DNA from: Bullifex porci | GTDB taxonomy: Bacteria > Spirochaetota > Spirochaetia > Sphaerochaetales > Sphaerochaetaceae | NCBI RefSeq assembly: GCF_009695635.1 | Contig: NZ_VUNN01000003.1 | Coordinates: 124,001 to 188,000, forward strand | DNA: 64,000 nt | Reading direction: 5' to 3' | Shown: positions 1-64,000 of the stretch, piece by piece | Position numbering within the stretch: position 1 is the first letter of the stretch | Layout: every line of letters begins with the position of its first letter | Notes under the pieces: model-generated | The model's input: the letters and a program-made list of their open reading frames with translations, nothing else | The model's database searches: none | What the model was told of the DNA's origin: nothing | Program-made: the position numbers and the translations under genes

Positions 1-930
1 TTAATCCCAACTAGAAGACAGCTATCTAATGAGTGCTTAGAAAAAATAAAGGAGCTTTATACCTTCTATACTATAAATGGAAAGCTTAAGCTTAATGATA
101 TTAAAGAGTTAAACTACACAACAGGAATGGGAGACTGTGCCACAATTAAGCTTCTATCCTTTTGCTTTAAGAAGGGCTTTACTCCAATATCACTTGCTGA
201 AATTTTCTTTGGAAAGGAGAGTGAGTCAAGAAAAGCAGATCAAATATACCCACCCTGTGATGAGAAATGTAAGCCTCTAATAAAATATCTATTTAATATT
301 AACCTGCTTTATAGTGATGAGGATATTGCAATAATTAATAAGGCTGCGGGCTTATTAAGCACTCCAGGAAGGGGGGAAGATAAATATGATAGCGCATCTG
401 TAAGAATTAAAGCTCTATTTCCTGATGCTCCAGAGCTTCCTTCTGTACACCGACTAGATATGGATACATCGGGTATTATGGTCTTTGCAAAAACTGAAAA
501 AGCTAAAAGAAATATCTCTATGCAATTTGAAGAGCGTAAAACTAAGAAGGTTTATGAAGCGCTTTTAAGAGGTAGCTTAATGACTCAGAAGGGTACTATA
601 AAGCTTCCTATTAGATTAGATATTAATAATAGGCCATATCAAATTGTTGATTTTGAAAAAGGAAAGGAAGCAATTACAGATTATGAAAGAGTAAAAATAG
701 AAATCTTAAATGGAGAAAAGGTAAGTAGAGTATTATTCTTTCCGCACACTGGCAGGACACATCAAATAAGAGTTCATGCCGCTTCTGGCTTATTGCTTCC
801 TATCGTTGGTGATAGATTATATGGAGAGAGAAAGGAAGGTGAGAGATTATGTCTTCACGCAAAATCTCTCTCCTTTATACACCCAACGACAGGAGAAAGA
901 GTTACCTTTGAAGAGGAACCAGATTTCTAG
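1..930 (+). CDS. RluA-family pseudouridine synthase (5' partial)
   Basis: Isomerises uridine to pseudouridine in rRNA or tRNA. The frame is open back to base 1, so the start lies outside the window. The catalytic motif HRLDMDTSG (its second Asp is the expected nucleophile) and the late motif GRTHQIRVHAA are both present. The N-terminal part contains TTGMGDCATIKLLSF followed by a PISLAEIFFG stretch, a pattern I associate with long RluA homologues annotated as tRNA-U32/23S-U746 synthases; no S4 domain is visible. Substrate cannot be fixed from sequence. Its stop overlaps the stop of the convergent iadA gene by 4 bp with no terminator between. Confidence 0.88.
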   Translation, partial: LIPTRRQLSNECLEKIKELYTFYTINGKLKLNDIKELNYTTGMGDCATIKLLSFCFKKGFTPISLAEIFFGKESESRKADQIYPPCDEKCKPLIKYLFNINLLYSDEDIAIINKAAGLLSTPGRGEDKYDSASVRIKALFPDAPELPSVHRLDMDTSGIMVFAKTEKAKRNISMQFEERKTKKVYEALLRGSLMTQKGTIKLPIRLDINNRPYQIVDFEKGKEAITDYERVKIEILNGEKVSRVLFFPHTGRTHQIRVHAASGLLLPIVGDRLYGERKEGERLCLHAKSLSFIHPTTGERVTFEEEPDF

Positions 931-2045
931 CAAATATCATCATACATACTTCTTTTTGCTACTCTTTCCTTAACAAGATAGCTTCCATTTGCAATGACAT
1001 ATCTTATATCAGAGCCATCTCTGATTACTATGTCTGCATCCATTCCTACTTCAATTTTGCCCTTACTCTTAAAGCCCATTGCTTTAGCACTATTTTCTGT
1101 TACAGCCTTAAGTGCAAGAGTTTTATCTAGACCAGATGCTAAAAGCTTATCAAGATAGTTCTTGAGCTCTGCTATAGAGCCCGCACCCATACCTATAATT
1201 GCACTCTTATCATCATTCCATTTTGGGAATGAACCATTAGAATCTGTACTTAAGGTTACTCTATCAGGATATAGCTCTAATAGAGAAGCTGCTTTCTCAT
1301 CTGCATCTGAATGGCAAGTAATATCAACGTTACCACCCTTCTCTAGCCAACGCTTAGCCATATCCATATGACCACCCATATGAGTTGGAAAGAGATGTCT
1401 AATAGGCATGTGAGTTCTATCAACTATTTCAAATAGCTGGCTGATTCCTAAATCAGAGGCTCCGACATGGAAATGTACTACTCCTGCTTTATTTGCAACT
1501 AAAGAAGCTATTCTTACTTCAGATGCAAGTCTAATAAGCTCCTCTGTTGTAGGGAATGAGCATCTATGGTCTGCTACAGCAACCTTTACTCCAATTATCT
1601 CATCGATAAAAGTAATATCATCCCCAACACTACCAGTAATTGTAATTGATGGTACCTGATATGACCCTGTTAGAGCCCATGCAGATAAGCCCCATTCCTT
1701 AAAGCCTTTAATCTTTGCAACTAATTCCTTAACACCTCTAGTGTACCCATCTGTACCTAGTAGACCTACTAGGGAGGTAACACCACTTTCAGCAATCTTT
1801 CTCTCCTGAAGTGGTGGAACACGAGAAAGCATTCCAGCCTCTCCACCTCCTCCAATTGCATGTACATGTGGATCTATTAACCCAGGATGGACCATCTCAC
1901 CTTGAGCATCGATAATATCTATATCTAAAGCTCCAACGTCTATCTTATCCTTAATTGCTTCAATCTTAGTTCCTGCGACTAAGATATCCTTTATCCCCAT
2001 CTCATATGGAGAATATAATCTTGCATTTTTTATTAAAATCATCAT
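927..2045 (-). CDS. iadA: Isoaspartyl dipeptidase (beta-aspartyl peptidase)
   Basis: Hydrolyses beta-aspartyl dipeptides left by damaged-protein turnover; amidohydrolase superfamily, peptidase family M38. At 372 residues it is near the usual ~390. Visible metal-site elements: DPHVHAIGG (HxH), GVKVAVADHR (the Lys is the expected carbamoylated ligand), HFHVG, PTHMGGH and the late Asp in STDSNG. The start is ATGATG; the first ATG overlaps the upstream stop (ATGA), but the GGGAG Shine-Dalgarno is better spaced for the second ATG at 2042. Last gene of a four-gene minus-strand operon with the PHP phosphatase, MltG and a coiled-coil protein. Confidence 0.9.
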   Translation of the reverse strand: MMILIKNARLYSPYEMGIKDILVAGTKIEAIKDKIDVGALDIDIIDAQGEMVHPGLIDPHVHAIGGGGEAGMLSRVPPLQERKIAESGVTSLVGLLGTDGYTRGVKELVAKIKGFKEWGLSAWALTGSYQVPSITITGSVGDDITFIDEIIGVKVAVADHRCSFPTTEELIRLASEVRIASLVANKAGVVHFHVGASDLGISQLFEIVDRTHMPIRHLFPTHMGGHMDMAKRWLEKGGNVDITCHSDADEKAASLLELYPDRVTLSTDSNGSFPKWNDDKSAIIGMGAGSIAELKNYLDKLLASGLDKTLALKAVTENSAKAMGFKSKGKIEVGMDADIVIRDGSDIRYVIANGSYLVKERVAKRSMYDDIC

Positions 2046-2848
2046 AGCTCCCTAAAGCTTAGCTTATTATCTGAAAATTCTGGGTAAACAAGCTTCAGCT
2101 TAAACTTATTTGAATATTCCTTAATTAAACGATAGCTAACTATTAAAGAGGATGGTGTATGGCTATCTGTATTCATTACTACAGGTGCCTCCTCTTTCTC
2201 AACAAGATACCAAAATTCATCCTTTGGATATTGATAAGAGCCACCTATCTTTGGCTTAAGCATTCCATTTCCATTAATTTCTAATGGGAGGTTACTTTTT
2301 TTAGCACACCTAATTATCTCTAGTGCTACCTCCATTGCTTCTTCCTTTCTTCCATTAAAGGCAGATAAAAATAAATCTGGATGAGCAACAAAGGAAAATA
2401 GCTTTGAATTAATAGCACCAAGTAAGGTATCTGCATATTGCTTTAAGCCATAGCTATCCATTGGATTAGTAAATATAGATGTATATCTTCCTTCCCGTGT
2501 TTTAATAAAGTGGGTTCCTGTAATAAGGTAATCAACACGGTTACTATCTAAAAGCTCTCTGTAGTAAGAAATATACTCAGGACTATAGTCACATTCATAT
2601 CCTACTAAGACCTTAAGTGAGTCATGCTTAATATCCCTTTCTCTTGCATCCTTCTCATAGATAGTCATTTGAGAGTTATCCATTCTTGATGAGCTAAATC
2701 TTCTATCAGGAAGTGGGCAATGCTCTGAAAAGCCTAATAGCTCAATACCTTGTGAAAGTGCCGCAATACAATATTCTTCTAGCTTACCTGTTCCATGACC
2801 ACAATACTCAGAGTGAGTGTGAAGGTTATAAGCTGTGTATGTTTTCAT
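2042..2848 (-). CDS. PHP-domain phosphatase, HisJ-like
   Basis: PHP-superfamily metal phosphatase (268 aa) of the type annotated as histidinol-phosphatase. Motifs in order: NLHTHSEYCGHG near the N-terminus, GFSEHCPLPD, GYECDYSPEY, HPDLF, EINGNGM and NTDSHTP, which supply the His/Asp/Glu ligands of the metal centre. It lies far from the his operon at 41876-48909. That operon's HisB already carries an N-terminal histidinol-phosphatase domain, so this protein may act on another phosphomonoester or be redundant. The start overlaps mltG by 23 nt, with a GAGGA motif upstream; the stop overlaps iadA. Confidence 0.8.
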   Translation of the reverse strand: MKTYTAYNLHTHSEYCGHGTGKLEEYCIAALSQGIELLGFSEHCPLPDRRFSSSRMDNSQMTIYEKDARERDIKHDSLKVLVGYECDYSPEYISYYRELLDSNRVDYLITGTHFIKTREGRYTSIFTNPMDSYGLKQYADTLLGAINSKLFSFVAHPDLFLSAFNGRKEEAMEVALEIIRCAKKSNLPLEINGNGMLKPKIGGSYQYPKDEFWYLVEKEEAPVVMNTDSHTPSSLIVSYRLIKEYSNKFKLKLVYPEFSDNKLSFREL

Positions 2849-4298
2849 AAGTTTTTAAGTGTTCCTCGTAACTTAAAGAAGTATATAACTTGCCTTCTTC
2901 ATCATGCAAGTAATAAAGTGCATCACTTTCAGCAGGAAATAACACAGCTAATAGAGCAGCTTCAGATGGACATCCAATACCAGATGGAGGAAGACCAGGC
3001 TTCCTTCTAGTATTATATGGAGTATCCTTATCAAAGATGCTTTGACCAATAGCATCACTCCAGTTATTAATCTCATAGCGGGTAGTTGCATCGATGCCAA
3101 GAGGCATTGCCATTCTATATCTATTTAATACAACTCTAGCAATAACCTTAAACTGATCCTTATTTTGAGTCTCTCTATTAATAATCGATGCAATTTTTAC
3201 AATTTCATCAACACTTAAAAGACTTTCACTAACAGCATCTGGGTTATTTCTTAAAACATCTAAAAGAGCTTCATGCATTTGCTCAAGCAGGTCATAGCAA
3301 TCAACAAATTGATATTCTCCTGCTAATAAATATCCCTCAATAAATGATAAGCCCTCTAAAGAAGCGAACTCTTCACTTGCTTTTATGAAATCACCTGCAG
3401 AAGCAAGGCTCCTATTTGATAGTGCTAAGTCAATATCATTTATCGTATAGCCAGGATAGACAATTAAGCTTTTTGATTCACTTTTTGTAGTAATTAGATT
3501 TGCAACATCTGCTTCATTAAAGGTGTCTAATATAGTGTAGATCCCAACTCTAATACTTCCAGTTAAATTATTTTCTTTTAAATATTTAAGAAATATATCC
3601 TTATCTAAAAAGGAAGGGAGCACAGAAGCAACCTGAGAGGCACTCATTCCAGATGTAACAATAAGCTCATTGCTATAATATTGATTAGTAATAGCTGTAG
3701 GCTCATTAATTAGTGAGGAAGCTGTCCTTGCACTTCTTTTCTTTACTAAAAGAACTATAATTAAAATTAAAAGTAATATAGAAGATAGCAAAATAAAGGT
3801 TAAAAGCGTATTACTTTTCTCCTTCTTCTTAGGAGGAATTTTTGTGAGATTTTCTTCTTCTGTAATAGCTACTGGAGTATTCTTTTTTACACTTTCCATT
3901 AAGGAAGTAATCTCAACTCTCGCTTCCTTCTTCTCTTCCTGCTTTACTTCATCCTTTTTCTTATTCTCAGAGCCATTTAAAATCGCAATACGCTCTTCAA
4001 GAGTATAATTCCCAAGATTAGGGTTATTCTTAGGAAGCTCCTGCTTTTCAAAGGTTAAATTACTACTCTTCTTAGCCTTAGTAGAGCTACTTTCAACTCT
4101 TTTTTTAGGGCTCTCACTCTTTACCTGTTTTTTAACACTCTCACTCTGAGGTGGCTTTTTAGTAGTACTTTTTTTTGTAGAACTTGCACTACTACTCTTC
4201 TTTGTAGCTGTTTTCTTTACATCCTTAGCTTTAGCTTCACTTGCTTCCTTTTTAGCTGGAGCACTTTTTGCAGGAACCTTAAATTTATTCTCACTCAT
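2826..4298 (-). CDS. mltG: Endolytic transglycosylase MltG (YceG family)
   Basis: Cleaves nascent glycan strands of peptidoglycan at the cytoplasmic membrane. Residues ~1-163 are an unusual Lys/Ser/Ala-rich low-complexity cytoplasmic tail, 164-185 form one membrane segment, and the rest is the YceG domain. Diagnostic stretches are IASIINRET, LPSFLDKD-like LysM-region sequence, TPYNTRRKPGLPPSGIG and the PAESDALYYLHDEEG end. The signature usually reads S-I-[VI]-E-[KR]-E; here the first Glu is Asn (SIINRET) and only the second Glu remains. At 490 aa it is longer than typical (~340), owing to the tail. Overlaps the upstream coiled-coil gene by 8 nt. Confidence 0.88.
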   Translation of the reverse strand: MSENKFKVPAKSAPAKKEASEAKAKDVKKTATKKSSSASSTKKSTTKKPPQSESVKKQVKSESPKKRVESSSTKAKKSSNLTFEKQELPKNNPNLGNYTLEERIAILNGSENKKKDEVKQEEKKEARVEITSLMESVKKNTPVAITEEENLTKIPPKKKEKSNTLLTFILLSSILLLILIIVLLVKKRSARTASSLINEPTAITNQYYSNELIVTSGMSASQVASVLPSFLDKDIFLKYLKENNLTGSIRVGIYTILDTFNEADVANLITTKSESKSLIVYPGYTINDIDLALSNRSLASAGDFIKASEEFASLEGLSFIEGYLLAGEYQFVDCYDLLEQMHEALLDVLRNNPDAVSESLLSVDEIVKIASIINRETQNKDQFKVIARVVLNRYRMAMPLGIDATTRYEINNWSDAIGQSIFDKDTPYNTRRKPGLPPSGIGCPSEAALLAVLFPAESDALYYLHDEEGKLYTSLSYEEHLKTYENIHSL

Positions 4299-5322
4299 TT
4301 GAGCTCTCCAACTTAGCTATCTTTAGTCTTAAAGCATTATTTTCATTTTCGATTTCTGCTATTTGGTCGTTAATTCTAGAAATCTCCTTTTTAAGAGATG
4401 CTATTTTTTTATCATTTTGATTAATCATAGCAGAATAATCATCCTGCAAAATCATTGCTCGACACTTTTTAATAAATACATGCTGAGAATCTATATAACG
4501 CTGAGTTTGAAGCATTTGAGTCATTAAATCTAAGCACTTATCGGTAGTATTAGCACAAATCCACTTAGACCCATTATCAAATAAAAATAGGCCATAGCTG
4601 ATACATGCCTCCTCATAGCTACTTTCAGCATTTTTTAAATTTTCCTCTAGCTCCTCTACACCATCATCAGCGTGGATATTCATGAGGCTATCAACCTCAT
4701 TTTGTCTACTCTTTAATCTTCGCTTTATTATCTCCTGCTTTTTAGAAAGCTTTTGGTAATCACTTATTAAGGCTTCACTACGCTCACTACGAATTGTTTT
4801 TAAAAGCTTATTCTTATCTAAGATATCAAAGATCCTAATAAAATCATTATCTTGATGCTTAATAAACCTTCTATAGCGAAGAGAAGCAATAAATGAGCCT
4901 TCACTACGCTTTTGACTTAATAGCTTAAAATTCTCTACATCATCCTTTAAAAGCTCAAATAGACGACTATCACAATCCTCTGCCTGCGCACGCTCAAAGG
5001 CAATTGCACCTAATACTCTCTTTATATCCTTTAGCTTTTTTTCATTTGTCTCTAAGCGCTTTTTTAAGTCACTTACCTTAAGCTTAGAGCTTTCAAGGTT
5101 ATCAATTTCACTCTTTGAGTTATTTAGCGCATCAACTAAGGAGTTTTTCTCATTTAGAGCACTCTCTACTGCACCTTTTAAGCTTGGAGCAATAACAATA
5201 TCTGAGCCCGTTCCATTCTTCATAACCTCATCACAAAGCTGAAAAGCAAAGGTCCTCAAATCATGGTATGAGGAGTCGATTCTTTTCTCTGCTGATGTAA
5301 TTTCTGAAAGGATGTGCTGCAT
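4291..5322 (-). CDS. Coiled-coil protein of unknown function
   Basis: I do not recognise this 343-aa protein. It is rich in Lys, Glu, Ser and Leu with long heptad-like stretches (about residues 60-115, 190-235 and 300-340) separated by a Phe/Tyr-richer central part. There is no signal peptide or membrane segment, so it is probably cytoplasmic. It is the first gene of the operon that continues into mltG, which suggests but does not prove a cell-envelope or division-linked role. No Shine-Dalgarno precedes the ATG; a promoter ends 11 nt upstream, so the mRNA leader would be only 4-5 nt. Confidence 0.75.
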   Translation of the reverse strand: MQHILSEITSAEKRIDSSYHDLRTFAFQLCDEVMKNGTGSDIVIAPSLKGAVESALNEKNSLVDALNNSKSEIDNLESSKLKVSDLKKRLETNEKKLKDIKRVLGAIAFERAQAEDCDSRLFELLKDDVENFKLLSQKRSEGSFIASLRYRRFIKHQDNDFIRIFDILDKNKLLKTIRSERSEALISDYQKLSKKQEIIKRRLKSRQNEVDSLMNIHADDGVEELEENLKNAESSYEEACISYGLFLFDNGSKWICANTTDKCLDLMTQMLQTQRYIDSQHVFIKKCRAMILQDDYSAMINQNDKKIASLKKEISRINDQIAEIENENNALRLKIAKLESSNE

Positions 5323-5333
5323 AATTTTTTTTG

Positions 5334-5363
5334 ATTATACCCCATTATAAGGCTCAGCGGCAA
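5334..5363 (-). promoter_or_regulatory. Promoter of the coiled-coil/mltG operon
   Basis: On the minus strand TTGCCG (5363-5358), an 18-nt spacer and a perfect TATAAT (5339-5334). Only 11 nt separate TATAAT from the ATG at 5322, predicting a near-leaderless transcript. Confidence 0.6.
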
Positions 5364-5374
5364 TTATTCTTAAA

Positions 5375-5404
5375 TTGACAAAACATAGTCTAACAAAGTA
5401 TGCT
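5375..5404 (+). promoter_or_regulatory. Promoter of the DbpA-like/MBL operon
   Basis: Perfect TTGACA (5375-5380), 18-nt spacer, TATGCT (5399-5404). Gives a leader of about 97 nt with a good Shine-Dalgarno (GTAGGAG) before the ATG at 5508. A 12-bp palindrome ACATAATTATGT (5484-5495) lies directly before the ribosome site. A second TTGACA at 5448-5453 has no convincing -10. Confidence 0.55.
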
Positions 5405-5507
5405 AAATAAGGCATTTTGCCCGGTATGATTGCATTTTTTATTTTTTTTGACAATCCGCTTCCTGATACAAACAAATTTAGCCACATAATTATGTAGGAG
5501 TTTTAAA

Positions 5508-6089
5508 ATGGAAAAAGAGATGGAGTTGGATTTTGATACCCTTTCACAGAAGATAAAGGATATAGTTCAGGATATCAAAATCGACAGCAACCCGGAAGAG
5601 CTTGATGGCATCAAAAAGCTTATTAAGAAAAACGTACCTTTTACTTTAAGAGGATATTTCTCTGCTTATCTACTTAGAGAAATGCTAAAGAAAAATACTA
5701 GAAGGGAAAAGCCTGCTAGAAAAGAGATTAAAAAGAGTGCTCCAGTACAGGTAGAAGCTCCTGTAGCTGAGGAAAAGGCTGCACCAAAGCCAAGACAGGC
5801 AAGACCAATTCCAGAGGGTGCAAAGACTCTATATATCAATCTTGGTAAGATGGGTAGAATCTATGCTAAGGATCTTGTTGAATTAATCTGTGAGGATACA
5901 GGTATCACTAAGGATGATATCTATATGGTTAGAGTCCATGATAAGTATTCCTTTGTTTCTATGAGTGAAGAGAACTGTAATAAGGCTATCGATAAATTAC
6001 TTGGAAAGGTAATTAAGGGTAGAACAATTCAAATTAATATCTCAAATAGAGAAAAAAAGGATGATAGTAAGAAGGTAGAGGAGCAATGA
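5508..6089 (+). CDS. DbpA-type RNA-binding domain protein
   Basis: 193-aa cytoplasmic protein. Residues ~1-65 are helical and acidic/basic, ~66-100 form a Pro/Ala/Lys/Glu linker, and ~105-178 match the RRM-like RNA-binding domain found at the C-terminus of the DEAD-box helicase DbpA (KTLYINLGKMGRIYAKDLVE, then a KYSFVSMSEE strand). No helicase domain is present, so it is a free-standing RNA binder, probably acting in ribosome biogenesis or as an RNA chaperone; the exact role is inference. Shine-Dalgarno TAGGAG lies 9 nt before the ATG. The stop overlaps the next start (ATGA). Confidence 0.8.
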   Translation: MEKEMELDFDTLSQKIKDIVQDIKIDSNPEELDGIKKLIKKNVPFTLRGYFSAYLLREMLKKNTRREKPARKEIKKSAPVQVEAPVAEEKAAPKPRQARPIPEGAKTLYINLGKMGRIYAKDLVELICEDTGITKDDIYMVRVHDKYSFVSMSEENCNKAIDKLLGKVIKGRTIQINISNREKKDDSKKVEEQ

Positions 6090-6727
6090 TAATAACTCCT
6101 CTCTCCGTTGGTGCATTTCAAACTAATTGCTACATAGTTCAGGATGATAATTCTACATTCCTAATCGATGCTCCTGCACCAGGAGAGGTTATAATTAACA
6201 AGCTTAAGCAAAATAAGCTAATTCCTGATTTATTAATCTTAACACATGGTCACTTCGACCATGTGCTAGGGATTAAAGAGCTAAAGAAGGAATTTCCAAA
6301 CCTTAAAATTGCAATATCAGCTCAAGATTCTAAATACTTATCTGATGATGGAGAGCGAATTACTAGAGATATTGCATTTTTTAATGAGGATTTATTTTAC
6401 AATAAAATGGTTTCCTATCTTCCAGTTGATAAGGCAGATATCATCTTAAAGGAAGGGGATGTAATTAAGGGACTAACAGTAATAGAAACACCAGGTCATA
6501 CACCAGGCTCTATTTGCTTACTTAGTGATAGTGAAAGAGTTCTCTTTTCTGGTGATACACTTTTTCAAAGTAGTATTGGAAGAACAGATTTTTATAATAG
6601 TAACTACTCTGATATGGTAAGCTCTCTTAATAAGCTTAAGTCTCTTGATGATGATATTATAGTTCTTCCAGGACATGGACCATCAACTAAGATTGGTTTT
6701 GAAAAAAAGAATAATCCTTATCTTTAA
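6086..6727 (+). CDS. Metallo-beta-lactamase fold hydrolase (glyoxalase II-like)
   Basis: 213-aa cytoplasmic hydrolase of the MBL superfamily, most like hydroxyacylglutathione hydrolase-type proteins. Metal motifs in order: THGHFDH (HxHxDH), ETPGHTPGS (third-motif His), FSGDTLFQ (bridging Asp) and LPGHGPST (last His). Substrate unknown; the family includes thioester hydrolases. Translationally coupled to the RNA-binding protein (ATGA overlap) and followed by a bidirectional hairpin terminator. Confidence 0.87.
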   Translation: MIITPLSVGAFQTNCYIVQDDNSTFLIDAPAPGEVIINKLKQNKLIPDLLILTHGHFDHVLGIKELKKEFPNLKIAISAQDSKYLSDDGERITRDIAFFNEDLFYNKMVSYLPVDKADIILKEGDVIKGLTVIETPGHTPGSICLLSDSERVLFSGDTLFQSSIGRTDFYNSNYSDMVSSLNKLKSLDDDIIVLPGHGPSTKIGFEKKNNPYL

Positions 6728-6736
6728 AAAAAAGAT

Positions 6737-6767
6737 AACCTTGATTTACAACAAATAAATCAAGGTT
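6737..6767. terminator. Bidirectional terminator between MBL and dksA-like genes
   Basis: Perfect 12-bp stem AACCTTGATTTA / TAAATCAAGGTT with a 7-nt loop CAACAAA. The minus-strand copy is followed by a run of T (A-run at 6726-6733), so it is strongest for the dksA-like transcript. Confidence 0.85.
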
Positions 6768-6777
6768 ACTTAAGTAA

Positions 6778-7131
6778 TTAACGAGCTCTCTTTTCCTCAG
6801 CAGTCTTACAATCAATACATAGTACTGCAGAAGGCATAGCTCTTAATCGATCCTCAGGAATCTTTTTGCCACACTTTAGACAGATTCCGTAACGATTTTC
6901 ACTGATACGCTTTAAAGCGTTCTCAATGGAAGTAAGCCTTTTTGCGTCCATAGCATTTAAAGCTTCCATTTTCTTAAATGCACCTTCATCACTAGCTAGG
7001 TCTACGCTGTCACCTCTTCCAGTTGTTGCTTCAGTCTTGAACTTGTCGTTATCACCCTGCATCTTAGCGATAAGCTCAGCCCTTTCCTTAAGCAATAATT
7101 CTTTCATCTCTTGAGTAAAATCACTAGCCAT
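6778..7131 (-). CDS. DksA/TraR-family zinc-finger regulator
   Basis: 117-aa member of the DksA/TraR family, which binds in the RNA polymerase secondary channel and modulates transcription. A coiled-coil N-terminal half (about 1-75) precedes the C4 zinc finger CLKCGKK...CIDCK. The segment GRGDSVDLASDE contains the acidic residues expected near the coiled-coil tip. A strong Shine-Dalgarno (GGAGGT) lies 7 nt upstream of the ATG. Monocistronic, with a terminator directly after the stop. Confidence 0.85.
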   Translation of the reverse strand: MASDFTQEMKELLLKERAELIAKMQGDNDKFKTEATTGRGDSVDLASDEGAFKKMEALNAMDAKRLTSIENALKRISENRYGICLKCGKKIPEDRLRAMPSAVLCIDCKTAEEKRAR

Positions 7132-7161
7132 AAAACACCTCCGTAAGAGATAAACCTATTG

Positions 7162-7190
7162 TGAATATAACCTTTTTTTTCCAAAGTCAA
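7162..7190 (-). promoter_or_regulatory. Promoter of the dksA-like gene
   Basis: Minus strand TTGACT (7190-7185), 17-nt spacer, TATTCA (7167-7162); a TATATT at 15-nt spacing is an alternative -10. Confidence 0.45.
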
Positions 7191-7369
7191 GTTTTTTATT
7201 TTAAAGTGCAACAATTAAGCTTTAGCACAGAAAACTTAATAAATTTTTATTTTAAAATAAATTATTACGTTTATAATAGATTTTTTATAAAATCTTTTCT
7301 TTTTTATTTTATTTGATACCTAAAAAAATTTGTCACATATACACAGTTAATAGCTAAAAAATATCGTTG

Positions 7370-7398
7370 TTGACTAATACACTATGATAGTGTAAATT
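7370..7398 (+). promoter_or_regulatory. metK promoter
   Basis: TTGACT (7370-7375), 17-nt spacer, TAAATT (7393-7398). The transcript would start near 7405, leaving a ~50-nt leader too short for a SAM riboswitch. Confidence 0.65.
7379..7393. promoter_or_regulatory. Palindromic operator inside the metK promoter
   Basis: ACACTAT-G-ATAGTGT, a perfect inverted repeat with 7-bp arms occupying the spacer between -35 and -10. Its placement is ideal for a repressor. It does not resemble the gammaproteobacterial MetJ box (AGACGTCT). Regulator unknown. Confidence 0.55.
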
Positions 7399-7453
7399 CT
7401 CATTGAAAGCAGATGGACCAGAAGCGTTTGCTTTTAACTTTAAGGAGCACATT

Positions 7454-8584
7454 ATGAAGAGATTATTTTCTTCGGAGTCCGTTACTACAGGACATCCAGA
7501 CAAGGTGTGCGACCAGATTTCAGATGCACTTCTGGACGCATTATTATCACAGGATCCAAACTCAAGAGCCGCTATTGAAACTACTGCATGTGTAGATTTT
7601 GTACATGTAATGGGTGAAATAACAACAAATTCTATTGTTGATTACGAAGCAATAGTTAGAGAAACAATTAAAAAAATTGGATATACAAAGGATGAATACC
7701 AATTTAGTGATAAAACTAAGGTTATCATAACACTTAATACTCAAAGCCCAGATATCGCACTTGGTGTTGATAAGGAAGGAGCTGGGGACCAGGGTATGAT
7801 GTTTGGCTATGCATGTGATGAAACAGATGAGCTTCTTCCATTAGCATTTGTTTTAGCGCATAAGCTAACCTCTCGTTTAACAGAGGTCAGAGAAAAAGGC
7901 ATTATTTCATATCTTAGACCAGATGGTAAGAGCCAGGTAACTGTCGAGTATGATGATAATGGTAATATCAAAAGAGTTGATACAGTAGTACTTTCTGCAC
8001 AGCACGATGGTGATGTCGAGATAGAAAAGCTCAGAGAGGACCTACTTAAATATGTAATTAAGGAGGTAATTCCAGGTAATCTCCTCGATGATGATACTAA
8101 GTACTTTATTAACCCTACAGGACGCTTTGTCTTAGGAGGTCCTGCAGCCGACACAGGACTTACTGGTAGAAAGATTATTGCAGATACCTATGGTGGATAT
8201 GCACATCATGGTGGTGGTGCTTTCTCAGGTAAGGATGCAACAAAGGTCGATAGAAGCGCAGCATATGCAGCAAGAAATATAGCTAAAACTATAGTTGCAG
8301 CAAAAAAAGCAAAGAAATGTGAAATTCAGCTTGCATATGCAATTGGTGTTAAGGAGCCTGTATCTATCTATATCAACACATATAACACATCAACTCTAAG
8401 AGATGAGGTGCTACTCTCTTGGATTAATAGACACTTTGACCTATCTCCAAGAGGTATTATCGATAGATATGAATTAAGAAAGCCTCAATACCTAATACTC
8501 TCAGAAACAGGACACTTTAGAAATCCTGCATCGAAGTGGGAAGTAATAGACCAGGAGGCCTTAAACGATTTAATTAACCTATAA
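7454..8584 (+). CDS. metK: S-adenosylmethionine synthetase
   Basis: Makes SAM from methionine and ATP. At 376 aa it has the usual length, with signature stretches [43 protein letters not shown] and [16 protein letters not shown]. The ATG at 7454 is preferred to the upstream in-frame TTG because AAGGAG lies 6 nt before it and the protein then starts in register with the family ([11 protein letters not shown]). The 3' end overlaps the convergent ecfT by 11 bp without a terminator. The SAM-hydrolase/ECF operon therefore ends tail to tail with metK. Confidence 0.97.
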
Positions 8585-9407
8585 ATGGATTAAAATATCT
8601 TCCACCATTAATAAAATTTAGTGTTAAGGATATTGCCATTAAAAGACAAACAAATATGATAGCTGTGTAATCAGGAGCTCTAAATGGTCTTTCTGAGTAC
8701 CAGCTTCTTTTTTTGTGCTTTCCAAAGCCTCTTAGCTCCATCGCATTAGCAATTACTTCAATTCTATCCATACTCGATATTATTAAAGGAAAGAGCATTG
8801 CTGATGCATTCTTTAATCTTTTAATAATATTTTGCTTCTTAGAGGCCATTTCAAGTCCTCTAGCCTGCTGACTTATCATGATGTCATGGAACTCTCTTTG
8901 AATATCAGGGATATAGCGTAGAGCTAATGAAACAGAGTATGCAACCTTATAATTGATACCTATTTTAGAAAGAGAGGATGCAAACTCACTAGGATCTGTT
9001 GTAGAGACAAAGAGTATTACTACAGGTATCGTTGCAAGGTACTTTAATACAACATTTAGATGATAAAATAGCTGCTCTGCAGTTAATGTCCACCTACCAT
9101 AGCCTTCTAAAATTACAGTTCTGCTTCCATAGATAGTCACACCATGCTCTGGAGAGAATATATATATTAAAAGGTTATTTAATACCATGAATACAAATGT
9201 AAACCACAATAAAAACTTTACATCGCTAAACCTTATCTTTGATAGGCCAAAGAGTATAAATGCTAAAATAGGTAAAAGAGCTAAAAACCTTGTATCAAAG
9301 CTAGTCATAGCAGCAAGAGACCATAGGATTAAGACAATGAGCTTAGTTGCTCCAGACATTCTATGTATAACAGATTCTCTATTTATATAATTAAAAATAC
9401 CGCTCAT
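8574..9407 (-). CDS. ecfT: ECF transporter T component
   Basis: Membrane scaffold that couples the S component to the ATPases. 277 aa with about six hydrophobic segments and the two diagnostic coupling-helix motifs, QQARGLEM and [11 protein letters not shown] (the Ala/Leu-Arg-Gly motifs that contact the ATPases). Start overlaps the ecfA stop (ATGA). Last gene of the thrH-SAM hydrolase-S component-ecfA-ecfT cluster. Confidence 0.9.
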
Positions 9408-11110
9408 CTTCTCCTCCTCTTATCTTCCTGAATAAAGCGTCTTACAAACTCTGTCTCAGGAAGCTCACACATTATTGCAAGCTCAGAGAGTGAGGTCTTT
9501 TTCAAGCTAGCAGCTTTGCAGCTCTCTTCATCTGTTAAAATCTCTTCACAGGAGGTATCCTTGATCAAATGGCCATTAGTAAACACTATTGCACGATTAG
9601 TATACTCAATCATAAGGTGCATATCGTGAGTAATTAGTATTATAGTTACTCCTAGAGAATTAAGCTTCTTTAAGAACTCCATTATCTCTGTATAATGTCT
9701 TAAATCCTGCCCTGCTGTTGGCTCATCTAGGATAATAATTTCAGGATCCATAGATAGTATTGAAGCAATTGTTACTCTCTTTTTTTGTCCATAGGAGAGC
9801 GCACTTACAGGCCATGAGCGCATCTCATATAGCCCACATATTTTTAGAGTTTCATCTACCTTCTTTTTTATCTCATCCTCACTTAGCTTACCTTCTAAGG
9901 CTAATCCTAGAGAGACCTCATCTCTTATCATTGGCTTTGTAATCATCTGGTTTGGATTTTGCATTACATAGCCAATATGGTCAGCTCTCTCCTTAATAGA
10001 AAACTCTGCTAAGTCCTTATCCTCCAGTAAAAACCTACCCCTACTAGGCTTTTCAAAGCCACAGACAAGCTTCGAGAATGTTGATTTACCAGCACCATTT
10101 CTTCCAACAATACTAACCATCTCCCCCTTTCTTATTTTTAGTGAGACGTTACTTAAAGCTTCCTTTTTACCATCATAGGAAAAGCTTATATCCTGAGCTG
10201 TTAAAACAACATAACTATTTAATTCTTTCTTTTCAACTTCAACATTTTTATACCAAGCTCTAATTTTATCCTTATCCTCATCTGATAAAATTAAAGTATC
10301 GATACGACCAGGCTTCATATCTGGATTTATATTTACTCCTGCATACTTTAGAGCAGTTGAATAAAGAGGCTCTCTAATACCATTTTCAATTAGCAGGTTT
10401 GATGACAGAAGCTCATCTGGAGTCATATCTGCAATAATTCTTCCCTCGGACATTAAAATTACGCGGTCAACACTTTTATATAAAACATCCTCTAGCCTAT
10501 GCTCTATTATTACTATTGCACTATCTGTTGTTTTATGTATTTGCTCAATTAGCTCTATAGTATTCTTTCCTGCTGCAGGATCAAGGTTAGCTAAAGGCTC
10601 ATCAAATAAAAATAGAGAGACGTTATCAACCATTACACCCGCAAGTGATACTCTCTGCTTTTGTCCTCCAGAAAGCTCATGTGGTGCATGAGCTAAAAAG
10701 CTCTCGACACCTACCTTCTTAGCAGCCTCGAGTACCTTTTGCTTCATAACAGAAAGTGGAGTATTTTCGTTTTCAAGGGCAAAAGCGATGTCTTCCCCTA
10801 CAGTCAAACCAATAAATTGACCGTCAGAGTCCTGAAGTACAGTTCCAGTAATCTTTGAAAGCGAAAATATTGTGTGCTCCTTATAGCTTTTATCTGCAAT
10901 AAGTAGCTCCCCACTTGCATCCCCTGGATAGGAAGCAGGAATAAGGCCATTTAAACAGTGAGATAGTGTTGATTTTCCACACCCCGAAGGACCACAGATT
11001 AAAACCTTTTCACCCTTCTTTATTTTAAGGTTAATATTAAACAGTGTTGGTTCTGCTTGGGCATCATATTTAAAGGTAAAGTCCTTAAACTCTATTACAT
11101 TCTCACTCAT
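9404..11110 (-). CDS. ecfA: ECF transporter ATPase, two ABC domains fused
   Basis: 568-aa fusion of EcfA1- and EcfA2-like subunits that power vitamin or nucleoside-type uptake. Domain 1 (about 1-235): Walker A GPSGCGKST, signature LSGGQKQR, Walker B LFLFDEPLAN, switch IIEHR. Domain 2 (about 300-530): GRNGAGKST, LSYGQKKR, IIILDEPTAGQD, LITHD. Both sites look intact. A terminator lies between the S component gene and this one; the GAGGT ribosome site sits just after its T-run, so expression depends on readthrough or a separate signal. Confidence 0.92.
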   Translation of the reverse strand: MSENVIEFKDFTFKYDAQAEPTLFNINLKIKKGEKVLICGPSGCGKSTLSHCLNGLIPASYPGDASGELLIADKSYKEHTIFSLSKITGTVLQDSDGQFIGLTVGEDIAFALENENTPLSVMKQKVLEAAKKVGVESFLAHAPHELSGGQKQRVSLAGVMVDNVSLFLFDEPLANLDPAAGKNTIELIEQIHKTTDSAIVIIEHRLEDVLYKSVDRVILMSEGRIIADMTPDELLSSNLLIENGIREPLYSTALKYAGVNINPDMKPGRIDTLILSDEDKDKIRAWYKNVEVEKKELNSYVVLTAQDISFSYDGKKEALSNVSLKIRKGEMVSIVGRNGAGKSTFSKLVCGFEKPSRGRFLLEDKDLAEFSIKERADHIGYVMQNPNQMITKPMIRDEVSLGLALEGKLSEDEIKKKVDETLKICGLYEMRSWPVSALSYGQKKRVTIASILSMDPEIIILDEPTAGQDLRHYTEIMEFLKKLNSLGVTIILITHDMHLMIEYTNRAIVFTNGHLIKDTSCEEILTDEESCKAASLKKTSLSELAIMCELPETEFVRRFIQEDKRRRR

Positions 11111-11130
11111 TTCGACCTCAATAAAAAAAT

Positions 11131-11149
11131 GAGGGGAAATAATCCCCTC
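11131..11149 (-). terminator. Intra-operon terminator before ecfA
   Basis: Stem GAGGGG / CCCCTC with a 7-nt loop; on the minus strand it is followed by ATTTTTTTATT. It lies between the S-component stop and the ecfA ribosome site and probably lowers EcfA/EcfT expression relative to the S component. Confidence 0.8.
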
Positions 11150-11158
11150 GTTGATAAA

Positions 11159-11710
11159 TTAAGCTTCCTTCTTTAAGGAACCTGTCTTTGGCTTTGCTGC
11201 TGAGAAAGCAATTGCAAGAAGAGTTCCAACAATAGCTGTTGTAACGATATTTGAAATACCGCCTACTAAGCCCTGTGTAAATACCTTATTAGCTGGTTCA
11301 GCATAGATAAGTATATCGAGTACAGGAGCAACAACACCCCAAGCAATTAGATGAGCTACAACCTGAGTGATGTTGAAGACACAAATTTCCTTTTTGCCGA
11401 ATGACTTTTCAATAGAAATTTTCTTAGTACCTAAGCCCATGATAAGACCTGCTACAGCAGATGCAATTACCCAGCTCCACCATACGCCCCAACCATATGA
11501 AAAGTCGATTAATGCGTGACCAATAAAAGCAATTAATGCTCCTGCAAGAGGTCCAAAGAGTGCAGCCATAAATGCCAAGAGACCATACTGTAATGAGATG
11601 TTAGTATTAGGTACTGGACTTGGGATTGCAACAAAGCGACCAAGAACGAAGAATAGTGCTGCGCCAATACCAATAGCAACAAACACTGTAATTGGTGATT
11701 TTTTATTCAT
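11159..11710 (-). CDS. ECF transporter S component (UPF0397 family)
   Basis: Substrate-binding membrane subunit of an energy-coupling-factor importer. 183 aa, about five to six hydrophobic segments. The conserved core LGRFVAIPSPVPNTNISLQY and GPLAGALIAFIGHALIDF is typical of the UPF0397 group, often labelled riboflavin-type without proof. The A and T subunits follow it and a SAM hydrolase precedes it by 13 nt, so the ligand may be connected with SAM, adenosine or methionine; that is inference. Strong AAGGAG ribosome site. Confidence 0.87.
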   Translation of the reverse strand: MNKKSPITVFVAIGIGAALFFVLGRFVAIPSPVPNTNISLQYGLLAFMAALFGPLAGALIAFIGHALIDFSYGWGVWWSWVIASAVAGLIMGLGTKKISIEKSFGKKEICVFNITQVVAHLIAWGVVAPVLDILIYAEPANKVFTQGLVGGISNIVTTAIVGTLLAIAFSAAKPKTGSLKKEA

Positions 11711-11723
11711 ATAATACTCCTTA

Positions 11724-12581
11724 TTATAGGTGTTTTTTTATTTTTATCTTCCAGCCTTCACCGGTTTTAATGTGATAAACAGAGGCGAAATCACCTTGGT
11801 TTAAGGCAATTCCAACATTCAACAAGCTATTGATATACATTAATGGCTCACCCATACCAACCTCTGTAAAGTTCTTACAAAGTCTCAATGGATAACCAAA
11901 AACTATACACCCCTTATAGCTAATTTTAACATCTACTAAATCGCCATATCCAATACCTGCCTCTAAAACTAATGAGCGTGGAATATTACTCCATAGTGAG
12001 CCATAGCGAGTATCTAGGATATCGATATTACCTGTTATCTCACCATCCTTAAGTGCTGGTGGAACTAAATCAAGCTTAACAATGGAAGCTACATCAAGCG
12101 CAGGACCAACCTCCTCAAATGAGATTACACCTCCAGCTAAACGAGCTGCTGTATATGCATATACATCTCTTCCATGGAAGGTATAGCTTGACTCTGAGTC
12201 ATGGAGACGATTAACAGCCTCCTCGATCTCTCTTACAGCTACAATTCCAATCTCTTGAGAAACGTGAGTTAAGGTACCATTGTCAGGAGTAACGATGTAG
12301 TGTCCACTCTTAGTAAGAGCTACTACACTCTTTCTATCTGAGCCAACACCTGGATCAACTACACAAACAAAGACTGTACCCTTTTTCCAATAGGTTAAGG
12401 CTTGAATTAATCTATAGCTTGCTTCCCAAATATTGAATTGCGGTATTTCATGTGTAAGGTCCTCAAGGCGCAGAGTTTCATCTACATCATCTGCAACTGC
12501 ATGCATAGCGCTAACAGCACCATCAACAGTACCAAAATCAGAGAGAAATACAACACACTTTCGACATTGCTGATAATCCAT
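11724..12581 (-). CDS. SAM hydrolase (adenosine-forming; DUF62 family)
   Basis: SAM hydroxide adenosyltransferase: uses hydroxide to split SAM to adenosine and methionine; related to fluorinase and chlorinase. 285 aa with the family motifs LSDFGTVDGAV, VVDPGVGSDR, TPDNGTLTHV and FHGRDVYAY. Lacking a halide-enzyme context, the hydrolytic reaction is most likely. It shares one base with the thrH stop (TAATG) and precedes an ECF S component. The cluster runs towards metK, so SAM synthesis and SAM breakdown genes end tail to tail. Confidence 0.88.
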   Translation of the reverse strand: MDYQQCRKCVVFLSDFGTVDGAVSAMHAVADDVDETLRLEDLTHEIPQFNIWEASYRLIQALTYWKKGTVFVCVVDPGVGSDRKSVVALTKSGHYIVTPDNGTLTHVSQEIGIVAVREIEEAVNRLHDSESSYTFHGRDVYAYTAARLAGGVISFEEVGPALDVASIVKLDLVPPALKDGEITGNIDILDTRYGSLWSNIPRSLVLEAGIGYGDLVDVKISYKGCIVFGYPLRLCKNFTEVGMGEPLMYINSLLNVGIALNQGDFASVYHIKTGEGWKIKIKKHL

Positions 12582-13192
12582 TACTTACCTTCTTTTACAA
12601 ACTTTTCAATTTCATTATAGAAGCCATCATATGTAGTATGAAGCGCTAAATTAGGATATTCCTTTAAGATATTCTCAGGAGCACGGAATAAGCACCCTGC
12701 ATCGGCTATCTTAATCATATTAAGGTCATTGTAGCTATCACCTGCAGCAAAGGTTCTAAAGCCCATTGATCTTAGACCCTCTATTGCCTTTCTCTTTCCA
12801 TCCTCCTGTCTCATCTTAATTCCAGAAAGCATTCCCTTCTCATCGATTTCAAGAGAGTTACAGAAGATAGTTGGCCAACCAAGCTGCTTCATTAAAGGGG
12901 AAGCAAACTCTGCAAATGTATCGGAAAGAATAATAACCTGAGTCATTGCTCTAAGCTTATCTAAAAATTCCTTTGCACCATCAAGAGGCTTAATTGTTGC
13001 AATAACATCCTGTATATCCTTAAGGGTCAATCCATGCTCTCTTAAAATCTCCATACGACCATTCATAAGTACATGGTAATCAGGGATATCACGAGTTGTG
13101 AGCTTTAACTTCTCAATTCCAGTTTTCTGAGCAAATGCAATCCAAATTTCAGGGACAAGCACACCTTCTAAATCAAGACAAACTACTTCCAT
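12581..13192 (-). CDS. thrH: ThrH-type phosphoserine phosphatase / homoserine phosphotransferase
   Basis: HAD-superfamily enzyme. The start CLDLEGVLVPEIWIAFAQKTGI, split by family positions into DLEGVLVPE and WIAFAQKTGI, closely matches Pseudomonas ThrH, which dephosphorylates phosphoserine and can phosphorylate homoserine. Other motifs are ILSDTF (motif II) and AAGDSYNDLNM (motif IV). 203 aa, full length. Strong GGAGG ribosome site. First gene of the SAM hydrolase/ECF operon, placing it in a methionine/threonine context. Confidence 0.88.
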   Translation of the reverse strand: MEVVCLDLEGVLVPEIWIAFAQKTGIEKLKLTTRDIPDYHVLMNGRMEILREHGLTLKDIQDVIATIKPLDGAKEFLDKLRAMTQVIILSDTFAEFASPLMKQLGWPTIFCNSLEIDEKGMLSGIKMRQEDGKRKAIEGLRSMGFRTFAAGDSYNDLNMIKIADAGCLFRAPENILKEYPNLALHTTYDGFYNEIEKFVKEGK

Positions 13193-13235
13193 GGCATAAC
13201 CTCCAAAGCTATTTTCTCTACTATTAAACAGCTAA

Positions 13236-13264
13236 ATGATATAAAAAACATTTTTCTTACTCAA
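13236..13264 (-). promoter_or_regulatory. Promoter of the thrH operon
   Basis: Minus strand TTGAGT (13264-13259), 17-nt spacer, TATCAT (13241-13236). Leader of about 40 nt with GGAGG before the ATG. Confidence 0.6.
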
Positions 13265-13301
13265 GCAATAGGAATATCTGATAGCAAGAATCTTTCTCTT
13301 T

Positions 13302-13310
13302 TGATATCAT
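13302..13310 (+). promoter_or_regulatory. Extended -10 promoter of the DMT transporter (leaderless)
   Basis: TGATATCAT forms an extended -10 (TGnTATCAT). TATCAT ends 6 nt before the ATG and there is no Shine-Dalgarno. The -35 is weak (TAGCAA at 13282-13287, 17-nt spacer). Confidence 0.5.
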
Positions 13311-13316
13311 CTTTTC

Positions 13317-14213
13317 ATGCTTAATTATCTACTTTCCTTTATCACAGGTGCTGTTATATCTGTGATGGTCATATTTAACACGGAATTAGGTGCAGTAACC
13401 ACTACAGAGATAAGTACTATGGTAAACCAAATAGTTGGTATTATTGCCCTAACCTTATTAATGTTTGTCTTTAGAAAAAATAAAGAGCTATGTCCAAAAC
13501 GCGTAAAAAGTCATTGGTACATGTATTTTGGAGGTATCTTTGGTCTCTTTATCTTAACCTTTAACTTCTATACAGTAATTGAAATTGGTGCGACTCTTTC
13601 AATGGCTCTAGCTGTGTTTGGTCAAAGTGCTACTGGATTATTCTTTGACCTAACAGGGCTATTCGGAATGGAGAAAAAGCGTATTACTAAACAAAAATGG
13701 ATATCATTAGCAGTCTCATTTTTAGGTATTTTACTAATGAGCTTACTCTCAGGAGGCTCCTTCAAGCCAGCATTTTTACTAATGGGCTTTGCTGCAGGTG
13801 CTTTAACAATGACTCAAATGATATATAACAGTACCTTCGCAAAGGCAAAGGGCCCTCTTTTCTCTGCAAGACAAAATGTAATTTCAGGGTTAGTAGGAAT
13901 TGTTATTTTCTCATTTATTGTAAAACCACAAGAGAGTATCAATGCAATATCGATACTCCCTTCAATTCCATTTTACTTAATTGTAGGAGGAGGACTATTA
14001 GCTGTTTGGGTAGTTGCTTGTACCAATATAGTTATTCCTAAGATACCAGCAGTTTACTCTGCTCTACTACTATCTGCAGGACAGCTCCTAGCCTCCCTAA
14101 TTTTAGATTATTTTATCTATTCAACCTTCTCATTTGCACTATTACTAGGTACAGTAGTAATGCTAATAGGAATGATTTTAAGCTTCCTATCTGATAAAAA
14201 AGCAATTAGCTAA
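13317..14213 (+). CDS. DMT-superfamily transporter (YdcZ/DUF606-like, two repeats)
   Basis: 298-aa integral membrane protein with about ten hydrophobic segments arranged as two related halves. The opening (YLLSFITGAVISVMVIFNTE) and the internal GGxxGxF-type stretch resemble the DUF606/YdcZ branch of drug/metabolite transporters. Substrate unknown. No Shine-Dalgarno; the -10 box position predicts a leaderless mRNA. Its 3' end overlaps the convergent FAD oxidoreductase by 8 bp. Confidence 0.75.
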   Translation: MLNYLLSFITGAVISVMVIFNTELGAVTTTEISTMVNQIVGIIALTLLMFVFRKNKELCPKRVKSHWYMYFGGIFGLFILTFNFYTVIEIGATLSMALAVFGQSATGLFFDLTGLFGMEKKRITKQKWISLAVSFLGILLMSLLSGGSFKPAFLLMGFAAGALTMTQMIYNSTFAKAKGPLFSARQNVISGLVGIVIFSFIVKPQESINAISILPSIPFYLIVGGGLLAVWVVACTNIVIPKIPAVYSALLLSAGQLLASLILDYFIYSTFSFALLLGTVVMLIGMILSFLSDKKAIS

Positions 14214-15312
14214 TTGAGAAATCGCTTTTCTGCTTTTCACTTAATGGCTTTGTTAGTGCAAGCTTTGCATTAACCATATTCTTTGAAGTACCAACAGCAT
14301 AATATGCAGCAAGTACATCGCCATCAAGATAAAAGACTTCTCTTGAAGTAGGAGTTTCTACCACGTGTCTAACACAATTATCGTTGACACTTCCCATAGA
14401 GACAGCTTCAAGGGAAGCTATTTTTAATACAGCTGATGCTGGAGCATTCTTATATCTTTTATTTTCTGCTAAAACACATCTAGCCATATCAAGAGCTGCA
14501 GAAACCATACATGGTGTCTTTCCCTCAAATTCAGCGCAATCTCCAATTGCATAAATATCATCATCATTAGTCTTTAGTGTGTCATCAACAACTATTCCTC
14601 TATTTACATTAAGGCCACAATCCTTAGCTAGAGATATTTCTGGCTTTACACCAATAGAGGTAACGAGAATATCGCTATGAAGCTTTCTTCCATCAGCAAA
14701 TGTAATTTCAAGACCATCCTTAACACTTACATCACCCGCGTTAGTAAGGACATCTATTCCAAGCTGAGCTAGCATCTGTGATAAAAGCTCACCTTCAGGC
14801 TGTAAAAACTGTCTTGATAATACCCATGAGGAACGATCAATTACACTTACTCTGAGCCCTGAAGCATCATGAATCTTTACTGCTGCCTCAAGTCCTAGTA
14901 ATCCACCTCCAAGAACTGCAACAGATTTAGCGCTCTTAAGCATCTCCTGAAGTCTTCTGACATCACTTACACTTCTAATTGCAATTACCTTATCGCTATT
15001 AACTTTTAATGTATTTGCATTAGAACCAACTGCTAAAATAAGCTTATCATAGCTAACAACTGAGTTATCATCTAAAACAACCTGATGGTTCTCTCTATCG
15101 ATTTTTACTGCAGCTTTATTAATAACTATTGAGCTATCTGGAGCAATGGCAATGTCCTTTAAGCTTTTATTCTCAAGTAGCTCTAAAATTCTTGCTCTAT
15201 AGTATGGAGCATCACTTTCCTTAGAAATAATAGTAACGTTATGGCCTTCCTTAATTAACCTCTTAGAAGCAGTAGCAGCCGCAACAGAATATCCAATAAT
15301 AACAATATTCAT
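14206..15312 (-). CDS. FAD/NAD(P)-dependent oxidoreductase (rubredoxin/nitrite reductase-like)
   Basis: 368-aa pyridine-nucleotide disulfide oxidoreductase-type flavoprotein without a redox CxxxxC. The FAD motif is GYSVAAATA, where the usual second and third glycines of GxGxxG are replaced by Ser and Ala, as in NADH-dependent rubredoxin/nitrite reductase-like proteins. The NAD(P) motif is GGGLLGLEAA and the second FAD motif is DDIYAIGDCAEF. Electron acceptor unknown; no rubredoxin gene is adjacent. AAGGAG ribosome site. Preceded by the SIMPL-operon terminator. Confidence 0.85.
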   Translation of the reverse strand: MNIVIIGYSVAAATASKRLIKEGHNVTIISKESDAPYYRARILELLENKSLKDIAIAPDSSIVINKAAVKIDRENHQVVLDDNSVVSYDKLILAVGSNANTLKVNSDKVIAIRSVSDVRRLQEMLKSAKSVAVLGGGLLGLEAAVKIHDASGLRVSVIDRSSWVLSRQFLQPEGELLSQMLAQLGIDVLTNAGDVSVKDGLEITFADGRKLHSDILVTSIGVKPEISLAKDCGLNVNRGIVVDDTLKTNDDDIYAIGDCAEFEGKTPCMVSAALDMARCVLAENKRYKNAPASAVLKIASLEAVSMGSVNDNCVRHVVETPTSREVFYLDGDVLAAYYAVGTSKNMVNAKLALTKPLSEKQKSDFSIS

Positions 15313-15378
15313 TCAAAACTCCTTAAAAGTAAGAATAATATATATAAGAAATAAAAAGCAAATAAATTAATATAAAAA

Positions 15379-15406
15379 GTCCTGCCACTTTTGCATATGG
15401 CAGGAC
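15379..15406 (-). terminator. Terminator of the AI-2E/mrp/nudix/SIMPL operon
   Basis: Perfect 9-bp stem GTCCTGCCA / TGGCAGGAC with a 10-nt loop; minus strand followed by TTTTTATATT. Confidence 0.88.
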
Positions 15407-15434
15407 AAAGTAATTATTTTAATTTTCTTTAATG

Positions 15435-16148
15435 CTATTTATTGCTCTCAAGCTCAAATACTACATCAACCTCGGCACTTACGCTTATTTTTGAAAAATG
15501 ATAATCACTCTCTACAACAGCATCTTCCATAGCTAATGATTTTGCTGCAGTACTATTTACAGGAATTGCATAGCGACTACCATCAAAACCCTTCTCAGTA
15601 ATTGATATAACTCTACCGCTCTTTAAACTTTGGTTAGCACTATAGTCATCAGCTCTCTTTCTTGCATCATCTGTTGCAAGCTTTCTAGCTAAAGAGAGGT
15701 ACTCACTCTTTTTAGAGGAGTCTAAATTAATATTTGAGATATTAATTCCACTTACCTCTGTTAAATCATCGAAGATAGAAGAGATTAAAGGAAGATTTCT
15801 TATTGTTACTTCAATGCTTTGGCTAGCCTTTTGACCAATTAGTACCTGCTTTCCATCGATCCAGGAATACTCAGGGTAAACACTCATATTTGTAGTCTTG
15901 ATATCATTTTTATCTATTTTGTACTCATCCTTTAAAATAGATAATACAGCTGCAAGCTTTATATTAACGTTTTCCTGGGCCTCCTTAGTAGTCTCACCAC
16001 GTTCATTTACTCCAATTGATAGAGTTGCCATATCAGGATCTATTTCAAGCTCACACCTTCCAGATACCATAATTTGGCTATCAACCTTAGTTGTACTACA
16101 TGATGTAAATGCTAACAAAACTAAAAGTAAAACAGAAAGAAACTTCAA
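15435..16148 (-). CDS. SIMPL-domain (DUF541) lipoprotein
   Basis: 237 aa. Signal peptide with lipobox LAFTSC (Cys ~17), then a SIMPL/DUF541 domain: a VSGRCELEIDPDMATLSIGV strand, repeated helices and a late EVDVVFELE strand. Periplasmic, membrane-anchored, function poorly known. Starts with TTG rather than ATG: a perfect GGAGG lies 7 nt upstream and no other start keeps the lipobox. It directly abuts the NUDIX stop. Confidence 0.82.
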   Translation of the reverse strand: MKFLSVLLLVLLAFTSCSTTKVDSQIMVSGRCELEIDPDMATLSIGVNERGETTKEAQENVNIKLAAVLSILKDEYKIDKNDIKTTNMSVYPEYSWIDGKQVLIGQKASQSIEVTIRNLPLISSIFDDLTEVSGINISNINLDSSKKSEYLSLARKLATDDARKRADDYSANQSLKSGRVISITEKGFDGSRYAIPVNSTAAKSLAMEDAVVESDYHFSKISVSAEVDVVFELESNK

Positions 16149-16757
16149 CTAAAAACCTCCACGTCTCCTTTCTTCCTTCATCAAGAGCCCTGTAGCAGCC
16201 ATCATTAATGCGTTATCAGATAGGTTTGTACCCATCTCATTTATCACATCCTCAAGTGGAAGAGAAAGAATATCTATCTCCTCATTTTGATCAAGGCTTT
16301 GGCCACTAACCTTACTTAGCTCCTCTGCGAGGAAGAAGTATTGTCTATTAGACATAAATGCATTATTAGGAGAGAGGTTACCAAGTAAGGTAACTCTTCC
16401 AGCTTCTAACCCTGTTTCCTCTAATAGCTCTCTCTTTGCAGCAGTTAAAGCATCCTCATCCTTCTCAACTAAGCCAGCAGGAAACTCCCTAGTAACACTA
16501 TCAGAGCCATGACGATATTGCTGCTCGACTATTACTCTAACAACTCCATCCTCATCCTTGTAAATTGGGATAATAACAACCCACTCAGGACAGTCGAGTG
16601 TGATAAAATCGCCAACTCTTCCATCCTGGCTTACGCGTCTTACCTTACTTACCTCAAATATTGGACACTTGAAAATTTTTTCAGGCTTTTCACTTGCCCA
16701 ATATAGGTGCATAGTATCGATATTAGGGTCACTTATAAAGGTATCTTTTTTAATCAT
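16149..16757 (-). CDS. NUDIX hydrolase, ADP-ribose pyrophosphatase-like
   Basis: 202-aa NUDIX protein. Full Nudix box GLVEKDE...RELLEETGLEAG is present. The upstream beta-rich domain (PEWVVIIPIY, then QQYRHGSD and EFPAG) is the pattern of ADP-ribose pyrophosphatases. The start is taken at 16757, not at the longer in-frame ATG 16796: a GAGGAAGAA ribosome site and an ATGA overlap with the mrp stop support it. Confidence 0.86.
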   Translation of the reverse strand: MIKKDTFISDPNIDTMHLYWASEKPEKIFKCPIFEVSKVRRVSQDGRVGDFITLDCPEWVVIIPIYKDEDGVVRVIVEQQYRHGSDSVTREFPAGLVEKDEDALTAAKRELLEETGLEAGRVTLLGNLSPNNAFMSNRQYFFLAEELSKVSGQSLDQNEEIDILSLPLEDVINEMGTNLSDNALMMAATGLLMKEERRRGGF

Positions 16758-17674
16758 TTCTTCCTCGAAGCACAGTTTGAGGTACACCCTGCACAAGAAC
16801 TAGGAGAGCATTGTGGAGTACCAATAAAAGAGGTATCTCTACCTGTAGAGCAAGCAGTACCAAAGTTAATCTTTCTAGCAATCTCAAGTAAAGCATCTCT
16901 AGATGGATGAGTATTACCATCCTTCATAAAGTCTTCTCCCTCATCCTCTGCCTTTCTTAAATCGACCTCCATTGGGACTCTACCTAAGAAAGGAACGTGC
17001 ATATCCTGACACATCTTTTGGCCACCACCAATTCCAAATACTGGGATCTCAGTTTTACACTCAGGACAGACAAGACCTGACATATTCTCAATAACGCCAA
17101 TAATTGCAACACCCATTCTTCTTGAAAAACCCACAGATCTTCTAGCATCTAAGACTGCAACACTTTGTGGTGTTGTTACTATTATTGTACCTGTTAGCTC
17201 TGGGATAGACTGACAGACAGTAAGCTGCTCATCACCTGTTCCTGGAGGTGAGTCAATTAAAAGATAATCAAGAGTACCCCACTCTACATCTGCTAAGAAC
17301 TGTCTAATAGCACTATTTTTCATGCTACCTCTCCAAATAATTGGAGCATCAGGATCAGGAATTGCAAATGCTAAGGAAACTACCTTTAGCCCCTCTCTAG
17401 GCTCAACTGGATATAATACCTTTCCATCTGGGGAGCCTAGTACACCATCCTCGCAGCCAAGCATCTTAGCAACGTTTGGTCCATGAATATCTGTATCTAA
17501 AATACCGACAGTACATCCCATATCAACAAGAGCATTAGCAAGATTTACAGTAACTGTAGTCTTACCAACACCACCCTTACCAGACATAATCAAAATCTTA
17601 CGAGAGATTTGATCCATATTCTTTCTTATTGCCTGTGTTTGAAGCTCATACTCATCGAGCTCTTCATTTTCCAT
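16754..17674 (-). CDS. mrp: Mrp/NBP35-family iron-sulfur carrier ATPase
   Basis: P-loop ATPase that binds and delivers Fe-S clusters. Deviant Walker A MSGKGGVGKTT, DTDIHGPN, IDSPPGTGDEQ, and the CxxC dimer motif VCPECK. The C-terminal tail is unusual: CSTG...CSPSSCAGCTSNC, six cysteines in about 27 residues that may hold an extra metal site. 306 aa. The stop overlaps the NUDIX start (ATGA). Confidence 0.88.
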   Translation of the reverse strand: MENEELDEYELQTQAIRKNMDQISRKILIMSGKGGVGKTTVTVNLANALVDMGCTVGILDTDIHGPNVAKMLGCEDGVLGSPDGKVLYPVEPREGLKVVSLAFAIPDPDAPIIWRGSMKNSAIRQFLADVEWGTLDYLLIDSPPGTGDEQLTVCQSIPELTGTIIVTTPQSVAVLDARRSVGFSRRMGVAIIGVIENMSGLVCPECKTEIPVFGIGGGQKMCQDMHVPFLGRVPMEVDLRKAEDEGEDFMKDGNTHPSRDALLEIARKINFGTACSTGRDTSFIGTPQCSPSSCAGCTSNCASRKK

Positions 17675-17676
17675 AG

Positions 17677-18882
17677 TTATTTCTTCTCCTTAGAGTCACT
17701 ATTAATATTTATCGGAAGGATGATATCATCCATTCTATCTGAATTAACTTCTTCATTACGCTTTGCTCTTCTTCTACTAATTCCCTTCTTAAGAGCCTGC
17801 TTTTCCTTATACTCTCTTACATATGATTTTCCCGATGAGAGTATAACTGCAATTGGCTTTAAGGATGGGATAACCAAACAAACAATTTGGATAATAGACA
17901 TAATTGGAACAGCCAAGAACATTCCAGCAATACCCCAAATATAGCCCCAGAAGGAAAGGGAAATAAGAATCATTAGTGGGGAAATATTCAATTGAACACC
18001 TTGAATTCTTGGGTCTATGATATTACCAAGTACCATCTCAATAGAAATTGTTAAAAGAGCTACATATAAAATCATAACCCAATCAGGAGTAAATTGAATT
18101 ACAGCCATCAAAATAGTCATACCTGTAACTACAATTGAACCAATAGTTGGGATAAAGTTCAAAATAAAGGCTAAGAAGCCCCAAAGCAGAGCAAAGTCAA
18201 GGCCAGTTACTAATGAAGTTAAGTAAAAGCATACTCCAGTTGCAAGACTGATAATCGTCTTTAATGTTAGATATTTTGCAATTTGCTTATTAATCTTTCC
18301 AAGTAAGGCTGAAAGCTTTTGCCCCTTCTCATTATCTAGAGCTACAGATACCTTTGGTAAAAAGGTTGATCTCTCAAAGAGGAGGAACATTAAAGTAATT
18401 AGGATAATCATTACATCTGAAAGCAATGATAAAACTCTTGATGAAATACTAGTAAGCCAACCCATTAAAAGGGAGTACCAATCAACATTTAAGGAACCAA
18501 TAAAAGAAAAGTTCTCAGGAACATCATCTAGATACTTAACTGCATATTGACTCAGTAGCATATCTACAGCCTTAACTCTTTCGGCGTAGTATGGGAGCTT
18601 TGCTATAAGCATATTTACCATTATACCCATAAAATAGCCAACTACTAGAAAAATAGAGACTACTAAAACCATTATTAAAATAATTGATATAGCATTAGGA
18701 ATCTTTAATTTTGCGAATTTTTCCATTAAAGGATTTATAAAGGCAAAGAGAAATAGAGCAAAAGCAACAGGGAGTGTTACCTCAGAGGTTGCTTTCAAAA
18801 CAAATAAGACAAGTATGACAATACCTAAAACTAAAACTGTCCTAATTTGTTTTAGGTAAGAGGAACTCATTTCTTCTTTCAT
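17677..18882 (-). CDS. AI-2E family transporter (YdiK/PerM-like)
   Basis: 401-aa membrane protein with about eight hydrophobic segments; the family moves small molecules or peptides, substrate unknown. Conserved stretches are FALLWGFLAFILNFIPTIGS and NIIDPRIQGVQLNISPL. The C-terminus is a basic cytoplasmic tail. Start at 18882 rather than the longer 18918 form: a promoter is positioned so that transcription begins at this ATG (leaderless). The longer form would start within the promoter. Confidence 0.87.
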   Translation of the reverse strand: MKEEMSSSYLKQIRTVLVLGIVILVLFVLKATSEVTLPVAFALFLFAFINPLMEKFAKLKIPNAISIILIMVLVVSIFLVVGYFMGIMVNMLIAKLPYYAERVKAVDMLLSQYAVKYLDDVPENFSFIGSLNVDWYSLLMGWLTSISSRVLSLLSDVMIILITLMFLLFERSTFLPKVSVALDNEKGQKLSALLGKINKQIAKYLTLKTIISLATGVCFYLTSLVTGLDFALLWGFLAFILNFIPTIGSIVVTGMTILMAVIQFTPDWVMILYVALLTISIEMVLGNIIDPRIQGVQLNISPLMILISLSFWGYIWGIAGMFLAVPIMSIIQIVCLVIPSLKPIAVILSSGKSYVREYKEKQALKKGISRRRAKRNEEVNSDRMDDIILPININSDSKEKK

Positions 18883-18889
18883 AGTAATG

Positions 18890-18918
18890 AGTTTAAAACA
18901 CAAGACAAAAAGTCTCAA
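18890..18918 (-). promoter_or_regulatory. Leaderless promoter of the AI-2E/mrp operon
   Basis: Minus strand TTGAGA (18918-18913), 17-nt spacer, TAAACT (18895-18890), then 7 nt to the ATG at 18882. No Shine-Dalgarno. Confidence 0.55.
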
Positions 18919-18930
18919 GGTATGTATTAT
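18902..18930 (+). promoter_or_regulatory. Leaderless promoter of the trmJ operon
   Basis: AAGACA (18902-18907), 17-nt spacer, TATTAT (18925-18930), then 7 nt to ATG 18938. Interleaved with the divergent AI-2E promoter. Confidence 0.5.
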
Positions 18931-18937
18931 TGGTTTA

Positions 18938-19678
18938 ATGGAAAAGCAAAGATATCTAGATAGAATTAATATAGTATTAGTCGATACTCAGGACGGAGCA
19001 AACATAGGCTCTGTCTGTAGAGCTATGAAAACTATGGGTATTACAGACCTCTCTTTAGTTACAAAGAGAAGCTATGATGATAATAGAGTAAGAACACTTG
19101 CCCTACATGCATCAGATATTTGGGAAAATGCAAAATACTTTTCTTCTCTTGAGGAGGCCTTAAAGGATAGTATTTTTGCAGTTGGTGCTACTAGAAGAAG
19201 AGGAAAGCATAGGAAATTATCAGCATACTCTCCTGAGCAATTAGCAGACCATTTACTAACTCTACCAGATGGAAAGGTTTCTATAGTCTTTGGTAGAGAA
19301 TCTGATGGACTTAGAGATGATGAGGTGTCACTTTGTAGCTCAATAGTAACTATCCCAACAAGCGATGCTTTTCCATCACTAAATTTATCTCAAGCAGTTC
19401 AAATTATTACATATACTCTATTTCAAAGAGCTCAAGAGTATCCTGCCGGAAAGAGTGCTGTTACTCGTGATAGAATAGAAAAGGCAAGCATTGAGGCTTG
19501 TGAGCACCTATCTAATATTGGATATTTTAAATGGGATGAGGAGAAAAGGTGGCTAAATCAATTCTTTAAGGATACACTTGAAAAAGCAGGTCTCCAGGAA
19601 GGAGAGATGCAGCTCTTTGATAAGCTATTTAGAAAAATAGAGAAAATTAAAATCCACAAGGATGAAAAAAATGAATGA
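18938..19678 (+). CDS. trmJ: SpoU-family RNA methyltransferase, TrmJ-like
   Basis: SAM-dependent 2'-O-methyltransferase of the SPOUT class; TrmJ modifies position 32 of tRNAs. 246 aa with motif 1 DGANIGSVCRAM, motif 2 IVFGRESDGL and motif 3 SLNLSQAVQIITYTL, the latter forming the trefoil knot. Start at 18938 (MEKQRYL) is chosen because the family begins close to this point and a -10 box lies 7 nt upstream; there is no Shine-Dalgarno. First of four overlapping genes. Confidence 0.87.
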   Translation: MEKQRYLDRINIVLVDTQDGANIGSVCRAMKTMGITDLSLVTKRSYDDNRVRTLALHASDIWENAKYFSSLEEALKDSIFAVGATRRRGKHRKLSAYSPEQLADHLLTLPDGKVSIVFGRESDGLRDDEVSLCSSIVTIPTSDAFPSLNLSQAVQIITYTLFQRAQEYPAGKSAVTRDRIEKASIEACEHLSNIGYFKWDEEKRWLNQFFKDTLEKAGLQEGEMQLFDKLFRKIEKIKIHKDEKNE

Positions 19679-20480
19679 AAAGAATTTCTTAAATCCACTT
19701 CCACGTGTTGTTGCACATCGTGGGGATAGCATTAACTATCCAGAAAATACTCTTCCTGCATTTTTATCTGCAGTTAAGATGAATATAGATATTGTAGAAA
19801 CAGATGTACATCTTACTAAGGATGGTGTGCTAGTAATTTGGCACGACCCTACCTTAGAGAGAAATACAAATGGTAGTGGTACTTTAGAGAGTCATACCTT
19901 AGCTGAGCTAAAGCAGCTAGATGCAGGCTATACATTTACAAAGGATGGTGGTAAGACCTTCCCTTTCCGTGGTAAGGGTGTTCAAATATGTACTCTCTCT
20001 GAAGCATTAGAGGCATGTCCAGAGCAACGCTTTAATATCGATTTAAAGAGTAAGGAGCCAGAAATAGTAGATGTATTTATCGATACTATTAGAAAGCATA
20101 AGGCAGAAAATAGAGTTTGTGGAGCATCGTTTCATCTATCAAATTTAAAGGCTCTTAGAGCAAAGGCTCCAGATATCTTAACCTCTATTACAACTCTTGA
20201 AGTAATTCCTCTACTTTTAAAGCAAAAGCTACACATCCTTCCAAAGAGCTTTAAAAGGAAGATTATTTTCCAAATTCCAAAGGAGCAATGGGGAATTAAG
20301 GTTGTCACACCAGACTTTGTTAAGCAGATGAAGAAAAGAGATGCTATAATTATGGTTTGGACAATAAATGATGAAAAAACTATGAGAGAGCTTTTCTCAA
20401 TGGGTGTCGATTCTGTTATGACAGATGACCCAGAATTAGTTATTAAAGTTGCAAAGGAGATGAATATTCGTGAAAAGTGA
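19671..20480 (+). CDS. Glycerophosphodiester phosphodiesterase
   Basis: Releases glycerol-3-phosphate from glycerophosphodiesters. GDPD motifs: VAHRGDSINYPENT, ETDVHLTKDG, VIWHDPTLERNTNGSG, and the late VWTINDEKTMRELFSMGVD. 269 aa from the ATG at 19671, which has AAGG at usable spacing; an ATG at 19662 is possible. No signal peptide, so cytoplasmic. Overlaps trmJ by 8 nt and the next gene by 11 nt. Confidence 0.88.
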   Translation: MNEKNFLNPLPRVVAHRGDSINYPENTLPAFLSAVKMNIDIVETDVHLTKDGVLVIWHDPTLERNTNGSGTLESHTLAELKQLDAGYTFTKDGGKTFPFRGKGVQICTLSEALEACPEQRFNIDLKSKEPEIVDVFIDTIRKHKAENRVCGASFHLSNLKALRAKAPDILTSITTLEVIPLLLKQKLHILPKSFKRKIIFQIPKEQWGIKVVTPDFVKQMKKRDAIIMVWTINDEKTMRELFSMGVDSVMTDDPELVIKVAKEMNIREK

Positions 20481-21576
20481 TGTTTACTTTACTAACCTAA
20501 GAACAGGCTTTAACAACTCTCTACTTGATAAGCTAGAGAGACTGATGACTAAGGCAGGTATTTCAAATATCGATTTTAAGGATAAATATGTTGCTATTAA
20601 AATGCACTTTGGAGAGCCAGGTAACCTTGCATTCCTTAGACCAAACTGGGCTAAATGTGTTGCATCAAAGGTTAAGGAGCTGGGTGGAAAGCCTTTCTTA
20701 ACAGATTGTAATACTCTCTATGTTGGCGGAAGAAAGAATGCTTTAGACCACCTTCTAACTGCAGAGGAAAATGGCTTTAGCTACATCTCAACAGGGTGTC
20801 AAATTATCATTGGTGATGGACTTAAGGGTAGCGATGATATCGAGGTCCCAGTTGAAGACGGAAAGTACATTAAGAGTGCTAAAATCGGAAGAGCGATCAT
20901 GGATGCAGATGTATTTATCTCCCTTAACCACTTTAAGGGCCATGAAGGAACAGGCTTTGGCGGTGCATTAAAAAATATCGGTATGGGATGTGGCTCTAGA
21001 CGCGGTAAGATGGAGATGCACGTCTCAGGAAAGCCAAATGTTAATTTAGATAAGTGTATCGGCTGTGGTATGTGTACAAAGATATGTGCTCACCAGGCTC
21101 CAATAATTAAGGATAGAAAGTGTACTATCGACCATGAACGCTGTGTTGGCTGTGGAAGATGTATCGCAATATGTCCTAAGGATGCAATACAGGAAGGAAC
21201 CTCTCACTCAAATGAAATTCTAAATTGCAGAATGATGGAGTATGCTAAAGGTGTTCTTTCAGGTCGTGATTGCTTCCATATCTCAATTGCAATTGATATT
21301 TCACCTAATTGTGATTGCCATGGTGAAAATGATATGCCAATTATTCCAAATATTGGACTCTTTGCTTCCTTTGATCCAGTTGCATTAGACCAAGCATGTG
21401 CTGATATGGCAAATAAGATGCCAGAAAACCCTAATTCAATGCTCAGTGAAGCAAAAAAATGTCACCATGACCACTTTGATGATATCCACCCAGATACCTC
21501 ATGGAAGCAGGGTCTTGAATATGCTGAGTCTATCGGATTAGGAACAAGACAATATAATTTAATCGAAGTTAAATGA
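20470..21576 (+). CDS. DUF362 protein with two [4Fe-4S] ferredoxin motifs
   Basis: 368 aa. The N-terminal DUF362 domain (~1-190; KMHFGEPGN, ISLNHFKGHEGTGFGGALKN) is followed by two clusters, CIGCGMCTKIC and CVGCGRCIAICPKDA, each with the CxxCxxCxxxC spacing for a 4Fe-4S centre. Redox role unknown; the family is common in anaerobes. GTG start with AAGGAG upstream. Confidence 0.85.
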   Translation: MKSDVYFTNLRTGFNNSLLDKLERLMTKAGISNIDFKDKYVAIKMHFGEPGNLAFLRPNWAKCVASKVKELGGKPFLTDCNTLYVGGRKNALDHLLTAEENGFSYISTGCQIIIGDGLKGSDDIEVPVEDGKYIKSAKIGRAIMDADVFISLNHFKGHEGTGFGGALKNIGMGCGSRRGKMEMHVSGKPNVNLDKCIGCGMCTKICAHQAPIIKDRKCTIDHERCVGCGRCIAICPKDAIQEGTSHSNEILNCRMMEYAKGVLSGRDCFHISIAIDISPNCDCHGENDMPIIPNIGLFASFDPVALDQACADMANKMPENPNSMLSEAKKCHHDHFDDIHPDTSWKQGLEYAESIGLGTRQYNLIEVK

Positions 21577-22682
21577 CAGATAAACAAAAAGATGATGCAC
21601 TTTCCTTTGCTAATAAATTGGCAGAGGAAAGTGATGAAAAAAAAGTAAATGAAGCCATAAGTAAGGTCGATAAGTTTAAAGATAACAAGGTAATTAAGGG
21701 CCTTTGGGATAATATACTTATATTAATCGAGATAATAAAATCTCCACTCTTTCAAAGAACTGTATCTATTGGTGCTATTGCAGCTATTTTATATCTAGTC
21801 TCTCCAATTGATATAATACCAGATATTATATTAGGAGTAGGACTCCTTGATGATGCCTTTATTATCTCAACTATGGTTGCTGGGGTTGTAAAGAATATAA
21901 AAAAGGATCCAATTAAGGCTATTAGATTTATCGACTCTCTACCATCTCACCTTAAGGATACAGCAGCAAAGCTATTTGGTGTTACTGCTGGTGCTATTGC
22001 AGGCTACAAGGCAGGAGAGGTAGCAGGAGATTACCTAAAAACTCATAACATAGAAAAGACATTAGAAAATGTTGTAAAGGAAAATAAAACCCTCGATGAG
22101 ATTTTATTTGAGCAAAAGAATGAAATAGCTTCTCTTGCAACAGCCTTCTTAGCTAAGGAAATGAGGAAGAGCATTAGAGAGTCCTTTAAAAAGAGAATTA
22201 CAAAGAGTCTTTTAGTACTTAGCTTCACACTACTCGCTGTTGTTCTTACTCTTGTTCCTCTATTTGGAAATGCATCTAAATATGTTGCATCCTTCTTCTT
22301 ACTTGCAGGATATCTATTAACAGCTGTTTTAATAGTTTCAGCTCTAAAAAAATTTATTCCATATATTATTTCGATAATAAAGCAAAAAAGCATTATTAAA
22401 GGAATAGAAGCAAAATTATTAGCTGAATATGAAATTCTTCAAAGAGGAAAAGAGGTTCTATATAGGATTTCAGAGAAGCTTAATATTAATATTGCTCTTT
22501 CTTCAGAGGATTTAAAGAAGCTAGCAAAGTATCTCTTAAAGAGCTTTTATCAAGAAATATTACTCTATATCTTAGGCTCAGCTATGATAGTAATTGCCTT
22601 TATGGCAATTAGAGTTGGAGTTACAACCTCAAGTGTTGCTTTTACTCCATTGAAGCTTCTTTTATTCCCATTCTTTGTATAA
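21573..22682 (+). CDS. YkvA-like (DUF1232) membrane protein
   Basis: 369 aa. A DUF1232/YkvA motif (LYLVSPIDIIPDIILGVGLLDD) spans about residues 66-90, followed by a Gly/Ala-rich helix, a charged linker and three more hydrophobic segments near 210-260 and the C-terminus. Function unknown; DUF1232 proteins are predicted membrane proteins. Start overlaps the DUF362 stop (ATGA). Ends the operon before a hairpin shared with nagB. Confidence 0.75.
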   Translation: MTDKQKDDALSFANKLAEESDEKKVNEAISKVDKFKDNKVIKGLWDNILILIEIIKSPLFQRTVSIGAIAAILYLVSPIDIIPDIILGVGLLDDAFIISTMVAGVVKNIKKDPIKAIRFIDSLPSHLKDTAAKLFGVTAGAIAGYKAGEVAGDYLKTHNIEKTLENVVKENKTLDEILFEQKNEIASLATAFLAKEMRKSIRESFKKRITKSLLVLSFTLLAVVLTLVPLFGNASKYVASFFLLAGYLLTAVLIVSALKKFIPYIISIIKQKSIIKGIEAKLLAEYEILQRGKEVLYRISEKLNINIALSSEDLKKLAKYLLKSFYQEILLYILGSAMIVIAFMAIRVGVTTSSVAFTPLKLLLFPFFV

Positions 22683-22689
22683 ATAATTA

Positions 22690-22709
22690 GGACTGCCAAG
22701 AGGCAGTCC
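22690..22709. terminator. Hairpin between convergent DUF1232 and nagB genes
   Basis: Perfect 8-bp stem GGACTGCC / GGCAGTCC with loop AAGA. T-runs are poor on both strands, so it may act as a weak bidirectional terminator or a 3'-end stabiliser. Confidence 0.65.
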
Positions 22710-22719
22710 CATAAAGCTC

Positions 22720-23529
22720 TTAGAGAATTTTCTCTACATCAAGATTTGTTGACTCAATATCTTTAAAATATTTATATGTATCAACCTTAAGCTCTCCACA
22801 AGCTGGCTCATCACATACGATTAATGCATTTGGATGCATCTGAAGCGCAGAACAGGTCCAAGCCTGAGAAACAGAGCCCTCAATAGTTGCCTGTAAGGCT
22901 CTAGCCTTGCTATGACCATTAACTAATACTACAACCTCACGGCTATCAGTAACTGTCTGAACACCAACTGTTAAAGCTGTATTAGGAACCTTGTTGATAT
23001 CTCCACCAAAGAAACGAGAGTTCATAACCTTTGTATCATAGGTTAAGGTCTTTTGACGTGTTCTTGAGCTAAGAGAGCTAAATGGCTCATTAAAAGCAAT
23101 GTGACCATCAGCACCAATACCACCTAAGAAAAGATCAATACCACCATAGGACTTAATCTTCTCTTCATAACGAGCACATTCTGCTTTAACATCCTCAGCA
23201 TTACCATTTAACATATTAATATTCTCAGCAGGAATATCAATGTGGTTAAAGAAATTCTCATGCATAAATGTCCAATATGACTGCTCATGGTCTCTAGGAA
23301 GACCTACATATTCATCCATGTTAAAGGTAATAACATTCTTAAAAGAAATATATCCAGCCTTATTAAGTCTAATAAGCTCCTTATAGGTTCCAATTGGGGA
23401 GGATCCTGTTGGAAGACCTAAAATAAAAGGTCTATCACTAACCTTCTGATGATCCTTTATTGTCTTTGCGATATGTCTAGCAGCCCAAAGTGAAAGCTTT
23501 TCATAATCGTTTTGAATAATAACACGCAT
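22720..23529 (-). CDS. nagB: Glucosamine-6-phosphate deaminase
   Basis: Converts glucosamine-6-phosphate to fructose-6-phosphate and ammonia. Motifs: [49 protein letters not shown] and SSLSSRTR. 269 aa from the ATG at 23529 (MRVIIQ), which has AGGAG upstream; an in-frame start at 23559 falls in the operator region and is rejected. A 15-bp palindrome just upstream suggests amino-sugar control. No nagA is in the window. Confidence 0.95.
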
Positions 23530-23544
23530 AGTTTTTCTCCTTCT

Positions 23545-23559
23545 ATGGTATCTTACCAT
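23545..23559. promoter_or_regulatory. Palindromic candidate operator before nagB
   Basis: ATGGTA-TCT-TACCAT, perfect 6-bp arms, between the nagB ribosome site and a possible -10 (TATTAC, 23571-23566). Regulator unknown; NagC or GntR types are plausible. Confidence 0.45.
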
Positions 23560-23607
23560 GAAAGAGTAATAGACACAATTAAATTAAGAAATGCAAGAAA
23601 ATATAAA

Positions 23608-23630
23608 AGCCACAGTATTTAGCTGTGACT
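23608..23630 (-). terminator. Terminator of the DUF3842-mnmA operon
   Basis: Minus-strand stem AGTCACAG / CTGTGGCT (one G.U pair) with a 7-nt loop, followed by TTTTATATTTT. Confidence 0.75.
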
Positions 23631-23638
23631 TAATATTA

Positions 23639-24706
23639 TTAACAATCAATAATTCCACCTGCAATAAGTACATCGTTATCATAAACAACAGCACTTTGAC
23701 CACAGGTTGCAGCCTTTACATATGAGAGGAATTTAACCACAAAGCCATCCTCTGTCTTAATTACATGTGCTGCATCACCATTACTTGCAGAGCGAATTTT
23801 TACTGTATAAATTTTATCCTCTTCAAAATCTGTGCGTGAAACGTAGTTAACATTCTTTACATTCACTTGTGTTTGATGAGTCTCCTCGTCATAGCCAACG
23901 ACAACCTGGTTTTTAACGCTATCGAGAGCAATAACATATAGAGGTCTAGGAGCAGCAATACCAAGCCCCTTTCTTTGACCTATTGTATAGTGCCAAAAGC
24001 CATTGTGGTGACCAAGAACCTTACCTTCGCTATTTACAATATCACCAACCTTATCTTCAACCCCTAGTAAATCAGAGTAATCTCCACCATAGAAGTCTTG
24101 GCTCTCATCCATATCCTCTCTATGAAAGCCCATCTTTACATCAATCTTTCTAACCTCACTCTTCTTTAAATCCCCAAGTGGAAAGAGTGTTCTAGCTAGC
24201 TGCTCTTGAGTTAATCGATATAAGAAATATGATTGATCCTTTTTTGCATCTGCAGCCTTATGCAATTCATAGCGATCACTATCCTTGTTATAGATAATCT
24301 TTGCATAGTGTCCAGTTGCAAAGTAATCAAAATCTATTCCAGAGGCTTTTGCAAAATCTACTAGGGCACCAAACTTTATCTTTGCATTACACCAAACACA
24401 AGGGTTTGGAGTACGACCATGCATATATTCAAATCTAAAATTCTCTAATACTGTACTTTCATATATATCTGAGCAATCTAAGACTCTATATTCAATACCG
24501 AGCTTTCTACAAAACTCTGCAATTTCCTCTTTATCTTCAGCCTCAGCTGGTGAGTAGCAGCTATTTGCACTAACTGGAGCTGGGTATGGTGAATCCTTTT
24601 TCCAAATTAACATAGTAACACCAGTTACATCATGTCCAGCCTGCTTTAATAAATATGCACTAACGCAGGAATCTATTCCACCTGAGAGTCCAACAAGTAC
24701 CTTCAT
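23639..24706 (-). CDS. mnmA: tRNA 2-thiouridylase, MnmA family (divergent)
   Basis: Thiolates U34 of tRNA; ATP-pyrophosphatase PP-loop GLSGGIDSCVS, then NPCVWCNAKIKFG (Cys103 and Cys106), ATGHYAKI and KKDQSYFLYRL. 355 aa, usual length. Classical MnmA has a single Cys in the NPxxxCN motif and a second catalytic Cys in a STGICFIG-type motif. Here the corresponding segment reads ESQDFYGGD (201-209) with no Cys, and the first motif has CxxC. This suggests a different sulfur chemistry, perhaps iron-sulfur dependent (inference). AGGAG ribosome site. Confidence 0.82.
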   Translation of the reverse strand: MKVLVGLSGGIDSCVSAYLLKQAGHDVTGVTMLIWKKDSPYPAPVSANSCYSPAEAEDKEEIAEFCRKLGIEYRVLDCSDIYESTVLENFRFEYMHGRTPNPCVWCNAKIKFGALVDFAKASGIDFDYFATGHYAKIIYNKDSDRYELHKAADAKKDQSYFLYRLTQEQLARTLFPLGDLKKSEVRKIDVKMGFHREDMDESQDFYGGDYSDLLGVEDKVGDIVNSEGKVLGHHNGFWHYTIGQRKGLGIAAPRPLYVIALDSVKNQVVVGYDEETHQTQVNVKNVNYVSRTDFEEDKIYTVKIRSASNGDAAHVIKTEDGFVVKFLSYVKAATCGQSAVVYDNDVLIAGGIIDC

Positions 24707-24739
24707 ACAATTCTCCTAAGTAAAAGTCTATAAAATAGT

Positions 24740-25171
24740 TTAACCCTCCTGCAAGTGGGGTAATTGCATGAGCTTATCCATTTCAAAAAGTACTCCATTT
24801 ACCATAGTAGCAATAGATGTATTATTAACTCCAATTACTATATTGCTACATAGGTTAACTGGGATTAATAATCTTTTTGCTCGACTTTTCCCTACCGCCT
24901 TTGCCATCTTTGGTGTTACCTCTCCAAAGAGAGAGTTAGCAACAACAATACCAACTGGACCAATTATTACATCGGCATCCTTTACATTAACCTTTAAAGG
25001 GTTTTCACCTGTTGCAGAAATATCTGCACCAGCCTTAAGCATAGCTTGGGTGGCAACAGCATTAGTTCCAATAGCAACAACTGAAATAGCATCATTGTAT
25101 TTTCCCTTTAATGCTGAAATTACTTGCTTTCCAAGGCCACCACCTTGTCCATCGATTACTACTACCTTCAT
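24740..25171 (-). CDS. DUF3842 family protein
   Basis: 143-aa cytoplasmic protein with a nucleotide-binding-like glycine-rich start (VVVIDGQGGGLGKQVI) and a Rossmann-like strand pattern; the family has no assigned function. ADVIIGPVGIVVANSLFGEVT and IPVNLCSNIVIGV are typical. It has no Shine-Dalgarno; a -10 box ends 6 nt before the ATG, predicting a leaderless mRNA. That promoter overlaps the fusA terminator. Followed by mnmA after 33 nt. Confidence 0.8.
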   Translation of the reverse strand: MKVVVIDGQGGGLGKQVISALKGKYNDAISVVAIGTNAVATQAMLKAGADISATGENPLKVNVKDADVIIGPVGIVVANSLFGEVTPKMAKAVGKSRAKRLLIPVNLCSNIVIGVNNTSIATMVNGVLFEMDKLMQLPHLQEG

Positions 25172-25177
25172 AGGCTA

Positions 25178-25206
25178 ATCATAGCAAAAAGAAAAGGCCG
25201 TGAAAA
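25178..25206 (-). promoter_or_regulatory. Leaderless promoter of DUF3842, overlapping the fusA terminator
   Basis: Minus strand TTTTCA (25206-25201), 17-nt spacer, TATGAT (25183-25178), then 6 nt to the ATG. The -35 lies in the fusA terminator hairpin and the spacer in its T-run. Confidence 0.5.
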
Positions 25207-25214
25207 TCACGGCC
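25196..25214 (-). terminator. fusA terminator
   Basis: Perfect 8-bp stem GGCCGTGA / TCACGGCC with a 3-nt loop; minus strand followed by TTTTCTTTTT. Confidence 0.88.
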
Positions 25215-25239
25215 CTTTGAAAGCTTATGGTTAAAAAGA

Positions 25240-27348
25240 TTATTTCTTTTCAGCCTTTTTCTTTTCTTCATATTTCTTCTTGAGATCATCAGAAACACTC
25301 TGTGGAACCTTACCATACTTAGCAACTTCCATTGTGAATTCTGCTTTACCCTGAGAGAGAGAACGAAGAACTGTTGAATAACCAAACATCTCTGAGAGTG
25401 GTACTTCAGCAATAACCTGACACTGGTTGTTATCCTCTGTTGAGCTTATGATCATACCTCTTCTCTGGTTGATAGAACCGAAGATATTACCCTGGAACTC
25501 AGATGGACCTTCAACCTCTACCTTCATGATAGGCTCAAGAATAGCTGGCTTAGCCTTCTCATATGCATCACGGAATGCACCAATAGCTGCAGTCTGGAAT
25601 GCCATATCTGAAGAGTCTACTGGGTGCCAAGCACCATCGTTAACAACACATCTTACACCTACTACTGGGAATCCAATCTGGGTACCCTTCTTCATAGCTG
25701 TCTGGAAGCCCTTATCACAAGATGGGATATACTCTGTAGGAATAGCACCACCCTTAACTTCATCAACGAATTCGTAGTCCTTAACCTCTTCACCATCAAC
25801 CTGAACGATTGGTTCGATGTAACCAGCAACACGAGCATACTGACCAGAACCACCAGTCTGCTTCTTGTGAGTGAAGTTAAAGTCTGCTCTCTGTGTGATA
25901 GCTTCTCTATATGCTACCTCTGGCTGACCAACCTCTACCTCTGCCTTATACTCTCTCTTCATTCTTTCGATATATACATCGAGGTGGAGCTCACCCATAC
26001 CCTTGATGATTGTCTGAGATGATTCAGGATCAACATAGGTCTGGAATGTTGGGTCTTCCTTAGTAAATCTGTTAAGAGCCTTAGCCATGTTATCAGCAGC
26101 CTTCTTATCAACTGGCTTAATAGCAAGAGAAATAACTGGCTTTGGTACATACATACTTGTCATTGAGTAGTTAATTCCAGGAGCACAGAATGTATCACCT
26201 GAAGCACAATCAATACCAAAGAGTGCAGCGATTTCACCACATCCAGCTTCGTTGATATCTTCCATTGTAGAAGCGTGCATCTTTACGAGACGACCAACAC
26301 GGAACTTCTTTCTTGATCTTGTATTGAAAAGTTCATCACCCTTCTTAATCTTACCCTGATAGATACGGATATAAGTAAGCTGACCAAACTGTCCATCCTC
26401 AAGCTTGAATGCAAGGATTACTGGAGGAAGAGTTTCATCTGAAGGAAGCTCAATTTCCTTTTCACCATCATCAAGGTCAAGTGCAAAGTTATGAACATCT
26501 GTTGGATTTGGAAGATAGTCGATAACACCATCGAGGAGCTTCTGAATACCCTTATTCTTATAAGCAGAACCCATAAATACAGGAACTAAGCGAAGTGCAA
26601 TAGTTTCTTCACGAACAACCTTCTTAATAAGATCAGTTGTTACTGCATCCTCGAGCATAGCCTCCATGAGCTCTTCTGAGTTCATTGAGATTGTATCTAA
26701 GAGCTCTTCTCTCTTGCTCTGAGCCTCATCAAGGAGCTCTGCAGGAATTTCTGCTTCTCTGATACCCTTACCATCTTCACCTGCATCGAAGTAATAAGCC
26801 TTCATCTCAACAAGGTCAACAACACCCTGGAGCTTATCTTCGAGACCAATAGGAATCTGCATAAGTACAGCATTAAGACCGAGCTTCTCACAAAGCTGAT
26901 CCTTAACACGATAAGGATTTGCGCCAGAACGGTCACACTTATTTACGAATGCGATACGTGGTACATGATATCTCTTCATCTGGCGGTCAACTGTGATTGA
27001 CTGTGACTGTACACCACCAACGGAACAAAGAACGAGGATAGCACCATCAAGAACTCTGAGAGAGCGTTCTACTTCAATGGTAAAGTCAACGTGACCCGGA
27101 GTATCGATGACGTTAATTTCATGACCCTTCCAGTATACGTTTGTAGCAGCAGATGCAATTGTAATACCTCTTTCTCTTTCGAGCTCCATAGAGTCCATAG
27201 TGGCACCTACGCCATCCTTACCTTTAACATCGTGGATTGCGTGAATCTTGTTACAATAATAAAGGATACGTTCACTGAGAGTAGTCTTACCTGAGTCGAT
27301 ATGAGCACTAATACCAATGTTTCTCATATCCTGAAGGTTGTTTGCCAT
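25240..27348 (-). CDS. fusA: Elongation factor G
   Basis: Ribosomal translocation GTPase. G1 [10 protein letters not shown]2/G3 region [11 protein letters not shown] and DTPGHVDF, G4 NKCDRSG. 702 aa from the ATG at 27348, which has AGAGGT upstream; the in-frame start at 27399 lies in the leader. AHIDSGKTT differs from the AHIDAGKTT of canonical EF-G and resembles the EF-G2/mitochondrial-type group, so it may not be the only EF-G. No rpsL/rpsG/tuf genes adjoin. Confidence 0.93.
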
Positions 27349-27393
27349 AATATAAAACCTCTTATAATAAAAATCACTGTTTAGAATATAAAT

Positions 27394-27416
27394 GTGCAAG
27401 CCTGTACCACTTGCAC
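27394..27416 (-). promoter_or_regulatory. Hairpin in the fusA leader
   Basis: Inverted repeat GTGCAAG (27394-27400) / CTTGCAC (27410-27416) with a 9-nt loop, at the very 5' end of the predicted transcript. A third GTGCAAG at 27450-27456 overlaps the -35 box. Confidence 0.5.
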
Positions 27417-27426
27417 CCGATTCTGC

Positions 27427-27455
27427 ATATTATTAGTTTTATTGTAATTGTGCAA
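27427..27455 (-). promoter_or_regulatory. fusA promoter
   Basis: Minus strand TTGCAC (27455-27450), 17-nt spacer, TAATAT (27432-27427). Predicted leader about 70 nt. Confidence 0.55.
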
Positions 27456-27533
27456 GTAAGTTATGGAAAAAAGAGGGTAAAAACTATTTAATAATTTTCT
27501 TATGTGATATCATCTTGTAAGAAGGAGTTTAAT

Positions 27534-27938
27534 ATGAAGACTGTTTTTGAAATGATTATTGATGGCGATATTCCATCAGTGAAGCTATATGAAGATGATG
27601 TTTGTCTTGTAATTCTAGACATTAATCCAATTCAAAAGGGACATGCCCTTGTAATATCTAAAAAGCCTTATCCTCGCTTTACAGAATCCCCTTGCCAGGA
27701 GCTATCACATATGATGGAGGTAGCAAAAAAGGTCGATTTAAAGATGAGAGAGGCTTTAAAGGCTGAAGGAACTAACATTATGATTAATAATGATCCAGCT
27801 TCAGGACAGGAGGTTCCACATCTACATATACATGTTATTCCACGTTATAAGGATGACGGTAAAGGCTTTATATTAAATAAAGATAAATATAGTGAAGGTG
27901 AAATTAATCAATTTGGGGAAAAGCTATGTCTAAAATAA
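27534..27938 (+). CDS. HIT-family nucleotide hydrolase (Hint-like)
   Basis: 134-aa histidine-triad protein; family members hydrolyse AMP-linked nucleotides. The triad is [10 protein letters not shown] near residue 98. The ATG at 27534 has a strong AAGGAG site; the longer frame from 27504 is leader. The stop overlaps the next gene by 13 nt. Confidence 0.9.
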
Positions 27939-29344
27939 GATGGATAGTTTTATTACTTCTTATTACTTCCTTAATTTTTTCATGTGCTACATACACATCT
28001 AATATGGGATATGAAAAAATTATCCTTGAAAACGATGGAAATTATAAGGAAACTCGGTTACAAGGAATTATCGAAGAAAAAGCAAGATTAGCCGAGGAAG
28101 CTCGTCTTGAGGCTGAAAGAATTGAAAATGAAAAACGCCTAGCAGAGGAAGCTGAGAGACTTGAACAGGAACGTTTAGCTGAAGAAGCTCGTAAGGAAGC
28201 TGAAAGACTTGAGCAGGAGCGTTTAGCTGAGGAAGCTCGCAAGGAAGCTGAAAGAGCTGAGCAGGAGCGTTTAGCTGAGGAAGCTCGCAAGGAAGCTGAA
28301 AGAGCAGAGCAGGAACGCTTAGCTGAGGAAGCTCGTAAGGAAGCTGAGAAACTTGAACAGGAACGTTTAGCTGAAGAGGCTCGTAAGGAAGCTGAAAGAG
28401 CAGAGCAGGAACGTTTAGCTGAAGAAGCACGCTTAGAAGCTGAAAGAGCAGAACAGGAGCGCTTAGCAGAGGAAGCTCGCTTAGAAGCTGAAAGAAAGGA
28501 AAAGGAAAATGCACTTTTACAATCACTTGCAAAAGCAAGAAGAATTAACTCTTACCCTTCTGACTTAGCAAGCCTTACTATACCTCATGTATATAGACCT
28601 GTTGATAATCCTATATTAAAGGATGATTCTTTTACACAAATTGAGACATTGTTTATTCCACTAGGCTCTAGTGAAAATGATTTAGATGCAATTATTTCAT
28701 CTATCTCAGATTTAAATGTTGATTTCATCTTTATTACAGGAGCTCTAGAGGATAGAGTTTATCTATCTAAGAAGCTTGCTAAGGATACAGTTACATTAAA
28801 TGGTGGTTCTATTATCTTTAACACTCAATTATTAGATTCAAATAGTGATGTAGCATCTTTTAAGATCTCTGAGAATAAGGATATAGAGCTTAGTGTAGTA
28901 GCTCTTTCTGATAAGAGTGCAGTAACTGCAAAGAGCGTTAATGCTTGGAGAGAATATATAGAAGTAGAGAGCCAAAAGGATACAGAAAAGGTAATTAGTA
29001 CTGCTCAAAAGCTAACAGATAGTGAAGCTATTCTAGCGCTCTCATCTTCCCAGCCAAGCTCTCTTGATTGGTCTATATTCACACCATACTCATATAGAAC
29101 TGAAGAAAGCTTTACTATCTCTGATGAGCTAAATAAAACTATGAGTGATACATATAGAGCAACTCATTTCTCTGAGGAAACAGATGGAGGAATTACACTT
29201 ATTACTCCAGTACTTTCAGAGCGCTTAGATTTCTTATACTCAAAGGGAATTATTGAGGTATCATCATCGACAGTTGCACTCTCTGGATTATCTAATATGG
29301 ATATTGAAAGATTTGCAATTCTTGCAACATATATTATCCCATAG
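27926..29344 (+). CDS. Lipoprotein with 16-residue Glu/Arg/Ala repeats and unknown C-terminal domain
   Basis: 472 aa. Signal peptide with lipobox IFSC (Cys20), then a long charged helix (about 45-195) with seven 16-residue repeats (79-190, consensus [16 protein letters not shown]) resembling the TolA linker, then a ~275-residue globular domain. That domain has alternating strands and ends [13 protein letters not shown], reminiscent of the 'RIDYIF' strand of endonuclease/exonuclease/phosphatase proteins, but catalytic residues are not evident. The helix could span the periplasm. GGGGA ribosome site inside the HIT gene. Confidence 0.8.
28160..28495 (+). repeat. Seven in-frame 48-bp tandem repeats
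   Basis: Each unit encodes 16 residues (units at codons 79, 95, 111, 127, 143, 159, 175). Units differ at synonymous sites and at L/A, K/L and R/K positions, so they are partly diverged. Copy number is likely to vary by recombination. Confidence 0.92.
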
Positions 29345-29403
29345 CTTTCTATTGCCTAGGATAATATCCATTAATATATTTTGAATAATAGGAGAATTAA
29401 AGA

Positions 29404-29718
29404 ATGATTTACCATGTAAATAAAGAAAATTTTGAAAAGGCTGTAATCAAGAGTCCAGTTCCTGTACTTGTAGATTTCTTTGCAACCTGGTGTGGTCCAT
29501 GCAGAATGCAAGGACAAATACTTGAGCGCTATGAGAAGCTCCATAGCGAAGAGGAAGTAAGATTAGTTAAAATCGATTGCGATGAGGAAGAAGCACTCGC
29601 AAGAGAGTATAAGGTAGAAACTATCCCTACTCTATTAGTATTCAAAAATGGTGAGCTAGTTGAAAGAGTATCTGGTGTTAGACGAGAGGAAGAGCTAGAT
29701 AGATTATTAGGCTTATAA
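29404..29718 (+). CDS. trxA: Thioredoxin
   Basis: 104-aa cytoplasmic thioredoxin with active site TWCGPCRMQ, the cis-Pro loop ETIPTLLVF and late GELVERVSG strand. AGGAG ribosome site. Monocistronic with a strong terminator. The residue after the second active-site Cys is Arg (usually Lys/Arg), normal for the family. Confidence 0.93.
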   Translation: MIYHVNKENFEKAVIKSPVPVLVDFFATWCGPCRMQGQILERYEKLHSEEEVRLVKIDCDEEEALAREYKVETIPTLLVFKNGELVERVSGVRREEELDRLLGL

Positions 29719-29740
29719 GGCTAGACTTTCATAAGCAAGG

Positions 29741-29766
29741 GACTGTTAAAACTAAATTTAACAGTC
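29741..29766 (+). terminator. Thioredoxin terminator
   Basis: Perfect 10-bp stem GACTGTTAAA / TTTAACAGTC, 6-nt loop, followed by TTTTTCATTT. Confidence 0.9.
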
Positions 29767-29981
29767 TTTTTCATTTAAAGAAAAATATACTCTATCCTTC
29801 TTGGTTTTCCAGGAAGGATTATTTATACCTTCTAAAAAATATTAAAAAATTTTTTAATTTATTTTATTTTAAAGAAATAAGAAATCTTAAGGCTTCGATT
29901 TTCATGCTTTTACCTCATTTTTATTACGATTTTTTAATCCTTTTTCATGATTATTAATAGAACCTAAAAAAGGAGGATGTA

Positions 29982-30842
29982 ATGGCAAAGGAAAAAGATC
30001 GCGCAGCAAAGAATTTTTTCTCTGATCCTAAGATCTTTTCAGAGTTTGTTAATTTATCTCTATTTAATGGAGAAGAAAGAATAAAAGCTGAAGACCTAAG
30101 AGAAATAGATCCTGTTAATTCTACAGTGTTTACTAAGAATAAATCCTTAGAGGTCTTAGTAGATAATCTTTATGATTCAACAGTAAAGGAGAGTGATGAA
30201 AATGTATATGCAATCATTGGTCTTGAGTCACAAGCATATAGTGATAAGCATATGGTAATAAGAGCAGGCATTGCATCACTATTAATTTATGATAATCAAA
30301 TAGCTAATACTAAGGAGGGTGAGAAGCTAAAGCCAGTTTATATCATAGTATTTAATATGCTAGATAGGAAATGGAGTAATGCAACTGATTTAAGAAAGCT
30401 ATTATCAAAGGAGGCAATCAAGGTCTTTGGATATCCTTTAGTAAATGCAGGGTATTATGTCTTAGATCCCCATGAGCTAAAGGGCGAAAAGATAAATAAA
30501 ATAAGTAAGCCATTAAAGCTAGTATTAAATATTATAAAAAATAAAGGAGATAAAAAGGCTCTTTTAAGTTATATTAATAGTGAAGAGGCCTTTAAGGACC
30601 TTGATTATAGAACAGCTAAGTTATTAGAAACAATAATGAAGGTAGATATTCCAAATGATGGAGGATATAACATGTGTAAGGCAATTGAAGATATAAAGAA
30701 TGATGGTAGGTTTGAGGGCAAGAGTGAAACTCTATATGAGTTAACCCGTGATGGAATAATTACAAAGGAAATAGCTGCTAATAAGCTTAATATTACTGTT
30801 GAAAAGTTTGAAAAGGATATGAAAGCTTACTTTGCTAAGTAA
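29982..30842 (+). CDS. Rpn-like PD-(D/E)XK nuclease family protein
   Basis: 286-aa protein of the Rpn/YhgA-like group, formerly called putative transposases and now seen as recombination-promoting nucleases. The fold signature is LREIDPVNS (metal Asp) and YAIIGLESQ (the ExQ active-site strand), followed by YIIVFNMLDRKW. The C-terminal ~60 residues (ETLYELTRDGIITKEIAANK) resemble the helical tail of such proteins. Strong AAAGGAGG ribosome site. No flanking inverted repeats, so it is not called an insertion sequence. Confidence 0.8.
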   Translation: MAKEKDRAAKNFFSDPKIFSEFVNLSLFNGEERIKAEDLREIDPVNSTVFTKNKSLEVLVDNLYDSTVKESDENVYAIIGLESQAYSDKHMVIRAGIASLLIYDNQIANTKEGEKLKPVYIIVFNMLDRKWSNATDLRKLLSKEAIKVFGYPLVNAGYYVLDPHELKGEKINKISKPLKLVLNIIKNKGDKKALLSYINSEEAFKDLDYRTAKLLETIMKVDIPNDGGYNMCKAIEDIKNDGRFEGKSETLYELTRDGIITKEIAANKLNITVEKFEKDMKAYFAK

Positions 30843-30860
30843 CAGACTTTAAACTATTTA

Positions 30861-30954
30861 TAATAGGGGCTATTTTAGTAGCCCTATTATGCAAAAACCC
30901 CTTCAGCCTAATAAGATCTGAAGGGGCTAGAATAGGGACTGGTTTGACAGTCCC
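30861..30954. terminator. Cluster of three hairpins between convergent genes
   Basis: Hairpin 1, 30861-30889 (AATAGGGGCTA / TAGCCCTATT). Hairpin 2, CCCCTTCAG / CTGAAGGGG (30898-30926), with a T5 run on the minus strand, terminates the barrel-protein gene. Hairpin 3, GGGACT / AGTCCC (30935-30954), followed by CTTTTCTTTT on the plus strand, terminates the Rpn transcript. Confidence 0.8.
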
Positions 30955-30962
30955 CTTTTCTT

Positions 30963-31469
30963 TTAGAAGGTATAGCCAATAGCAATCTTTGGAAGAGGTA
31001 TTGTTAAATCGATATAAGCCTTAGTATTTCCCTTCTCAAATTTTGCGACATACAATACAGTTCCTGTTGAAACAGAGATATAAACCTTAGAGGTAAGATT
31101 TAGTTGAAGAGCTGCACTTAAATCAACACCTAGAGACCATGATGATGACTTAATATTTGCTCTTGGGCCAGCTGATAGTAGTAGCTTTGTAGAGTCTCCA
31201 ATTTTTGTCTGGTAAATATATCCACCACCAAATGTAAAGCTATTTCCTGTCAAATTTGGTGCAAATACAAGATTAAAGCCATTCTTCTCATCAAATATTA
31301 CATTCATGCCTAAATCTAATTCTGCATTAAATTTTACAGTCCCACTATCCCCTTGATAGTTCAATGAAATATCTGAATTTTGTACACCAAGCTCAAGCTG
31401 CATCTTAGTAGTAGCAAACAAAGGAATTGCTACTAATAGTAAAATAGTAATTGCTAAAAATTTCTTCAT
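30963..31469 (-). CDS. Small outer-membrane beta-barrel protein (putative)
   Basis: 168 aa. Signal peptide (ITILLLVAIPLFA, cleavage near Ala19) followed by alternating amphipathic strands (VKFNAELDLGM, FTFGGGYIYQT, WSLGVDLSAALQL, KAYIDLTIPL) and a C-terminal aromatic strand ending IAIGYTF, the usual outer-membrane barrel signal. Eight strands would fit its length. Function unknown. AAGGAG ribosome site. Confidence 0.72.
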   Translation of the reverse strand: MKKFLAITILLLVAIPLFATTKMQLELGVQNSDISLNYQGDSGTVKFNAELDLGMNVIFDEKNGFNLVFAPNLTGNSFTFGGGYIYQTKIGDSTKLLLSAGPRANIKSSSWSLGVDLSAALQLNLTSKVYISVSTGTVLYVAKFEKGNTKAYIDLTIPLPKIAIGYTF

Positions 31470-31587
31470 GTCTTACTCCTTGAAAATCAATTCTAAACAA
31501 ATATTAAGAATAATCAACTGAAGTTTTAGAGTAATATTTGACATATTACCATTCTTAATGAAAAATTTATCTTAAGGAGACTTACCT

Positions 31588-31935
31588 ATGATCAAAACTA
31601 AAAATGAAATGAAAATTATTGAAAGAGAGCATATGAGAGATGGTAGTGGAACAGTTATTCAAAATGAAATTCTATCATCTCTCGATATGGCTAAGCATGC
31701 AAGAATGTTCTCAACCTTCACTCTTAAAAAGGGATGCTCAATTGGAGAGCATACTCACATAAAAGAAACTGAGTACTATTACATCCTGTCAGGTGAAGGT
31801 GTTGTAACAGAAAAGGATGGGGACAAGCTTGTTAAGGCAGGTGATATCGTTATCACAGGTGATAATGAAAGCCATGCAATTAGAAATGATAAGGATGAGG
31901 ATCTTATCTTCATGGCTATCATTATTCTCGATTAA
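31588..31935 (+). CDS. Cupin-domain protein
   Basis: 115-aa single-domain cupin_2 protein. Motif 1 GEHTHIKETEYYYILSGEG supplies two His and one Glu metal ligands; motif 2 GDNESHAI supplies the last His. Ligand unknown; may be a small-molecule isomerase or sensor. AAGGAG ribosome site. Its stop overlaps the stop of the convergent acyl-CoA synthetase (4 bp). Confidence 0.85.
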   Translation: MIKTKNEMKIIEREHMRDGSGTVIQNEILSSLDMAKHARMFSTFTLKKGCSIGEHTHIKETEYYYILSGEGVVTEKDGDKLVKAGDIVITGDNESHAIRNDKDEDLIFMAIIILD

Positions 31936-33830
31936 ACAAACATCTCCTTTATTTCCTTTTCATAGAGCTGAGCAATTTTAAAACGTTTAATTTCCTGCTT
32001 ACTGCTTAGCTCGTTATTAATCTCAAAGGACTTTCTAAGGAGAGCAAATTTATATATTTGCTCAAAGCTCTTAAAACCAGTTTTACTACTTACCCTTTCT
32101 CGAATTTCATTCTCTATCAAGGAATGGACCTCAGGAAGGGTATAAATATCATCCCGGGATACATAGTAAATCTTATTTTGCTTTAAATAATACTCTATAG
32201 CCTGTATAGCTGGCACTATTAAAGCTCCTAAATACTTTTGGTCTTGGCCAACTACAACACTAGCTTCTATATATTCACTTTCATTTAAGGCAGCTTCAAT
32301 AGGAACAGGCTCTAAGTTTTCTCCACCAGAGAGTACAATAGTATCCTTACTTCGACCAACGATATTATACTCATTATCGATAGTCCATACCGCTAAATCA
32401 CCTGTATTAAAGTATCCATCCGTATCGATTACCTTAGCTGTAAACTCAGGACGCTTATAGTAGCCCTTCATTACCTGCTCCCCCTTAACGTGTAGCTCGC
32501 CCTTCTCTCCTATCTTACAAAGGTGTCCATCCTCGAGTGAGATAATCTTAATATCAACATTACCATATGGAACCATAGTACCAGGTCTTCTCTTTTTCCA
32601 AGTTCTAATACCTATAACTGGAGCTGTTTCTGTAAGGCCATAGCCATCAACTAGGTTAATACCAATAGCATTAAAGAAATCATCAATCATTGGAGAAAGA
32701 GAGCCACCACCACTTATTCCACATGTAAAATTACTACCAAGCTTTGTCTTGATTTGAGAATATACAAGCTTATCACCAAGCATATATAGAGGCTTTAATA
32801 GTAAAAGAGGAAGAGCAGCTGTTAAAACCTCTAATACTCTATGCCTTTTTTCATATCTTCTTTCTAAGCCATGGAATCTATTACTGTATTTGTAGTGCTT
32901 CATTGCGATGAATACAAAGAAATCAAAGACCTTCTTCTTGAAGCCTCCCTCCTTCTTCATCTGAGCATATACAGCACTTTTGACAGATTCCCAAATACGA
33001 GGTACAGAGCCCATAAAGTGAGGATTTATTCTCTTTAAATCACCTAGTAGGATTTTTCCTATAGGCTTAGAGTAAGCAATTGTTGAATCTAGGTAGATAA
33101 TTATATATTGTAAAATTCTCTCAAAGGAGTGCCATACAGGAAGAACGCTGAGCCATCTCTGCTGTGGAGCAGTTGGGAAGCTTACACTATCTATATACTT
33201 AATAATTCCATCAAAGTTACCTTGAGTAAGCATTACGCCTTTAGGCTCACCTGTTGTGCCACTAGTAAAGATGACAGTAGCAAGGTCATCATCCTTTGAA
33301 TTCATAATTATTGAGACTAGCTCCGCATCCTCATCACATTTAAACTTATTTATTAGCTCATTGTAGGTGAAGATTTTAACTCCATACTCAGCCTCAAGTG
33401 TTGAGATATCACCAACTCTATCCTCATCTAGTACAATAATGTTTTTGAGACACTCAAGATTCTTTTTAACAGATAAAAGCTTCTTTAGCTGGTCAAGATT
33501 TTCAACAATTACATTCTCAACCTCGGTAGTTTTATATATAAACTCAACCTCACCTGCTGTACTATCTCTTCCACGAGGAACATCAGCAGCACCTAAGGAC
33601 ATAATTGCAAGATCTGATACCATCCAGGCAGATCTATTATCACTTAGAAGTCCAACAAGACTTCCCTTCTTAACACCAAGAGACCGTAGTGCTCTAGCAA
33701 ATGAGTGTACAAGCCCTCTAACCTCTCTATATGTAAAGTCGATAAACTTACCACTCTTATCCTTCTCCATTAGAAAGACGTAATTTCCAATTTTCTGACA
33801 CTTTGTCTCAAATAGATATGGAACTGTCAT
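31932..33830 (-). CDS. Long-chain acyl-CoA synthetase (AMP-binding)
   Basis: Adenylates fatty acids and joins them to CoA. 632 aa with the P-loop TVIFTSGTTGEPKGVML, VDGYGLTETAPVIG, and the YFNTGDLAVWTIDNEYNIVGRSKD region ending in the catalytic-Lys domain. Long enough to be of the FACL/FadD15 type seen in spirochaetes. AGGGGA ribosome site. The upstream gene is the nucleotidyltransferase, whose terminator separates the two. Confidence 0.9.
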   Translation of the reverse strand: MTVPYLFETKCQKIGNYVFLMEKDKSGKFIDFTYREVRGLVHSFARALRSLGVKKGSLVGLLSDNRSAWMVSDLAIMSLGAADVPRGRDSTAGEVEFIYKTTEVENVIVENLDQLKKLLSVKKNLECLKNIIVLDEDRVGDISTLEAEYGVKIFTYNELINKFKCDEDAELVSIIMNSKDDDLATVIFTSGTTGEPKGVMLTQGNFDGIIKYIDSVSFPTAPQQRWLSVLPVWHSFERILQYIIIYLDSTIAYSKPIGKILLGDLKRINPHFMGSVPRIWESVKSAVYAQMKKEGGFKKKVFDFFVFIAMKHYKYSNRFHGLERRYEKRHRVLEVLTAALPLLLLKPLYMLGDKLVYSQIKTKLGSNFTCGISGGGSLSPMIDDFFNAIGINLVDGYGLTETAPVIGIRTWKKRRPGTMVPYGNVDIKIISLEDGHLCKIGEKGELHVKGEQVMKGYYKRPEFTAKVIDTDGYFNTGDLAVWTIDNEYNIVGRSKDTIVLSGGENLEPVPIEAALNESEYIEASVVVGQDQKYLGALIVPAIQAIEYYLKQNKIYYVSRDDIYTLPEVHSLIENEIRERVSSKTGFKSFEQIYKFALLRKSFEINNELSSKQEIKRFKIAQLYEKEIKEMFV

Positions 33831-33882
33831 AATTTCCCCTATAAAGTTATTTTTGACATTTTTACTTTAATTGTCAGAAAAG

Positions 33883-33911
33883 ATTTTGACTGAAACACTA
33901 TTTAATGTCAA
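33883..33911 (-). promoter_or_regulatory. Promoter of the acyl-CoA synthetase
   Basis: Minus strand perfect TTGACA (33911-33906), 17-nt spacer, weak CAAAAT (33888-33883). Further TTGACA/TTGTCA half-sites at 33853 and 33871 may be operator halves. Confidence 0.4.
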
Positions 33912-33950
33912 GAAAAATTATTTAAGAGCTATAAGCCTTGAATAAAAAAA

Positions 33951-33970
33951 GGCCTCACCAAAGTGAGACC
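33951..33970 (-). terminator. Nucleotidyltransferase terminator
   Basis: Minus-strand stem GGTCTCAC / GTGAGGCC (one G.U pair), 4-nt loop, followed by seven T. Confidence 0.88.
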
Positions 33971-33991
33971 CAAAGAGAAATAAAAAGCTAA

Positions 33992-34903
33992 TTATTTTTC
34001 CCAAAGCTTTTCTGGGTAATAGCCCTCTGCAATTTTCTTTCTTAATTCTTCAACAACTATCTTCTTGTCCTCAGGATATGTCATACCAAACCATCTTTCC
34101 TGGCTTGTGAGAACCTTAATAGTACCTTCACCATCTTCAACCATCTTACCTGCACCATTAGGTAGTAAGCATTCAGCCTTAGGAGCTGTAATATTATCTT
34201 TTTTGAAGGCCTCCCAATATGGAACGAAGGAATCAAAGACCTTAGGAGTAAAGCCAAAGAAATTCATTGAAACAATTTCCTTACCTGTTAGCTTTTCATC
34301 ACCTCTATCTAAGTGTGAAACAATACCACCATCAGCTGTATACTCAATTTTGGTATTCTCTTCCATTGTAACGAGCATTGAGTCCTTAACCTTACAAATA
34401 CCACGAGAAACTGAACCAGACTTACTCATTGTATTTTCTAGAACGTAACCAACCATTGCATGTGTTGTTGCATCATTATCTAGCTGTGAAAGATATGCAC
34501 CAAGATCCTGATAAGCAGTTCTACCATAGTAGTCATCTGCATTTACAACAGTAAAAGGAGTCTTAATAGCATCCTTAGCGCAAAGCAATGCATGGATTGT
34601 ACCCCATGGCTTAGCTCTACCCTCACTCTTTTTTACTTCCTCTGCTGTTAATAAGCTATCTAAAGATTGGAACACATATTCAGCATCCATATTACGAGCA
34701 ATTCTATCGAAAAGGCGTTCTCTGAAATCCTTCTCAATATCCTTTCTGATTATAAAAACAACCTTACCATAACCGCTATTTTTAGCATCAAAAACACCAA
34801 AATCTAATAAAGTCTCATTGTGCATGCCTACAGCATCAATCTGCTTAACACCACCATAGCGACTACCCATACCAGCAGCAAGAACCAAAAGTGTTGGCTT
34901 CAT
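33992..34903 (-). CDS. Sugar-nucleotidyltransferase family protein
   Basis: 303-aa NTP-transferase. Signature LVLAAGMGSRYGGVKQ at the N-terminus, VNADDYYGR (metal Asp pair) and ERWFGMTYPEDK near the end. It belongs to a family seen beside choline/aminoglycoside kinase-like genes in other bacteria, but none is here. Substrate unknown. Its upstream region is shared with the divergent sugar ABC operon and contains three ATTACGTAAT-type repeats. AGGAG ribosome site. Confidence 0.78.
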   Translation of the reverse strand: MKPTLLVLAAGMGSRYGGVKQIDAVGMHNETLLDFGVFDAKNSGYGKVVFIIRKDIEKDFRERLFDRIARNMDAEYVFQSLDSLLTAEEVKKSEGRAKPWGTIHALLCAKDAIKTPFTVVNADDYYGRTAYQDLGAYLSQLDNDATTHAMVGYVLENTMSKSGSVSRGICKVKDSMLVTMEENTKIEYTADGGIVSHLDRGDEKLTGKEIVSMNFFGFTPKVFDSFVPYWEAFKKDNITAPKAECLLPNGAGKMVEDGEGTIKVLTSQERWFGMTYPEDKKIVVEELRKKIAEGYYPEKLWEK

Positions 34904-34988
34904 ATCACGCTTCTCCTATTTTTTATTATTAGCTTAAGTGTACAACCTTTATAATAAAAAAAACAGTATTTTTCTTGAATAAAAAAAT

Positions 34989-35033
34989 ATAACGTAAAAG
35001 AATATTACGTAATCTTTTATTACGTAATATTTA
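34989..35033. repeat. Three 15-bp direct repeats carrying ATTACGTAAT palindromes
   Basis: Units begin at 34989 (ATAACGTAAAAGAAT), 35004 (ATTACGTAATCTTTT) and 35019 (ATTACGTAATATTTA). The second and third contain a perfect 10-bp palindrome. They lie 21-65 bp upstream of the ABC operon -35 box and about 85 bp from the divergent gene. Likely a regulator array. Confidence 0.7.
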
Positions 35034-35053
35034 TTTATATTATAATAAATTAA

Positions 35054-35082
35054 TTGACTTTTATTGTAATACTAACTATTCT
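35054..35082 (+). promoter_or_regulatory. Leaderless promoter of the sugar ABC operon
   Basis: TTGACT (35054-35059), 17-nt spacer, TATTCT (35077-35082), then 7 nt to ATG 35090; no Shine-Dalgarno. Confidence 0.65.
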
Positions 35083-35089
35083 TTGCCAC

Positions 35090-35944
35090 ATGCGAATAAA
35101 AAAAATTAAGCCATATATATATCTATTACCGGCACTACTTCTTGCCGTAATGTTTGTATATTACCCATTTATTCGCTCAATAGTATCATCCTTTTTTAAT
35201 ATATCTATCTCAGGAAAGTTTAACTCCTTTTGTTTTTTAGATAACTATAAGGCTTTACTAACCGATGATGTATTTTATCTATCATTAAAAAATACATTTA
35301 TATTTATGTTAATGTTTGTCCCATTAAACACAATATTTGTAATAGCTCTAGTACTACTGACATTAAAGCGAAATAGACTTACAAATATTGCAGAGGGCAT
35401 ATTTATGCTCCCTATGACAATAGGGCTTTCAAGCGCAGCACTACTCTTTAAATTTCTATTTAATGAAACTAATGGAGTAATAAACTCAATACTAAAGCAT
35501 GAAATCCTCTGGAGTAGCAATGTATTCCCAGCACGTCTAAGCCTAGTATTCTTAGGTATTTTCCTCGACCTCTCGATCGATTATCTACTTCTTTTAAGTG
35601 CAACTAGAAATCTCGATAGAGGCCCTATTGAGGCCGCTATGGTCGATGGATGCACATCAAGACAAATCTTTTTTAAAATAAAGCTTCCAATGCTTCTGCC
35701 AATACTTTCCTTTATAGTTTTTATAGCAATTAAGGATGCTCTTTTAATTTGCTCACCTATTATTGTAATGACAGAGGGTGGCCCTGCAAGAAGCACTCAA
35801 ACTATAGTTTATTACTACTATCTATCAGCATTTAAGAATTCTGCAATATCGAAGGCTGCAACAATAAGTACACTTGTATTTATTATAGCTGCAATTATTC
35901 TATCTCTATATAAACGCTTTGAGAAAAGGAGGATAACCTTCTAA
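35090..35944 (+). CDS. ABC sugar transporter permease (UgpA/MalF-type)
   Basis: 284-aa inner-membrane permease with six hydrophobic segments. The cytoplasmic EAA loop is EAAMVDGCTSRQIFFKIKLP. Start at 35090 is chosen over 35054 because the latter lies in the promoter; 35090 gives a normal basic N-terminus (MRIKKIKPY) and sits 7 nt after the -10. Shares one base with the next start (TAATG). Confidence 0.9.
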   Translation: MRIKKIKPYIYLLPALLLAVMFVYYPFIRSIVSSFFNISISGKFNSFCFLDNYKALLTDDVFYLSLKNTFIFMLMFVPLNTIFVIALVLLTLKRNRLTNIAEGIFMLPMTIGLSSAALLFKFLFNETNGVINSILKHEILWSSNVFPARLSLVFLGIFLDLSIDYLLLLSATRNLDRGPIEAAMVDGCTSRQIFFKIKLPMLLPILSFIVFIAIKDALLICSPIIVMTEGGPARSTQTIVYYYYLSAFKNSAISKAATISTLVFIIAAIILSLYKRFEKRRITF

Positions 35945-36750
35945 TGAAGAAAATTTCATACATCCTCCTAATTCTCATGATGGTTATAGTGCTATTTCCA
36001 TTTCTTTATGCACTCTCAGCTTCATTCTTCTCAGCTAGTGAATTTTTAACCTATCCTGCGAAGCTATTTCCATCCAAGCTTAATTTTTCAAATTTCATTA
36101 AGGTATTAAACCATAAATACTTTACAAGATATATAATTAACTCTCTCTATACAGGATTATTGGGTACATTTCTTCGCTTAGCTATTTCCTTTAGCGCTGC
36201 ATTTGCATTTACTCACTACCGATTTAAATATAGAGAGGCTCTATTTTCCTTTTTAGTATTAACTCTATTTATTCCTTCTGATCTTCTACTAGTTGAAAAC
36301 TATATAACAATTCAACGTCTACATTTATTAGATACATATATTGGAATAATCTCAACAGGGTTATTCGGAGCAAGTCAAATATTTATCCTAAGACAATTTA
36401 TGAAAACTATTCCTCAGGATATTCATGAAAGTGCACTCCTTGATGGCGCTTCAGACTATAAATATATTCTTTTAATATTACTTCCACTATCAAAGGCTAT
36501 GCTAGTTACTCTAGCATTACAAAGCTTTGTAAATATCTTTAATTCATATCTTTGGCCGCTACTAGTAACTAACACACCCAAAATGAGGACGATCCAGGTA
36601 GGAATTACAATGCTAGGATTCTCTGAAAGCTTAAATTATGGCCCAACTATTGCCGCAATTATTTTATTATTTATTCCTTTTGCTTTGCTATTTGTAATCT
36701 TTAAAAAGAGCATTATGAAGGCTTTAGAGAAAGGATATTTATATAGTTAA
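35944..36750 (+). CDS. ABC sugar transporter permease (UgpE/MalG-type)
   Basis: 268 aa, six membrane segments, EAA-like loop ESALLDGASDYKYILLILLP. Partner of the upstream permease. The family imports glycerol-phosphate or oligosaccharides. No ABC ATPase gene lies in this operon, so the pair probably shares an MsmK/UgpC-like ATPase encoded elsewhere. Confidence 0.9.
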   Translation: MKKISYILLILMMVIVLFPFLYALSASFFSASEFLTYPAKLFPSKLNFSNFIKVLNHKYFTRYIINSLYTGLLGTFLRLAISFSAAFAFTHYRFKYREALFSFLVLTLFIPSDLLLVENYITIQRLHLLDTYIGIISTGLFGASQIFILRQFMKTIPQDIHESALLDGASDYKYILLILLPLSKAMLVTLALQSFVNIFNSYLWPLLVTNTPKMRTIQVGITMLGFSESLNYGPTIAAIILLFIPFALLFVIFKKSIMKALEKGYLYS

Positions 36751-36763
36751 TTTGGAGGACGGA

Positions 36764-38095
36764 ATGAAAAAACTACTTGTACTATTGGCAGTTCTTTTCT
36801 GCTTAAGCTTCGCACTATTTGCAGCAGGAGCTAAGGAAGAAAAGGTTACTACTATTACCTTTTGGCACTCAAATAGTGGCATTTTAGGTGAAGCACTAGA
36901 TGAGCTAGTAGAAAAGTTTAATACAACTGTGGGAAAAGAGAAAAACATTGAAGTTGTTTCAATCTACCAGGGTAAGGCTAGTGATGTATTAACTAAGGTA
37001 AAGGCAGTAAGCCAAAGTGATAATGTAAGTGAATACCCTTCTCTAGTTCAACTTGATGCAACAGGTGTTGTAGATATGGCTTCAAATAAGGATCTTTTAT
37101 ATGCAGAGGATCTATTTAAAGCAAATGGTGATGATCTATCCTTCCTACTTGAGCAGGCTAAAGAAAGCATGATGTATAAAAACAAGATGATCGCACTTCC
37201 TTTCAACGCCTCAACAATACTTTATTACTACAATAAAACTCTCTTTGATGAGTGTGGAATATCTCAAATAAAGACTCTTGATGATTTAATAAATGTCGCT
37301 AGCAAGCTTACTAAAAAGGATGAGAGTGGAAAGGTTGTTAGATATGCAATCTCAGCTGTCCCAACCACATATGAAATGTGTGCTTTCATCGGTAGCCAAA
37401 ATGGTGGTAGCTACCTTACTGATATGGAAAATGGTCACCAGGGCTTTGCAACAAAGACAGTTTTCAAGGAGGAAGGTACTCTTAAAAGCTTCTTAGAGAA
37501 ATGGGAGGAGCTTTATAAGACTGGTGGTTTAAAGAACTCAACTAGTGGTGTAACAACAGAGTTTATCTCAGGTCAAACAGCTTCAATGCTTGCCTCAACA
37601 AGTAACCTAACTACAGTATTAAGTGGTATCGATGGTCGCTTTGAGCTTGGAGTTAGCTTCCTACCAATGGTAAATGAAAATGCAACTGGTGGTGTAAATC
37701 TTGGTGGTGGAGCCCTATTTACCTTTAACTCTGATGAAGCTACTCAAAGAGGAGTATATGAATTCATGAGGTTCTTAACTAGTGCAGAAAATCAGCTCTA
37801 CTGGCACATCGAGACAGGATATCTTCCTGTAAATAAGGACACATATACATTAGAAGAATATATAGAGCACTGTAATAAAAACCCACTTTTTAAGGTAGCT
37901 TCAGACCAGCTCTTAGCTTCAAATCCAAAGGTAGTTGGACTTTGGATCCCAAATGGCTATGAGGTTTATTATGCATTCCAATCAAATATCAAGGATATGC
38001 TTGAAAAGGGTATTTCTATTGATGAAACTGTTGATAAAATGACAAATGAAATTGATAGAGGCTTAGATGCTTTCAATAGACAGAATATCAACTAG
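36764..38095 (+). CDS. ABC transporter sugar-binding protein
   Basis: 443-aa extracellular solute-binding protein, family 1. Signal peptide ending LFAAGAKEE; there is no Cys lipobox, so it is probably periplasmic or held another way. Conserved segments are TTITFWHSNSG, KNKMIALPFNASTIL, YYNKTLFDECG and the late VKLWIPNGYE-like stretch. GGAGGA before the ATG at 36764; the in-frame ATG at 36752 overlaps that ribosome site. Ligand probably a glycerol-phosphate diester or sugar, unproven. Confidence 0.9.
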   Translation: MKKLLVLLAVLFCLSFALFAAGAKEEKVTTITFWHSNSGILGEALDELVEKFNTTVGKEKNIEVVSIYQGKASDVLTKVKAVSQSDNVSEYPSLVQLDATGVVDMASNKDLLYAEDLFKANGDDLSFLLEQAKESMMYKNKMIALPFNASTILYYYNKTLFDECGISQIKTLDDLINVASKLTKKDESGKVVRYAISAVPTTYEMCAFIGSQNGGSYLTDMENGHQGFATKTVFKEEGTLKSFLEKWEELYKTGGLKNSTSGVTTEFISGQTASMLASTSNLTTVLSGIDGRFELGVSFLPMVNENATGGVNLGGGALFTFNSDEATQRGVYEFMRFLTSAENQLYWHIETGYLPVNKDTYTLEEYIEHCNKNPLFKVASDQLLASNPKVVGLWIPNGYEVYYAFQSNIKDMLEKGISIDETVDKMTNEIDRGLDAFNRQNIN

Positions 38096-38906
38096 TACAA
38101 ATTTATTATGCTTTAAAAGAGGTGGCAGAAGAGAGATGGTTGAATCCATCCCTCTTATTGCCTCATATGGGTATAAGAATATAGATTTAAATTTCTGTGA
38201 GCTGCTAAATCCTGGAAACAGAATTGATGACAGCTACATTAAAATAGTTGAAGGCTATAAAAAAGAGCTTCAAATCAGCTATAACCAAAGTCATGTTCCA
38301 TACACACAGGACTATCTTGCGCTATCAGAAAAAGAAAGAAATAATCTTGATACCTTAATTAAAAGAGCCTTTGAATACTCATCAGTTTTAGGAGTCGATA
38401 CAATTGTAATCCACCCTATTAGAGGTTTAATTAAAGATAATATAAAGTACTTTGAGAATGTAATAAAAATAGTTCCAAGCAATTGTCGCTTAGCTATTGA
38501 AAATATGGAGCGTCATGATGAGATAGGAAGAGCTGAGGAGCTACTTGAGATAATTGCCCCTTTTGATAAATCTAAGGTTGGTATTTGCCTTGATACAGGA
38601 CACGCTCATATGTATGGCTTAAATATTTCAGATGAGATAAAAAAGCTAAATGATAGTTTAATAGCAACACATATAGCAGATAACCATAAAACCTCAGATG
38701 AGCACTTTATGCCATACTTTGGTTCAATTGATTGGGAAGGTGTTATATCAACTCTAAATGAGATCGATTACAAGGGCTTCTTAACATATGAAATAATGTT
38801 CTTCTTTAAGTATTTACCGCAGGAGCTCCAAGAGGATGTTGGAAAGCTATCCTTAAAGGTATTAGAGCATCTTATTTCTTTGAAGAAAAAGAGCAGTTCC
38901 TTTTAA
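38067..38906 (+). CDS. Sugar phosphate isomerase/epimerase-like TIM barrel
   Basis: 279-aa AP-endonuclease-2/xylose-isomerase-like barrel. Metal-site segments are VIHPIRGL, AIENMERHDE, GICLDTGHAHMYG, THIADNHKTSDEH and the late TYEI. Such enzymes interconvert sugars imported by neighbouring ABC systems. Starts inside the binding-protein gene (29-nt overlap, GAGG site) and its 3' end overlaps the convergent MerR gene by 35 bp. Confidence 0.85.
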   Translation: MLSIDRISTSTNLLCFKRGGRREMVESIPLIASYGYKNIDLNFCELLNPGNRIDDSYIKIVEGYKKELQISYNQSHVPYTQDYLALSEKERNNLDTLIKRAFEYSSVLGVDTIVIHPIRGLIKDNIKYFENVIKIVPSNCRLAIENMERHDEIGRAEELLEIIAPFDKSKVGICLDTGHAHMYGLNISDEIKKLNDSLIATHIADNHKTSDEHFMPYFGSIDWEGVISTLNEIDYKGFLTYEIMFFFKYLPQELQEDVGKLSLKVLEHLISLKKKSSSF

Positions 38907-39324
38907 AGGAGCAATTAGTACAGAGAGAGCCTGGACAATCCTGGAAGGAATCATAGGCACTCTCTAGCTGCTTAATATGCCACTTAAGCTCACCAATGTG
39001 GTCATTTAGTGCCTTTACCTTCTTTTCTGCATCTATAAGCTTTTCTCTATAGCTTGATAGCAATATTTCTCTTCTAAGCTCACCACTTTTATCCTCATCA
39101 GATAAAAGAATAATTCTTTTTATCTCCTCAAGTGAAAAGAATAGATTCTTTAGCTCCATTATTCTTTTAATATATACAAGATCTGCATCGCTATAAATTC
39201 TCTGCCCACCACTAGTTCTTTCATTACTCTTTAGTAAGCCCATTTCATCATAGTAACGAATAGTCCTAATTGTGAGACCTGCAGCCTCAGCTAATTGCCC
39301 TATCTTATATTTATTTTCACTCAT
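38872..39324 (-). CDS. MerR-family regulator with C-terminal Cys cluster
   Basis: 150 aa. Winged-helix N-terminus YKIGQLAEAAGLTIRTIRYY, a dimerisation helix, then a tail DCPGSLCTNCSFKRNC with four cysteines (C-x4-C-x2-C-x5-C). The spacing is like, but not identical to, the SoxR iron-sulfur site (C-x2-C-x-C-x5-C). It may sense metal or redox state. Targets unknown; divergent from radC. Confidence 0.85.
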   Translation of the reverse strand: MSENKYKIGQLAEAAGLTIRTIRYYDEMGLLKSNERTSGGQRIYSDADLVYIKRIMELKNLFFSLEEIKRIILLSDEDKSGELRREILLSSYREKLIDAEKKVKALNDHIGELKWHIKQLESAYDSFQDCPGSLCTNCSFKRNCSFSSKK

Positions 39325-39340
39325 CCTTTAAACCTGACAA

Positions 39341-39370
39341 ACTATATATTATTAATACTCAATATAGCAA
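39341..39370 (-). promoter_or_regulatory. merR-like gene promoter
   Basis: Minus strand TTGCTA (39370-39365), 18-nt spacer, TATAGT (39346-39341). Between merR and radC the 82-bp gap is A/T-rich. Confidence 0.45.
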
Positions 39371-39406
39371 AATATAATTTTTTTAACAAATTTTTGTATT
39401 ATTAGT

Positions 39407-40090
39407 ATGAGATATGAAAAAAATAATACAACGGGGCTCTCAATTATGGAGCTACCACCTCAGGACAGGCCACGGGAGAAGCTAGAAAACAAAGGTGCTT
39501 TAGCACTTTCAGATCTAGAGCTTCTCATGATTTTGTTATCGAGTGGAAATGCAAAAAGGAGAGTAAATGAAATTGCACTCGATTTATTAACTCTACTTGA
39601 CACCAAGGTTGATGCCACTACAGATGATATTGCTAAAATTAGTGGTATTGGCACAGCTAAGGCATCTGTTATTTCAGCTGCACTTGAGCTAGGCAGGAGA
39701 AGATTTGTAAAAAATGGTAATACCATTTCAACTCCAAATGATATCTTCTTAGAGGTAAAGCACTTTGCAACTAGAGAGCAGGAGCAATTTATCGTAATAG
39801 TATTAAATGGTGCCCATGAGGTTATTAATATTTTTACAGCCACAATTGGTCTAGTTAATAGAGCTCTCATCCATCCTCGAGAGGTTTTCTCAGACCCAAT
39901 AGCACGTAGAGCTACTGCTATTATCTTAGCTCACAACCATCCAAGTGGAATCTTAGAGCCAAGTAGAGAGGATATCACAACAACCTCAAGACTAGCAGAG
40001 AGTGGAGAGATTCTAGGTATTAAGGTAATTGACCATCTTATCTTCTCAACAAAGTCCTACTACTCCTTTAGAGAGCATGGTCTAATGTAG
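39407..40090 (+). CDS. radC: RadC-family JAB/MPN protein
   Basis: 227-aa DUF2466/RadC protein. Helix-hairpin-helix segment ISGIGTAKASVISAALELG, then a JAMM metal motif HNHPSG...SRED (H-x-H-x7-S-x2-D). The historical DNA-repair role is doubtful. Start not settled: 39407 has no Shine-Dalgarno, and 39446 (MELPPQDRPREKL) begins where many homologues start. The stop overlaps a pentapeptide-repeat remnant by 9 bp. Confidence 0.87.
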   Translation: MRYEKNNTTGLSIMELPPQDRPREKLENKGALALSDLELLMILLSSGNAKRRVNEIALDLLTLLDTKVDATTDDIAKISGIGTAKASVISAALELGRRRFVKNGNTISTPNDIFLEVKHFATREQEQFIVIVLNGAHEVINIFTATIGLVNRALIHPREVFSDPIARRATAIILAHNHPSGILEPSREDITTTSRLAESGEILGIKVIDHLIFSTKSYYSFREHGLM

Positions 40091-40329
40091 CTTTATACCT
40101 ATTAGCTTAATTACATCCAGAGCTTGTGAAACATCAAGCTCTGCTCCCTTTAGCTCCTTTAAATCAGAGGAAATATAAATTTCAGATAAATCACTTCCAT
40201 CTAGCTTTAATGAAGCAAGCTTAGTATTAACTAGAAATGCTCTTGAAAGCGTAGATGAAATAATACTAGAGCCCTTATGTGTAATATCATTTAAGGAAGT
40301 ATCTGATAAATCACAGCTTTCAATTTTAC
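40082..40329 (-). pseudogene. Pentapeptide-repeat protein, 3' fragment
   Basis: C-terminal part (82 codons plus stop) of a pentapeptide-repeat protein. Repeats such as CDLSD, TSLND, LDGSD lead to an end ELDVSQALDVIKLIGIK typical of YjbI-like proteins. It joins in frame to the 5' fragment at 41670 when the tnpB element is removed; the joint reads ALFNS|CKIESCDLSD. The whole remnant has no start codon. Confidence 0.8.
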
Positions 40330-40402
40330 AAATTAACCGCCGAGAAAGCTCACGCGCCTTGGCCGTGGGATGAAAGGCGGTAATGCGTAATGCTATAAAA
40401 TG

Positions 40403-40411
40403 TGCTATAAT
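40403..40411 (+). promoter_or_regulatory. Extended -10 promoter of tnpB
   Basis: TGCTATAAT, an extended consensus -10, ends 6 nt before ATG 40418; no Shine-Dalgarno. Predicts leaderless tnpB mRNA. Confidence 0.55.
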
Positions 40412-40417
40412 GATGTC

Positions 40418-41551
40418 ATGCGGACACTGACAGTAAAACTGTACAATAGCGATGACTTCGGATACCTTAGTGATATGATAAATATCGCCGGGATCATATA
40501 CAACACGGCACTGACAATCATACAGGACTACTACGATGCGACAGGGAAGCTTTTGGATAAATATGAACTCCAGAAACAGCTCCGTGGTCTTCGCAACGAG
40601 GATGAAAACCACCACTGGCGTTATGTAGGAAGTCAGGCGGTACAGGAGATAACCGACAGGATATACAGGGCGTACCGGCTGTTTTTCACTAACAGGGAGA
40701 AGGGAGTCAAATGTTCGCCACCGCGTCGTCGCAAGGTCAAAAAGTACAAAAGCGTCACCTACAAACAGGCGGGATACAGATTCCTTACTGGCGGACGTAT
40801 CAGCATAAACGGACACATCTACAGATACTGGGACTCCTATGACGGACTCCTGGAACGGATCAAAATCAAGACCGTAACGGTAAAGCGCAACATACTCGGA
40901 GAGTTTTTCGTCTACGTCACCACCGACAGCGCCGTCACCATGCGTGAAACCAGGGACGGACGCGGTGATGTCGGCATGGACTTTGGACTCAAGATGTTTC
41001 TTTCGCTGTCGGACGGCAGTGTGATTAGATCCCCGGAGTTTTTCAGACAGGGAATAAACGAAGTCCGAAAAGCGAACCGCGCCCTGAGCCGTAAGGTGAT
41101 GGGGAGCAACGGATACGAGCGTGCACTGAAGGCACTGTACCGCAGGCACCAGGACATCGCGAACAGACGCAGGGACTGGTTCTGGAAGCTAAGCCACGAA
41201 CTCTGTTCAAGGTACGGCGTCATAGCCATAGAAGACCTTAATATCAAGGTTATGGCGAGGATGTGGGGACGCAAGGTCCACGACTATGCGTTTTCGGAGT
41301 TTGTGGAAATCCTGGAGTGGTGTGCCCGAAAGTACGGGACCAGGGTCATCAGGATTGGACGGTACTACCCGTCGTCCCAAACCTGCTCCGTCTGCGGGCA
41401 TGTGTGGCCGAGCACCAAAGACCTCAGTGTCCGTGAGTGGACCTGCCCAGAATGCGGGGTGTATCACGACAGGGACGTAAATGCCGCGGTGAACATACTC
41501 GCTGAGGCAAAGCGTATCATGAACCGAATGGAACAGGCGAAGGACGCCTAG
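40418..41551 (+). CDS. tnpB: TnpB RNA-guided endonuclease
   Basis: 377-aa TnpB, the compact ancestor of Cas12. RuvC residues appear intact: Asp188 in VGMDFGLK, Glu272 in IAIEDLN, Asp353 in HDRDVNAA. A zinc ribbon CSVCG...CPECG (323-346) lies before the third. Start at 40418 rather than 40400: the family begins MRTLTVKL-like and the -10 box sits 6 nt upstream. Very different base composition from neighbours, a sign of transfer. Potentially active nuclease. Confidence 0.93.
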   Translation: MRTLTVKLYNSDDFGYLSDMINIAGIIYNTALTIIQDYYDATGKLLDKYELQKQLRGLRNEDENHHWRYVGSQAVQEITDRIYRAYRLFFTNREKGVKCSPPRRRKVKKYKSVTYKQAGYRFLTGGRISINGHIYRYWDSYDGLLERIKIKTVTVKRNILGEFFVYVTTDSAVTMRETRDGRGDVGMDFGLKMFLSLSDGSVIRSPEFFRQGINEVRKANRALSRKVMGSNGYERALKALYRRHQDIANRRRDWFWKLSHELCSRYGVIAIEDLNIKVMARMWGRKVHDYAFSEFVEILEWCARKYGTRVIRIGRYYPSSQTCSVCGHVWPSTKDLSVREWTCPECGVYHDRDVNAAVNILAEAKRIMNRMEQAKDA

Positions 41552-41669
41552 ATCATAAGGCGAGGCCGGACGGGTCTCGCGGGCCAGAGACGGTGTAAGA
41601 CGCCCTTTGGGACGCAGCCTTCGTTACCATGGCCAGATTCCCATGGGCTTGCCCGTGGGAGTACGTCAA
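41480..41669 (+). ncRNA. Predicted TnpB guide RNA (omega/reRNA) scaffold
   Basis: By analogy with other TnpB elements, the guide RNA overlaps the 3' end of tnpB and runs to the right end. Visible structure: several GC-rich hairpins after 41552 and the terminal hairpin at 41639-41659. The guide would be the host sequence from 41670 (AGCTATTAAATAAGGC). The 5' boundary is a guess. Confidence 0.5.
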
Positions 41670-41820
41670 AGCTATTAAATAAGGCTTCTGAGAAATTACA
41701 ATTAATAAAGGAGCACGATAAAAAGCTACAGCTGTTAAAGGCTGCAGAGGATAAGTCACAATCTGTGAAGGTAACCTCTGAAAAGCAACAATTTAAAAGG
41801 TATAATACGAAAAAACTTCC
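41670..41820 (-). pseudogene. Pentapeptide-repeat protein, 5' fragment
   Basis: Open frame containing FSEVTFTDCDLSSAAFNS and SCSFINCNFSEALFNS, pentapeptide repeats continued by the 3' fragment at 40329. An in-frame TAG lies at 41823-41821 and no ATG, GTG or TTG follows in this frame, in either fragment. The gene had therefore already lost its 5' half before or besides the insertion. It abuts the his-operon terminator. Confidence 0.75.
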
Positions 41821-41846
41821 CTAGCATAGTTTTCACTAGAGAAGTT
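41814..41846 (-). terminator. his operon terminator
   Basis: Minus-strand stem AACTTCTCTAG / CTAGGGAAGTT with an 11-nt loop, followed by TTTTTCG. Confidence 0.85.
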
Positions 41847-41875
41847 TTCATCTACATAATCCCTAAGCGCTGTGA

Positions 41876-42484
41876 TCATCTACAATGACGACCCTTAAGG
41901 ACCTCTACGACCTCACTTAAGGATGTATCCTTTTGAGCTAATAGAACTAAGAAATGATAAATAAGGTCTGCAGCCTCTCCTAAGAAGAGCTCCTTATTGT
42001 TATCCTTACTCTCAATTATTAATTCTACAGCTTCCTCTCCAACCTTCTGTGCAATCTTATTTAATCCACGAGAGAATAGATGGTTAGTATATGAACCCTC
42101 CTGAGGATTATTGCGTCTATCATTAATTACATCTTCAAGATAGTATAAGAACTCGCTAGAAGTCATCTCACTTGGTTCATTTTCTTCATTAAAGCAGGTA
42201 TCAGCACCAGTATGACATACAGGGCCTGTTGGAATAGCCTTAACTAGTAAGGTATCCCCATCGCAATCGGCAAGAATCTCTCTAACCTGTAGGAAATTTC
42301 CTGAGGTTTCACCTTTAGTCCAGATCCTCTTTCTAGATCTTGACCAGAAGGTCACAAGACCTCTGTCGAGTGTGAGCTGATAAGCTTCAGCGTTCATATA
42401 ACCAAGCATTAAAACACGATGTGTTACAGCGTCCTGTACAATTGCAGGAACTAATCCATCACCCTTTTCAAAATCAATAACCAT
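41876..42484 (-). CDS. hisIE: Bifunctional phosphoribosyl-AMP cyclohydrolase / -ATP pyrophosphatase
   Basis: Steps 2 and 3 of histidine synthesis. 202 aa: HisI domain (~1-110) with [18 protein letters not shown] and the metal segment CDGDTLL...[12 protein letters not shown]; HisE domain (~115-202) with [20 protein letters not shown]. Start at 42484 (MVIDFEK) gives family length; the in-frame start at 42523 would overlap hisF. Last gene of the his operon. Confidence 0.94.
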
Positions 42485-42506
42485 AATATTTACCAATCCG
42501 TTAATG

Positions 42507-43271
42507 CTATAACCTAACAGCAATTCCTTGTTTTTGTAAATACCTTTTTAGCTCAATAATGTCTATTTCGTGGTAATGAAATACCGAAGCAGCTAAGGCA
42601 GCATCTGCAAATCCAAATGTAAAAACATCACTAAAATGCTCCATAGTACCAGCTCCACCCGATGCTATTACAGGAATAGAAAGATTTGTACTTACTTTTT
42701 TTGTAATATCACAGGAAAAGCCCGCCTTAGTTCCATCTGCATTCATACTAGTTAATAGTATTTCACCAGCTCCACGCTCCTGACACTCTTTGCACCAAGA
42801 AAGAGCATCTATACCAGTTGGAGTTCTTCCTCCATCGATATAAACCTCATAGGAGGATGGAAAGCTCTCATTACGTCTTACATCTACCGCAGTAACGACA
42901 CATTGAGAGCCAAAGCGCTCTGCAAAGGTCGATATTATATCTGGCTTTCTTACTGCCATAGAGTTAATAGAAATTTTATCAGCCCCAGAGGATAATAGCT
43001 TATAAGCATCTGCTTCACTCTTTATTCCACCTCCAACTGTGAATGGAATATTAATACTTTCAGCTATTCTTTCAACTAGCTGTGATAGCGTCTCTCTATT
43101 TTCTACAGTAGCTGTAATATCCAAAAAAACTAGCTCATCTGCACCCGATTGACTATATCTTACAGCATTCTCTACAGGATCTCCTGCATCGGCAAGTGAT
43201 AAAAAGTTTATTCCCTTAACAGTTCTTCCATTCTTAATATCTAAGCAAGGTATTATTCTTTTTGCTAGCAT
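42507..43271 (-). CDS. hisF: Imidazole glycerol phosphate synthase, cyclase subunit
   Basis: (beta/alpha)8 barrel forming IGP and AICAR with His[37 protein letters not shown], and the [11 protein letters not shown] phosphate site. Catalytic Asp in CLDI and VTAVDVRR are present. 254 aa. GGGAGGT ribosome site; overlaps hisA by 7 nt. Confidence 0.96.
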
Positions 43272-43981
43272 TCTACCTCCCTAAGCTCCTCTAGAGTTAG
43301 ATATCCCTCATAATAAGCTTTACCAACAATTGCTCCTGAGAGCTTCATATTTTTCAAGCGCAATAAATCCTCAAGAGAGGAAATTCCACCTGAAGCAATT
43401 ACATTTATATCAGGAATACTCTTTGAAATATCCTCATATAGCTCAAAGGAAGGTCCTTTAAGCATTCCATCCTTTGATATATCTGTACTTATACAGTAGC
43501 TAAAGCCCCTATTCTTCCACTCCTGAATAAAGGTAATAACATCTATATCACTTGTTTCAAGCCAACCAAAGGTTGCTATCATACGATTTTTGCAATCGGC
43601 ACCTAATATAAGCTTATCGTTATATTTTTCAAGCCACGCTAAAACTAAGGAAGGATTTTTAACGGCAATTGAGCCACAGGTAACAAAGCTAGCTCCTGCT
43701 GCTAAAGCACTCTCTAATGCTGAAGTACTCTTAACACCACCTCCAAAATCAACGATTAGGGAGGTATTTGAGCAAATATTTTCAAGAGTTTTTAAGTTTT
43801 TTATCTCACCACTCTTCGCACCCTCTAAATCAACAACATGAAGTCTTGTAAAGCCATAGTCCTCAAAGCGCTTTGCAGCCTCCAAAGGATTTTTGAAGTA
43901 GCTCTTCTTTGCTTCGTAATCACCCTTAGTAAGACGTACACACTCACCGTTGATAATATCTATTGCAGGGATTATTTTCAT
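43265..43981 (-). CDS. hisA: ProFAR isomerase
   Basis: Amadori isomerase, barrel homologous to His[49 protein letters not shown] and [12 protein letters not shown]. 238 aa. Start overlaps the hisH stop (ATGA). Confidence 0.95.
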
Positions 43982-44574
43982 AGTGATACCTCTAAGAAAT
44001 TCTTTAAGAGCTTTTCTCCAACCTCTCCACTCTTTTCCGGGTGGAATTGAAAGCCATAAAAATTATCCTTTCTAAGACCAGCTGAAAATGTAACATTATC
44101 ATAAAAGCACGTAGCAATAGTATTTTCTGAGTACTCAACGTAGTAGGAATGAACGAAATAGAAGTACTCTTTTTCTCTTAAATTCTTAAATATTGGATCT
44201 GATGAAAATGTAACCTCATTCCAACCAACATGAGGTATTTTTACTCCTACATTTTTATCAAAGAGTCTAACCTTATTAGCAGTAATATTTAATAGGTCAA
44301 CATTTCCCTCCTCTGAAAAGGAGTTCATCAGCTGCATACCTAAGCATATTCCTAAAAAGGGTCTTTGGTACTCCTTAATTGTCTCAATTAGCTCTCTCTT
44401 TTTAAGCTCATCCATAGCCCAAGAGGCAGCTCCTACTCCAGGGAATATCATTCTATCTGAGCTTTTAATTACATCTATATCAGAGGTAAGCTCGGCCTTC
44501 ACACCAAGCCTAGAAAGAGCATTCATAACAGAGCGAGTATTTCCAGCATTGTAATCTATAACTGCAACCATCAT
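43978..44574 (-). CDS. hisH: Imidazole glycerol phosphate synthase, glutaminase subunit
   Basis: Class I glutaminase supplying ammonia to HisF. IDYNAGNTRSV, oxyanion strand region FPGVGAASWAM, catalytic Cys in FLGICLGMQLM, and His/Glu in GFQFHPEKSG. 198 aa. ATGATG start: the second ATG (44571) is better spaced from AAGGAG. Confidence 0.95.
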   Translation of the reverse strand: MMVAVIDYNAGNTRSVMNALSRLGVKAELTSDIDVIKSSDRMIFPGVGAASWAMDELKKRELIETIKEYQRPFLGICLGMQLMNSFSEEGNVDLLNITANKVRLFDKNVGVKIPHVGWNEVTFSSDPIFKNLREKEYFYFVHSYYVEYSENTIATCFYDNVTFSAGLRKDNFYGFQFHPEKSGEVGEKLLKNFLEVSL

Positions 44575-45701
44575 AAAACTCCTTTTGTAGAAGGTAGAGA
44601 ATTTGAGGAAGGATCTCTTTTTACTGCAACCTTAATAGCTCTTGCAAACGCCTTAAATAGAGCCTCTGCCATGTGATGAGCATTTCCAGTAGTAACCTTA
44701 AGATATAAATTACATTGAGCTGAATTAGAAAAGGATTTAAAGAAGTGCTCTATCATCTCAGTTGGGAAGGTACCGATATACTCTCTTAGGAATTTTACAT
44801 CATAAATAAATTCACTTCTTCCTGAGAAATCAATTGCGACAGTTGCAACTACATCATCCATAATTAGGATATCTGAGCCATAACGGTTAATTCCCCTCTT
44901 ATCACCTAGAGCCTTTCTTATTAATGAACCCAAGGTTATTGCTAAATCCTCAACACTATGGTGCTCATCAACCTCTAAATCACCCTTAAAGGTTCCCTCT
45001 AAATCGATGTGAGAGTGTTTAATAATTTGTTCAATCATATGGTCAAAGAAACCAATATTTGTCTTTAATTCACCCTTTCCACTTCCATCAAGATTTAAAG
45101 TTAGCTTAAAGGAGGTTTCCTTAGTAGTTCTATCTAAGGAGGCAATTCTAGGGCTCTTTACCTTATCCTGAGTTAAAAAGGCTGCAATCTCTTGCCAGGA
45201 ATCACTAATTAAGCAAATTGTATCCTTATACTCATCTGGGACATTTTCTTCAGCTGAAAACCAAATACCCTTACACCCTAAGTTTTTTGCAAAGGCCATA
45301 TCGGTTAATCTATCACCAATCATAAAGGATTTTTCAAGACACCACTCACCATTTTGATAATCACTCATCATCCCAATGCCTGGCTTTCGTCCTGTACACT
45401 CATCACTTGGAAGTGAGTAATCAACTAAAATATCATCAAACTCAATTCCTTCACCCTGGAATGTATTAACAATATGATTTTGAACTGGATAAAAAGTTTC
45501 AAATGGGAGACTTGGAGTTCCTACTCCATCCTGGTTTGATACCATTACAAGGCTATAGTCCGAGTTATCATAAATTTTCTTCAAGCTATTAAAAACTCCC
45601 GGCATAAAGCTTAGCTTTTCAAAGCAATTATTATGCTTAGAGTTTACAAGCACGCCATCACGATCAAGAAAGAGCGCTCTCTTTTTCATCTCAAAGTTCA
45701 C
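44571..45701 (-). CDS. hisB: Bifunctional histidinol-phosphatase / imidazoleglycerol-phosphate dehydratase
   Basis: 376 aa. HAD domain (~1-165): ALFLDRDGVLV, VMVSNQDGVG, MIGDRLTDMAFA. IGPD domain (~185-376): GFFDHMIEQIIKHSH, VDEHHSVEDLA, GNAHHMAEALFKAFARA (metal His clusters). The fused form is as in E. coli. GTG start: AAGGAGG lies 6 nt before it, inside the hisC end. Confidence 0.95.
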   Translation of the reverse strand: MNFEMKKRALFLDRDGVLVNSKHNNCFEKLSFMPGVFNSLKKIYDNSDYSLVMVSNQDGVGTPSLPFETFYPVQNHIVNTFQGEGIEFDDILVDYSLPSDECTGRKPGIGMMSDYQNGEWCLEKSFMIGDRLTDMAFAKNLGCKGIWFSAEENVPDEYKDTICLISDSWQEIAAFLTQDKVKSPRIASLDRTTKETSFKLTLNLDGSGKGELKTNIGFFDHMIEQIIKHSHIDLEGTFKGDLEVDEHHSVEDLAITLGSLIRKALGDKRGINRYGSDILIMDDVVATVAIDFSGRSEFIYDVKFLREYIGTFPTEMIEHFFKSFSNSAQCNLYLKVTTGNAHHMAEALFKAFARAIKVAVKRDPSSNSLPSTKGVL

Positions 45702-46746
45702 TTAATACCTCCTTGAGTGTAGAAAGCATAAGATCATTCTCAGCTCTTGAGCCGATAGTTATTCTAAGACAGGAAGCACAAAGCACCTCCTTAGATCTAT
45801 TTCTAACAATGATACCTCTTTTCGAAAGCTCATCATAAGCCTCATTAGCTCTCTTTACTCTAACAAGTAAGAAGTTAGTATCACTTGGGAAGATTTTTTT
45901 AACTCCATCTATAGTCTCAAGAGCACTTCTAACTCTCTCTCTTTCTATTGTAATTTTCTTAGCCTCCTCCATTACCTTCGAGTAGCTATTAAGAGCCTTG
46001 ATAGCACATAGCTGAGAAGGAAGTGGAATATTATAAGGATATTTTACCTTATACATTATTGAAGTAATCTCTTCAGAAGCTATAGCAATACCAATTCTTC
46101 CTCCAGCTAAGCCCCATGCCTTACTAAGAGTCCTTAGTACAACTATCCTCTCATTTTCACTAATTAATGAAATAGCACTTTCGTTTGTAGAAAAATCAAT
46201 ATATGCCTCATCAACAACTGTAATACCCTTGTTGTATTGAGCAAGCTCCTTCACTTGGGAAAGTGGTATAGAAGCTCCAGTTGGGTTATTAGGAGAGCAG
46301 AGGAACATAAGCTTTGGAGCTTTTTCATCTAATTCTCTCTTAATGCTCTCAATATCTAATGTGAAATCTGACTTTTGTACTACACTAATAATATTTACAT
46401 CATTAATTGCAGCTAGAACCTTATACTCTCCATAGGTTGGAGGCATTATCAAAACAGAGTCTCTTTTGCACTCACAAAACATCCTATAAAGGATATCTAT
46501 TAGCTCATCAGAGCCATTTCCAATAGTAAGATTTTTTACATCTACTCCATATGCTTTTGCAAATGCCTTCTTTACTTCAAGTGAACGTGGATCTGGATAG
46601 CGATTAATACGATCAAAGGAAATCATATTTTGAAAGTTTTCATTTGCATCTAGAAATACTGCAGCAGTGCCAGAGAAATCATCTCTAGCAGAGGAATATG
46701 GCTCTAGGACTCTAATATTATCTCGTAGTAGCTTTTCAATACTCAT
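45691..46746 (-). CDS. hisC: Histidinol-phosphate aminotransferase
   Basis: PLP aminotransferase. FLDANENFQN, NRYPDPRSLEVK, IGNGSDELID, CSPNNPTGASIP, VVDEAYIDFS, and the lysine site RTLSKAWGLAGGRIG. 351 aa. Overlaps hisD (ATGA) and hisB (11 nt). Confidence 0.95.
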   Translation of the reverse strand: MSIEKLLRDNIRVLEPYSSARDDFSGTAAVFLDANENFQNMISFDRINRYPDPRSLEVKKAFAKAYGVDVKNLTIGNGSDELIDILYRMFCECKRDSVLIMPPTYGEYKVLAAINDVNIISVVQKSDFTLDIESIKRELDEKAPKLMFLCSPNNPTGASIPLSQVKELAQYNKGITVVDEAYIDFSTNESAISLISENERIVVLRTLSKAWGLAGGRIGIAIASEEITSIMYKVKYPYNIPLPSQLCAIKALNSYSKVMEEAKKITIERERVRSALETIDGVKKIFPSDTNFLLVRVKRANEAYDELSKRGIIVRNRSKEVLCASCLRITIGSRAENDLMLSTLKEVLSEL

Positions 46747-48038
46747 AGCATCCTCACTCTAGCGGCTTCAGCATGAGCTGTTAAATCCTCTGCCTCTGCC
46801 ATAGTAATAATAGTAGGTGCAAGTGATTTAATTCCTTCCTTAGTTAGCTCCTGAACTGTAATCTTTTTAATAAAGCTATCTAAGCTAACACCAGATGAAG
46901 CAGTAGCATGTCCTGAGGTTGGTAGTGTATGGTTAGTTCCACTAGCATAGTCACCTGCAGACTCAGGGGAGTACGCTCCAATAAATACAGAGCCCGCACT
47001 CTCAACGTCAGCTAGTATTTCATATGGCTCCTTAGTATTTATGATTAAATGCTCAGGAGCGTAGCTATTGATAATATCAATTACAGAGCTATCATCATAG
47101 AATGCAAAGGCCGCTGAATGTGATAGTGATGGAAGCATATACTCCTTTCTTCCAAGTTTTTCGACCTCATCCTCTAAGCATTTTTCTATCCTTAAATAGA
47201 TCTCATCTGCTTCCTTTTCATCCTTAGCTTTAATAACAAGCATGACTTGAGAATCCTTACCATGCTCAGCTTGGCTTAATAGGTCTGTGGCAACATATAG
47301 AGGGGAAGCTTCCTTATCACAAACAACCATTACTTCACTTGGTCCTGCGACCATATCTATTGCACAAACATTTGAAGCTATATTCTTTGCAAAGGCTACA
47401 TAGCGGTTTCCTGGTCCAAAGATTTTATCAACTCTCTCAACAGATTCTGTGCCATAGCATAGTGCTGCTATTGCTTGAGCTCCTCCTGCCTTTAAGACAT
47501 GAGTCACACCACATTTTTTAGCTGTATATAGTACAACAGGATTAACAATTCCTCCCTTAGAAGGAGTTGCTAAGGTAATTGTCTTACACCCTGCAACCTT
47601 AGCAGGAATAGCGAGCATTAAAACAGTTGAAAATAGAGGAGCAGTACCACCTGGGATATAGAGACCAACCTTAGATATTGGAACTATCTTTCTAAAGCAG
47701 CGTACACCCTTCTCAGTCTCAACATCCTCCCCTACCTGCTTTTGAGCACTATGGAACCTATAAATATTTTCATAAGCTCTATCAATTGCTTTTTTTAGCT
47801 CCTCAGGTACACTCTCTTCAGCTACCTTAAATTCAGCTTCAGATACAAATAGAGATGTTAATTCAGAGTGGTCAAAGGCTTTTTCATATTCATAAATTGC
47901 CTTATCACCATTTATTCTTACATTCTCCATAATATTTAAGACAGCGCTCTTTACTGCCTCATCATCACTTTGAACTCTCTTAAGTATTGGGAGATATTCC
48001 TCCTTAGAGATATTTTTATAATACCTTATTAGCGCCAT
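46743..48038 (-). CDS. hisD: Histidinol dehydrogenase
   Basis: Two-step NAD oxidation of histidinol to histidine. VGLYIPGGTAPLFSTVLMLA, KIFGPGNRYVAFAK, IDMVAGPSEVMVV, SQAEHGKDSQ (Zn/active residues), APEHLII, GTNHTLPTSGHAT. 431 aa. Four bases separate it from hisG. Confidence 0.96.
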   Translation of the reverse strand: MALIRYYKNISKEEYLPILKRVQSDDEAVKSAVLNIMENVRINGDKAIYEYEKAFDHSELTSLFVSEAEFKVAEESVPEELKKAIDRAYENIYRFHSAQKQVGEDVETEKGVRCFRKIVPISKVGLYIPGGTAPLFSTVLMLAIPAKVAGCKTITLATPSKGGIVNPVVLYTAKKCGVTHVLKAGGAQAIAALCYGTESVERVDKIFGPGNRYVAFAKNIASNVCAIDMVAGPSEVMVVCDKEASPLYVATDLLSQAEHGKDSQVMLVIKAKDEKEADEIYLRIEKCLEDEVEKLGRKEYMLPSLSHSAAFAFYDDSSVIDIINSYAPEHLIINTKEPYEILADVESAGSVFIGAYSPESAGDYASGTNHTLPTSGHATASSGVSLDSFIKKITVQELTKEGIKSLAPTIITMAEAEDLTAHAEAARVRML

Positions 48039-48042
48039 AAGC

Positions 48043-48909
48043 TTACTCCGTCATCTTTTCAATATTCATTACAAGGATACCTTCAGCACCAAGCTCTCTA
48101 AGGCTTTCAAATACCTGCCAGAAGCGATCCTCTGATACTACAGATTGCACAGAAACCCAATCTGAATCAAGCAGTGGAGTTACTGTTGGGCTCTTCATAC
48201 CACCAATAATTGCGGCAGCTTCATTGAGGTTCTTCTTAGGAAGGTTAAAGAGAATATATTTCTTGTGCTTTGCAAGAGAAACGGTATCCATTCTAACTAG
48301 TAAACGATTTAAAATATCAAATCTTTCCTTCTCATCCTCTTCAAAGCTCTTTCTACTGATCATAACAGCGGAGGTATAGTAAATTGGTTCAACCTCCTTT
48401 AAGCCATTCATCTTAAGAGTAGTACCAGTTGATACAAGGTCTGAGATACAATCTGCAATACCGACTTGAGGAGTTATCTCTACAGAGCCAGAAACATTAA
48501 CAAAGGAGGCATTTACACCAGCTTCCTTTAATACCTTTTCAGTAATTCTAGGATATGAGGTTGCTATTCTCTTTCCCTCTAATGAGCTAAGGCCCTTATA
48601 ATCAAAGTCATTAGGAACTGCAATTGATAAGCGACAAGCAGCAAACCCAAGATCTCTTACTATCTTTAAATCATAACCCTTCTCATCATATTCATTCTTA
48701 CCAACGATACCAATATCAGCAACTCCATCATTTACATAGGTTGGGATATCATCATCACGAACAAACAAGAATTCAAGTGGGAAATTGCTACTAAAGGTTC
48801 TTAATACACGTGCATCATCACTAAACTCAATTCCACAGGATTTAATGATATCAAGACTTTTCTCTGATAGTCTTCCACTTTTCTGAACTGCAATTCTTAG
48901 GTTTTTCAT
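48043..48909 (-). CDS. hisG: ATP phosphoribosyltransferase, long form
   Basis: First committed step of histidine synthesis. 288 aa, the long HisG with a C-terminal regulatory ACT-like domain; no HisZ is needed. LRIAVQKSGRLSEKSLDII, VADIGIVGKNEYDE, CISDLVSTGTTLKMNGL. AAGGAGAG ribosome site. Preceded by the hisL attenuator. Feedback inhibition by histidine is a family property. Confidence 0.95.
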   Translation of the reverse strand: MKNLRIAVQKSGRLSEKSLDIIKSCGIEFSDDARVLRTFSSNFPLEFLFVRDDDIPTYVNDGVADIGIVGKNEYDEKGYDLKIVRDLGFAACRLSIAVPNDFDYKGLSSLEGKRIATSYPRITEKVLKEAGVNASFVNVSGSVEITPQVGIADCISDLVSTGTTLKMNGLKEVEPIYYTSAVMISRKSFEEDEKERFDILNRLLVRMDTVSLAKHKKYILFNLPKKNLNEAAAIIGGMKSPTVTPLLDSDWVSVQSVVSEDRFWQVFESLRELGAEGILVMNIEKMTE

Positions 48910-48932
48910 CGTTTATTCTCTCCTTATAGTAT

Positions 48933-48961
48933 AAAAAAAAGTCCCCGACATGTGCGGAGAC
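48933..48961 (-). terminator. his attenuator terminator
   Basis: Minus-strand RNA stem GUCUCCG / CGGGGAC (one U.G pair) with 7-nt loop CACAUGU, followed by eight U. Lies between hisL and the hisG ribosome site. Upstream alternatives: CATCCA in hisL pairs with TGGATG 3' of it; CCATA-GTTCGA-TATGG. Confidence 0.85.
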
Positions 48962-48992
48962 CTCAGTATATGTAGCATCCAGCCATATCGAA

Positions 48993-49043
48993 CTATGGTT
49001 TAACAAAGTGATGATGGTGATGGATGTTTCTTACAGCTTTCAT
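48993..49043 (-). CDS. hisL: his operon leader peptide
   Basis: Sixteen codons: MKAVRNIHHHHHFVKP. Five consecutive histidine codons (residues 8-12), stop TAG. It lies 45 nt before a rho-independent terminator and hisG, the arrangement of the classical his attenuator: when His-tRNA is scarce the ribosome stalls at the His codons and an antiterminator forms. Unlike enterobacterial hisL it has no Shine-Dalgarno; a -10 box ends 7 nt upstream, so translation should start on a leaderless 5' end. The antiterminator pairing is not settled by eye. Confidence 0.88.
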   Translation of the reverse strand: MKAVRNIHHHHHFVKP

Positions 49044-49050
49044 ATGCTTA

Positions 49051-49079
49051 AGCATAGTTATTTCATTTTTTTTGGTCAA
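49051..49079 (-). promoter_or_regulatory. his operon promoter (leaderless at hisL)
   Basis: Minus strand TTGACC (49079-49074), 17-nt spacer, TATGCT (49056-49051), 7 nt to the hisL ATG. The TGA stop of the upstream lysE-type gene lies inside the -35 box. Confidence 0.7.
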
Positions 49080-49660
49080 TATTTTGACAATATTTCTTTT
49101 AAAAGCTGATAAACATTTAACATTGCAAGGATAAAGAGTGATGAGGAAAAGATTACATTCATTAGCACTCTTCTCTTTTTATAGAATTGACTTATAATGG
49201 AGCCCGCAACAGCCCACACTAAGCCGCTTAATAAGCAAACTATTGGAATAAGCATTAGAAGTAGAAGCTCATGCTCACTATTTATGATATACATTGTTTG
49301 AGCGCTAAAGCATAGAAGCATTACCTTAACATTAGCAAATTGCATCACCATTCCAGTAACAAAGCTTCCACCTCCAGGTGTAATATTTCCCTCCTTAGAG
49401 AGGAGAATATGAATTGCTAAATATAGTAGATAGATTATCCCAAGGCTCTTAAAGACTAGTAGCAGAGAAGGAATAATTTTAATTAAAAGAGAGATAATTA
49501 GGTATGTTAATATGTCAACTATTAAAATTCCTACAAACATCCCATAGTTGAGATATATCCCTCTTCGTAACCCCTTCTCTGAAGCATTCGCCATAGACAT
49601 AATTGTATTTGGTCCTGGCGTAATAGCCATTGCTACCATGTATATAAAGAGCTGGAGCAT
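49076..49660 (-). CDS. LysE/RhtB-family amino-acid exporter
   Basis: 194 aa, about six membrane segments. AITPGPNTIMSMANASEKGLRRG at the start (split here as AITPGPNTIM and GLRRG) is the family signature. Exports amino acids or homoserine lactones; substrate unknown. It is immediately upstream of the his operon but has separate transcription signals, since the his promoter starts at its stop codon. Two nt follow the DUF308 stop. Confidence 0.85.
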   Translation of the reverse strand: MLQLFIYMVAMAITPGPNTIMSMANASEKGLRRGIYLNYGMFVGILIVDILTYLIISLLIKIIPSLLLVFKSLGIIYLLYLAIHILLSKEGNITPGGGSFVTGMVMQFANVKVMLLCFSAQTMYIINSEHELLLLMLIPIVCLLSGLVWAVAGSIISQFYKKRRVLMNVIFSSSLFILAMLNVYQLLKEILSKY

Positions 49661-49662
49661 CT

Positions 49663-50253
49663 TTATTTCTTTTCACTCCACTCTGCTTCTGCTATCTTTT
49701 CTTCCTTCTTAAAGCTTCTCATAACAGACCAAAGCTTAATTGACCAGAGAATTACAAATACACCACTAGTAATTACAATAACTCCAAGGACTAATAATAG
49801 AGTTGAATTAATAAAGTTTGGGAATATAAACATAAGAAGTGCAAAAACGATGTAAAGCCATCCTGATGGTCCATAGTAGAATAGCTCTGTAAATCCATTT
49901 TTCTTTATCATCCAGCTCTCAATTACCTCTGAGAGACCTGCAAATAGAAGGTTAAATGCAATTAACCAAACAACCCAGGACGCAACTGCTGTGCCAGGAG
50001 CTATGGCTGCAAAGTAAACAACTAAAATACTGATAATTAGGTTTATCAGGGTTTTTACCATGTTAAAGCGTATTATTCCGCCCATTCCCTTAAATTTATA
50101 TGAGGTGACTAAAGCAGTTACTGCCTCTACAATGTTATATACACCGAAAGCAATAACACCAATCTTTACGACTGCATTAGGAGCAAGGACAAATAATAGG
50201 CCTAGTAAAATCAAAATAATACCACTTGTGATATATGATAGATATTTCTTCAT
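49663..50253 (-). CDS. HdeD-like (DUF308) membrane protein
   Basis: 196 aa with six hydrophobic segments in pairs (e.g. SGIILILLGLLFVLAPNAVV and GVYNIVEAVTALV), the DUF308/HdeD pattern. The gammaproteobacterial HdeD is an acid-resistance membrane protein; role here unknown. GGAGG ribosome site. Ends with a charged C-terminus. Co-transcribed with the LysE-type gene. Confidence 0.8.
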   Translation of the reverse strand: MKKYLSYITSGIILILLGLLFVLAPNAVVKIGVIAFGVYNIVEAVTALVTSYKFKGMGGIIRFNMVKTLINLIISILVVYFAAIAPGTAVASWVVWLIAFNLLFAGLSEVIESWMIKKNGFTELFYYGPSGWLYIVFALLMFIFPNFINSTLLLVLGVIVITSGVFVILWSIKLWSVMRSFKKEEKIAEAEWSEKK

Positions 50254-50263
50254 TTCTTCCTCC

Positions 50264-50292
50264 TTGAAAACTAGCTAGCTTTTGTGTAGCTT
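50264..50292 (+). promoter_or_regulatory. Leaderless promoter of the HAD gene
   Basis: TTGAAA (50264-50269), 17-nt spacer, TAGCTT (50287-50292), 7 nt to ATG 50300; no Shine-Dalgarno. Confidence 0.5.
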
Positions 50293-50299
50293 AAGTGAT

Positions 50300-50986
50300 A
50301 TGAAGCACTATAAATATCTTCTTTTAGATGCAGATGGAACCTTTTACGATTTTCCATCCTGTGAAAAGGTAGCGATAAAAAAGCTATTTGACAACTATAA
50401 TATTCCATTATCTGATGATAATTTAGCACTTTATCATAGTGCAAATTCTGAGCTTTGGGATTTATTTGAGAAGGGAAAAGCTACCTGTGACGATATCAGG
50501 ATTAAGCGCTTTATTCCGATAATGAAGAAATATAGCCTTGAAGCTAAGAGTCAGGAAGCTGGGTTACTTTATTGTAAATATTTAAGTGAAAATGGAATTT
50601 TATATCCAGGTGCAAGAGAGTGCTTAGAGTGCTTAAAGCAAAGCTATAAGCTAATTATGATCACAAATGGGCTTAAGGAGGTCCAATATGGGAGGTTTGA
50701 AGCATCTAATACTACCCACCTATATGATAAAATAGTAATTAGTGAGGAGCTTGGTGTCCAAAAGCCTAAGAAGAAGTTCTTTACTCATACATTAGATTTA
50801 ATTAATGCGACAGAATCTGATTGCTTAATCATAGGTGATAGCCTTACAAGTGATATCCAGGGTGGTATTAATAGTGGTATAGATACACTTTATTTACACT
50901 TAAATAAGGAAAAGCAGGATGGTGCTTACACCTATGCAGCAGCCTCCTACGATGAAATATTAGATTTACTTATCAACACTAATTAG
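50300..50986 (+). CDS. HAD hydrolase, YjjG-like nucleotidase
   Basis: 228-aa HAD enzyme of the YjjG (pyrimidine 5'-nucleotidase) type. Motif I LLLDADGTFYDF, motif II MITNGL, motif III Lys in GVQKPKKK, motif IV IIGDSLTSDIQGG. Starts at 50300 (MKHYKYLLL) rather than 50282; the promoter supports this. Its 3' end overlaps the convergent FKBP gene by 21 bp. Confidence 0.85.
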   Translation: MKHYKYLLLDADGTFYDFPSCEKVAIKKLFDNYNIPLSDDNLALYHSANSELWDLFEKGKATCDDIRIKRFIPIMKKYSLEAKSQEAGLLYCKYLSENGILYPGARECLECLKQSYKLIMITNGLKEVQYGRFEASNTTHLYDKIVISEELGVQKPKKKFFTHTLDLINATESDCLIIGDSLTSDIQGGINSGIDTLYLHLNKEKQDGAYTYAAASYDEILDLLINTN

Positions 50987-51706
50987 CTCAATATCAAATA
51001 TTAGTAGCTGGTTTGGTTCAATATTACTTGAGCCGTTTATTCCATATCCTAAATCAGGGTGTACCCACGCTCTGATTTTTTCACCCTCATGCATAACTGA
51101 GACAGCGGTTCTAAAGCCCTCAATAATATTAGTTGAGAGATCAAATACAGAGGATTTACCTCTTTCATAGGAGGAATCCTTAACCTCTCCAGAGAGTGTT
51201 ATTAAGCGGTAATCAACTGTAACAGTAGATTTATTAGTTGCACTCTTTCCACCCTCAGTTGGCTCTCTTAATACCTCATACTGTAGCTTATCAGATATCG
51301 ATACTACGCCAGAACGCTTTTTATTAGTTTGTAAGAAGCTCTCAGCTGCAGCTAAATTTTTCTCTCTCAGCTCAGCCATTTCAGCCTCATAGGACTCATA
51401 CCTCTTTTGCTGATACTCATTCATAATACTCTGGCTTTCCTCCATAGAGTATGTAAAATCATTATCAACATAGGCTCTAACGCCATCTAAGAAGTACTCC
51501 TTCTCAAGCTCAGGGATCGATGTAATTATAGAATTTAATAGCTGGTAGCCATATACATATGCAAACTTCTCCTCTAGTGTCTCAGGAGTAGCTATCACAT
51601 GTTCAACCTTCTCTGTAGCTATTTGTGTAGGAGCAGGAGTAGCCTCCTTTTCCTTACAAGAAATTAAAGCTAATACAATAAATAATATTAATAATATCTT
51701 CTTCAT
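50966..51706 (-). CDS. FKBP-type peptidyl-prolyl isomerase lipoprotein
   Basis: 246 aa. Signal peptide with lipobox ALISC (Cys ~17), a helical FKBP N-terminal domain (~40-130) and a C-terminal FKBP domain (STVTVDYRLITLSGEVKDSS, VMHEGEKIRAWVHPDLGYG, LLIFDIELISV). The catalytic pocket is partly degenerate (Asp/Phe of the usual GxxFDSS becomes VKDSSYERG), so activity may be chaperone-like. AGGAGG ribosome site. Confidence 0.85.
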   Translation of the reverse strand: MKKILLILFIVLALISCKEKEATPAPTQIATEKVEHVIATPETLEEKFAYVYGYQLLNSIITSIPELEKEYFLDGVRAYVDNDFTYSMEESQSIMNEYQQKRYESYEAEMAELREKNLAAAESFLQTNKKRSGVVSISDKLQYEVLREPTEGGKSATNKSTVTVDYRLITLSGEVKDSSYERGKSSVFDLSTNIIEGFRTAVSVMHEGEKIRAWVHPDLGYGINGSSNIEPNQLLIFDIELISVDK

Positions 51707-51714
51707 AAATCCTC

Positions 51715-52236
51715 CTAGCTGAGAACATTTCCATTACTATCTGCAATACAAACACATGGCATGGCTTCAACCTCGAGTCTTAGTAACGCTTCTGGGCCTA
51801 ATTCAGGGTAGCTAACTACCTCTGACTTCTTAATACATGAGGAATAGAGAGCTCCACACCCTCCAAAGGCTTGAAGATATAAACCCTTATATTCCTTAAT
51901 TGCAGCTAAAACCTCACTGCTTCTAGGGCCCTTTCCTACCATAACTCTTAAGCCATGCTTTAAAAGAGTTGGTGAGAAGGGATCCATTCTAGCACTTGTG
52001 GTTGGTCCTGCAGCTCCTAGAGCAAAGCCATCAACCTTAGGAGATGGTCCCATGTAGTAAATTCCATTTCCATTAAGCTCTATAGGAAGCTTCTCGCCCT
52101 TAGCTATTGCTTCATATAATCTTTTATGTACTTGGTCTCTACCAACATAAAGTGTTCCATAGATGAAAACCTCATCTCCTGCTTTAACTCTTAATAGCTC
52201 ATCCTCACTGTATGGTAAATTAAGCCTGACCATCAT
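51715..52236 (-). CDS. Class I fumarase/tartrate dehydratase, beta subunit
   Basis: 173-aa C-terminal half of a two-subunit iron-sulfur hydro-lyase. ELNGNGIYYMGPSPK, LGAAGPTTSARMD and the ending GCGALYSSCI are typical. Partner of the next gene, with 17-nt overlap. Fumarate versus tartrate specificity cannot be told. Confidence 0.9.
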   Translation of the reverse strand: MMVRLNLPYSEDELLRVKAGDEVFIYGTLYVGRDQVHKRLYEAIAKGEKLPIELNGNGIYYMGPSPKVDGFALGAAGPTTSARMDPFSPTLLKHGLRVMVGKGPRSSEVLAAIKEYKGLYLQAFGGCGALYSSCIKKSEVVSYPELGPEALLRLEVEAMPCVCIADSNGNVLS

Positions 52237-53065
52237 AGCCTCCTAATACAACTACCTCTGCTCTTCGCTCTGCATGGCAGTTAACTGTTACAGCAACTGG
52301 AAGTCCTGCGATATGGGTTGGGAAGCTTTCAATAGCAACACCTAAGCAGGTGTTATCACCACCAAGCCCGCCTGGACCTATATTAAGTCTATTAACTGCA
52401 TCTTTAATCTTTTCTTCGAGCTCACGATAGCGTTTATCACTATTACTTCCACTTCTTAGGAGAGCCTTCTTACTTAAAAGAGCGGCCTTATCCATAGTTC
52501 CTCCAATTCCTACTCCTAAGAAAATTGGAGGACAAGGCTTGCCACCTGCTTTAGAGACGATATCACAAACAGCAGCTATAACATCATCCTCTCCCTGAGT
52601 AGGATTAAGCATCCTAACAGAGGAACAGTTCTCACTTCCAAATCCCTTTAGCAATAGCTTTATAGAGATATCAGAGCCCTCAACTAATTCATAGTTAATA
52701 ATTACAGGAAGATTTGTATTTGTATTTTCTCTATCAAAAAGAGGGTCCTTAACTACACTCTTTCTATAAAATGCATTCTTACTAGCCGCTCTACATCCTG
52801 CAATAATTTCACTCTCTAAAAGAGCAAGATTTAATCTTGCACTCTTACCAATTGAAACTAATGCCCAAAACATACCAGTATCCTGGCATAGAGGTAGTAA
52901 AGTTTCTTTACTTACATCGATATTTTTAACAATGTTATCGAGAACAACCCTTCCAAGGCGGCTTGTCTCACATTTATCTGCTTTTCTAATAGCCTTTTCA
53001 ACTTCCTCTGGTAAAACTCTAACGGCAGAGGAAAGTGCGTTTTCAATGCTTTTGCTCAGTTTCAT
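52220..53065 (-). CDS. Class I fumarase/tartrate dehydratase, alpha subunit
   Basis: 281-aa N-terminal half with the [4Fe-4S] cysteines: LPLCQDTGMFWAL, SENCSSVRMLNP and GGDNTCLGVAIE. Converts fumarate to malate or related hydration in anaerobes. Overlaps the VanZ-like gene by 23 nt, with the ATG inside it. Confidence 0.9.
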   Translation of the reverse strand: MKLSKSIENALSSAVRVLPEEVEKAIRKADKCETSRLGRVVLDNIVKNIDVSKETLLPLCQDTGMFWALVSIGKSARLNLALLESEIIAGCRAASKNAFYRKSVVKDPLFDRENTNTNLPVIINYELVEGSDISIKLLLKGFGSENCSSVRMLNPTQGEDDVIAAVCDIVSKAGGKPCPPIFLGVGIGGTMDKAALLSKKALLRSGSNSDKRYRELEEKIKDAVNRLNIGPGGLGGDNTCLGVAIESFPTHIAGLPVAVTVNCHAERRAEVVVLGGYDGQA

Positions 53066-53537
53066 GCATTACATCATACCAAACGCTTTTATCCATTACC
53101 AGTACAAGAAAGATATCAAGTAATATGATTCCAATAGCAATTCCTAAGACAACACCTAAAAAGTCTGCGATGAAATCAAGGTAGTCACAATTTCTATCAA
53201 AAAATGGTTGAAGAAGCTCAATAATTAGACCAAAGATAGAACCTGCTATTACAGAGATAGAAATAGCCTTAGTATTGTGTGATAAGAATAAAAGTGTTCC
53301 ATCACCACTTTTTCTCTCCTTTCTTGCCTGCATAAAGGCTGGCAGGTGAACAAGTGTTAAAAATAGAGAAAATCCTAATGAGGTATATGCTATAGAGTGA
53401 GCAATTTTATCATTCTTAATTAAGGATGATGTGCCAGAAGAAAAATCGAGAAATGAAAATGTAATAATCAAAATAGTAGAAATAGCTAGGAGAATAATAC
53501 CAACGATCCTAACTGTTTTTTTAATTGATAACTGCAT
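53043..53537 (-). CDS. VanZ-like membrane protein
   Basis: 164 aa, four to five hydrophobic segments. DKIAHSIAYTSLGF and GLIIELLQPFFDRNCDYLDFIADFLG are the VanZ family signatures (IAH and the ExxQ...R...D...D pattern). Function poorly defined. Ribosome site TAGG. Two nt after the radical-SAM stop (1 nt between). Confidence 0.82.
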   Translation of the reverse strand: MQLSIKKTVRIVGIILLAISTILIITFSFLDFSSGTSSLIKNDKIAHSIAYTSLGFSLFLTLVHLPAFMQARKERKSGDGTLLFLSHNTKAISISVIAGSIFGLIIELLQPFFDRNCDYLDFIADFLGVVLGIAIGIILLDIFLVLVMDKSVWYDVMHETEQKH

Positions 53538-53538
53538 A

Positions 53539-54516
53539 TTACCTATTAACTCCTAATTTAGGATAAAGTAACAAGCTTCCTTGTGTAATATTATTGTTTT
53601 CCATGTATTTTTCAAGGTTTTCTATTAAATCGCGCTTATCAGGGTATTCAATTGGGTAAACTAAGCGTGCTCTAGGTGTCTCTGTTAGTAATCTAAATAC
53701 AATAATATCTCTATTTAAACGAGCAATTATAAAAGCAAGTAAGGCTATATGTCTCTTATAGCTCATAGTTGAAAAGCACCCACTATTAATATAGCTTCTC
53801 TCAAGTACTGTATTATGAGTTATGTGGATGTTATGTATCTTTATTCCATCACAAGCTGTATCATTTATTATTCTTACACTATCCTCAATATCCTTAAGGC
53901 TATCATAGCTTGGCATCAATAAAAGATGAGCAGTTACCTTCAAGCCGTAGGATTTAACTCTATTTACAGCAGCTATAAAGCATTTAGAGTCGTGACCACG
54001 ATTAATTTTCTTTAGAGTTTTATCATTTCCACTTTGTAATCCAATTTCAACCCAAACCTCTCTATCCTTAGTTTGGTAGCTACTTAAAAGCTTACAAATC
54101 TCATCACTTAGTAAATCAGGTCTTGTAGAAACAATTAGCTCCTTAAAATCATATAGGGAGAGTGCATAGTCATAAACCTTTTTTAGGTTTTCTATGCTAT
54201 CAAAGGTATTTGAAAAGGATTGAAAATATAAAGCCGCATATTCTGCTTTATATCTACGCTTAATAAACTCTAATCCTCTTTTAATTTGGTTATCTATTGA
54301 GTCTATACGGGCTTTTAGTAAATCCTTTTTTAATTCATACCCCTTTTCTTCACCTCTTTGGTAAACAGCTACAGAGCCACTTCCATCGCAGTAGGTGCAC
54401 CCACCAGAACCATTTTTACATCTATTTGGACAGCTAAAGCCACCATCTACACCTATTCTATAGAGCTTTTTTGAATAACGACGATTTAAATACTCAGAGT
54501 ATGTATTCCATCTCAT
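53539..54516 (-). CDS. Radical SAM protein, YhcC/TIGR01212-like
   Basis: 325 aa. Cluster motif FSCPNRCKNGSGGCTYCD (C-x-x-x-C... with CxxC at its end) is the atypical motif of the YhcC/TIGR01212 family. Further AALYFQSFSNTFDS, EIGLQSGNDKTLKKINRGHD and DGIKIHNIHITHNT. Substrate unknown. Overlaps the patatin stop (ATGA). Confidence 0.88.
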   Translation of the reverse strand: MRWNTYSEYLNRRYSKKLYRIGVDGGFSCPNRCKNGSGGCTYCDGSGSVAVYQRGEEKGYELKKDLLKARIDSIDNQIKRGLEFIKRRYKAEYAALYFQSFSNTFDSIENLKKVYDYALSLYDFKELIVSTRPDLLSDEICKLLSSYQTKDREVWVEIGLQSGNDKTLKKINRGHDSKCFIAAVNRVKSYGLKVTAHLLLMPSYDSLKDIEDSVRIINDTACDGIKIHNIHITHNTVLERSYINSGCFSTMSYKRHIALLAFIIARLNRDIIVFRLLTETPRARLVYPIEYPDKRDLIENLEKYMENNNITQGSLLLYPKLGVNR

Positions 54517-56570
54517 CTAACATACATTCCTATAGATAGCTTCTTATCATTTGATAAAGCCGCAATAAATGAAACATCGATAGTATCTAAAAGCTTTATA
54601 TCAAGTGAAAGCTTAGGGCCAACTACAATATCAGATAAAGCAGCAAAAGGTATTAAGGATGTAGTGTTTCCACAGTCATTAAGGTCAAAGAAGCATCCAA
54701 TACTTAAATTCCAATATTTATTTGTAAATAGCTTATATGATAGCTCTGCACTAAGGCGGTCCTTAGCTAGAGTTGAGAATAAATCAACATCATACGATGA
54801 TGCTAAGCTCTCATTACCTCTAATTGCTCTAAGCTTAAATGAAAGTATGAATCTATCAAGATTAAGAGCTGTATCGGCCTTCATTTCATAGCAAAGATTT
54901 CCATTAAAGCCTGCTTGGAGCAATAAATCTATACTATGAATATTAGAGCGTGAGCTATATGAAATTCCTGAGCCGAAATACCAAATAGAAGGTGTAGATG
55001 AGAAGAGATCTATTTTAGTAAGCTCACCCTTAAGAGTTATATCAAGTCGCTCTTTATTAGTAAAATTAGATGTAAAGGTAGTTAATAGAGATATGCTTCC
55101 ACCTTGACTTGGCTTATGGTTTTTAACACTAATTAATGAATCCTTAGCATATGCTCCAAAGCCACCCTCAAGTGCAAATGATAGGTCAAGCATTTTATCT
55201 AAGGGATATGAATATTCAAAGGCTAAAAGATTAATACTTCCAATTCTTATTTTTCCAGTAAGCTTACTTCCTTTTATGTAATATGAGGAGGTTAAAGTAA
55301 CACCTGGATCAAAAAAAAGATAATCATTTCTAAAGGAGAAATCTGCTGACAGGCCTATAGTAGCATTTAAAATTCTCTCCTCATAGCGCTTAACATCGAT
55401 AGCTAAAATGCCATCAGCTACATTATAGCTAATACTCTTAAAGTTCTCTCTCTGCTTTAGCTTAAATAAAACCGTTGAAAGCTCTGCTATATAAGCTTCA
55501 TCAAATACTCTCTCTTTAAATGGTATAAATAGCTTTTCATATTTCTTTAAGAGAGTAGGTAATTGAATTTCATCGATATATAAATATGGTCTTTCATCGT
55601 AGGCTAGAGGCTTTTCTAGTGGTAAATAACCCTTTAATTCTTCCTCTATTTGGTCAAATAAGGCTTTATTTTCACTAACAAAGGCTTCTCCTACATGGAG
55701 TATTTCATCAACAGAGGTAAAATCAATTACAGAGATATCACCTGTATCAGGAATCATTAAATAATCTGAAAGCTGGTGCTCTGAGCGAACACTACCCATA
55801 GATATTAAAATAATTAACTGCTTTGCGACTCCTGATAGTGTCTCTAAATAGTAAGGCTCAGTAGCATTTGCTCTTACACTATCATTTACATCTATAGCTA
55901 TTATGATGTCAGCACCCATCTCTCTTGCGATTGAGGCTGGTAGGTTATCTGCTAAGCCACCATCGACAACATATCGGCCATCCTTTAGCTGATTTGGTGA
56001 AAAAACTAATGGTAGAGACATTGAAGAGCGTAAAGAATCATAGAGATTAGTAGAAAATACTATAGCCTCTCCCGTTACAAAATCTGTACCTACACAACGA
56101 AATGGAATAGATAGGTCATCAAAGCTTTTGATATCTAATACCTTTGAAAGCTTTCTTTTTATTAATGCTTCTACCTTAGAATCATCTAAGAGAGAGTTAT
56201 TTAACCCTATTCCATGGTCACTAATACTTAATGAGATTAGAGAGCGATCATAATTAGAATATGGTCTATCAAGATTTTGCTCCTCAATTTGGAGATTAAA
56301 TATTATATCTGATAAATCCTCTTGCTTGACAATTTCTTCAATCTCGAGCGCACTGTAGCCCGAAGAGTACAATCCTCCAATCAAGGCTCCTATGCTTGTT
56401 CCAGTAACAATATCTGGATATATTCCTCTACTTTCAAGCTCCTTAATTATAGGAATTTGACTAATACCTCTTGCACCACCACCTGAAAGTACTAAAGCCA
56501 CCTTGGGTCTTGCTGCAAATACCATTAGAGGTGTTAATAATATTAATACAAGAGATATTAGTTTTCTCAC
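54513..56570 (-). CDS. Patatin-like phospholipase with POTRA and outer-membrane barrel (type Vd)
   Basis: 685 aa. Signal peptide (~1-20), patatin domain (~22-310): oxyanion LSGGGARG, nucleophile GTSIGA (Ser59), VDGGLADNLPA (Asp). A POTRA-like stretch (~330-405) follows, then ~280 residues of alternating amphipathic strands resembling a bacterial surface antigen barrel, ending LSIGMYVR. This is the PlpD-type architecture; it lacks a terminal Phe. Lipolytic activity is predicted. Confidence 0.87.
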   Translation of the reverse strand: MRKLISLVLILLTPLMVFAARPKVALVLSGGGARGISQIPIIKELESRGIYPDIVTGTSIGALIGGLYSSGYSALEIEEIVKQEDLSDIIFNLQIEEQNLDRPYSNYDRSLISLSISDHGIGLNNSLLDDSKVEALIKRKLSKVLDIKSFDDLSIPFRCVGTDFVTGEAIVFSTNLYDSLRSSMSLPLVFSPNQLKDGRYVVDGGLADNLPASIAREMGADIIIAIDVNDSVRANATEPYYLETLSGVAKQLIILISMGSVRSEHQLSDYLMIPDTGDISVIDFTSVDEILHVGEAFVSENKALFDQIEEELKGYLPLEKPLAYDERPYLYIDEIQLPTLLKKYEKLFIPFKERVFDEAYIAELSTVLFKLKQRENFKSISYNVADGILAIDVKRYEERILNATIGLSADFSFRNDYLFFDPGVTLTSSYYIKGSKLTGKIRIGSINLLAFEYSYPLDKMLDLSFALEGGFGAYAKDSLISVKNHKPSQGGSISLLTTFTSNFTNKERLDITLKGELTKIDLFSSTPSIWYFGSGISYSSRSNIHSIDLLLQAGFNGNLCYEMKADTALNLDRFILSFKLRAIRGNESLASSYDVDLFSTLAKDRLSAELSYKLFTNKYWNLSIGCFFDLNDCGNTTSLIPFAALSDIVVGPKLSLDIKLLDTIDVSFIAALSNDKKLSIGMYVR

Positions 56571-57496
56571 GAGAGTTTTGCTCCAATAATGTCTCTATTT
56601 CCATTGACGAAGTCAGCTGCTGATAGCTCCTTCTTTGTTGGACGCTGCAGACGATTAAAATATAAGTATCCATCCTTAAAGGCAACCTTAAGGCCCTTAT
56701 TTTTATCTAAGCCAACAACAGTTCCAGCCTCTTCACTTGGCTCCTCTTGAGAGAGTGTAAAGATACTATCTGAAACTCCACAAAGATAAAGCGGCTCACC
56801 CTTAAAAAGAAAATATGCCTTTGGCCATGGATAATATGCTCTAACCTTAGCATGAATAGCTTTAAAATCATCCTCAAGAGTAAGTCTTGCTTCCTCCTTA
56901 GCTGTGAGGTAGGACCAAGATACTTCTCCCTCCTGCTTAAGGCTTTTGTAGCTATCTAAATTTGTAAATAGCTCTTTTGCAAGCTCAGAAGCTACCTTTG
57001 ACACCTCTACAGATAGACTCTCCTCTGTTTCATCGCCCTTTAATGCAAAGCGGCAGGAGGTGTAGATATCACCCTCATCACACTTTAAAGCAATTTCTTG
57101 AATAGATATTCCACACTCTCTATCTTGGTGTAAAATAGTCTCCTTAATTGGAGCACACCCTCTATATTTTGGTAATAGAGATGGATGGATATTAAAGGTT
57201 TTAGAAAAGAGTGCTAAGAACTTAGGTCCAAAGATTTTTCCATAGCAAAATGAAACAAGAGTATCACAGGAGAGTGTAGAAACATCTCTTCTTGCGTCTA
57301 GACCAAGATGCTCAGGAGTAAATACAGTAAGTCCTAGCTCTAGAGCTCTCTTTTTTATTGGAGTAGGAATTAAATCCTTTCCTCTCTTTCCTCTCTTATC
57401 AGGTGCTGTTAATACACCACCTAGAAGGCCTAAGGAATTTAGAGTCTCTAAGGTTGGAATTGCTATATCACCTGTTGCTGCAAAAAGGATTCTCAC
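56567..57496 (-). CDS. fmt: Methionyl-tRNA formyltransferase
   Basis: Formylates initiator Met-tRNA. 309 aa; VSFCYGKIFGPK, HPSLLPKYRGCAPIKETILH (catalytic Asn/His region) and the C-terminal tRNA-binding domain with YPWPKAYFLFKG. Overlaps def at its start and the patatin gene at its stop (ATGA each). Confidence 0.93.
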   Translation of the reverse strand: MRILFAATGDIAIPTLETLNSLGLLGGVLTAPDKRGKRGKDLIPTPIKKRALELGLTVFTPEHLGLDARRDVSTLSCDTLVSFCYGKIFGPKFLALFSKTFNIHPSLLPKYRGCAPIKETILHQDRECGISIQEIALKCDEGDIYTSCRFALKGDETEESLSVEVSKVASELAKELFTNLDSYKSLKQEGEVSWSYLTAKEEARLTLEDDFKAIHAKVRAYYPWPKAYFLFKGEPLYLCGVSDSIFTLSQEEPSEEAGTVVGLDKNKGLKVAFKDGYLYFNRLQRPTKKELSAADFVNGNRDIIGAKLS

Positions 57497-57999
57497 CTCT
57501 TTCCTCTCTTTTTAGTTTTATTCTTTCTTTCATATACCTTAACCATCATTTCTCTATCCTCATCGCTGAGTCTATCGATAAAGAGACGACAATTAAGATG
57601 ATCATTTTCATGCTGAATAACTCGAGCAAGTAAGCCACTAGCCTTTATTGTAAAGGCCTTACCATTAACATCCTGAGCCTGAATAGTTACTCCAAGAGGT
57701 CTAATTACATTGTGGTATACTCCAGGAAGTGATAAGCACCCTTCCTCATATGGACCTTCCTCTACACTAGTTTCAATTATTTCAGGGTTAATAAAGGCAA
57801 TTCTATTGCCCTTTCTATCATCAACGACAAAAAGCTTTTGACTTACACCAACCTGTGGAGCTGCAAGACCAACTCCATCGGCCTCATCCATGGTCTCAAA
57901 CATTGCATCAACTAAAAGCTTTAATGCACTATCAAATTTTGTTACTCTTTGAGTAGGTGTATATAATACATCCTCTCCTAATTTATAAATATCAAGCAT
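57493..57999 (-). CDS. def: Peptide deformylase
   Basis: Removes N-formyl from nascent proteins. 168 aa; motif 1 GVGLAAPQVG, motif 2 EEGCLSLPG, motif 3 IQHENDHLNC (HExxH metal site). Pairs with fmt. No Shine-Dalgarno; a TTGACC/TATATT promoter ends 7 nt before the ATG, so it is probably leaderless. Confidence 0.94.
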   Translation of the reverse strand: MLDIYKLGEDVLYTPTQRVTKFDSALKLLVDAMFETMDEADGVGLAAPQVGVSQKLFVVDDRKGNRIAFINPEIIETSVEEGPYEEGCLSLPGVYHNVIRPLGVTIQAQDVNGKAFTIKASGLLARVIQHENDHLNCRLFIDRLSDEDREMMVKVYERKNKTKKRGKR

Positions 58000-58006
58000 A
58001 ATAGAA

Positions 58007-58036
58007 AATATAATAAAGATGAGCCTTGTGGGTCAA
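58007..58036 (-). promoter_or_regulatory. Leaderless promoter of the def-fmt operon
   Basis: Minus strand TTGACC (58036-58031), 18-nt spacer, TATATT (58012-58007), 7 nt to the def ATG; immediately after the priA stop. Confidence 0.6.
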
Positions 58037-58044
58037 CCAAATGG

Positions 58045-59997
58045 CTATAGTAAACTCAGTGGATCAACATCAATCTCGATATATATATTACTTGGAGTGT
58101 GGTAGCGCTCAAGAGATACCTTCACGATAGTATTTAGATGTATAAAATTCTCTCCGGAGAGTAAGATTTGATAGCGGAAATTACTAGCCTTTTTATATAT
58201 TATGCAAGGATTCTTACCTATCACATAGACATCACTATATCCAGATTTACTAATTACTCTTTCAAGTAAAAGATATAATTCATCGCTAGCTTTTCTTACA
58301 CTATCCTCATTTCTGCTTCTTAATGTTAATGCAACAAGCCTTGTAAATGGAGGAAAGCCTAAGCTTTTTCTAATTTCAAGCTCATTTTCGTAAAACTCAG
58401 CTACCTTTTGGTCTCTAACTGCCTTAATAGCATTATCGTCAACTCTATAGGTTTGTATTACTACTCTACCGTCATCACGATAGCGCCCAGCTCTTCCCTT
58501 AACCTGCTCAAGAAGTGAAAAGGTCCTTTCCTCAGATCTAAAATCAGGAACCGATAGTGTGCTGTCAGCAAGTATTACACCAACTAATCTAAGTCGAGGG
58601 AAGTTTAAGCCCTTAGCAACCATTTGAGTTCCAAGGAGTATATCTATTTCTCCCTTCTTAAAATCCTCAATAGTTTTTTTAACCTTCTCTTTATCACCTG
58701 AGGCAACATCTGTATCTAATCTTGCAATTCTTGCAGATGGAAATAGCTTACCTGCCTCCTCCTCTACTCTTTCAGTTCCAAAGCCAGCTACACTCATATC
58801 ATGTGAGCCACACTTTGAGCAGTGGCTTACTAGAGGTGTTGAGTATCCACAGTAGTGACATACCATACGTTCACTACTCTTATGGTAGGTAAGAGCTATA
58901 GAGCAGTTAGGACACTCCTCTACATGGCCACAGGAGTTACAATGATAGTAATTTGTGTATCCTCTTCTATTTAAAAATAAAATTACACCGGCTCTATCAT
59001 GTAAGGCACTTCGAATTTCCTCCTCAAGCTCCTTTGAAATTGTCCTGCTCTCCTTGAGCATGTTAACAATTTTAACCTTCGCTTCAGCACCACCTGCAAC
59101 CTTAGTTTTTAAATCGAGTCTCTTCATCGCACCCTTTTTCATAGAGAGGTATGCCTCTAAGGAAGGTGTTGCAGAACCCATTACTAGAGTTGAATGCATA
59201 TTCACAGCTCTCTTTTGGGCAACCTGTCTTGCATGGTAGCGTGGAGTTTGTCCACTTTTGTAGGAGTTTTCATGCTCCTCATCGATTATAATAAGACCAA
59301 CATCCTTAAAGGGTGCAAATACAGCAGAACGAGCCCCAATAGCGATATCGGCTTCACCATTAATTATTTTGTGCCAGTGCTTTAGTCTTTGAGAAGGTGT
59401 TAATGCTGAGTGCAATAGTGCAACTCTATTTGAAAACCTTAGAGAGATATCACTTAATAGCTGGTGAGTTAAGGTAATTTCAGGAACTAAATATATTACC
59501 TTACGTCCCTGCCTTATTACCTCCTCTGCAGCTCTTAAATATACCTCACTCTTTCCAGAGCCCGTTACTCCATAGAGATAGAAGGTCTCTCCAGGATTAT
59601 TATTTATCTCATCAAGAGCACTTTGCTGCTCCTCTGATAGCATTTTAATTGGAGTAAATGACTCCTCAGCTGAAAATAGAGCACTCTCACTCTCTCTCCT
59701 TCCAGATGGGATCATCATACTTAATATTTGTCCAACAGATGCAATGTAGACTTTACTCATCCACTTTGCAGTGTCTAATAGCTCAGAGGTAAATATTGGC
59801 GTTTTATCAACACTCTTAATAATTTCCTTTATTTCGAAATCTGTTTCCTGGTCCTCTTTAACATTTACTACAAAGCCAGTAAGCTTTCGCTTTCCAAAGG
59901 GTACAGAGACTCGACAGCCAAACTGTGTTTCACCCTCTTTAAAGCGATAGGTGTATGTTTGGTTTAAAGGAAGAGGAAGATATACCTCGGCTAGCAT
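58045..59997 (-). CDS. priA: Primosomal helicase PriA
   Basis: Replication-restart helicase. 650 aa; Walker A LYGVTGSGKSEVYLR, DEEH box IIIDEEHENSYK, zinc-binding CNSCGHVEECPNC, CHYCG and CSKCG, then QVKGRAGR. Overlaps the UDG-like gene by 7 nt. Confidence 0.94.
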   Translation of the reverse strand: MLAEVYLPLPLNQTYTYRFKEGETQFGCRVSVPFGKRKLTGFVVNVKEDQETDFEIKEIIKSVDKTPIFTSELLDTAKWMSKVYIASVGQILSMMIPSGRRESESALFSAEESFTPIKMLSEEQQSALDEINNNPGETFYLYGVTGSGKSEVYLRAAEEVIRQGRKVIYLVPEITLTHQLLSDISLRFSNRVALLHSALTPSQRLKHWHKIINGEADIAIGARSAVFAPFKDVGLIIIDEEHENSYKSGQTPRYHARQVAQKRAVNMHSTLVMGSATPSLEAYLSMKKGAMKRLDLKTKVAGGAEAKVKIVNMLKESRTISKELEEEIRSALHDRAGVILFLNRRGYTNYYHCNSCGHVEECPNCSIALTYHKSSERMVCHYCGYSTPLVSHCSKCGSHDMSVAGFGTERVEEEAGKLFPSARIARLDTDVASGDKEKVKKTIEDFKKGEIDILLGTQMVAKGLNFPRLRLVGVILADSTLSVPDFRSEERTFSLLEQVKGRAGRYRDDGRVVIQTYRVDDNAIKAVRDQKVAEFYENELEIRKSLGFPPFTRLVALTLRSRNEDSVRKASDELYLLLERVISKSGYSDVYVIGKNPCIIYKKASNFRYQILLSGENFIHLNTIVKVSLERYHTPSNIYIEIDVDPLSLL

Positions 59998-60659
59998 CTT
60001 CGCTCCTTAATTCCAGCATAGAATGCAACCTTCTTTAAATCATTCCAAATTAAATTCTTTAGTCTTGGATCCTTTTGGACCTGTGATGGAGAATATGATA
60101 CAACAGCAACGCTATCGCCAAAGGATAGAACCTGTTCTCTTGCCTTTTCTATAGAATCATATCCTAAAATTTGAGCTCCAAGGGGACCTAAGAAGAATAC
60201 AACCTTAGGCTTTAGTACCTCTACCTGCTTTTTTAAGATGTTGATACAATCTGAATTAACCTCATTACAGGAGCCTGGACACTTTATAATACTAGTTAGG
60301 TGACACTCCTGACTCTTATCCAGCTTAATAGCATTTGACCAAGTGTTTAGCATAACACCCTCATCAGGGGACACCATTGCACCTGTATCTAAGGTTTTAT
60401 CAACTACAAATAGTACCAGAGGGTGCTGTGAGCCTCTACCAACTAGGCACCTATGGTCTCTGCACATCCAGTTATCACAGGAGTGACAATTTAGATACAT
60501 ATCTCTTAGAGAGAGCTTTTTTGTCTCAGTTTTTTCTTCTACCTTTTGCTCAACACTGTAAGAAACAAAGGGAGTATCCTCTCCTAAGTAATCTTTATTT
60601 ATAACTCTTATTGCATCATCGAGGAGTGATAATAAATACTCTGTTCCACTATCCTGCAT
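59991..60659 (-). CDS. Uracil-DNA glycosylase-like Fe-S protein (divergent)
   Basis: 222 aa of the family 4/5 UDG superfamily. Cys58, Cys61, Cys66, Cys71 (CHSCDNWMCRDHRC), the SIIKCPGSCNEV segment and the core LKPKVVFFLGPLGAQIL are conserved. The catalytic sites are altered: motif 1 (GEAPG-type) reads FVVDKTLDTGAM and motif 2 (HPS-type) reads VSYSPSQV. Activity is doubtful. Sits between priA and truA. Confidence 0.72.
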   Translation of the reverse strand: MQDSGTEYLLSLLDDAIRVINKDYLGEDTPFVSYSVEQKVEEKTETKKLSLRDMYLNCHSCDNWMCRDHRCLVGRGSQHPLVLFVVDKTLDTGAMVSPDEGVMLNTWSNAIKLDKSQECHLTSIIKCPGSCNEVNSDCINILKKQVEVLKPKVVFFLGPLGAQILGYDSIEKAREQVLSFGDSVAVVSYSPSQVQKDPRLKNLIWNDLKKVAFYAGIKERRC

Positions 60660-60661
60660 AT

Positions 60662-61498
60662 TTACTCCTCCTCAAACCATGCGTATTCTGCTTCATCATA
60701 GCATATTCTTGCTAAATATAATCCCTCAGGTGGTGCTGTTCTTAGAGCTTTAGAGCGAAGCTTACTCTCTAATCTTTCTTTAAATTCTTCCTCTGACTCA
60801 CCTAAGAGCCCAGCTTCAATCATTGTTCCAACCATTGATCTTACTTGGTGATATAAAAAGGCATTACCTACAACCTTATAGCAATATACACATTGATTAA
60901 AGCGATCGGTCTCCTTACTCCATATAGACTCATATATATCACGATATTTTGAGGGTGAGATATCACGAGCCGAAGAAAAGGTTGTGAAATCATGGGTACC
61001 TTGGAGGATAGCTGCATACCTATTTAAGATAGCTATATCTGGAAGCCTCTTAAAAAGACCTACATATTTTTCATCAAATGGTAGAGAGGAGTTCATTTCC
61101 TTAGCAAAGTATCTATATTCTCTAGCCATAGTTGTAAATCTTGCATGGAAGGAACCATCAACCTCCTCACTACTTAATACTTTTATAGTCTTTGGAAGCT
61201 TTGTATTTAATGCAAGCTTAAACCTTTCTGCAGGTATTGTTGAGCTTTTTGGAATATCAAAGTGACATACCTGACCAAGTGCGTGCACACCACTATCGGT
61301 ACGGCCTGAGCCTTGAACAGTTACAGCTAGCTTCATATCCTTTAACGCATTTTCTATACTCTCTTGAACACTCTCTCCATTATCCTGCCTCTGAAAGCCA
61401 TGGAATGCAGAGCCATCATAGCTAACTGTAATCTTAATTCTTCTAAGGTTATCAGCTAATGGTTCTAGGGCCGGTCTTCTCCAATCCTTTCTACTCAT
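60662..61498 (-). CDS. truA: tRNA pseudouridine synthase A
   Basis: Modifies U38-40 of tRNA. 278 aa; FHGFQRQDNGESVQESIE, catalytic Asp in GSGRTDSGVHALGQ, and VVGNAFLYHQVRSMVG. Stop lies 2 nt before the UDG-like start. Start overlaps acpS (ATGA). Confidence 0.94.
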   Translation of the reverse strand: MSRKDWRRPALEPLADNLRRIKITVSYDGSAFHGFQRQDNGESVQESIENALKDMKLAVTVQGSGRTDSGVHALGQVCHFDIPKSSTIPAERFKLALNTKLPKTIKVLSSEEVDGSFHARFTTMAREYRYFAKEMNSSLPFDEKYVGLFKRLPDIAILNRYAAILQGTHDFTTFSSARDISPSKYRDIYESIWSKETDRFNQCVYCYKVVGNAFLYHQVRSMVGTMIEAGLLGESEEEFKERLESKLRSKALRTAPPEGLYLARICYDEAEYAWFEEE

Positions 61499-61836
61499 GA
61501 TATTACCACCATAGCAACTGAATACTCTTTTTCATGAGAAATTGAAAGTGAGACCTCTCTAGAACCTATCATATCTAAAATATCCTTTGTTAATACAAGG
61601 TATGGTTGGTTATTACTATTTTTTCTAACCTCAATACATTTAGGTGTAATATTTTTTATAAAACCAGTCCCAAGTGCTTTCACAAAAGCCTCCTTAGAGG
61701 CAAAGCGTGAAGCGTAATATTCACTTTTACCATTACTATTTTCAATCTCATAGTCGGTAAAAAGGTGGTCCCTAAGTCTATCAGATATGTTATCAAAGCG
61801 AGAGTTTTTAACTATATCTATGCCAGTAGAAAGCAT
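61495..61836 (-). CDS. acpS: Holo-[acyl-carrier-protein] synthase
   Basis: Transfers phosphopantetheine to ACP. 113 aa; GIDIVKNSRFD (metal Asp), RFASKEAFVKALGTG and VSLSISHEKEYSVAMVV. One base shared with the YbbR gene. Confidence 0.93.
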   Translation of the reverse strand: MLSTGIDIVKNSRFDNISDRLRDHLFTDYEIENSNGKSEYYASRFASKEAFVKALGTGFIKNITPKCIEVRKNSNNQPYLVLTKDILDMIGSREVSLSISHEKEYSVAMVVIS

Positions 61837-62240
61837 TAAGGCTCCCTAAATAGGATTCTTACAGAATCAGGATTTGCACGAACACTTAAGGATGCATCTA
61901 AAAAGGCATCACTATTATAAATTACCTTTACAGGAACTCTAGCAATACCCGCTTCATCTACACTTGAAAAGTCTGCTTCAGCAGATATAGATGTTGCATC
62001 AACAAGATATATTAATTCATCATTTCCACTTATTACTATCTCAGTCTTTGATGGAACTAAGGACTCTGGTACTACTACCTCCTGTGAAGGCAAGGTAACA
62101 GAGAGAGGTATTGTAATTACTCTATCTGTCATATTTAAATAATTTACAACTGCAAATATTAAAAATGCTAAAACTAATGATAGAACCCTTGGAACCCATG
62201 CTGAGAGGAAGGAATTGAAGCCTTTATTTCCTTGTTTCAT
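61836..62240 (-). CDS. YbbR-domain (CdaR-like) protein, short
   Basis: 134 aa. One N-terminal membrane segment (VLSLVLAFLIFAVVNYL) and one YbbR-like domain, whereas Bacillus CdaR has several. In other bacteria it regulates CdaA, next to which it lies (17-nt overlap). Confidence 0.82.
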   Translation of the reverse strand: MKQGNKGFNSFLSAWVPRVLSLVLAFLIFAVVNYLNMTDRVITIPLSVTLPSQEVVVPESLVPSKTEIVISGNDELIYLVDATSISAEADFSSVDEAGIARVPVKVIYNSDAFLDASLSVRANPDSVRILFREP

Positions 62241-63042
62241 CTTCTTCCTCCTTTACATCCATTGGTGATACATCATGGTAGCTCATAAGAGCTAATACAA
62301 CTCTTTTTATTGTTTCTCTATCGAGGTCATAATAAATATTTGCATTATAAGCAAGGGACATTGCACCATTTTCCTCTGATACAATAATAATAACAGCATC
62401 TGAGTCCTCTGCTAAGCCTAAGGCAGCTCGGTGTCTTGTTCCATAGCTTGCATTAATTCCTGTTTGTGCTGAAAGCGGTAAATAGCAGGAAGCTGCTACA
62501 ATCTTACCACCCTGAACAACTAAGGCACCATCGTGTAAGGGTGTATCATGGTCAAAAATAGTACAAATTAATGATGATGATAAATCTGCATTAAGCTTTG
62601 TACCTGAATCAATGACACTCTTTATATCTGTGTGTCTTGGGAAGATTATCAAAGCACCTCTTTTTACCTGTACTAGATTTTCACAAGCATTTAAAATTGT
62701 ATCAATTTGTTCTACTGTTGTTTGAGATCCAATTCTAAATAACCTTGCTCTACCAGAGAACAGGGTTGTAAATGCTCTTCTAAACTCTGGATGGTAAATA
62801 ATACAGAAGAACATTAACAGTGGGAGTGTGATCTTCTTATATAAATATAAAAGAAAATCAAATTGCAAAATATAACATACACAGAAGAATAGTGCATAAG
62901 AGAGCATTATAAATACTAGCTGTGTAATTTTTGTTGAAGAAATAGCCACATACAGCTTATAAAGTACCCAAGCAAGGATTAAGATTTGTATGAAATCCTT
63001 TGCATAAGTAATAAAGTATGCGGAACCACCTAAACTAAACAT
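62224..63042 (-). CDS. cdaA: Diadenylate cyclase CdaA
   Basis: Makes cyclic di-AMP. 272 aa: three membrane segments (~1-90), then the DAC domain with DTPLHDGALVVQGG (DGA motif) and GTRHRAALGLAEDS (RHR motif). Expected roles are potassium and cell-wall homeostasis. Three nt after the glpK stop. Confidence 0.92.
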   Translation of the reverse strand: MFSLGGSAYFITYAKDFIQILILAWVLYKLYVAISSTKITQLVFIMLSYALFFCVCYILQFDFLLYLYKKITLPLLMFFCIIYHPEFRRAFTTLFSGRARLFRIGSQTTVEQIDTILNACENLVQVKRGALIIFPRHTDIKSVIDSGTKLNADLSSSLICTIFDHDTPLHDGALVVQGGKIVAASCYLPLSAQTGINASYGTRHRAALGLAEDSDAVIIIVSEENGAMSLAYNANIYYDLDRETIKRVVLALMSYHDVSPMDVKEEEDETRK

Positions 63043-63045
63043 ATA

Positions 63046-64000
63046 TTATTCCTCTTTAGAGGCCCAGTTAAGGGTTCTCGATACAGCCTTTCTCCAGAAG
63101 ATAATTTTATTCTGTCTTGTTTTCTCATCCATTGAAGGGGTCCATCTTAACTGTTCCTTCCAATATTTTGACAGATTTTCACGATTTTGCCAAATGTCAA
63201 CGCTTAGTCCAGCAGCAAAAGCAGCACCTAATGCAGTAGTTTCTGTAATTCTTGGTCTTATTACAGGTATTGAAAGGATATCAGACTGGAATTCCATGAG
63301 TGGATTTGAGTTTGTTAATCCTCCATCGACCTTAAGTGTTTTAAGGTTTATTCCGGAATCAAGCTCCATAGCTTCAAAAATATCATTAGCTTGGAAAGCT
63401 GTTGCCTCAAGGACAGCTCTACAGATGTGAGCTCTATTAACATAGCCTGTTAACCCTGCAATTACACCTCTTGCATCACTTCTCCAATGAGGAGCAAAGA
63501 GGCCTGAGAATGCAGGAACTATGTATACTCCACCACAATCAGAGACAGAGGAAGCCAGCTCATCTAGCTCCTTTGCATTTTGAACCATCTTTAAATTGTC
63601 TCTAACCCATTGTACTAAGGAGCCAGCAATAGCTATTGAGCCCTCAAGAGCATAAGCTGGTTTTTCTCCCTTGGCAAGATATGCAACTGTACTTACAAGT
63701 CCTTTAGATGAATAGCAAAGCTTATCACCAGTATTAACAAGCATGAAGCAACCTGTTCCATATGTACATTTAGCTTCGCCTTCACTAAAGCATGCTTGAC
63801 CAAAGAGTGCTGCCTGCTGGTCACCTAAAATTCCACATAGTGGTACCTTTGTACCTAAAATATCTGCATACCCATATATTTCCTTCATTGAAGGTACGAT
63901 AGTAGGAAGAGCTCTTCTTGGGATTTTAAAGAGGTCTAGGAGCTTTTCATCCCACTCTAAGGTCTTTATGTTCATTAGCATATATCTTGAAGCATTAGTT
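63046..64000 (-). CDS. glpK: Glycerol kinase (5' partial)
   Basis: FGGY kinase, C-terminal ~317 residues; the frame runs past the window edge (upstream residues TNASRY are visible). GDQQAALFGQACF, YGTGCFMLVNTG, ALEGSIAIAGSLVQWVRDN, VDGGLTNSNPLMEFQSDIL and GAAFAAGL are family motifs. Feeds glycerol-3-phosphate to lipid or energy metabolism. Confidence 0.95.
   Translation of the reverse strand, partial: TNASRYMLMNIKTLEWDEKLLDLFKIPRRALPTIVPSMKEIYGYADILGTKVPLCGILGDQQAALFGQACFSEGEAKCTYGTGCFMLVNTGDKLCYSSKGLVSTVAYLAKGEKPAYALEGSIAIAGSLVQWVRDNLKMVQNAKELDELASSVSDCGGVYIVPAFSGLFAPHWRSDARGVIAGLTGYVNRAHICRAVLEATAFQANDIFEAMELDSGINLKTLKVDGGLTNSNPLMEFQSDILSIPVIRPRITETTALGAAFAAGLSVDIWQNRENLSKYWKEQLRWTPSMDEKTRQNKIIFWRKAVSRTLNWASKEE

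Follow-up and report, generated by a model that had tools for sequence, protein, structure and literature searches.

The histidine biosynthesis operon of Bullifex porci is most probably controlled by a ribosome-mediated transcription attenuator whose leader peptide would be translated from a leaderless mRNA. The sensing element is almost certainly a short ORF with a run of histidine codons, which, to judge from its sequence and its recurrence in related genomes, would report the supply of histidine to the operon behind it.

The his leader of Bullifex porci

The analysis covered a window of 64,000 nucleotides, that is, the whole stretch of contig DNA under study. All elements of the leader lie on its minus strand. 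The leader ORF, hisL (MKAVRNIHHHHHFVKP, 16 codons, 49043-48993), has no Shine-Dalgarno (SD) sequence and contains five His codons in a row (CAT CAC CAT CAT CAC). It is preceded by a promoter (49079-49051) with the -35 box TTGACC (49079-49074), a 17-bp spacer and the -10 box TATGCT (49056-49051), and seven bases (TAAGCAT) separate the -10 box from the ATG. A terminator stem (48964-48938) with eight T (48940-48933) follows the ORF. The initial annotation had described exactly this arrangement, namely a 16-codon ORF with five consecutive His before hisG, a stem followed by eight U, and TTGACC-17-TATGCT with 7 nt to an ATG that lacks an SD, and each of these elements was found again at the coordinates given here. 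Directly 3′ of hisL and the terminator lies a complete his operon of eight genes, beginning with an SD-led (AAGGAG) hisG (ATP phosphoribosyltransferase, 48043-48909, minus; TIGR00070) and continuing with hisD, hisC, hisB (bifunctional), hisH, hisA, hisF and hisIE (41876-48038, minus; NCBIfam models).

The poly-His ORF before hisG is not a product of chance, given both its recurrence in relatives (see below) and the behavior of shuffled sequence: when the 167-bp region was dinucleotide-shuffled 3000 times, no ORF with at least four consecutive His appeared. Indeed, the run of five His in hisL is the only one in the six frames of the 64-kb window. The promoter scan by itself was not significant in the AT-rich DNA of the window (6 found versus 8.3 expected), and the case for a leaderless transcript therefore rests on comparative data. 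A longer leader (MLKHMKAV...), starting from an in-frame ATG within the -10 box, was considered and rejected; the closest relatives do not share that ATG. The leader region has no Rfam match at the gathering score, the weak ones (among them Phe_leader, 14.2 bits, E 7.4) being noise, and the Rfam His_leader covariance model does not match the B. porci leader.

The surroundings of the operon also deserve mention. The -35 box overlaps the TGA stop codon of an upstream LysE-type transporter gene (window 49076-50253), which has the his operon on one side and a membrane-protein gene on the other. The closest relative (L002) has this membrane-protein gene directly beside the his promoter, and the transporter gene therefore looks inserted in B. 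porci. A gene for a TnpB-family RNA-guided nuclease (window 40400-41551) lies beside the 3′ end of the operon.

Four segments of the leader RNA could form alternative helices. Segment 1 (49009-49026, minus) comprises the His codons and their flank and pairs with segment 2 in predicted folds (1:2). Segment 2 (GATATGGCTGGATGC, 48975-48989, minus), directly 3′ of the leader stop codon, has either segment 1 or segment 3 as its partner. Segment 3 (48947-48964, minus), the 5′ arm and loop of the terminator, may pair with segment 2 as an antiterminator (2:3) or with segment 4 (48933-48946, minus), which consists of the terminator 3′ arm and the eight-T run. From this anatomy, its conservation and spacing, and the pairing potential of the three helices, we infer the transcription start, the leaderless translation and the histidine response of the following model. 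RNA polymerase would start at, or at most 2 nt from, the A of the leader AUG. A ribosome would load onto the bare 5′ AUG and trail the polymerase. As long as tRNA-His is charged, this ribosome would reach the stop codon and cover the start of segment 2, so that the 3:4 terminator would form and transcription would stop. With uncharged tRNA-His, it would stall on the five His codons in segment 1 and free segment 2, whose pairing with segment 3 would prevent termination and allow the eight-gene operon to be transcribed. A ribosome-free transcript, for instance one arising by read-through from the LysE-type gene, would presumably fold into 1:2 and 3:4 and stop.

Conservation of the leader and its pairing

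Relatives were sampled by two HisG searches and by drawing 297 genomes from the class Spirochaetia, and 77 distinct hisG loci with orthologous HisG were read. They belong mostly to organisms named as Spirochaetales or Spirochaetaceae bacteria, including Candidatus Ornithospirochaeta, in line with the spirochaete origin that the initial annotation had guessed. It had also proposed a search of related genomes for a poly-His ORF before hisG, and the search found this ORF with a terminator at 74 of the 77 loci. The lack of conservation that it had named as grounds for refutation was therefore not observed. All 74 leaders contain a run or cluster of His codons, with the other residues varying, and a hairpin with a T run was present in every leader parsed for one. 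The three loci without a leader are those of two sister species (L055, L062) and one with a distant HisG (L117, 44% identical). In the two sister species, hisG lacks the leader, promoter and terminator seen at the other loci, and the sequence before it resembles the coding region of a different gene.

When promoter, leader and terminator were combined in one covariance model, it matched 104 of 395 Spirochaetia genomes at E ≤0.01, most strongly before hisG, with unrelated promoters and terminators among its weakest matches. His leaders of the same layout, with gaps of 6-9, also stand before the other type of HisG in two more families (L158, L159, L162, L164, L166 and L173). The B. porci genome yielded no further element of this kind, and it also has no close leuA.

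RNAalifold on a MAFFT alignment of the leaders returned almost no structure, because leader lengths differ, and pairing was therefore tested by duplex energies and by swapping segments between species (L007, L008 and L010, whose terminators could not be parsed, left out; L009, whose hairpin was mis-parsed, retained in the swap and shuffle tests and omitted from the ribosome modelling). Native 2:3 duplexes had a mean energy of -11.1 against -9.0 when swapped, and native 1:2 duplexes -13.6 against -10.9; in each case the native pairs were stronger in 10000 of 10000 permutations, a count that ignores kinship. The result was the same with 44 representatives, one per distinct segment 3. Segments 2 and 3 vary in sequence by clade yet stay complementary, as in GGCAUG/CAUGUC, GGAAUGCG/CGCAUUUC and GCCAUGAUGGG/CCUCCCAAUGGC. 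For single sequences the 2:3 shuffle z-scores are modest (mean -1.4), with 19 of 71 below 0.05.

The contest between antiterminator and terminator, for which the initial annotation had suggested folding, was modelled with the ribosome represented as a mask. With no ribosome, 1:2 predominated (mean 16.7 pairs) and 2:3 had only 2.4 pairs, whereas 2:3 formed in 65 of 70 leaders with the ribosome on the His codons. With the ribosome on the stop codon, 2:3 was weakened from -11.2 to -6.3 kcal/mol; in the leader of B. porci itself the effect of masking the stop was small (-9.2 to -8.5 kcal/mol). In these models the antiterminator is mutually exclusive with its alternatives and follows ribosome position, weakly so for the stop state of B. 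porci. As judged from the sequences, the attenuator logic of 1:2, 2:3 and 3:4 pairing is conserved among the relatives, which supports the histidine attenuation originally proposed for this locus.

Initiation of leader translation

The comparative data bear on where transcription begins. The distance from the start of TTGAC to the leader ATG is 35 bp in 30 of the 74 leaders, 36 bp in 29 and 37 bp in 4 (63/74 in total). TANNNT ends exactly 6 nt before the ATG in 50 of the 74 and 7 nt before it in 6 (56/74), with about one or two leaders at each other position; this count used no distance scoring, and the earlier picking of starts had slightly favored the 35-bp distance. In sigma-70 promoters generally, a -10 box occupies positions -12 to -7, so that one ending 6 nt before the ATG would place +1 on its A. 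In B. porci the spacing is 7, against a modal value of 6, so a 5′ end of 2 nt is possible, and we predict transcription to start at, or no more than 2 nt from, the A of the hisL ATG. The leaderless-type leaders also lack an SD before the start codon: the best anti-SD duplex upstream of 65 of them averaged -1.3 kcal/mol, compared with -10.1 for hisG genes. Leaderless initiation of the his leader, as first suggested for B. porci, is thus very likely on the strength of these comparisons.

A natural exception exists within the genus. In eight species within one subclade of B. porci's genus, the distance from TTGAC to the ATG is 49-65 bp, that is, a 5′UTR has been inserted, and the inserted stretch contains an SD-like AGGAG in each of the eight. 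Five SD-led leaders of the genus were scored and gave anti-SD energies of -6.8 to -11.6 kcal/mol. On the HisG tree, the SD state is found in this subclade and in one distant row (L024, with a weak SD), and the leaderless state over all other branches; one leaderless species (L009) is nested inside the SD subclade. This is the distribution to be expected where translation of the leader is required but can be initiated in either way.

In other families of the class, leaders of the leaderless type are also found before other genes, named here from reading the sequence. The covariance model detected one (MNKKLLLLSLSSLFCCKR) before leuA in another family. The sequence upstream of leuA was read for 22 genes, the first two and 20 more, and 14 of these regions carry a leader with Leu codons whose -10 box ends 6-8 nt before the ATG, although, with gaps of up to 18 nt allowed in the promoter search and leaders picked by eye, these counts support generality and do not measure it. 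The leaders with a Leu-rich ORF and terminator (L160, L163, L179-L183, L185-L188 and L191-L193) belong to that other family. The remaining regions comprise an SD-led leader (L197), a candidate with a GTG start (L195), an ambiguous case (L198) and five in which no leader was seen (L184, L189, L190, L194 and L196). Single cases with a terminator are a leader with a Thr run (MKSLTAITTTTPTLFLHRRWL, L168) before an asd-like gene and one with a Tyr/Phe run (MIIFRQSKVFYYYFSAPPITGK, L174) before a tyrS-like gene. A leaderless-type small ORF (MNTYKALQLNNSAKASVINSLW) with a terminator also precedes an aminotransferase-like gene (L165).

Leaderless initiation may not be confined to leaders. The B. porci genome appears to be rich in leaderless protein genes: it has 26 matches to the leaderless promoter pattern (L075-L100), mostly before long ORFs, compared with 9 in a reversed control. 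Two of the matches (L082 and L083), on one contig, have identical promoters and TetR-like starts about 2.1 kb apart, with one ORF of 201 aa and the other truncated to 26 aa, and represent a partial duplication. Elsewhere in the phylum, a prediction covering 18 spirochaete genomes placed leaderless genes in 6 of them (PMC3160421), and mapping in Leptospira interrogans gave about 440 mRNAs whose 5′UTR is <10 nt (PMC5243855).

These observations could also be accommodated by an ordinary his attenuator with a 5′UTR, short or longer, with the transcription start lying upstream of the ATG and SD-independent translation of the leader, perhaps from an A-rich standby site. The upstream DNA is indeed AT-rich, and the eight species of the same genus do carry a 5′UTR; yet theirs comes with an SD, as a longer 5′UTR in this genus always does. 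The promoter directly adjoins the ATG, and the spacing of 6-7 nt between -10 box and ATG is fixed across several families, which argues against a start further upstream. We consider such an attenuator improbable. Still less credible, and hardly to be expected, is a constitutive terminator, or a T-box or riboswitch leader, in which the His run has no sensing role. The terminator before hisG is strong, and T-boxes control his genes in other bacteria (proposed for C. glutamicum; PMC3896937), but no Rfam family is matched at the gathering score, and it is the His codon cluster that is kept while the rest of the peptide varies. Conservation of the 1:2 and 2:3 helices, and the replacement of the His run by a Leu run in the leuA leaders, likewise speak against it.

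With ribosome-mediated attenuation from a leaderless transcript as the preferred reading, it is tempting to go further. We think there is a reasonable, if not strong, probability that leaderless leader peptides are general and ancestral for the attenuation of amino-acid operons (His, Leu, Thr, Tyr/Phe) in Spirochaetia, and that one genus displays a natural change from the leaderless to the SD-led form. The presence of both forms of the same attenuator in one genus offers a natural comparison, which bears on the question of how RNA polymerase and a ribosome loaded on a bare 5′ AUG stay in step when there is no SD-led initiation.

Relation to known attenuators

Leaderless attenuator peptides as such are already known, and the statement in the initial annotation that none had been described was mistaken. 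In Sinorhizobium meliloti, the trpL transcript has its 5′ end at the ATG of a leader ORF for 14 aa, and regulation is by transcription attenuation (PMC7298713); this system differs in responding to Trp, in belonging to an alphaproteobacterium, and in the additional action in trans of its RNA and peptide. Streptomyces lividans leuL, trpL, ilvL, thrL and metL encode leaderless leader peptides, several with terminators (PMC8079986), and Corynebacterium diphtheriae ilvB has a leaderless attenuator (PMC5784534). Like the B. porci leader, S. lividans leuL, trpL, ilvL and thrL and C. diphtheriae ilvB have a regulatory codon run and, for several of them, a terminator hairpin followed by U residues, and RNA-seq places their transcription start at the start codon; they differ in being from Actinobacteria, and none is His-dependent. 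Mycobacterial poly-Cys leaderless sORFs attenuate an operon (Canestrari et al. 2020, cited in PMC9031893) and would resemble the B. porci leader in being short, leaderless and built around repeated codons for a single amino acid; as summarized in that review, they respond to Cys and control downstream translation, whereas the B. porci type has His codons and a conserved intrinsic terminator with a T run. In the literature searched, which lay outside most subscription journals, neither a leaderless his attenuator nor an attenuator leader peptide studied in Spirochaetes came to light.

The his leader of E. coli and Salmonella (hisL; Rfam His_leader) is another close parallel, with a poly-His leader peptide, alternative hairpins, an intrinsic terminator and an operon starting with hisG. 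The B. porci leader has five consecutive His where the 18-aa E. coli/Salmonella peptide has seven (PMC3896937), comes from a different phylum, lacks an SD and an Rfam match, and would have no 5′UTR. The B. porci leader would extend leaderless attenuation, hitherto known from Actinobacteria and Sinorhizobium, to the phylum of the Spirochaetes. Three things are unexpected against this background: how far the layout is conserved, that it also precedes operons for other amino acids in the class, and that a natural switch to SD-led initiation has taken place.
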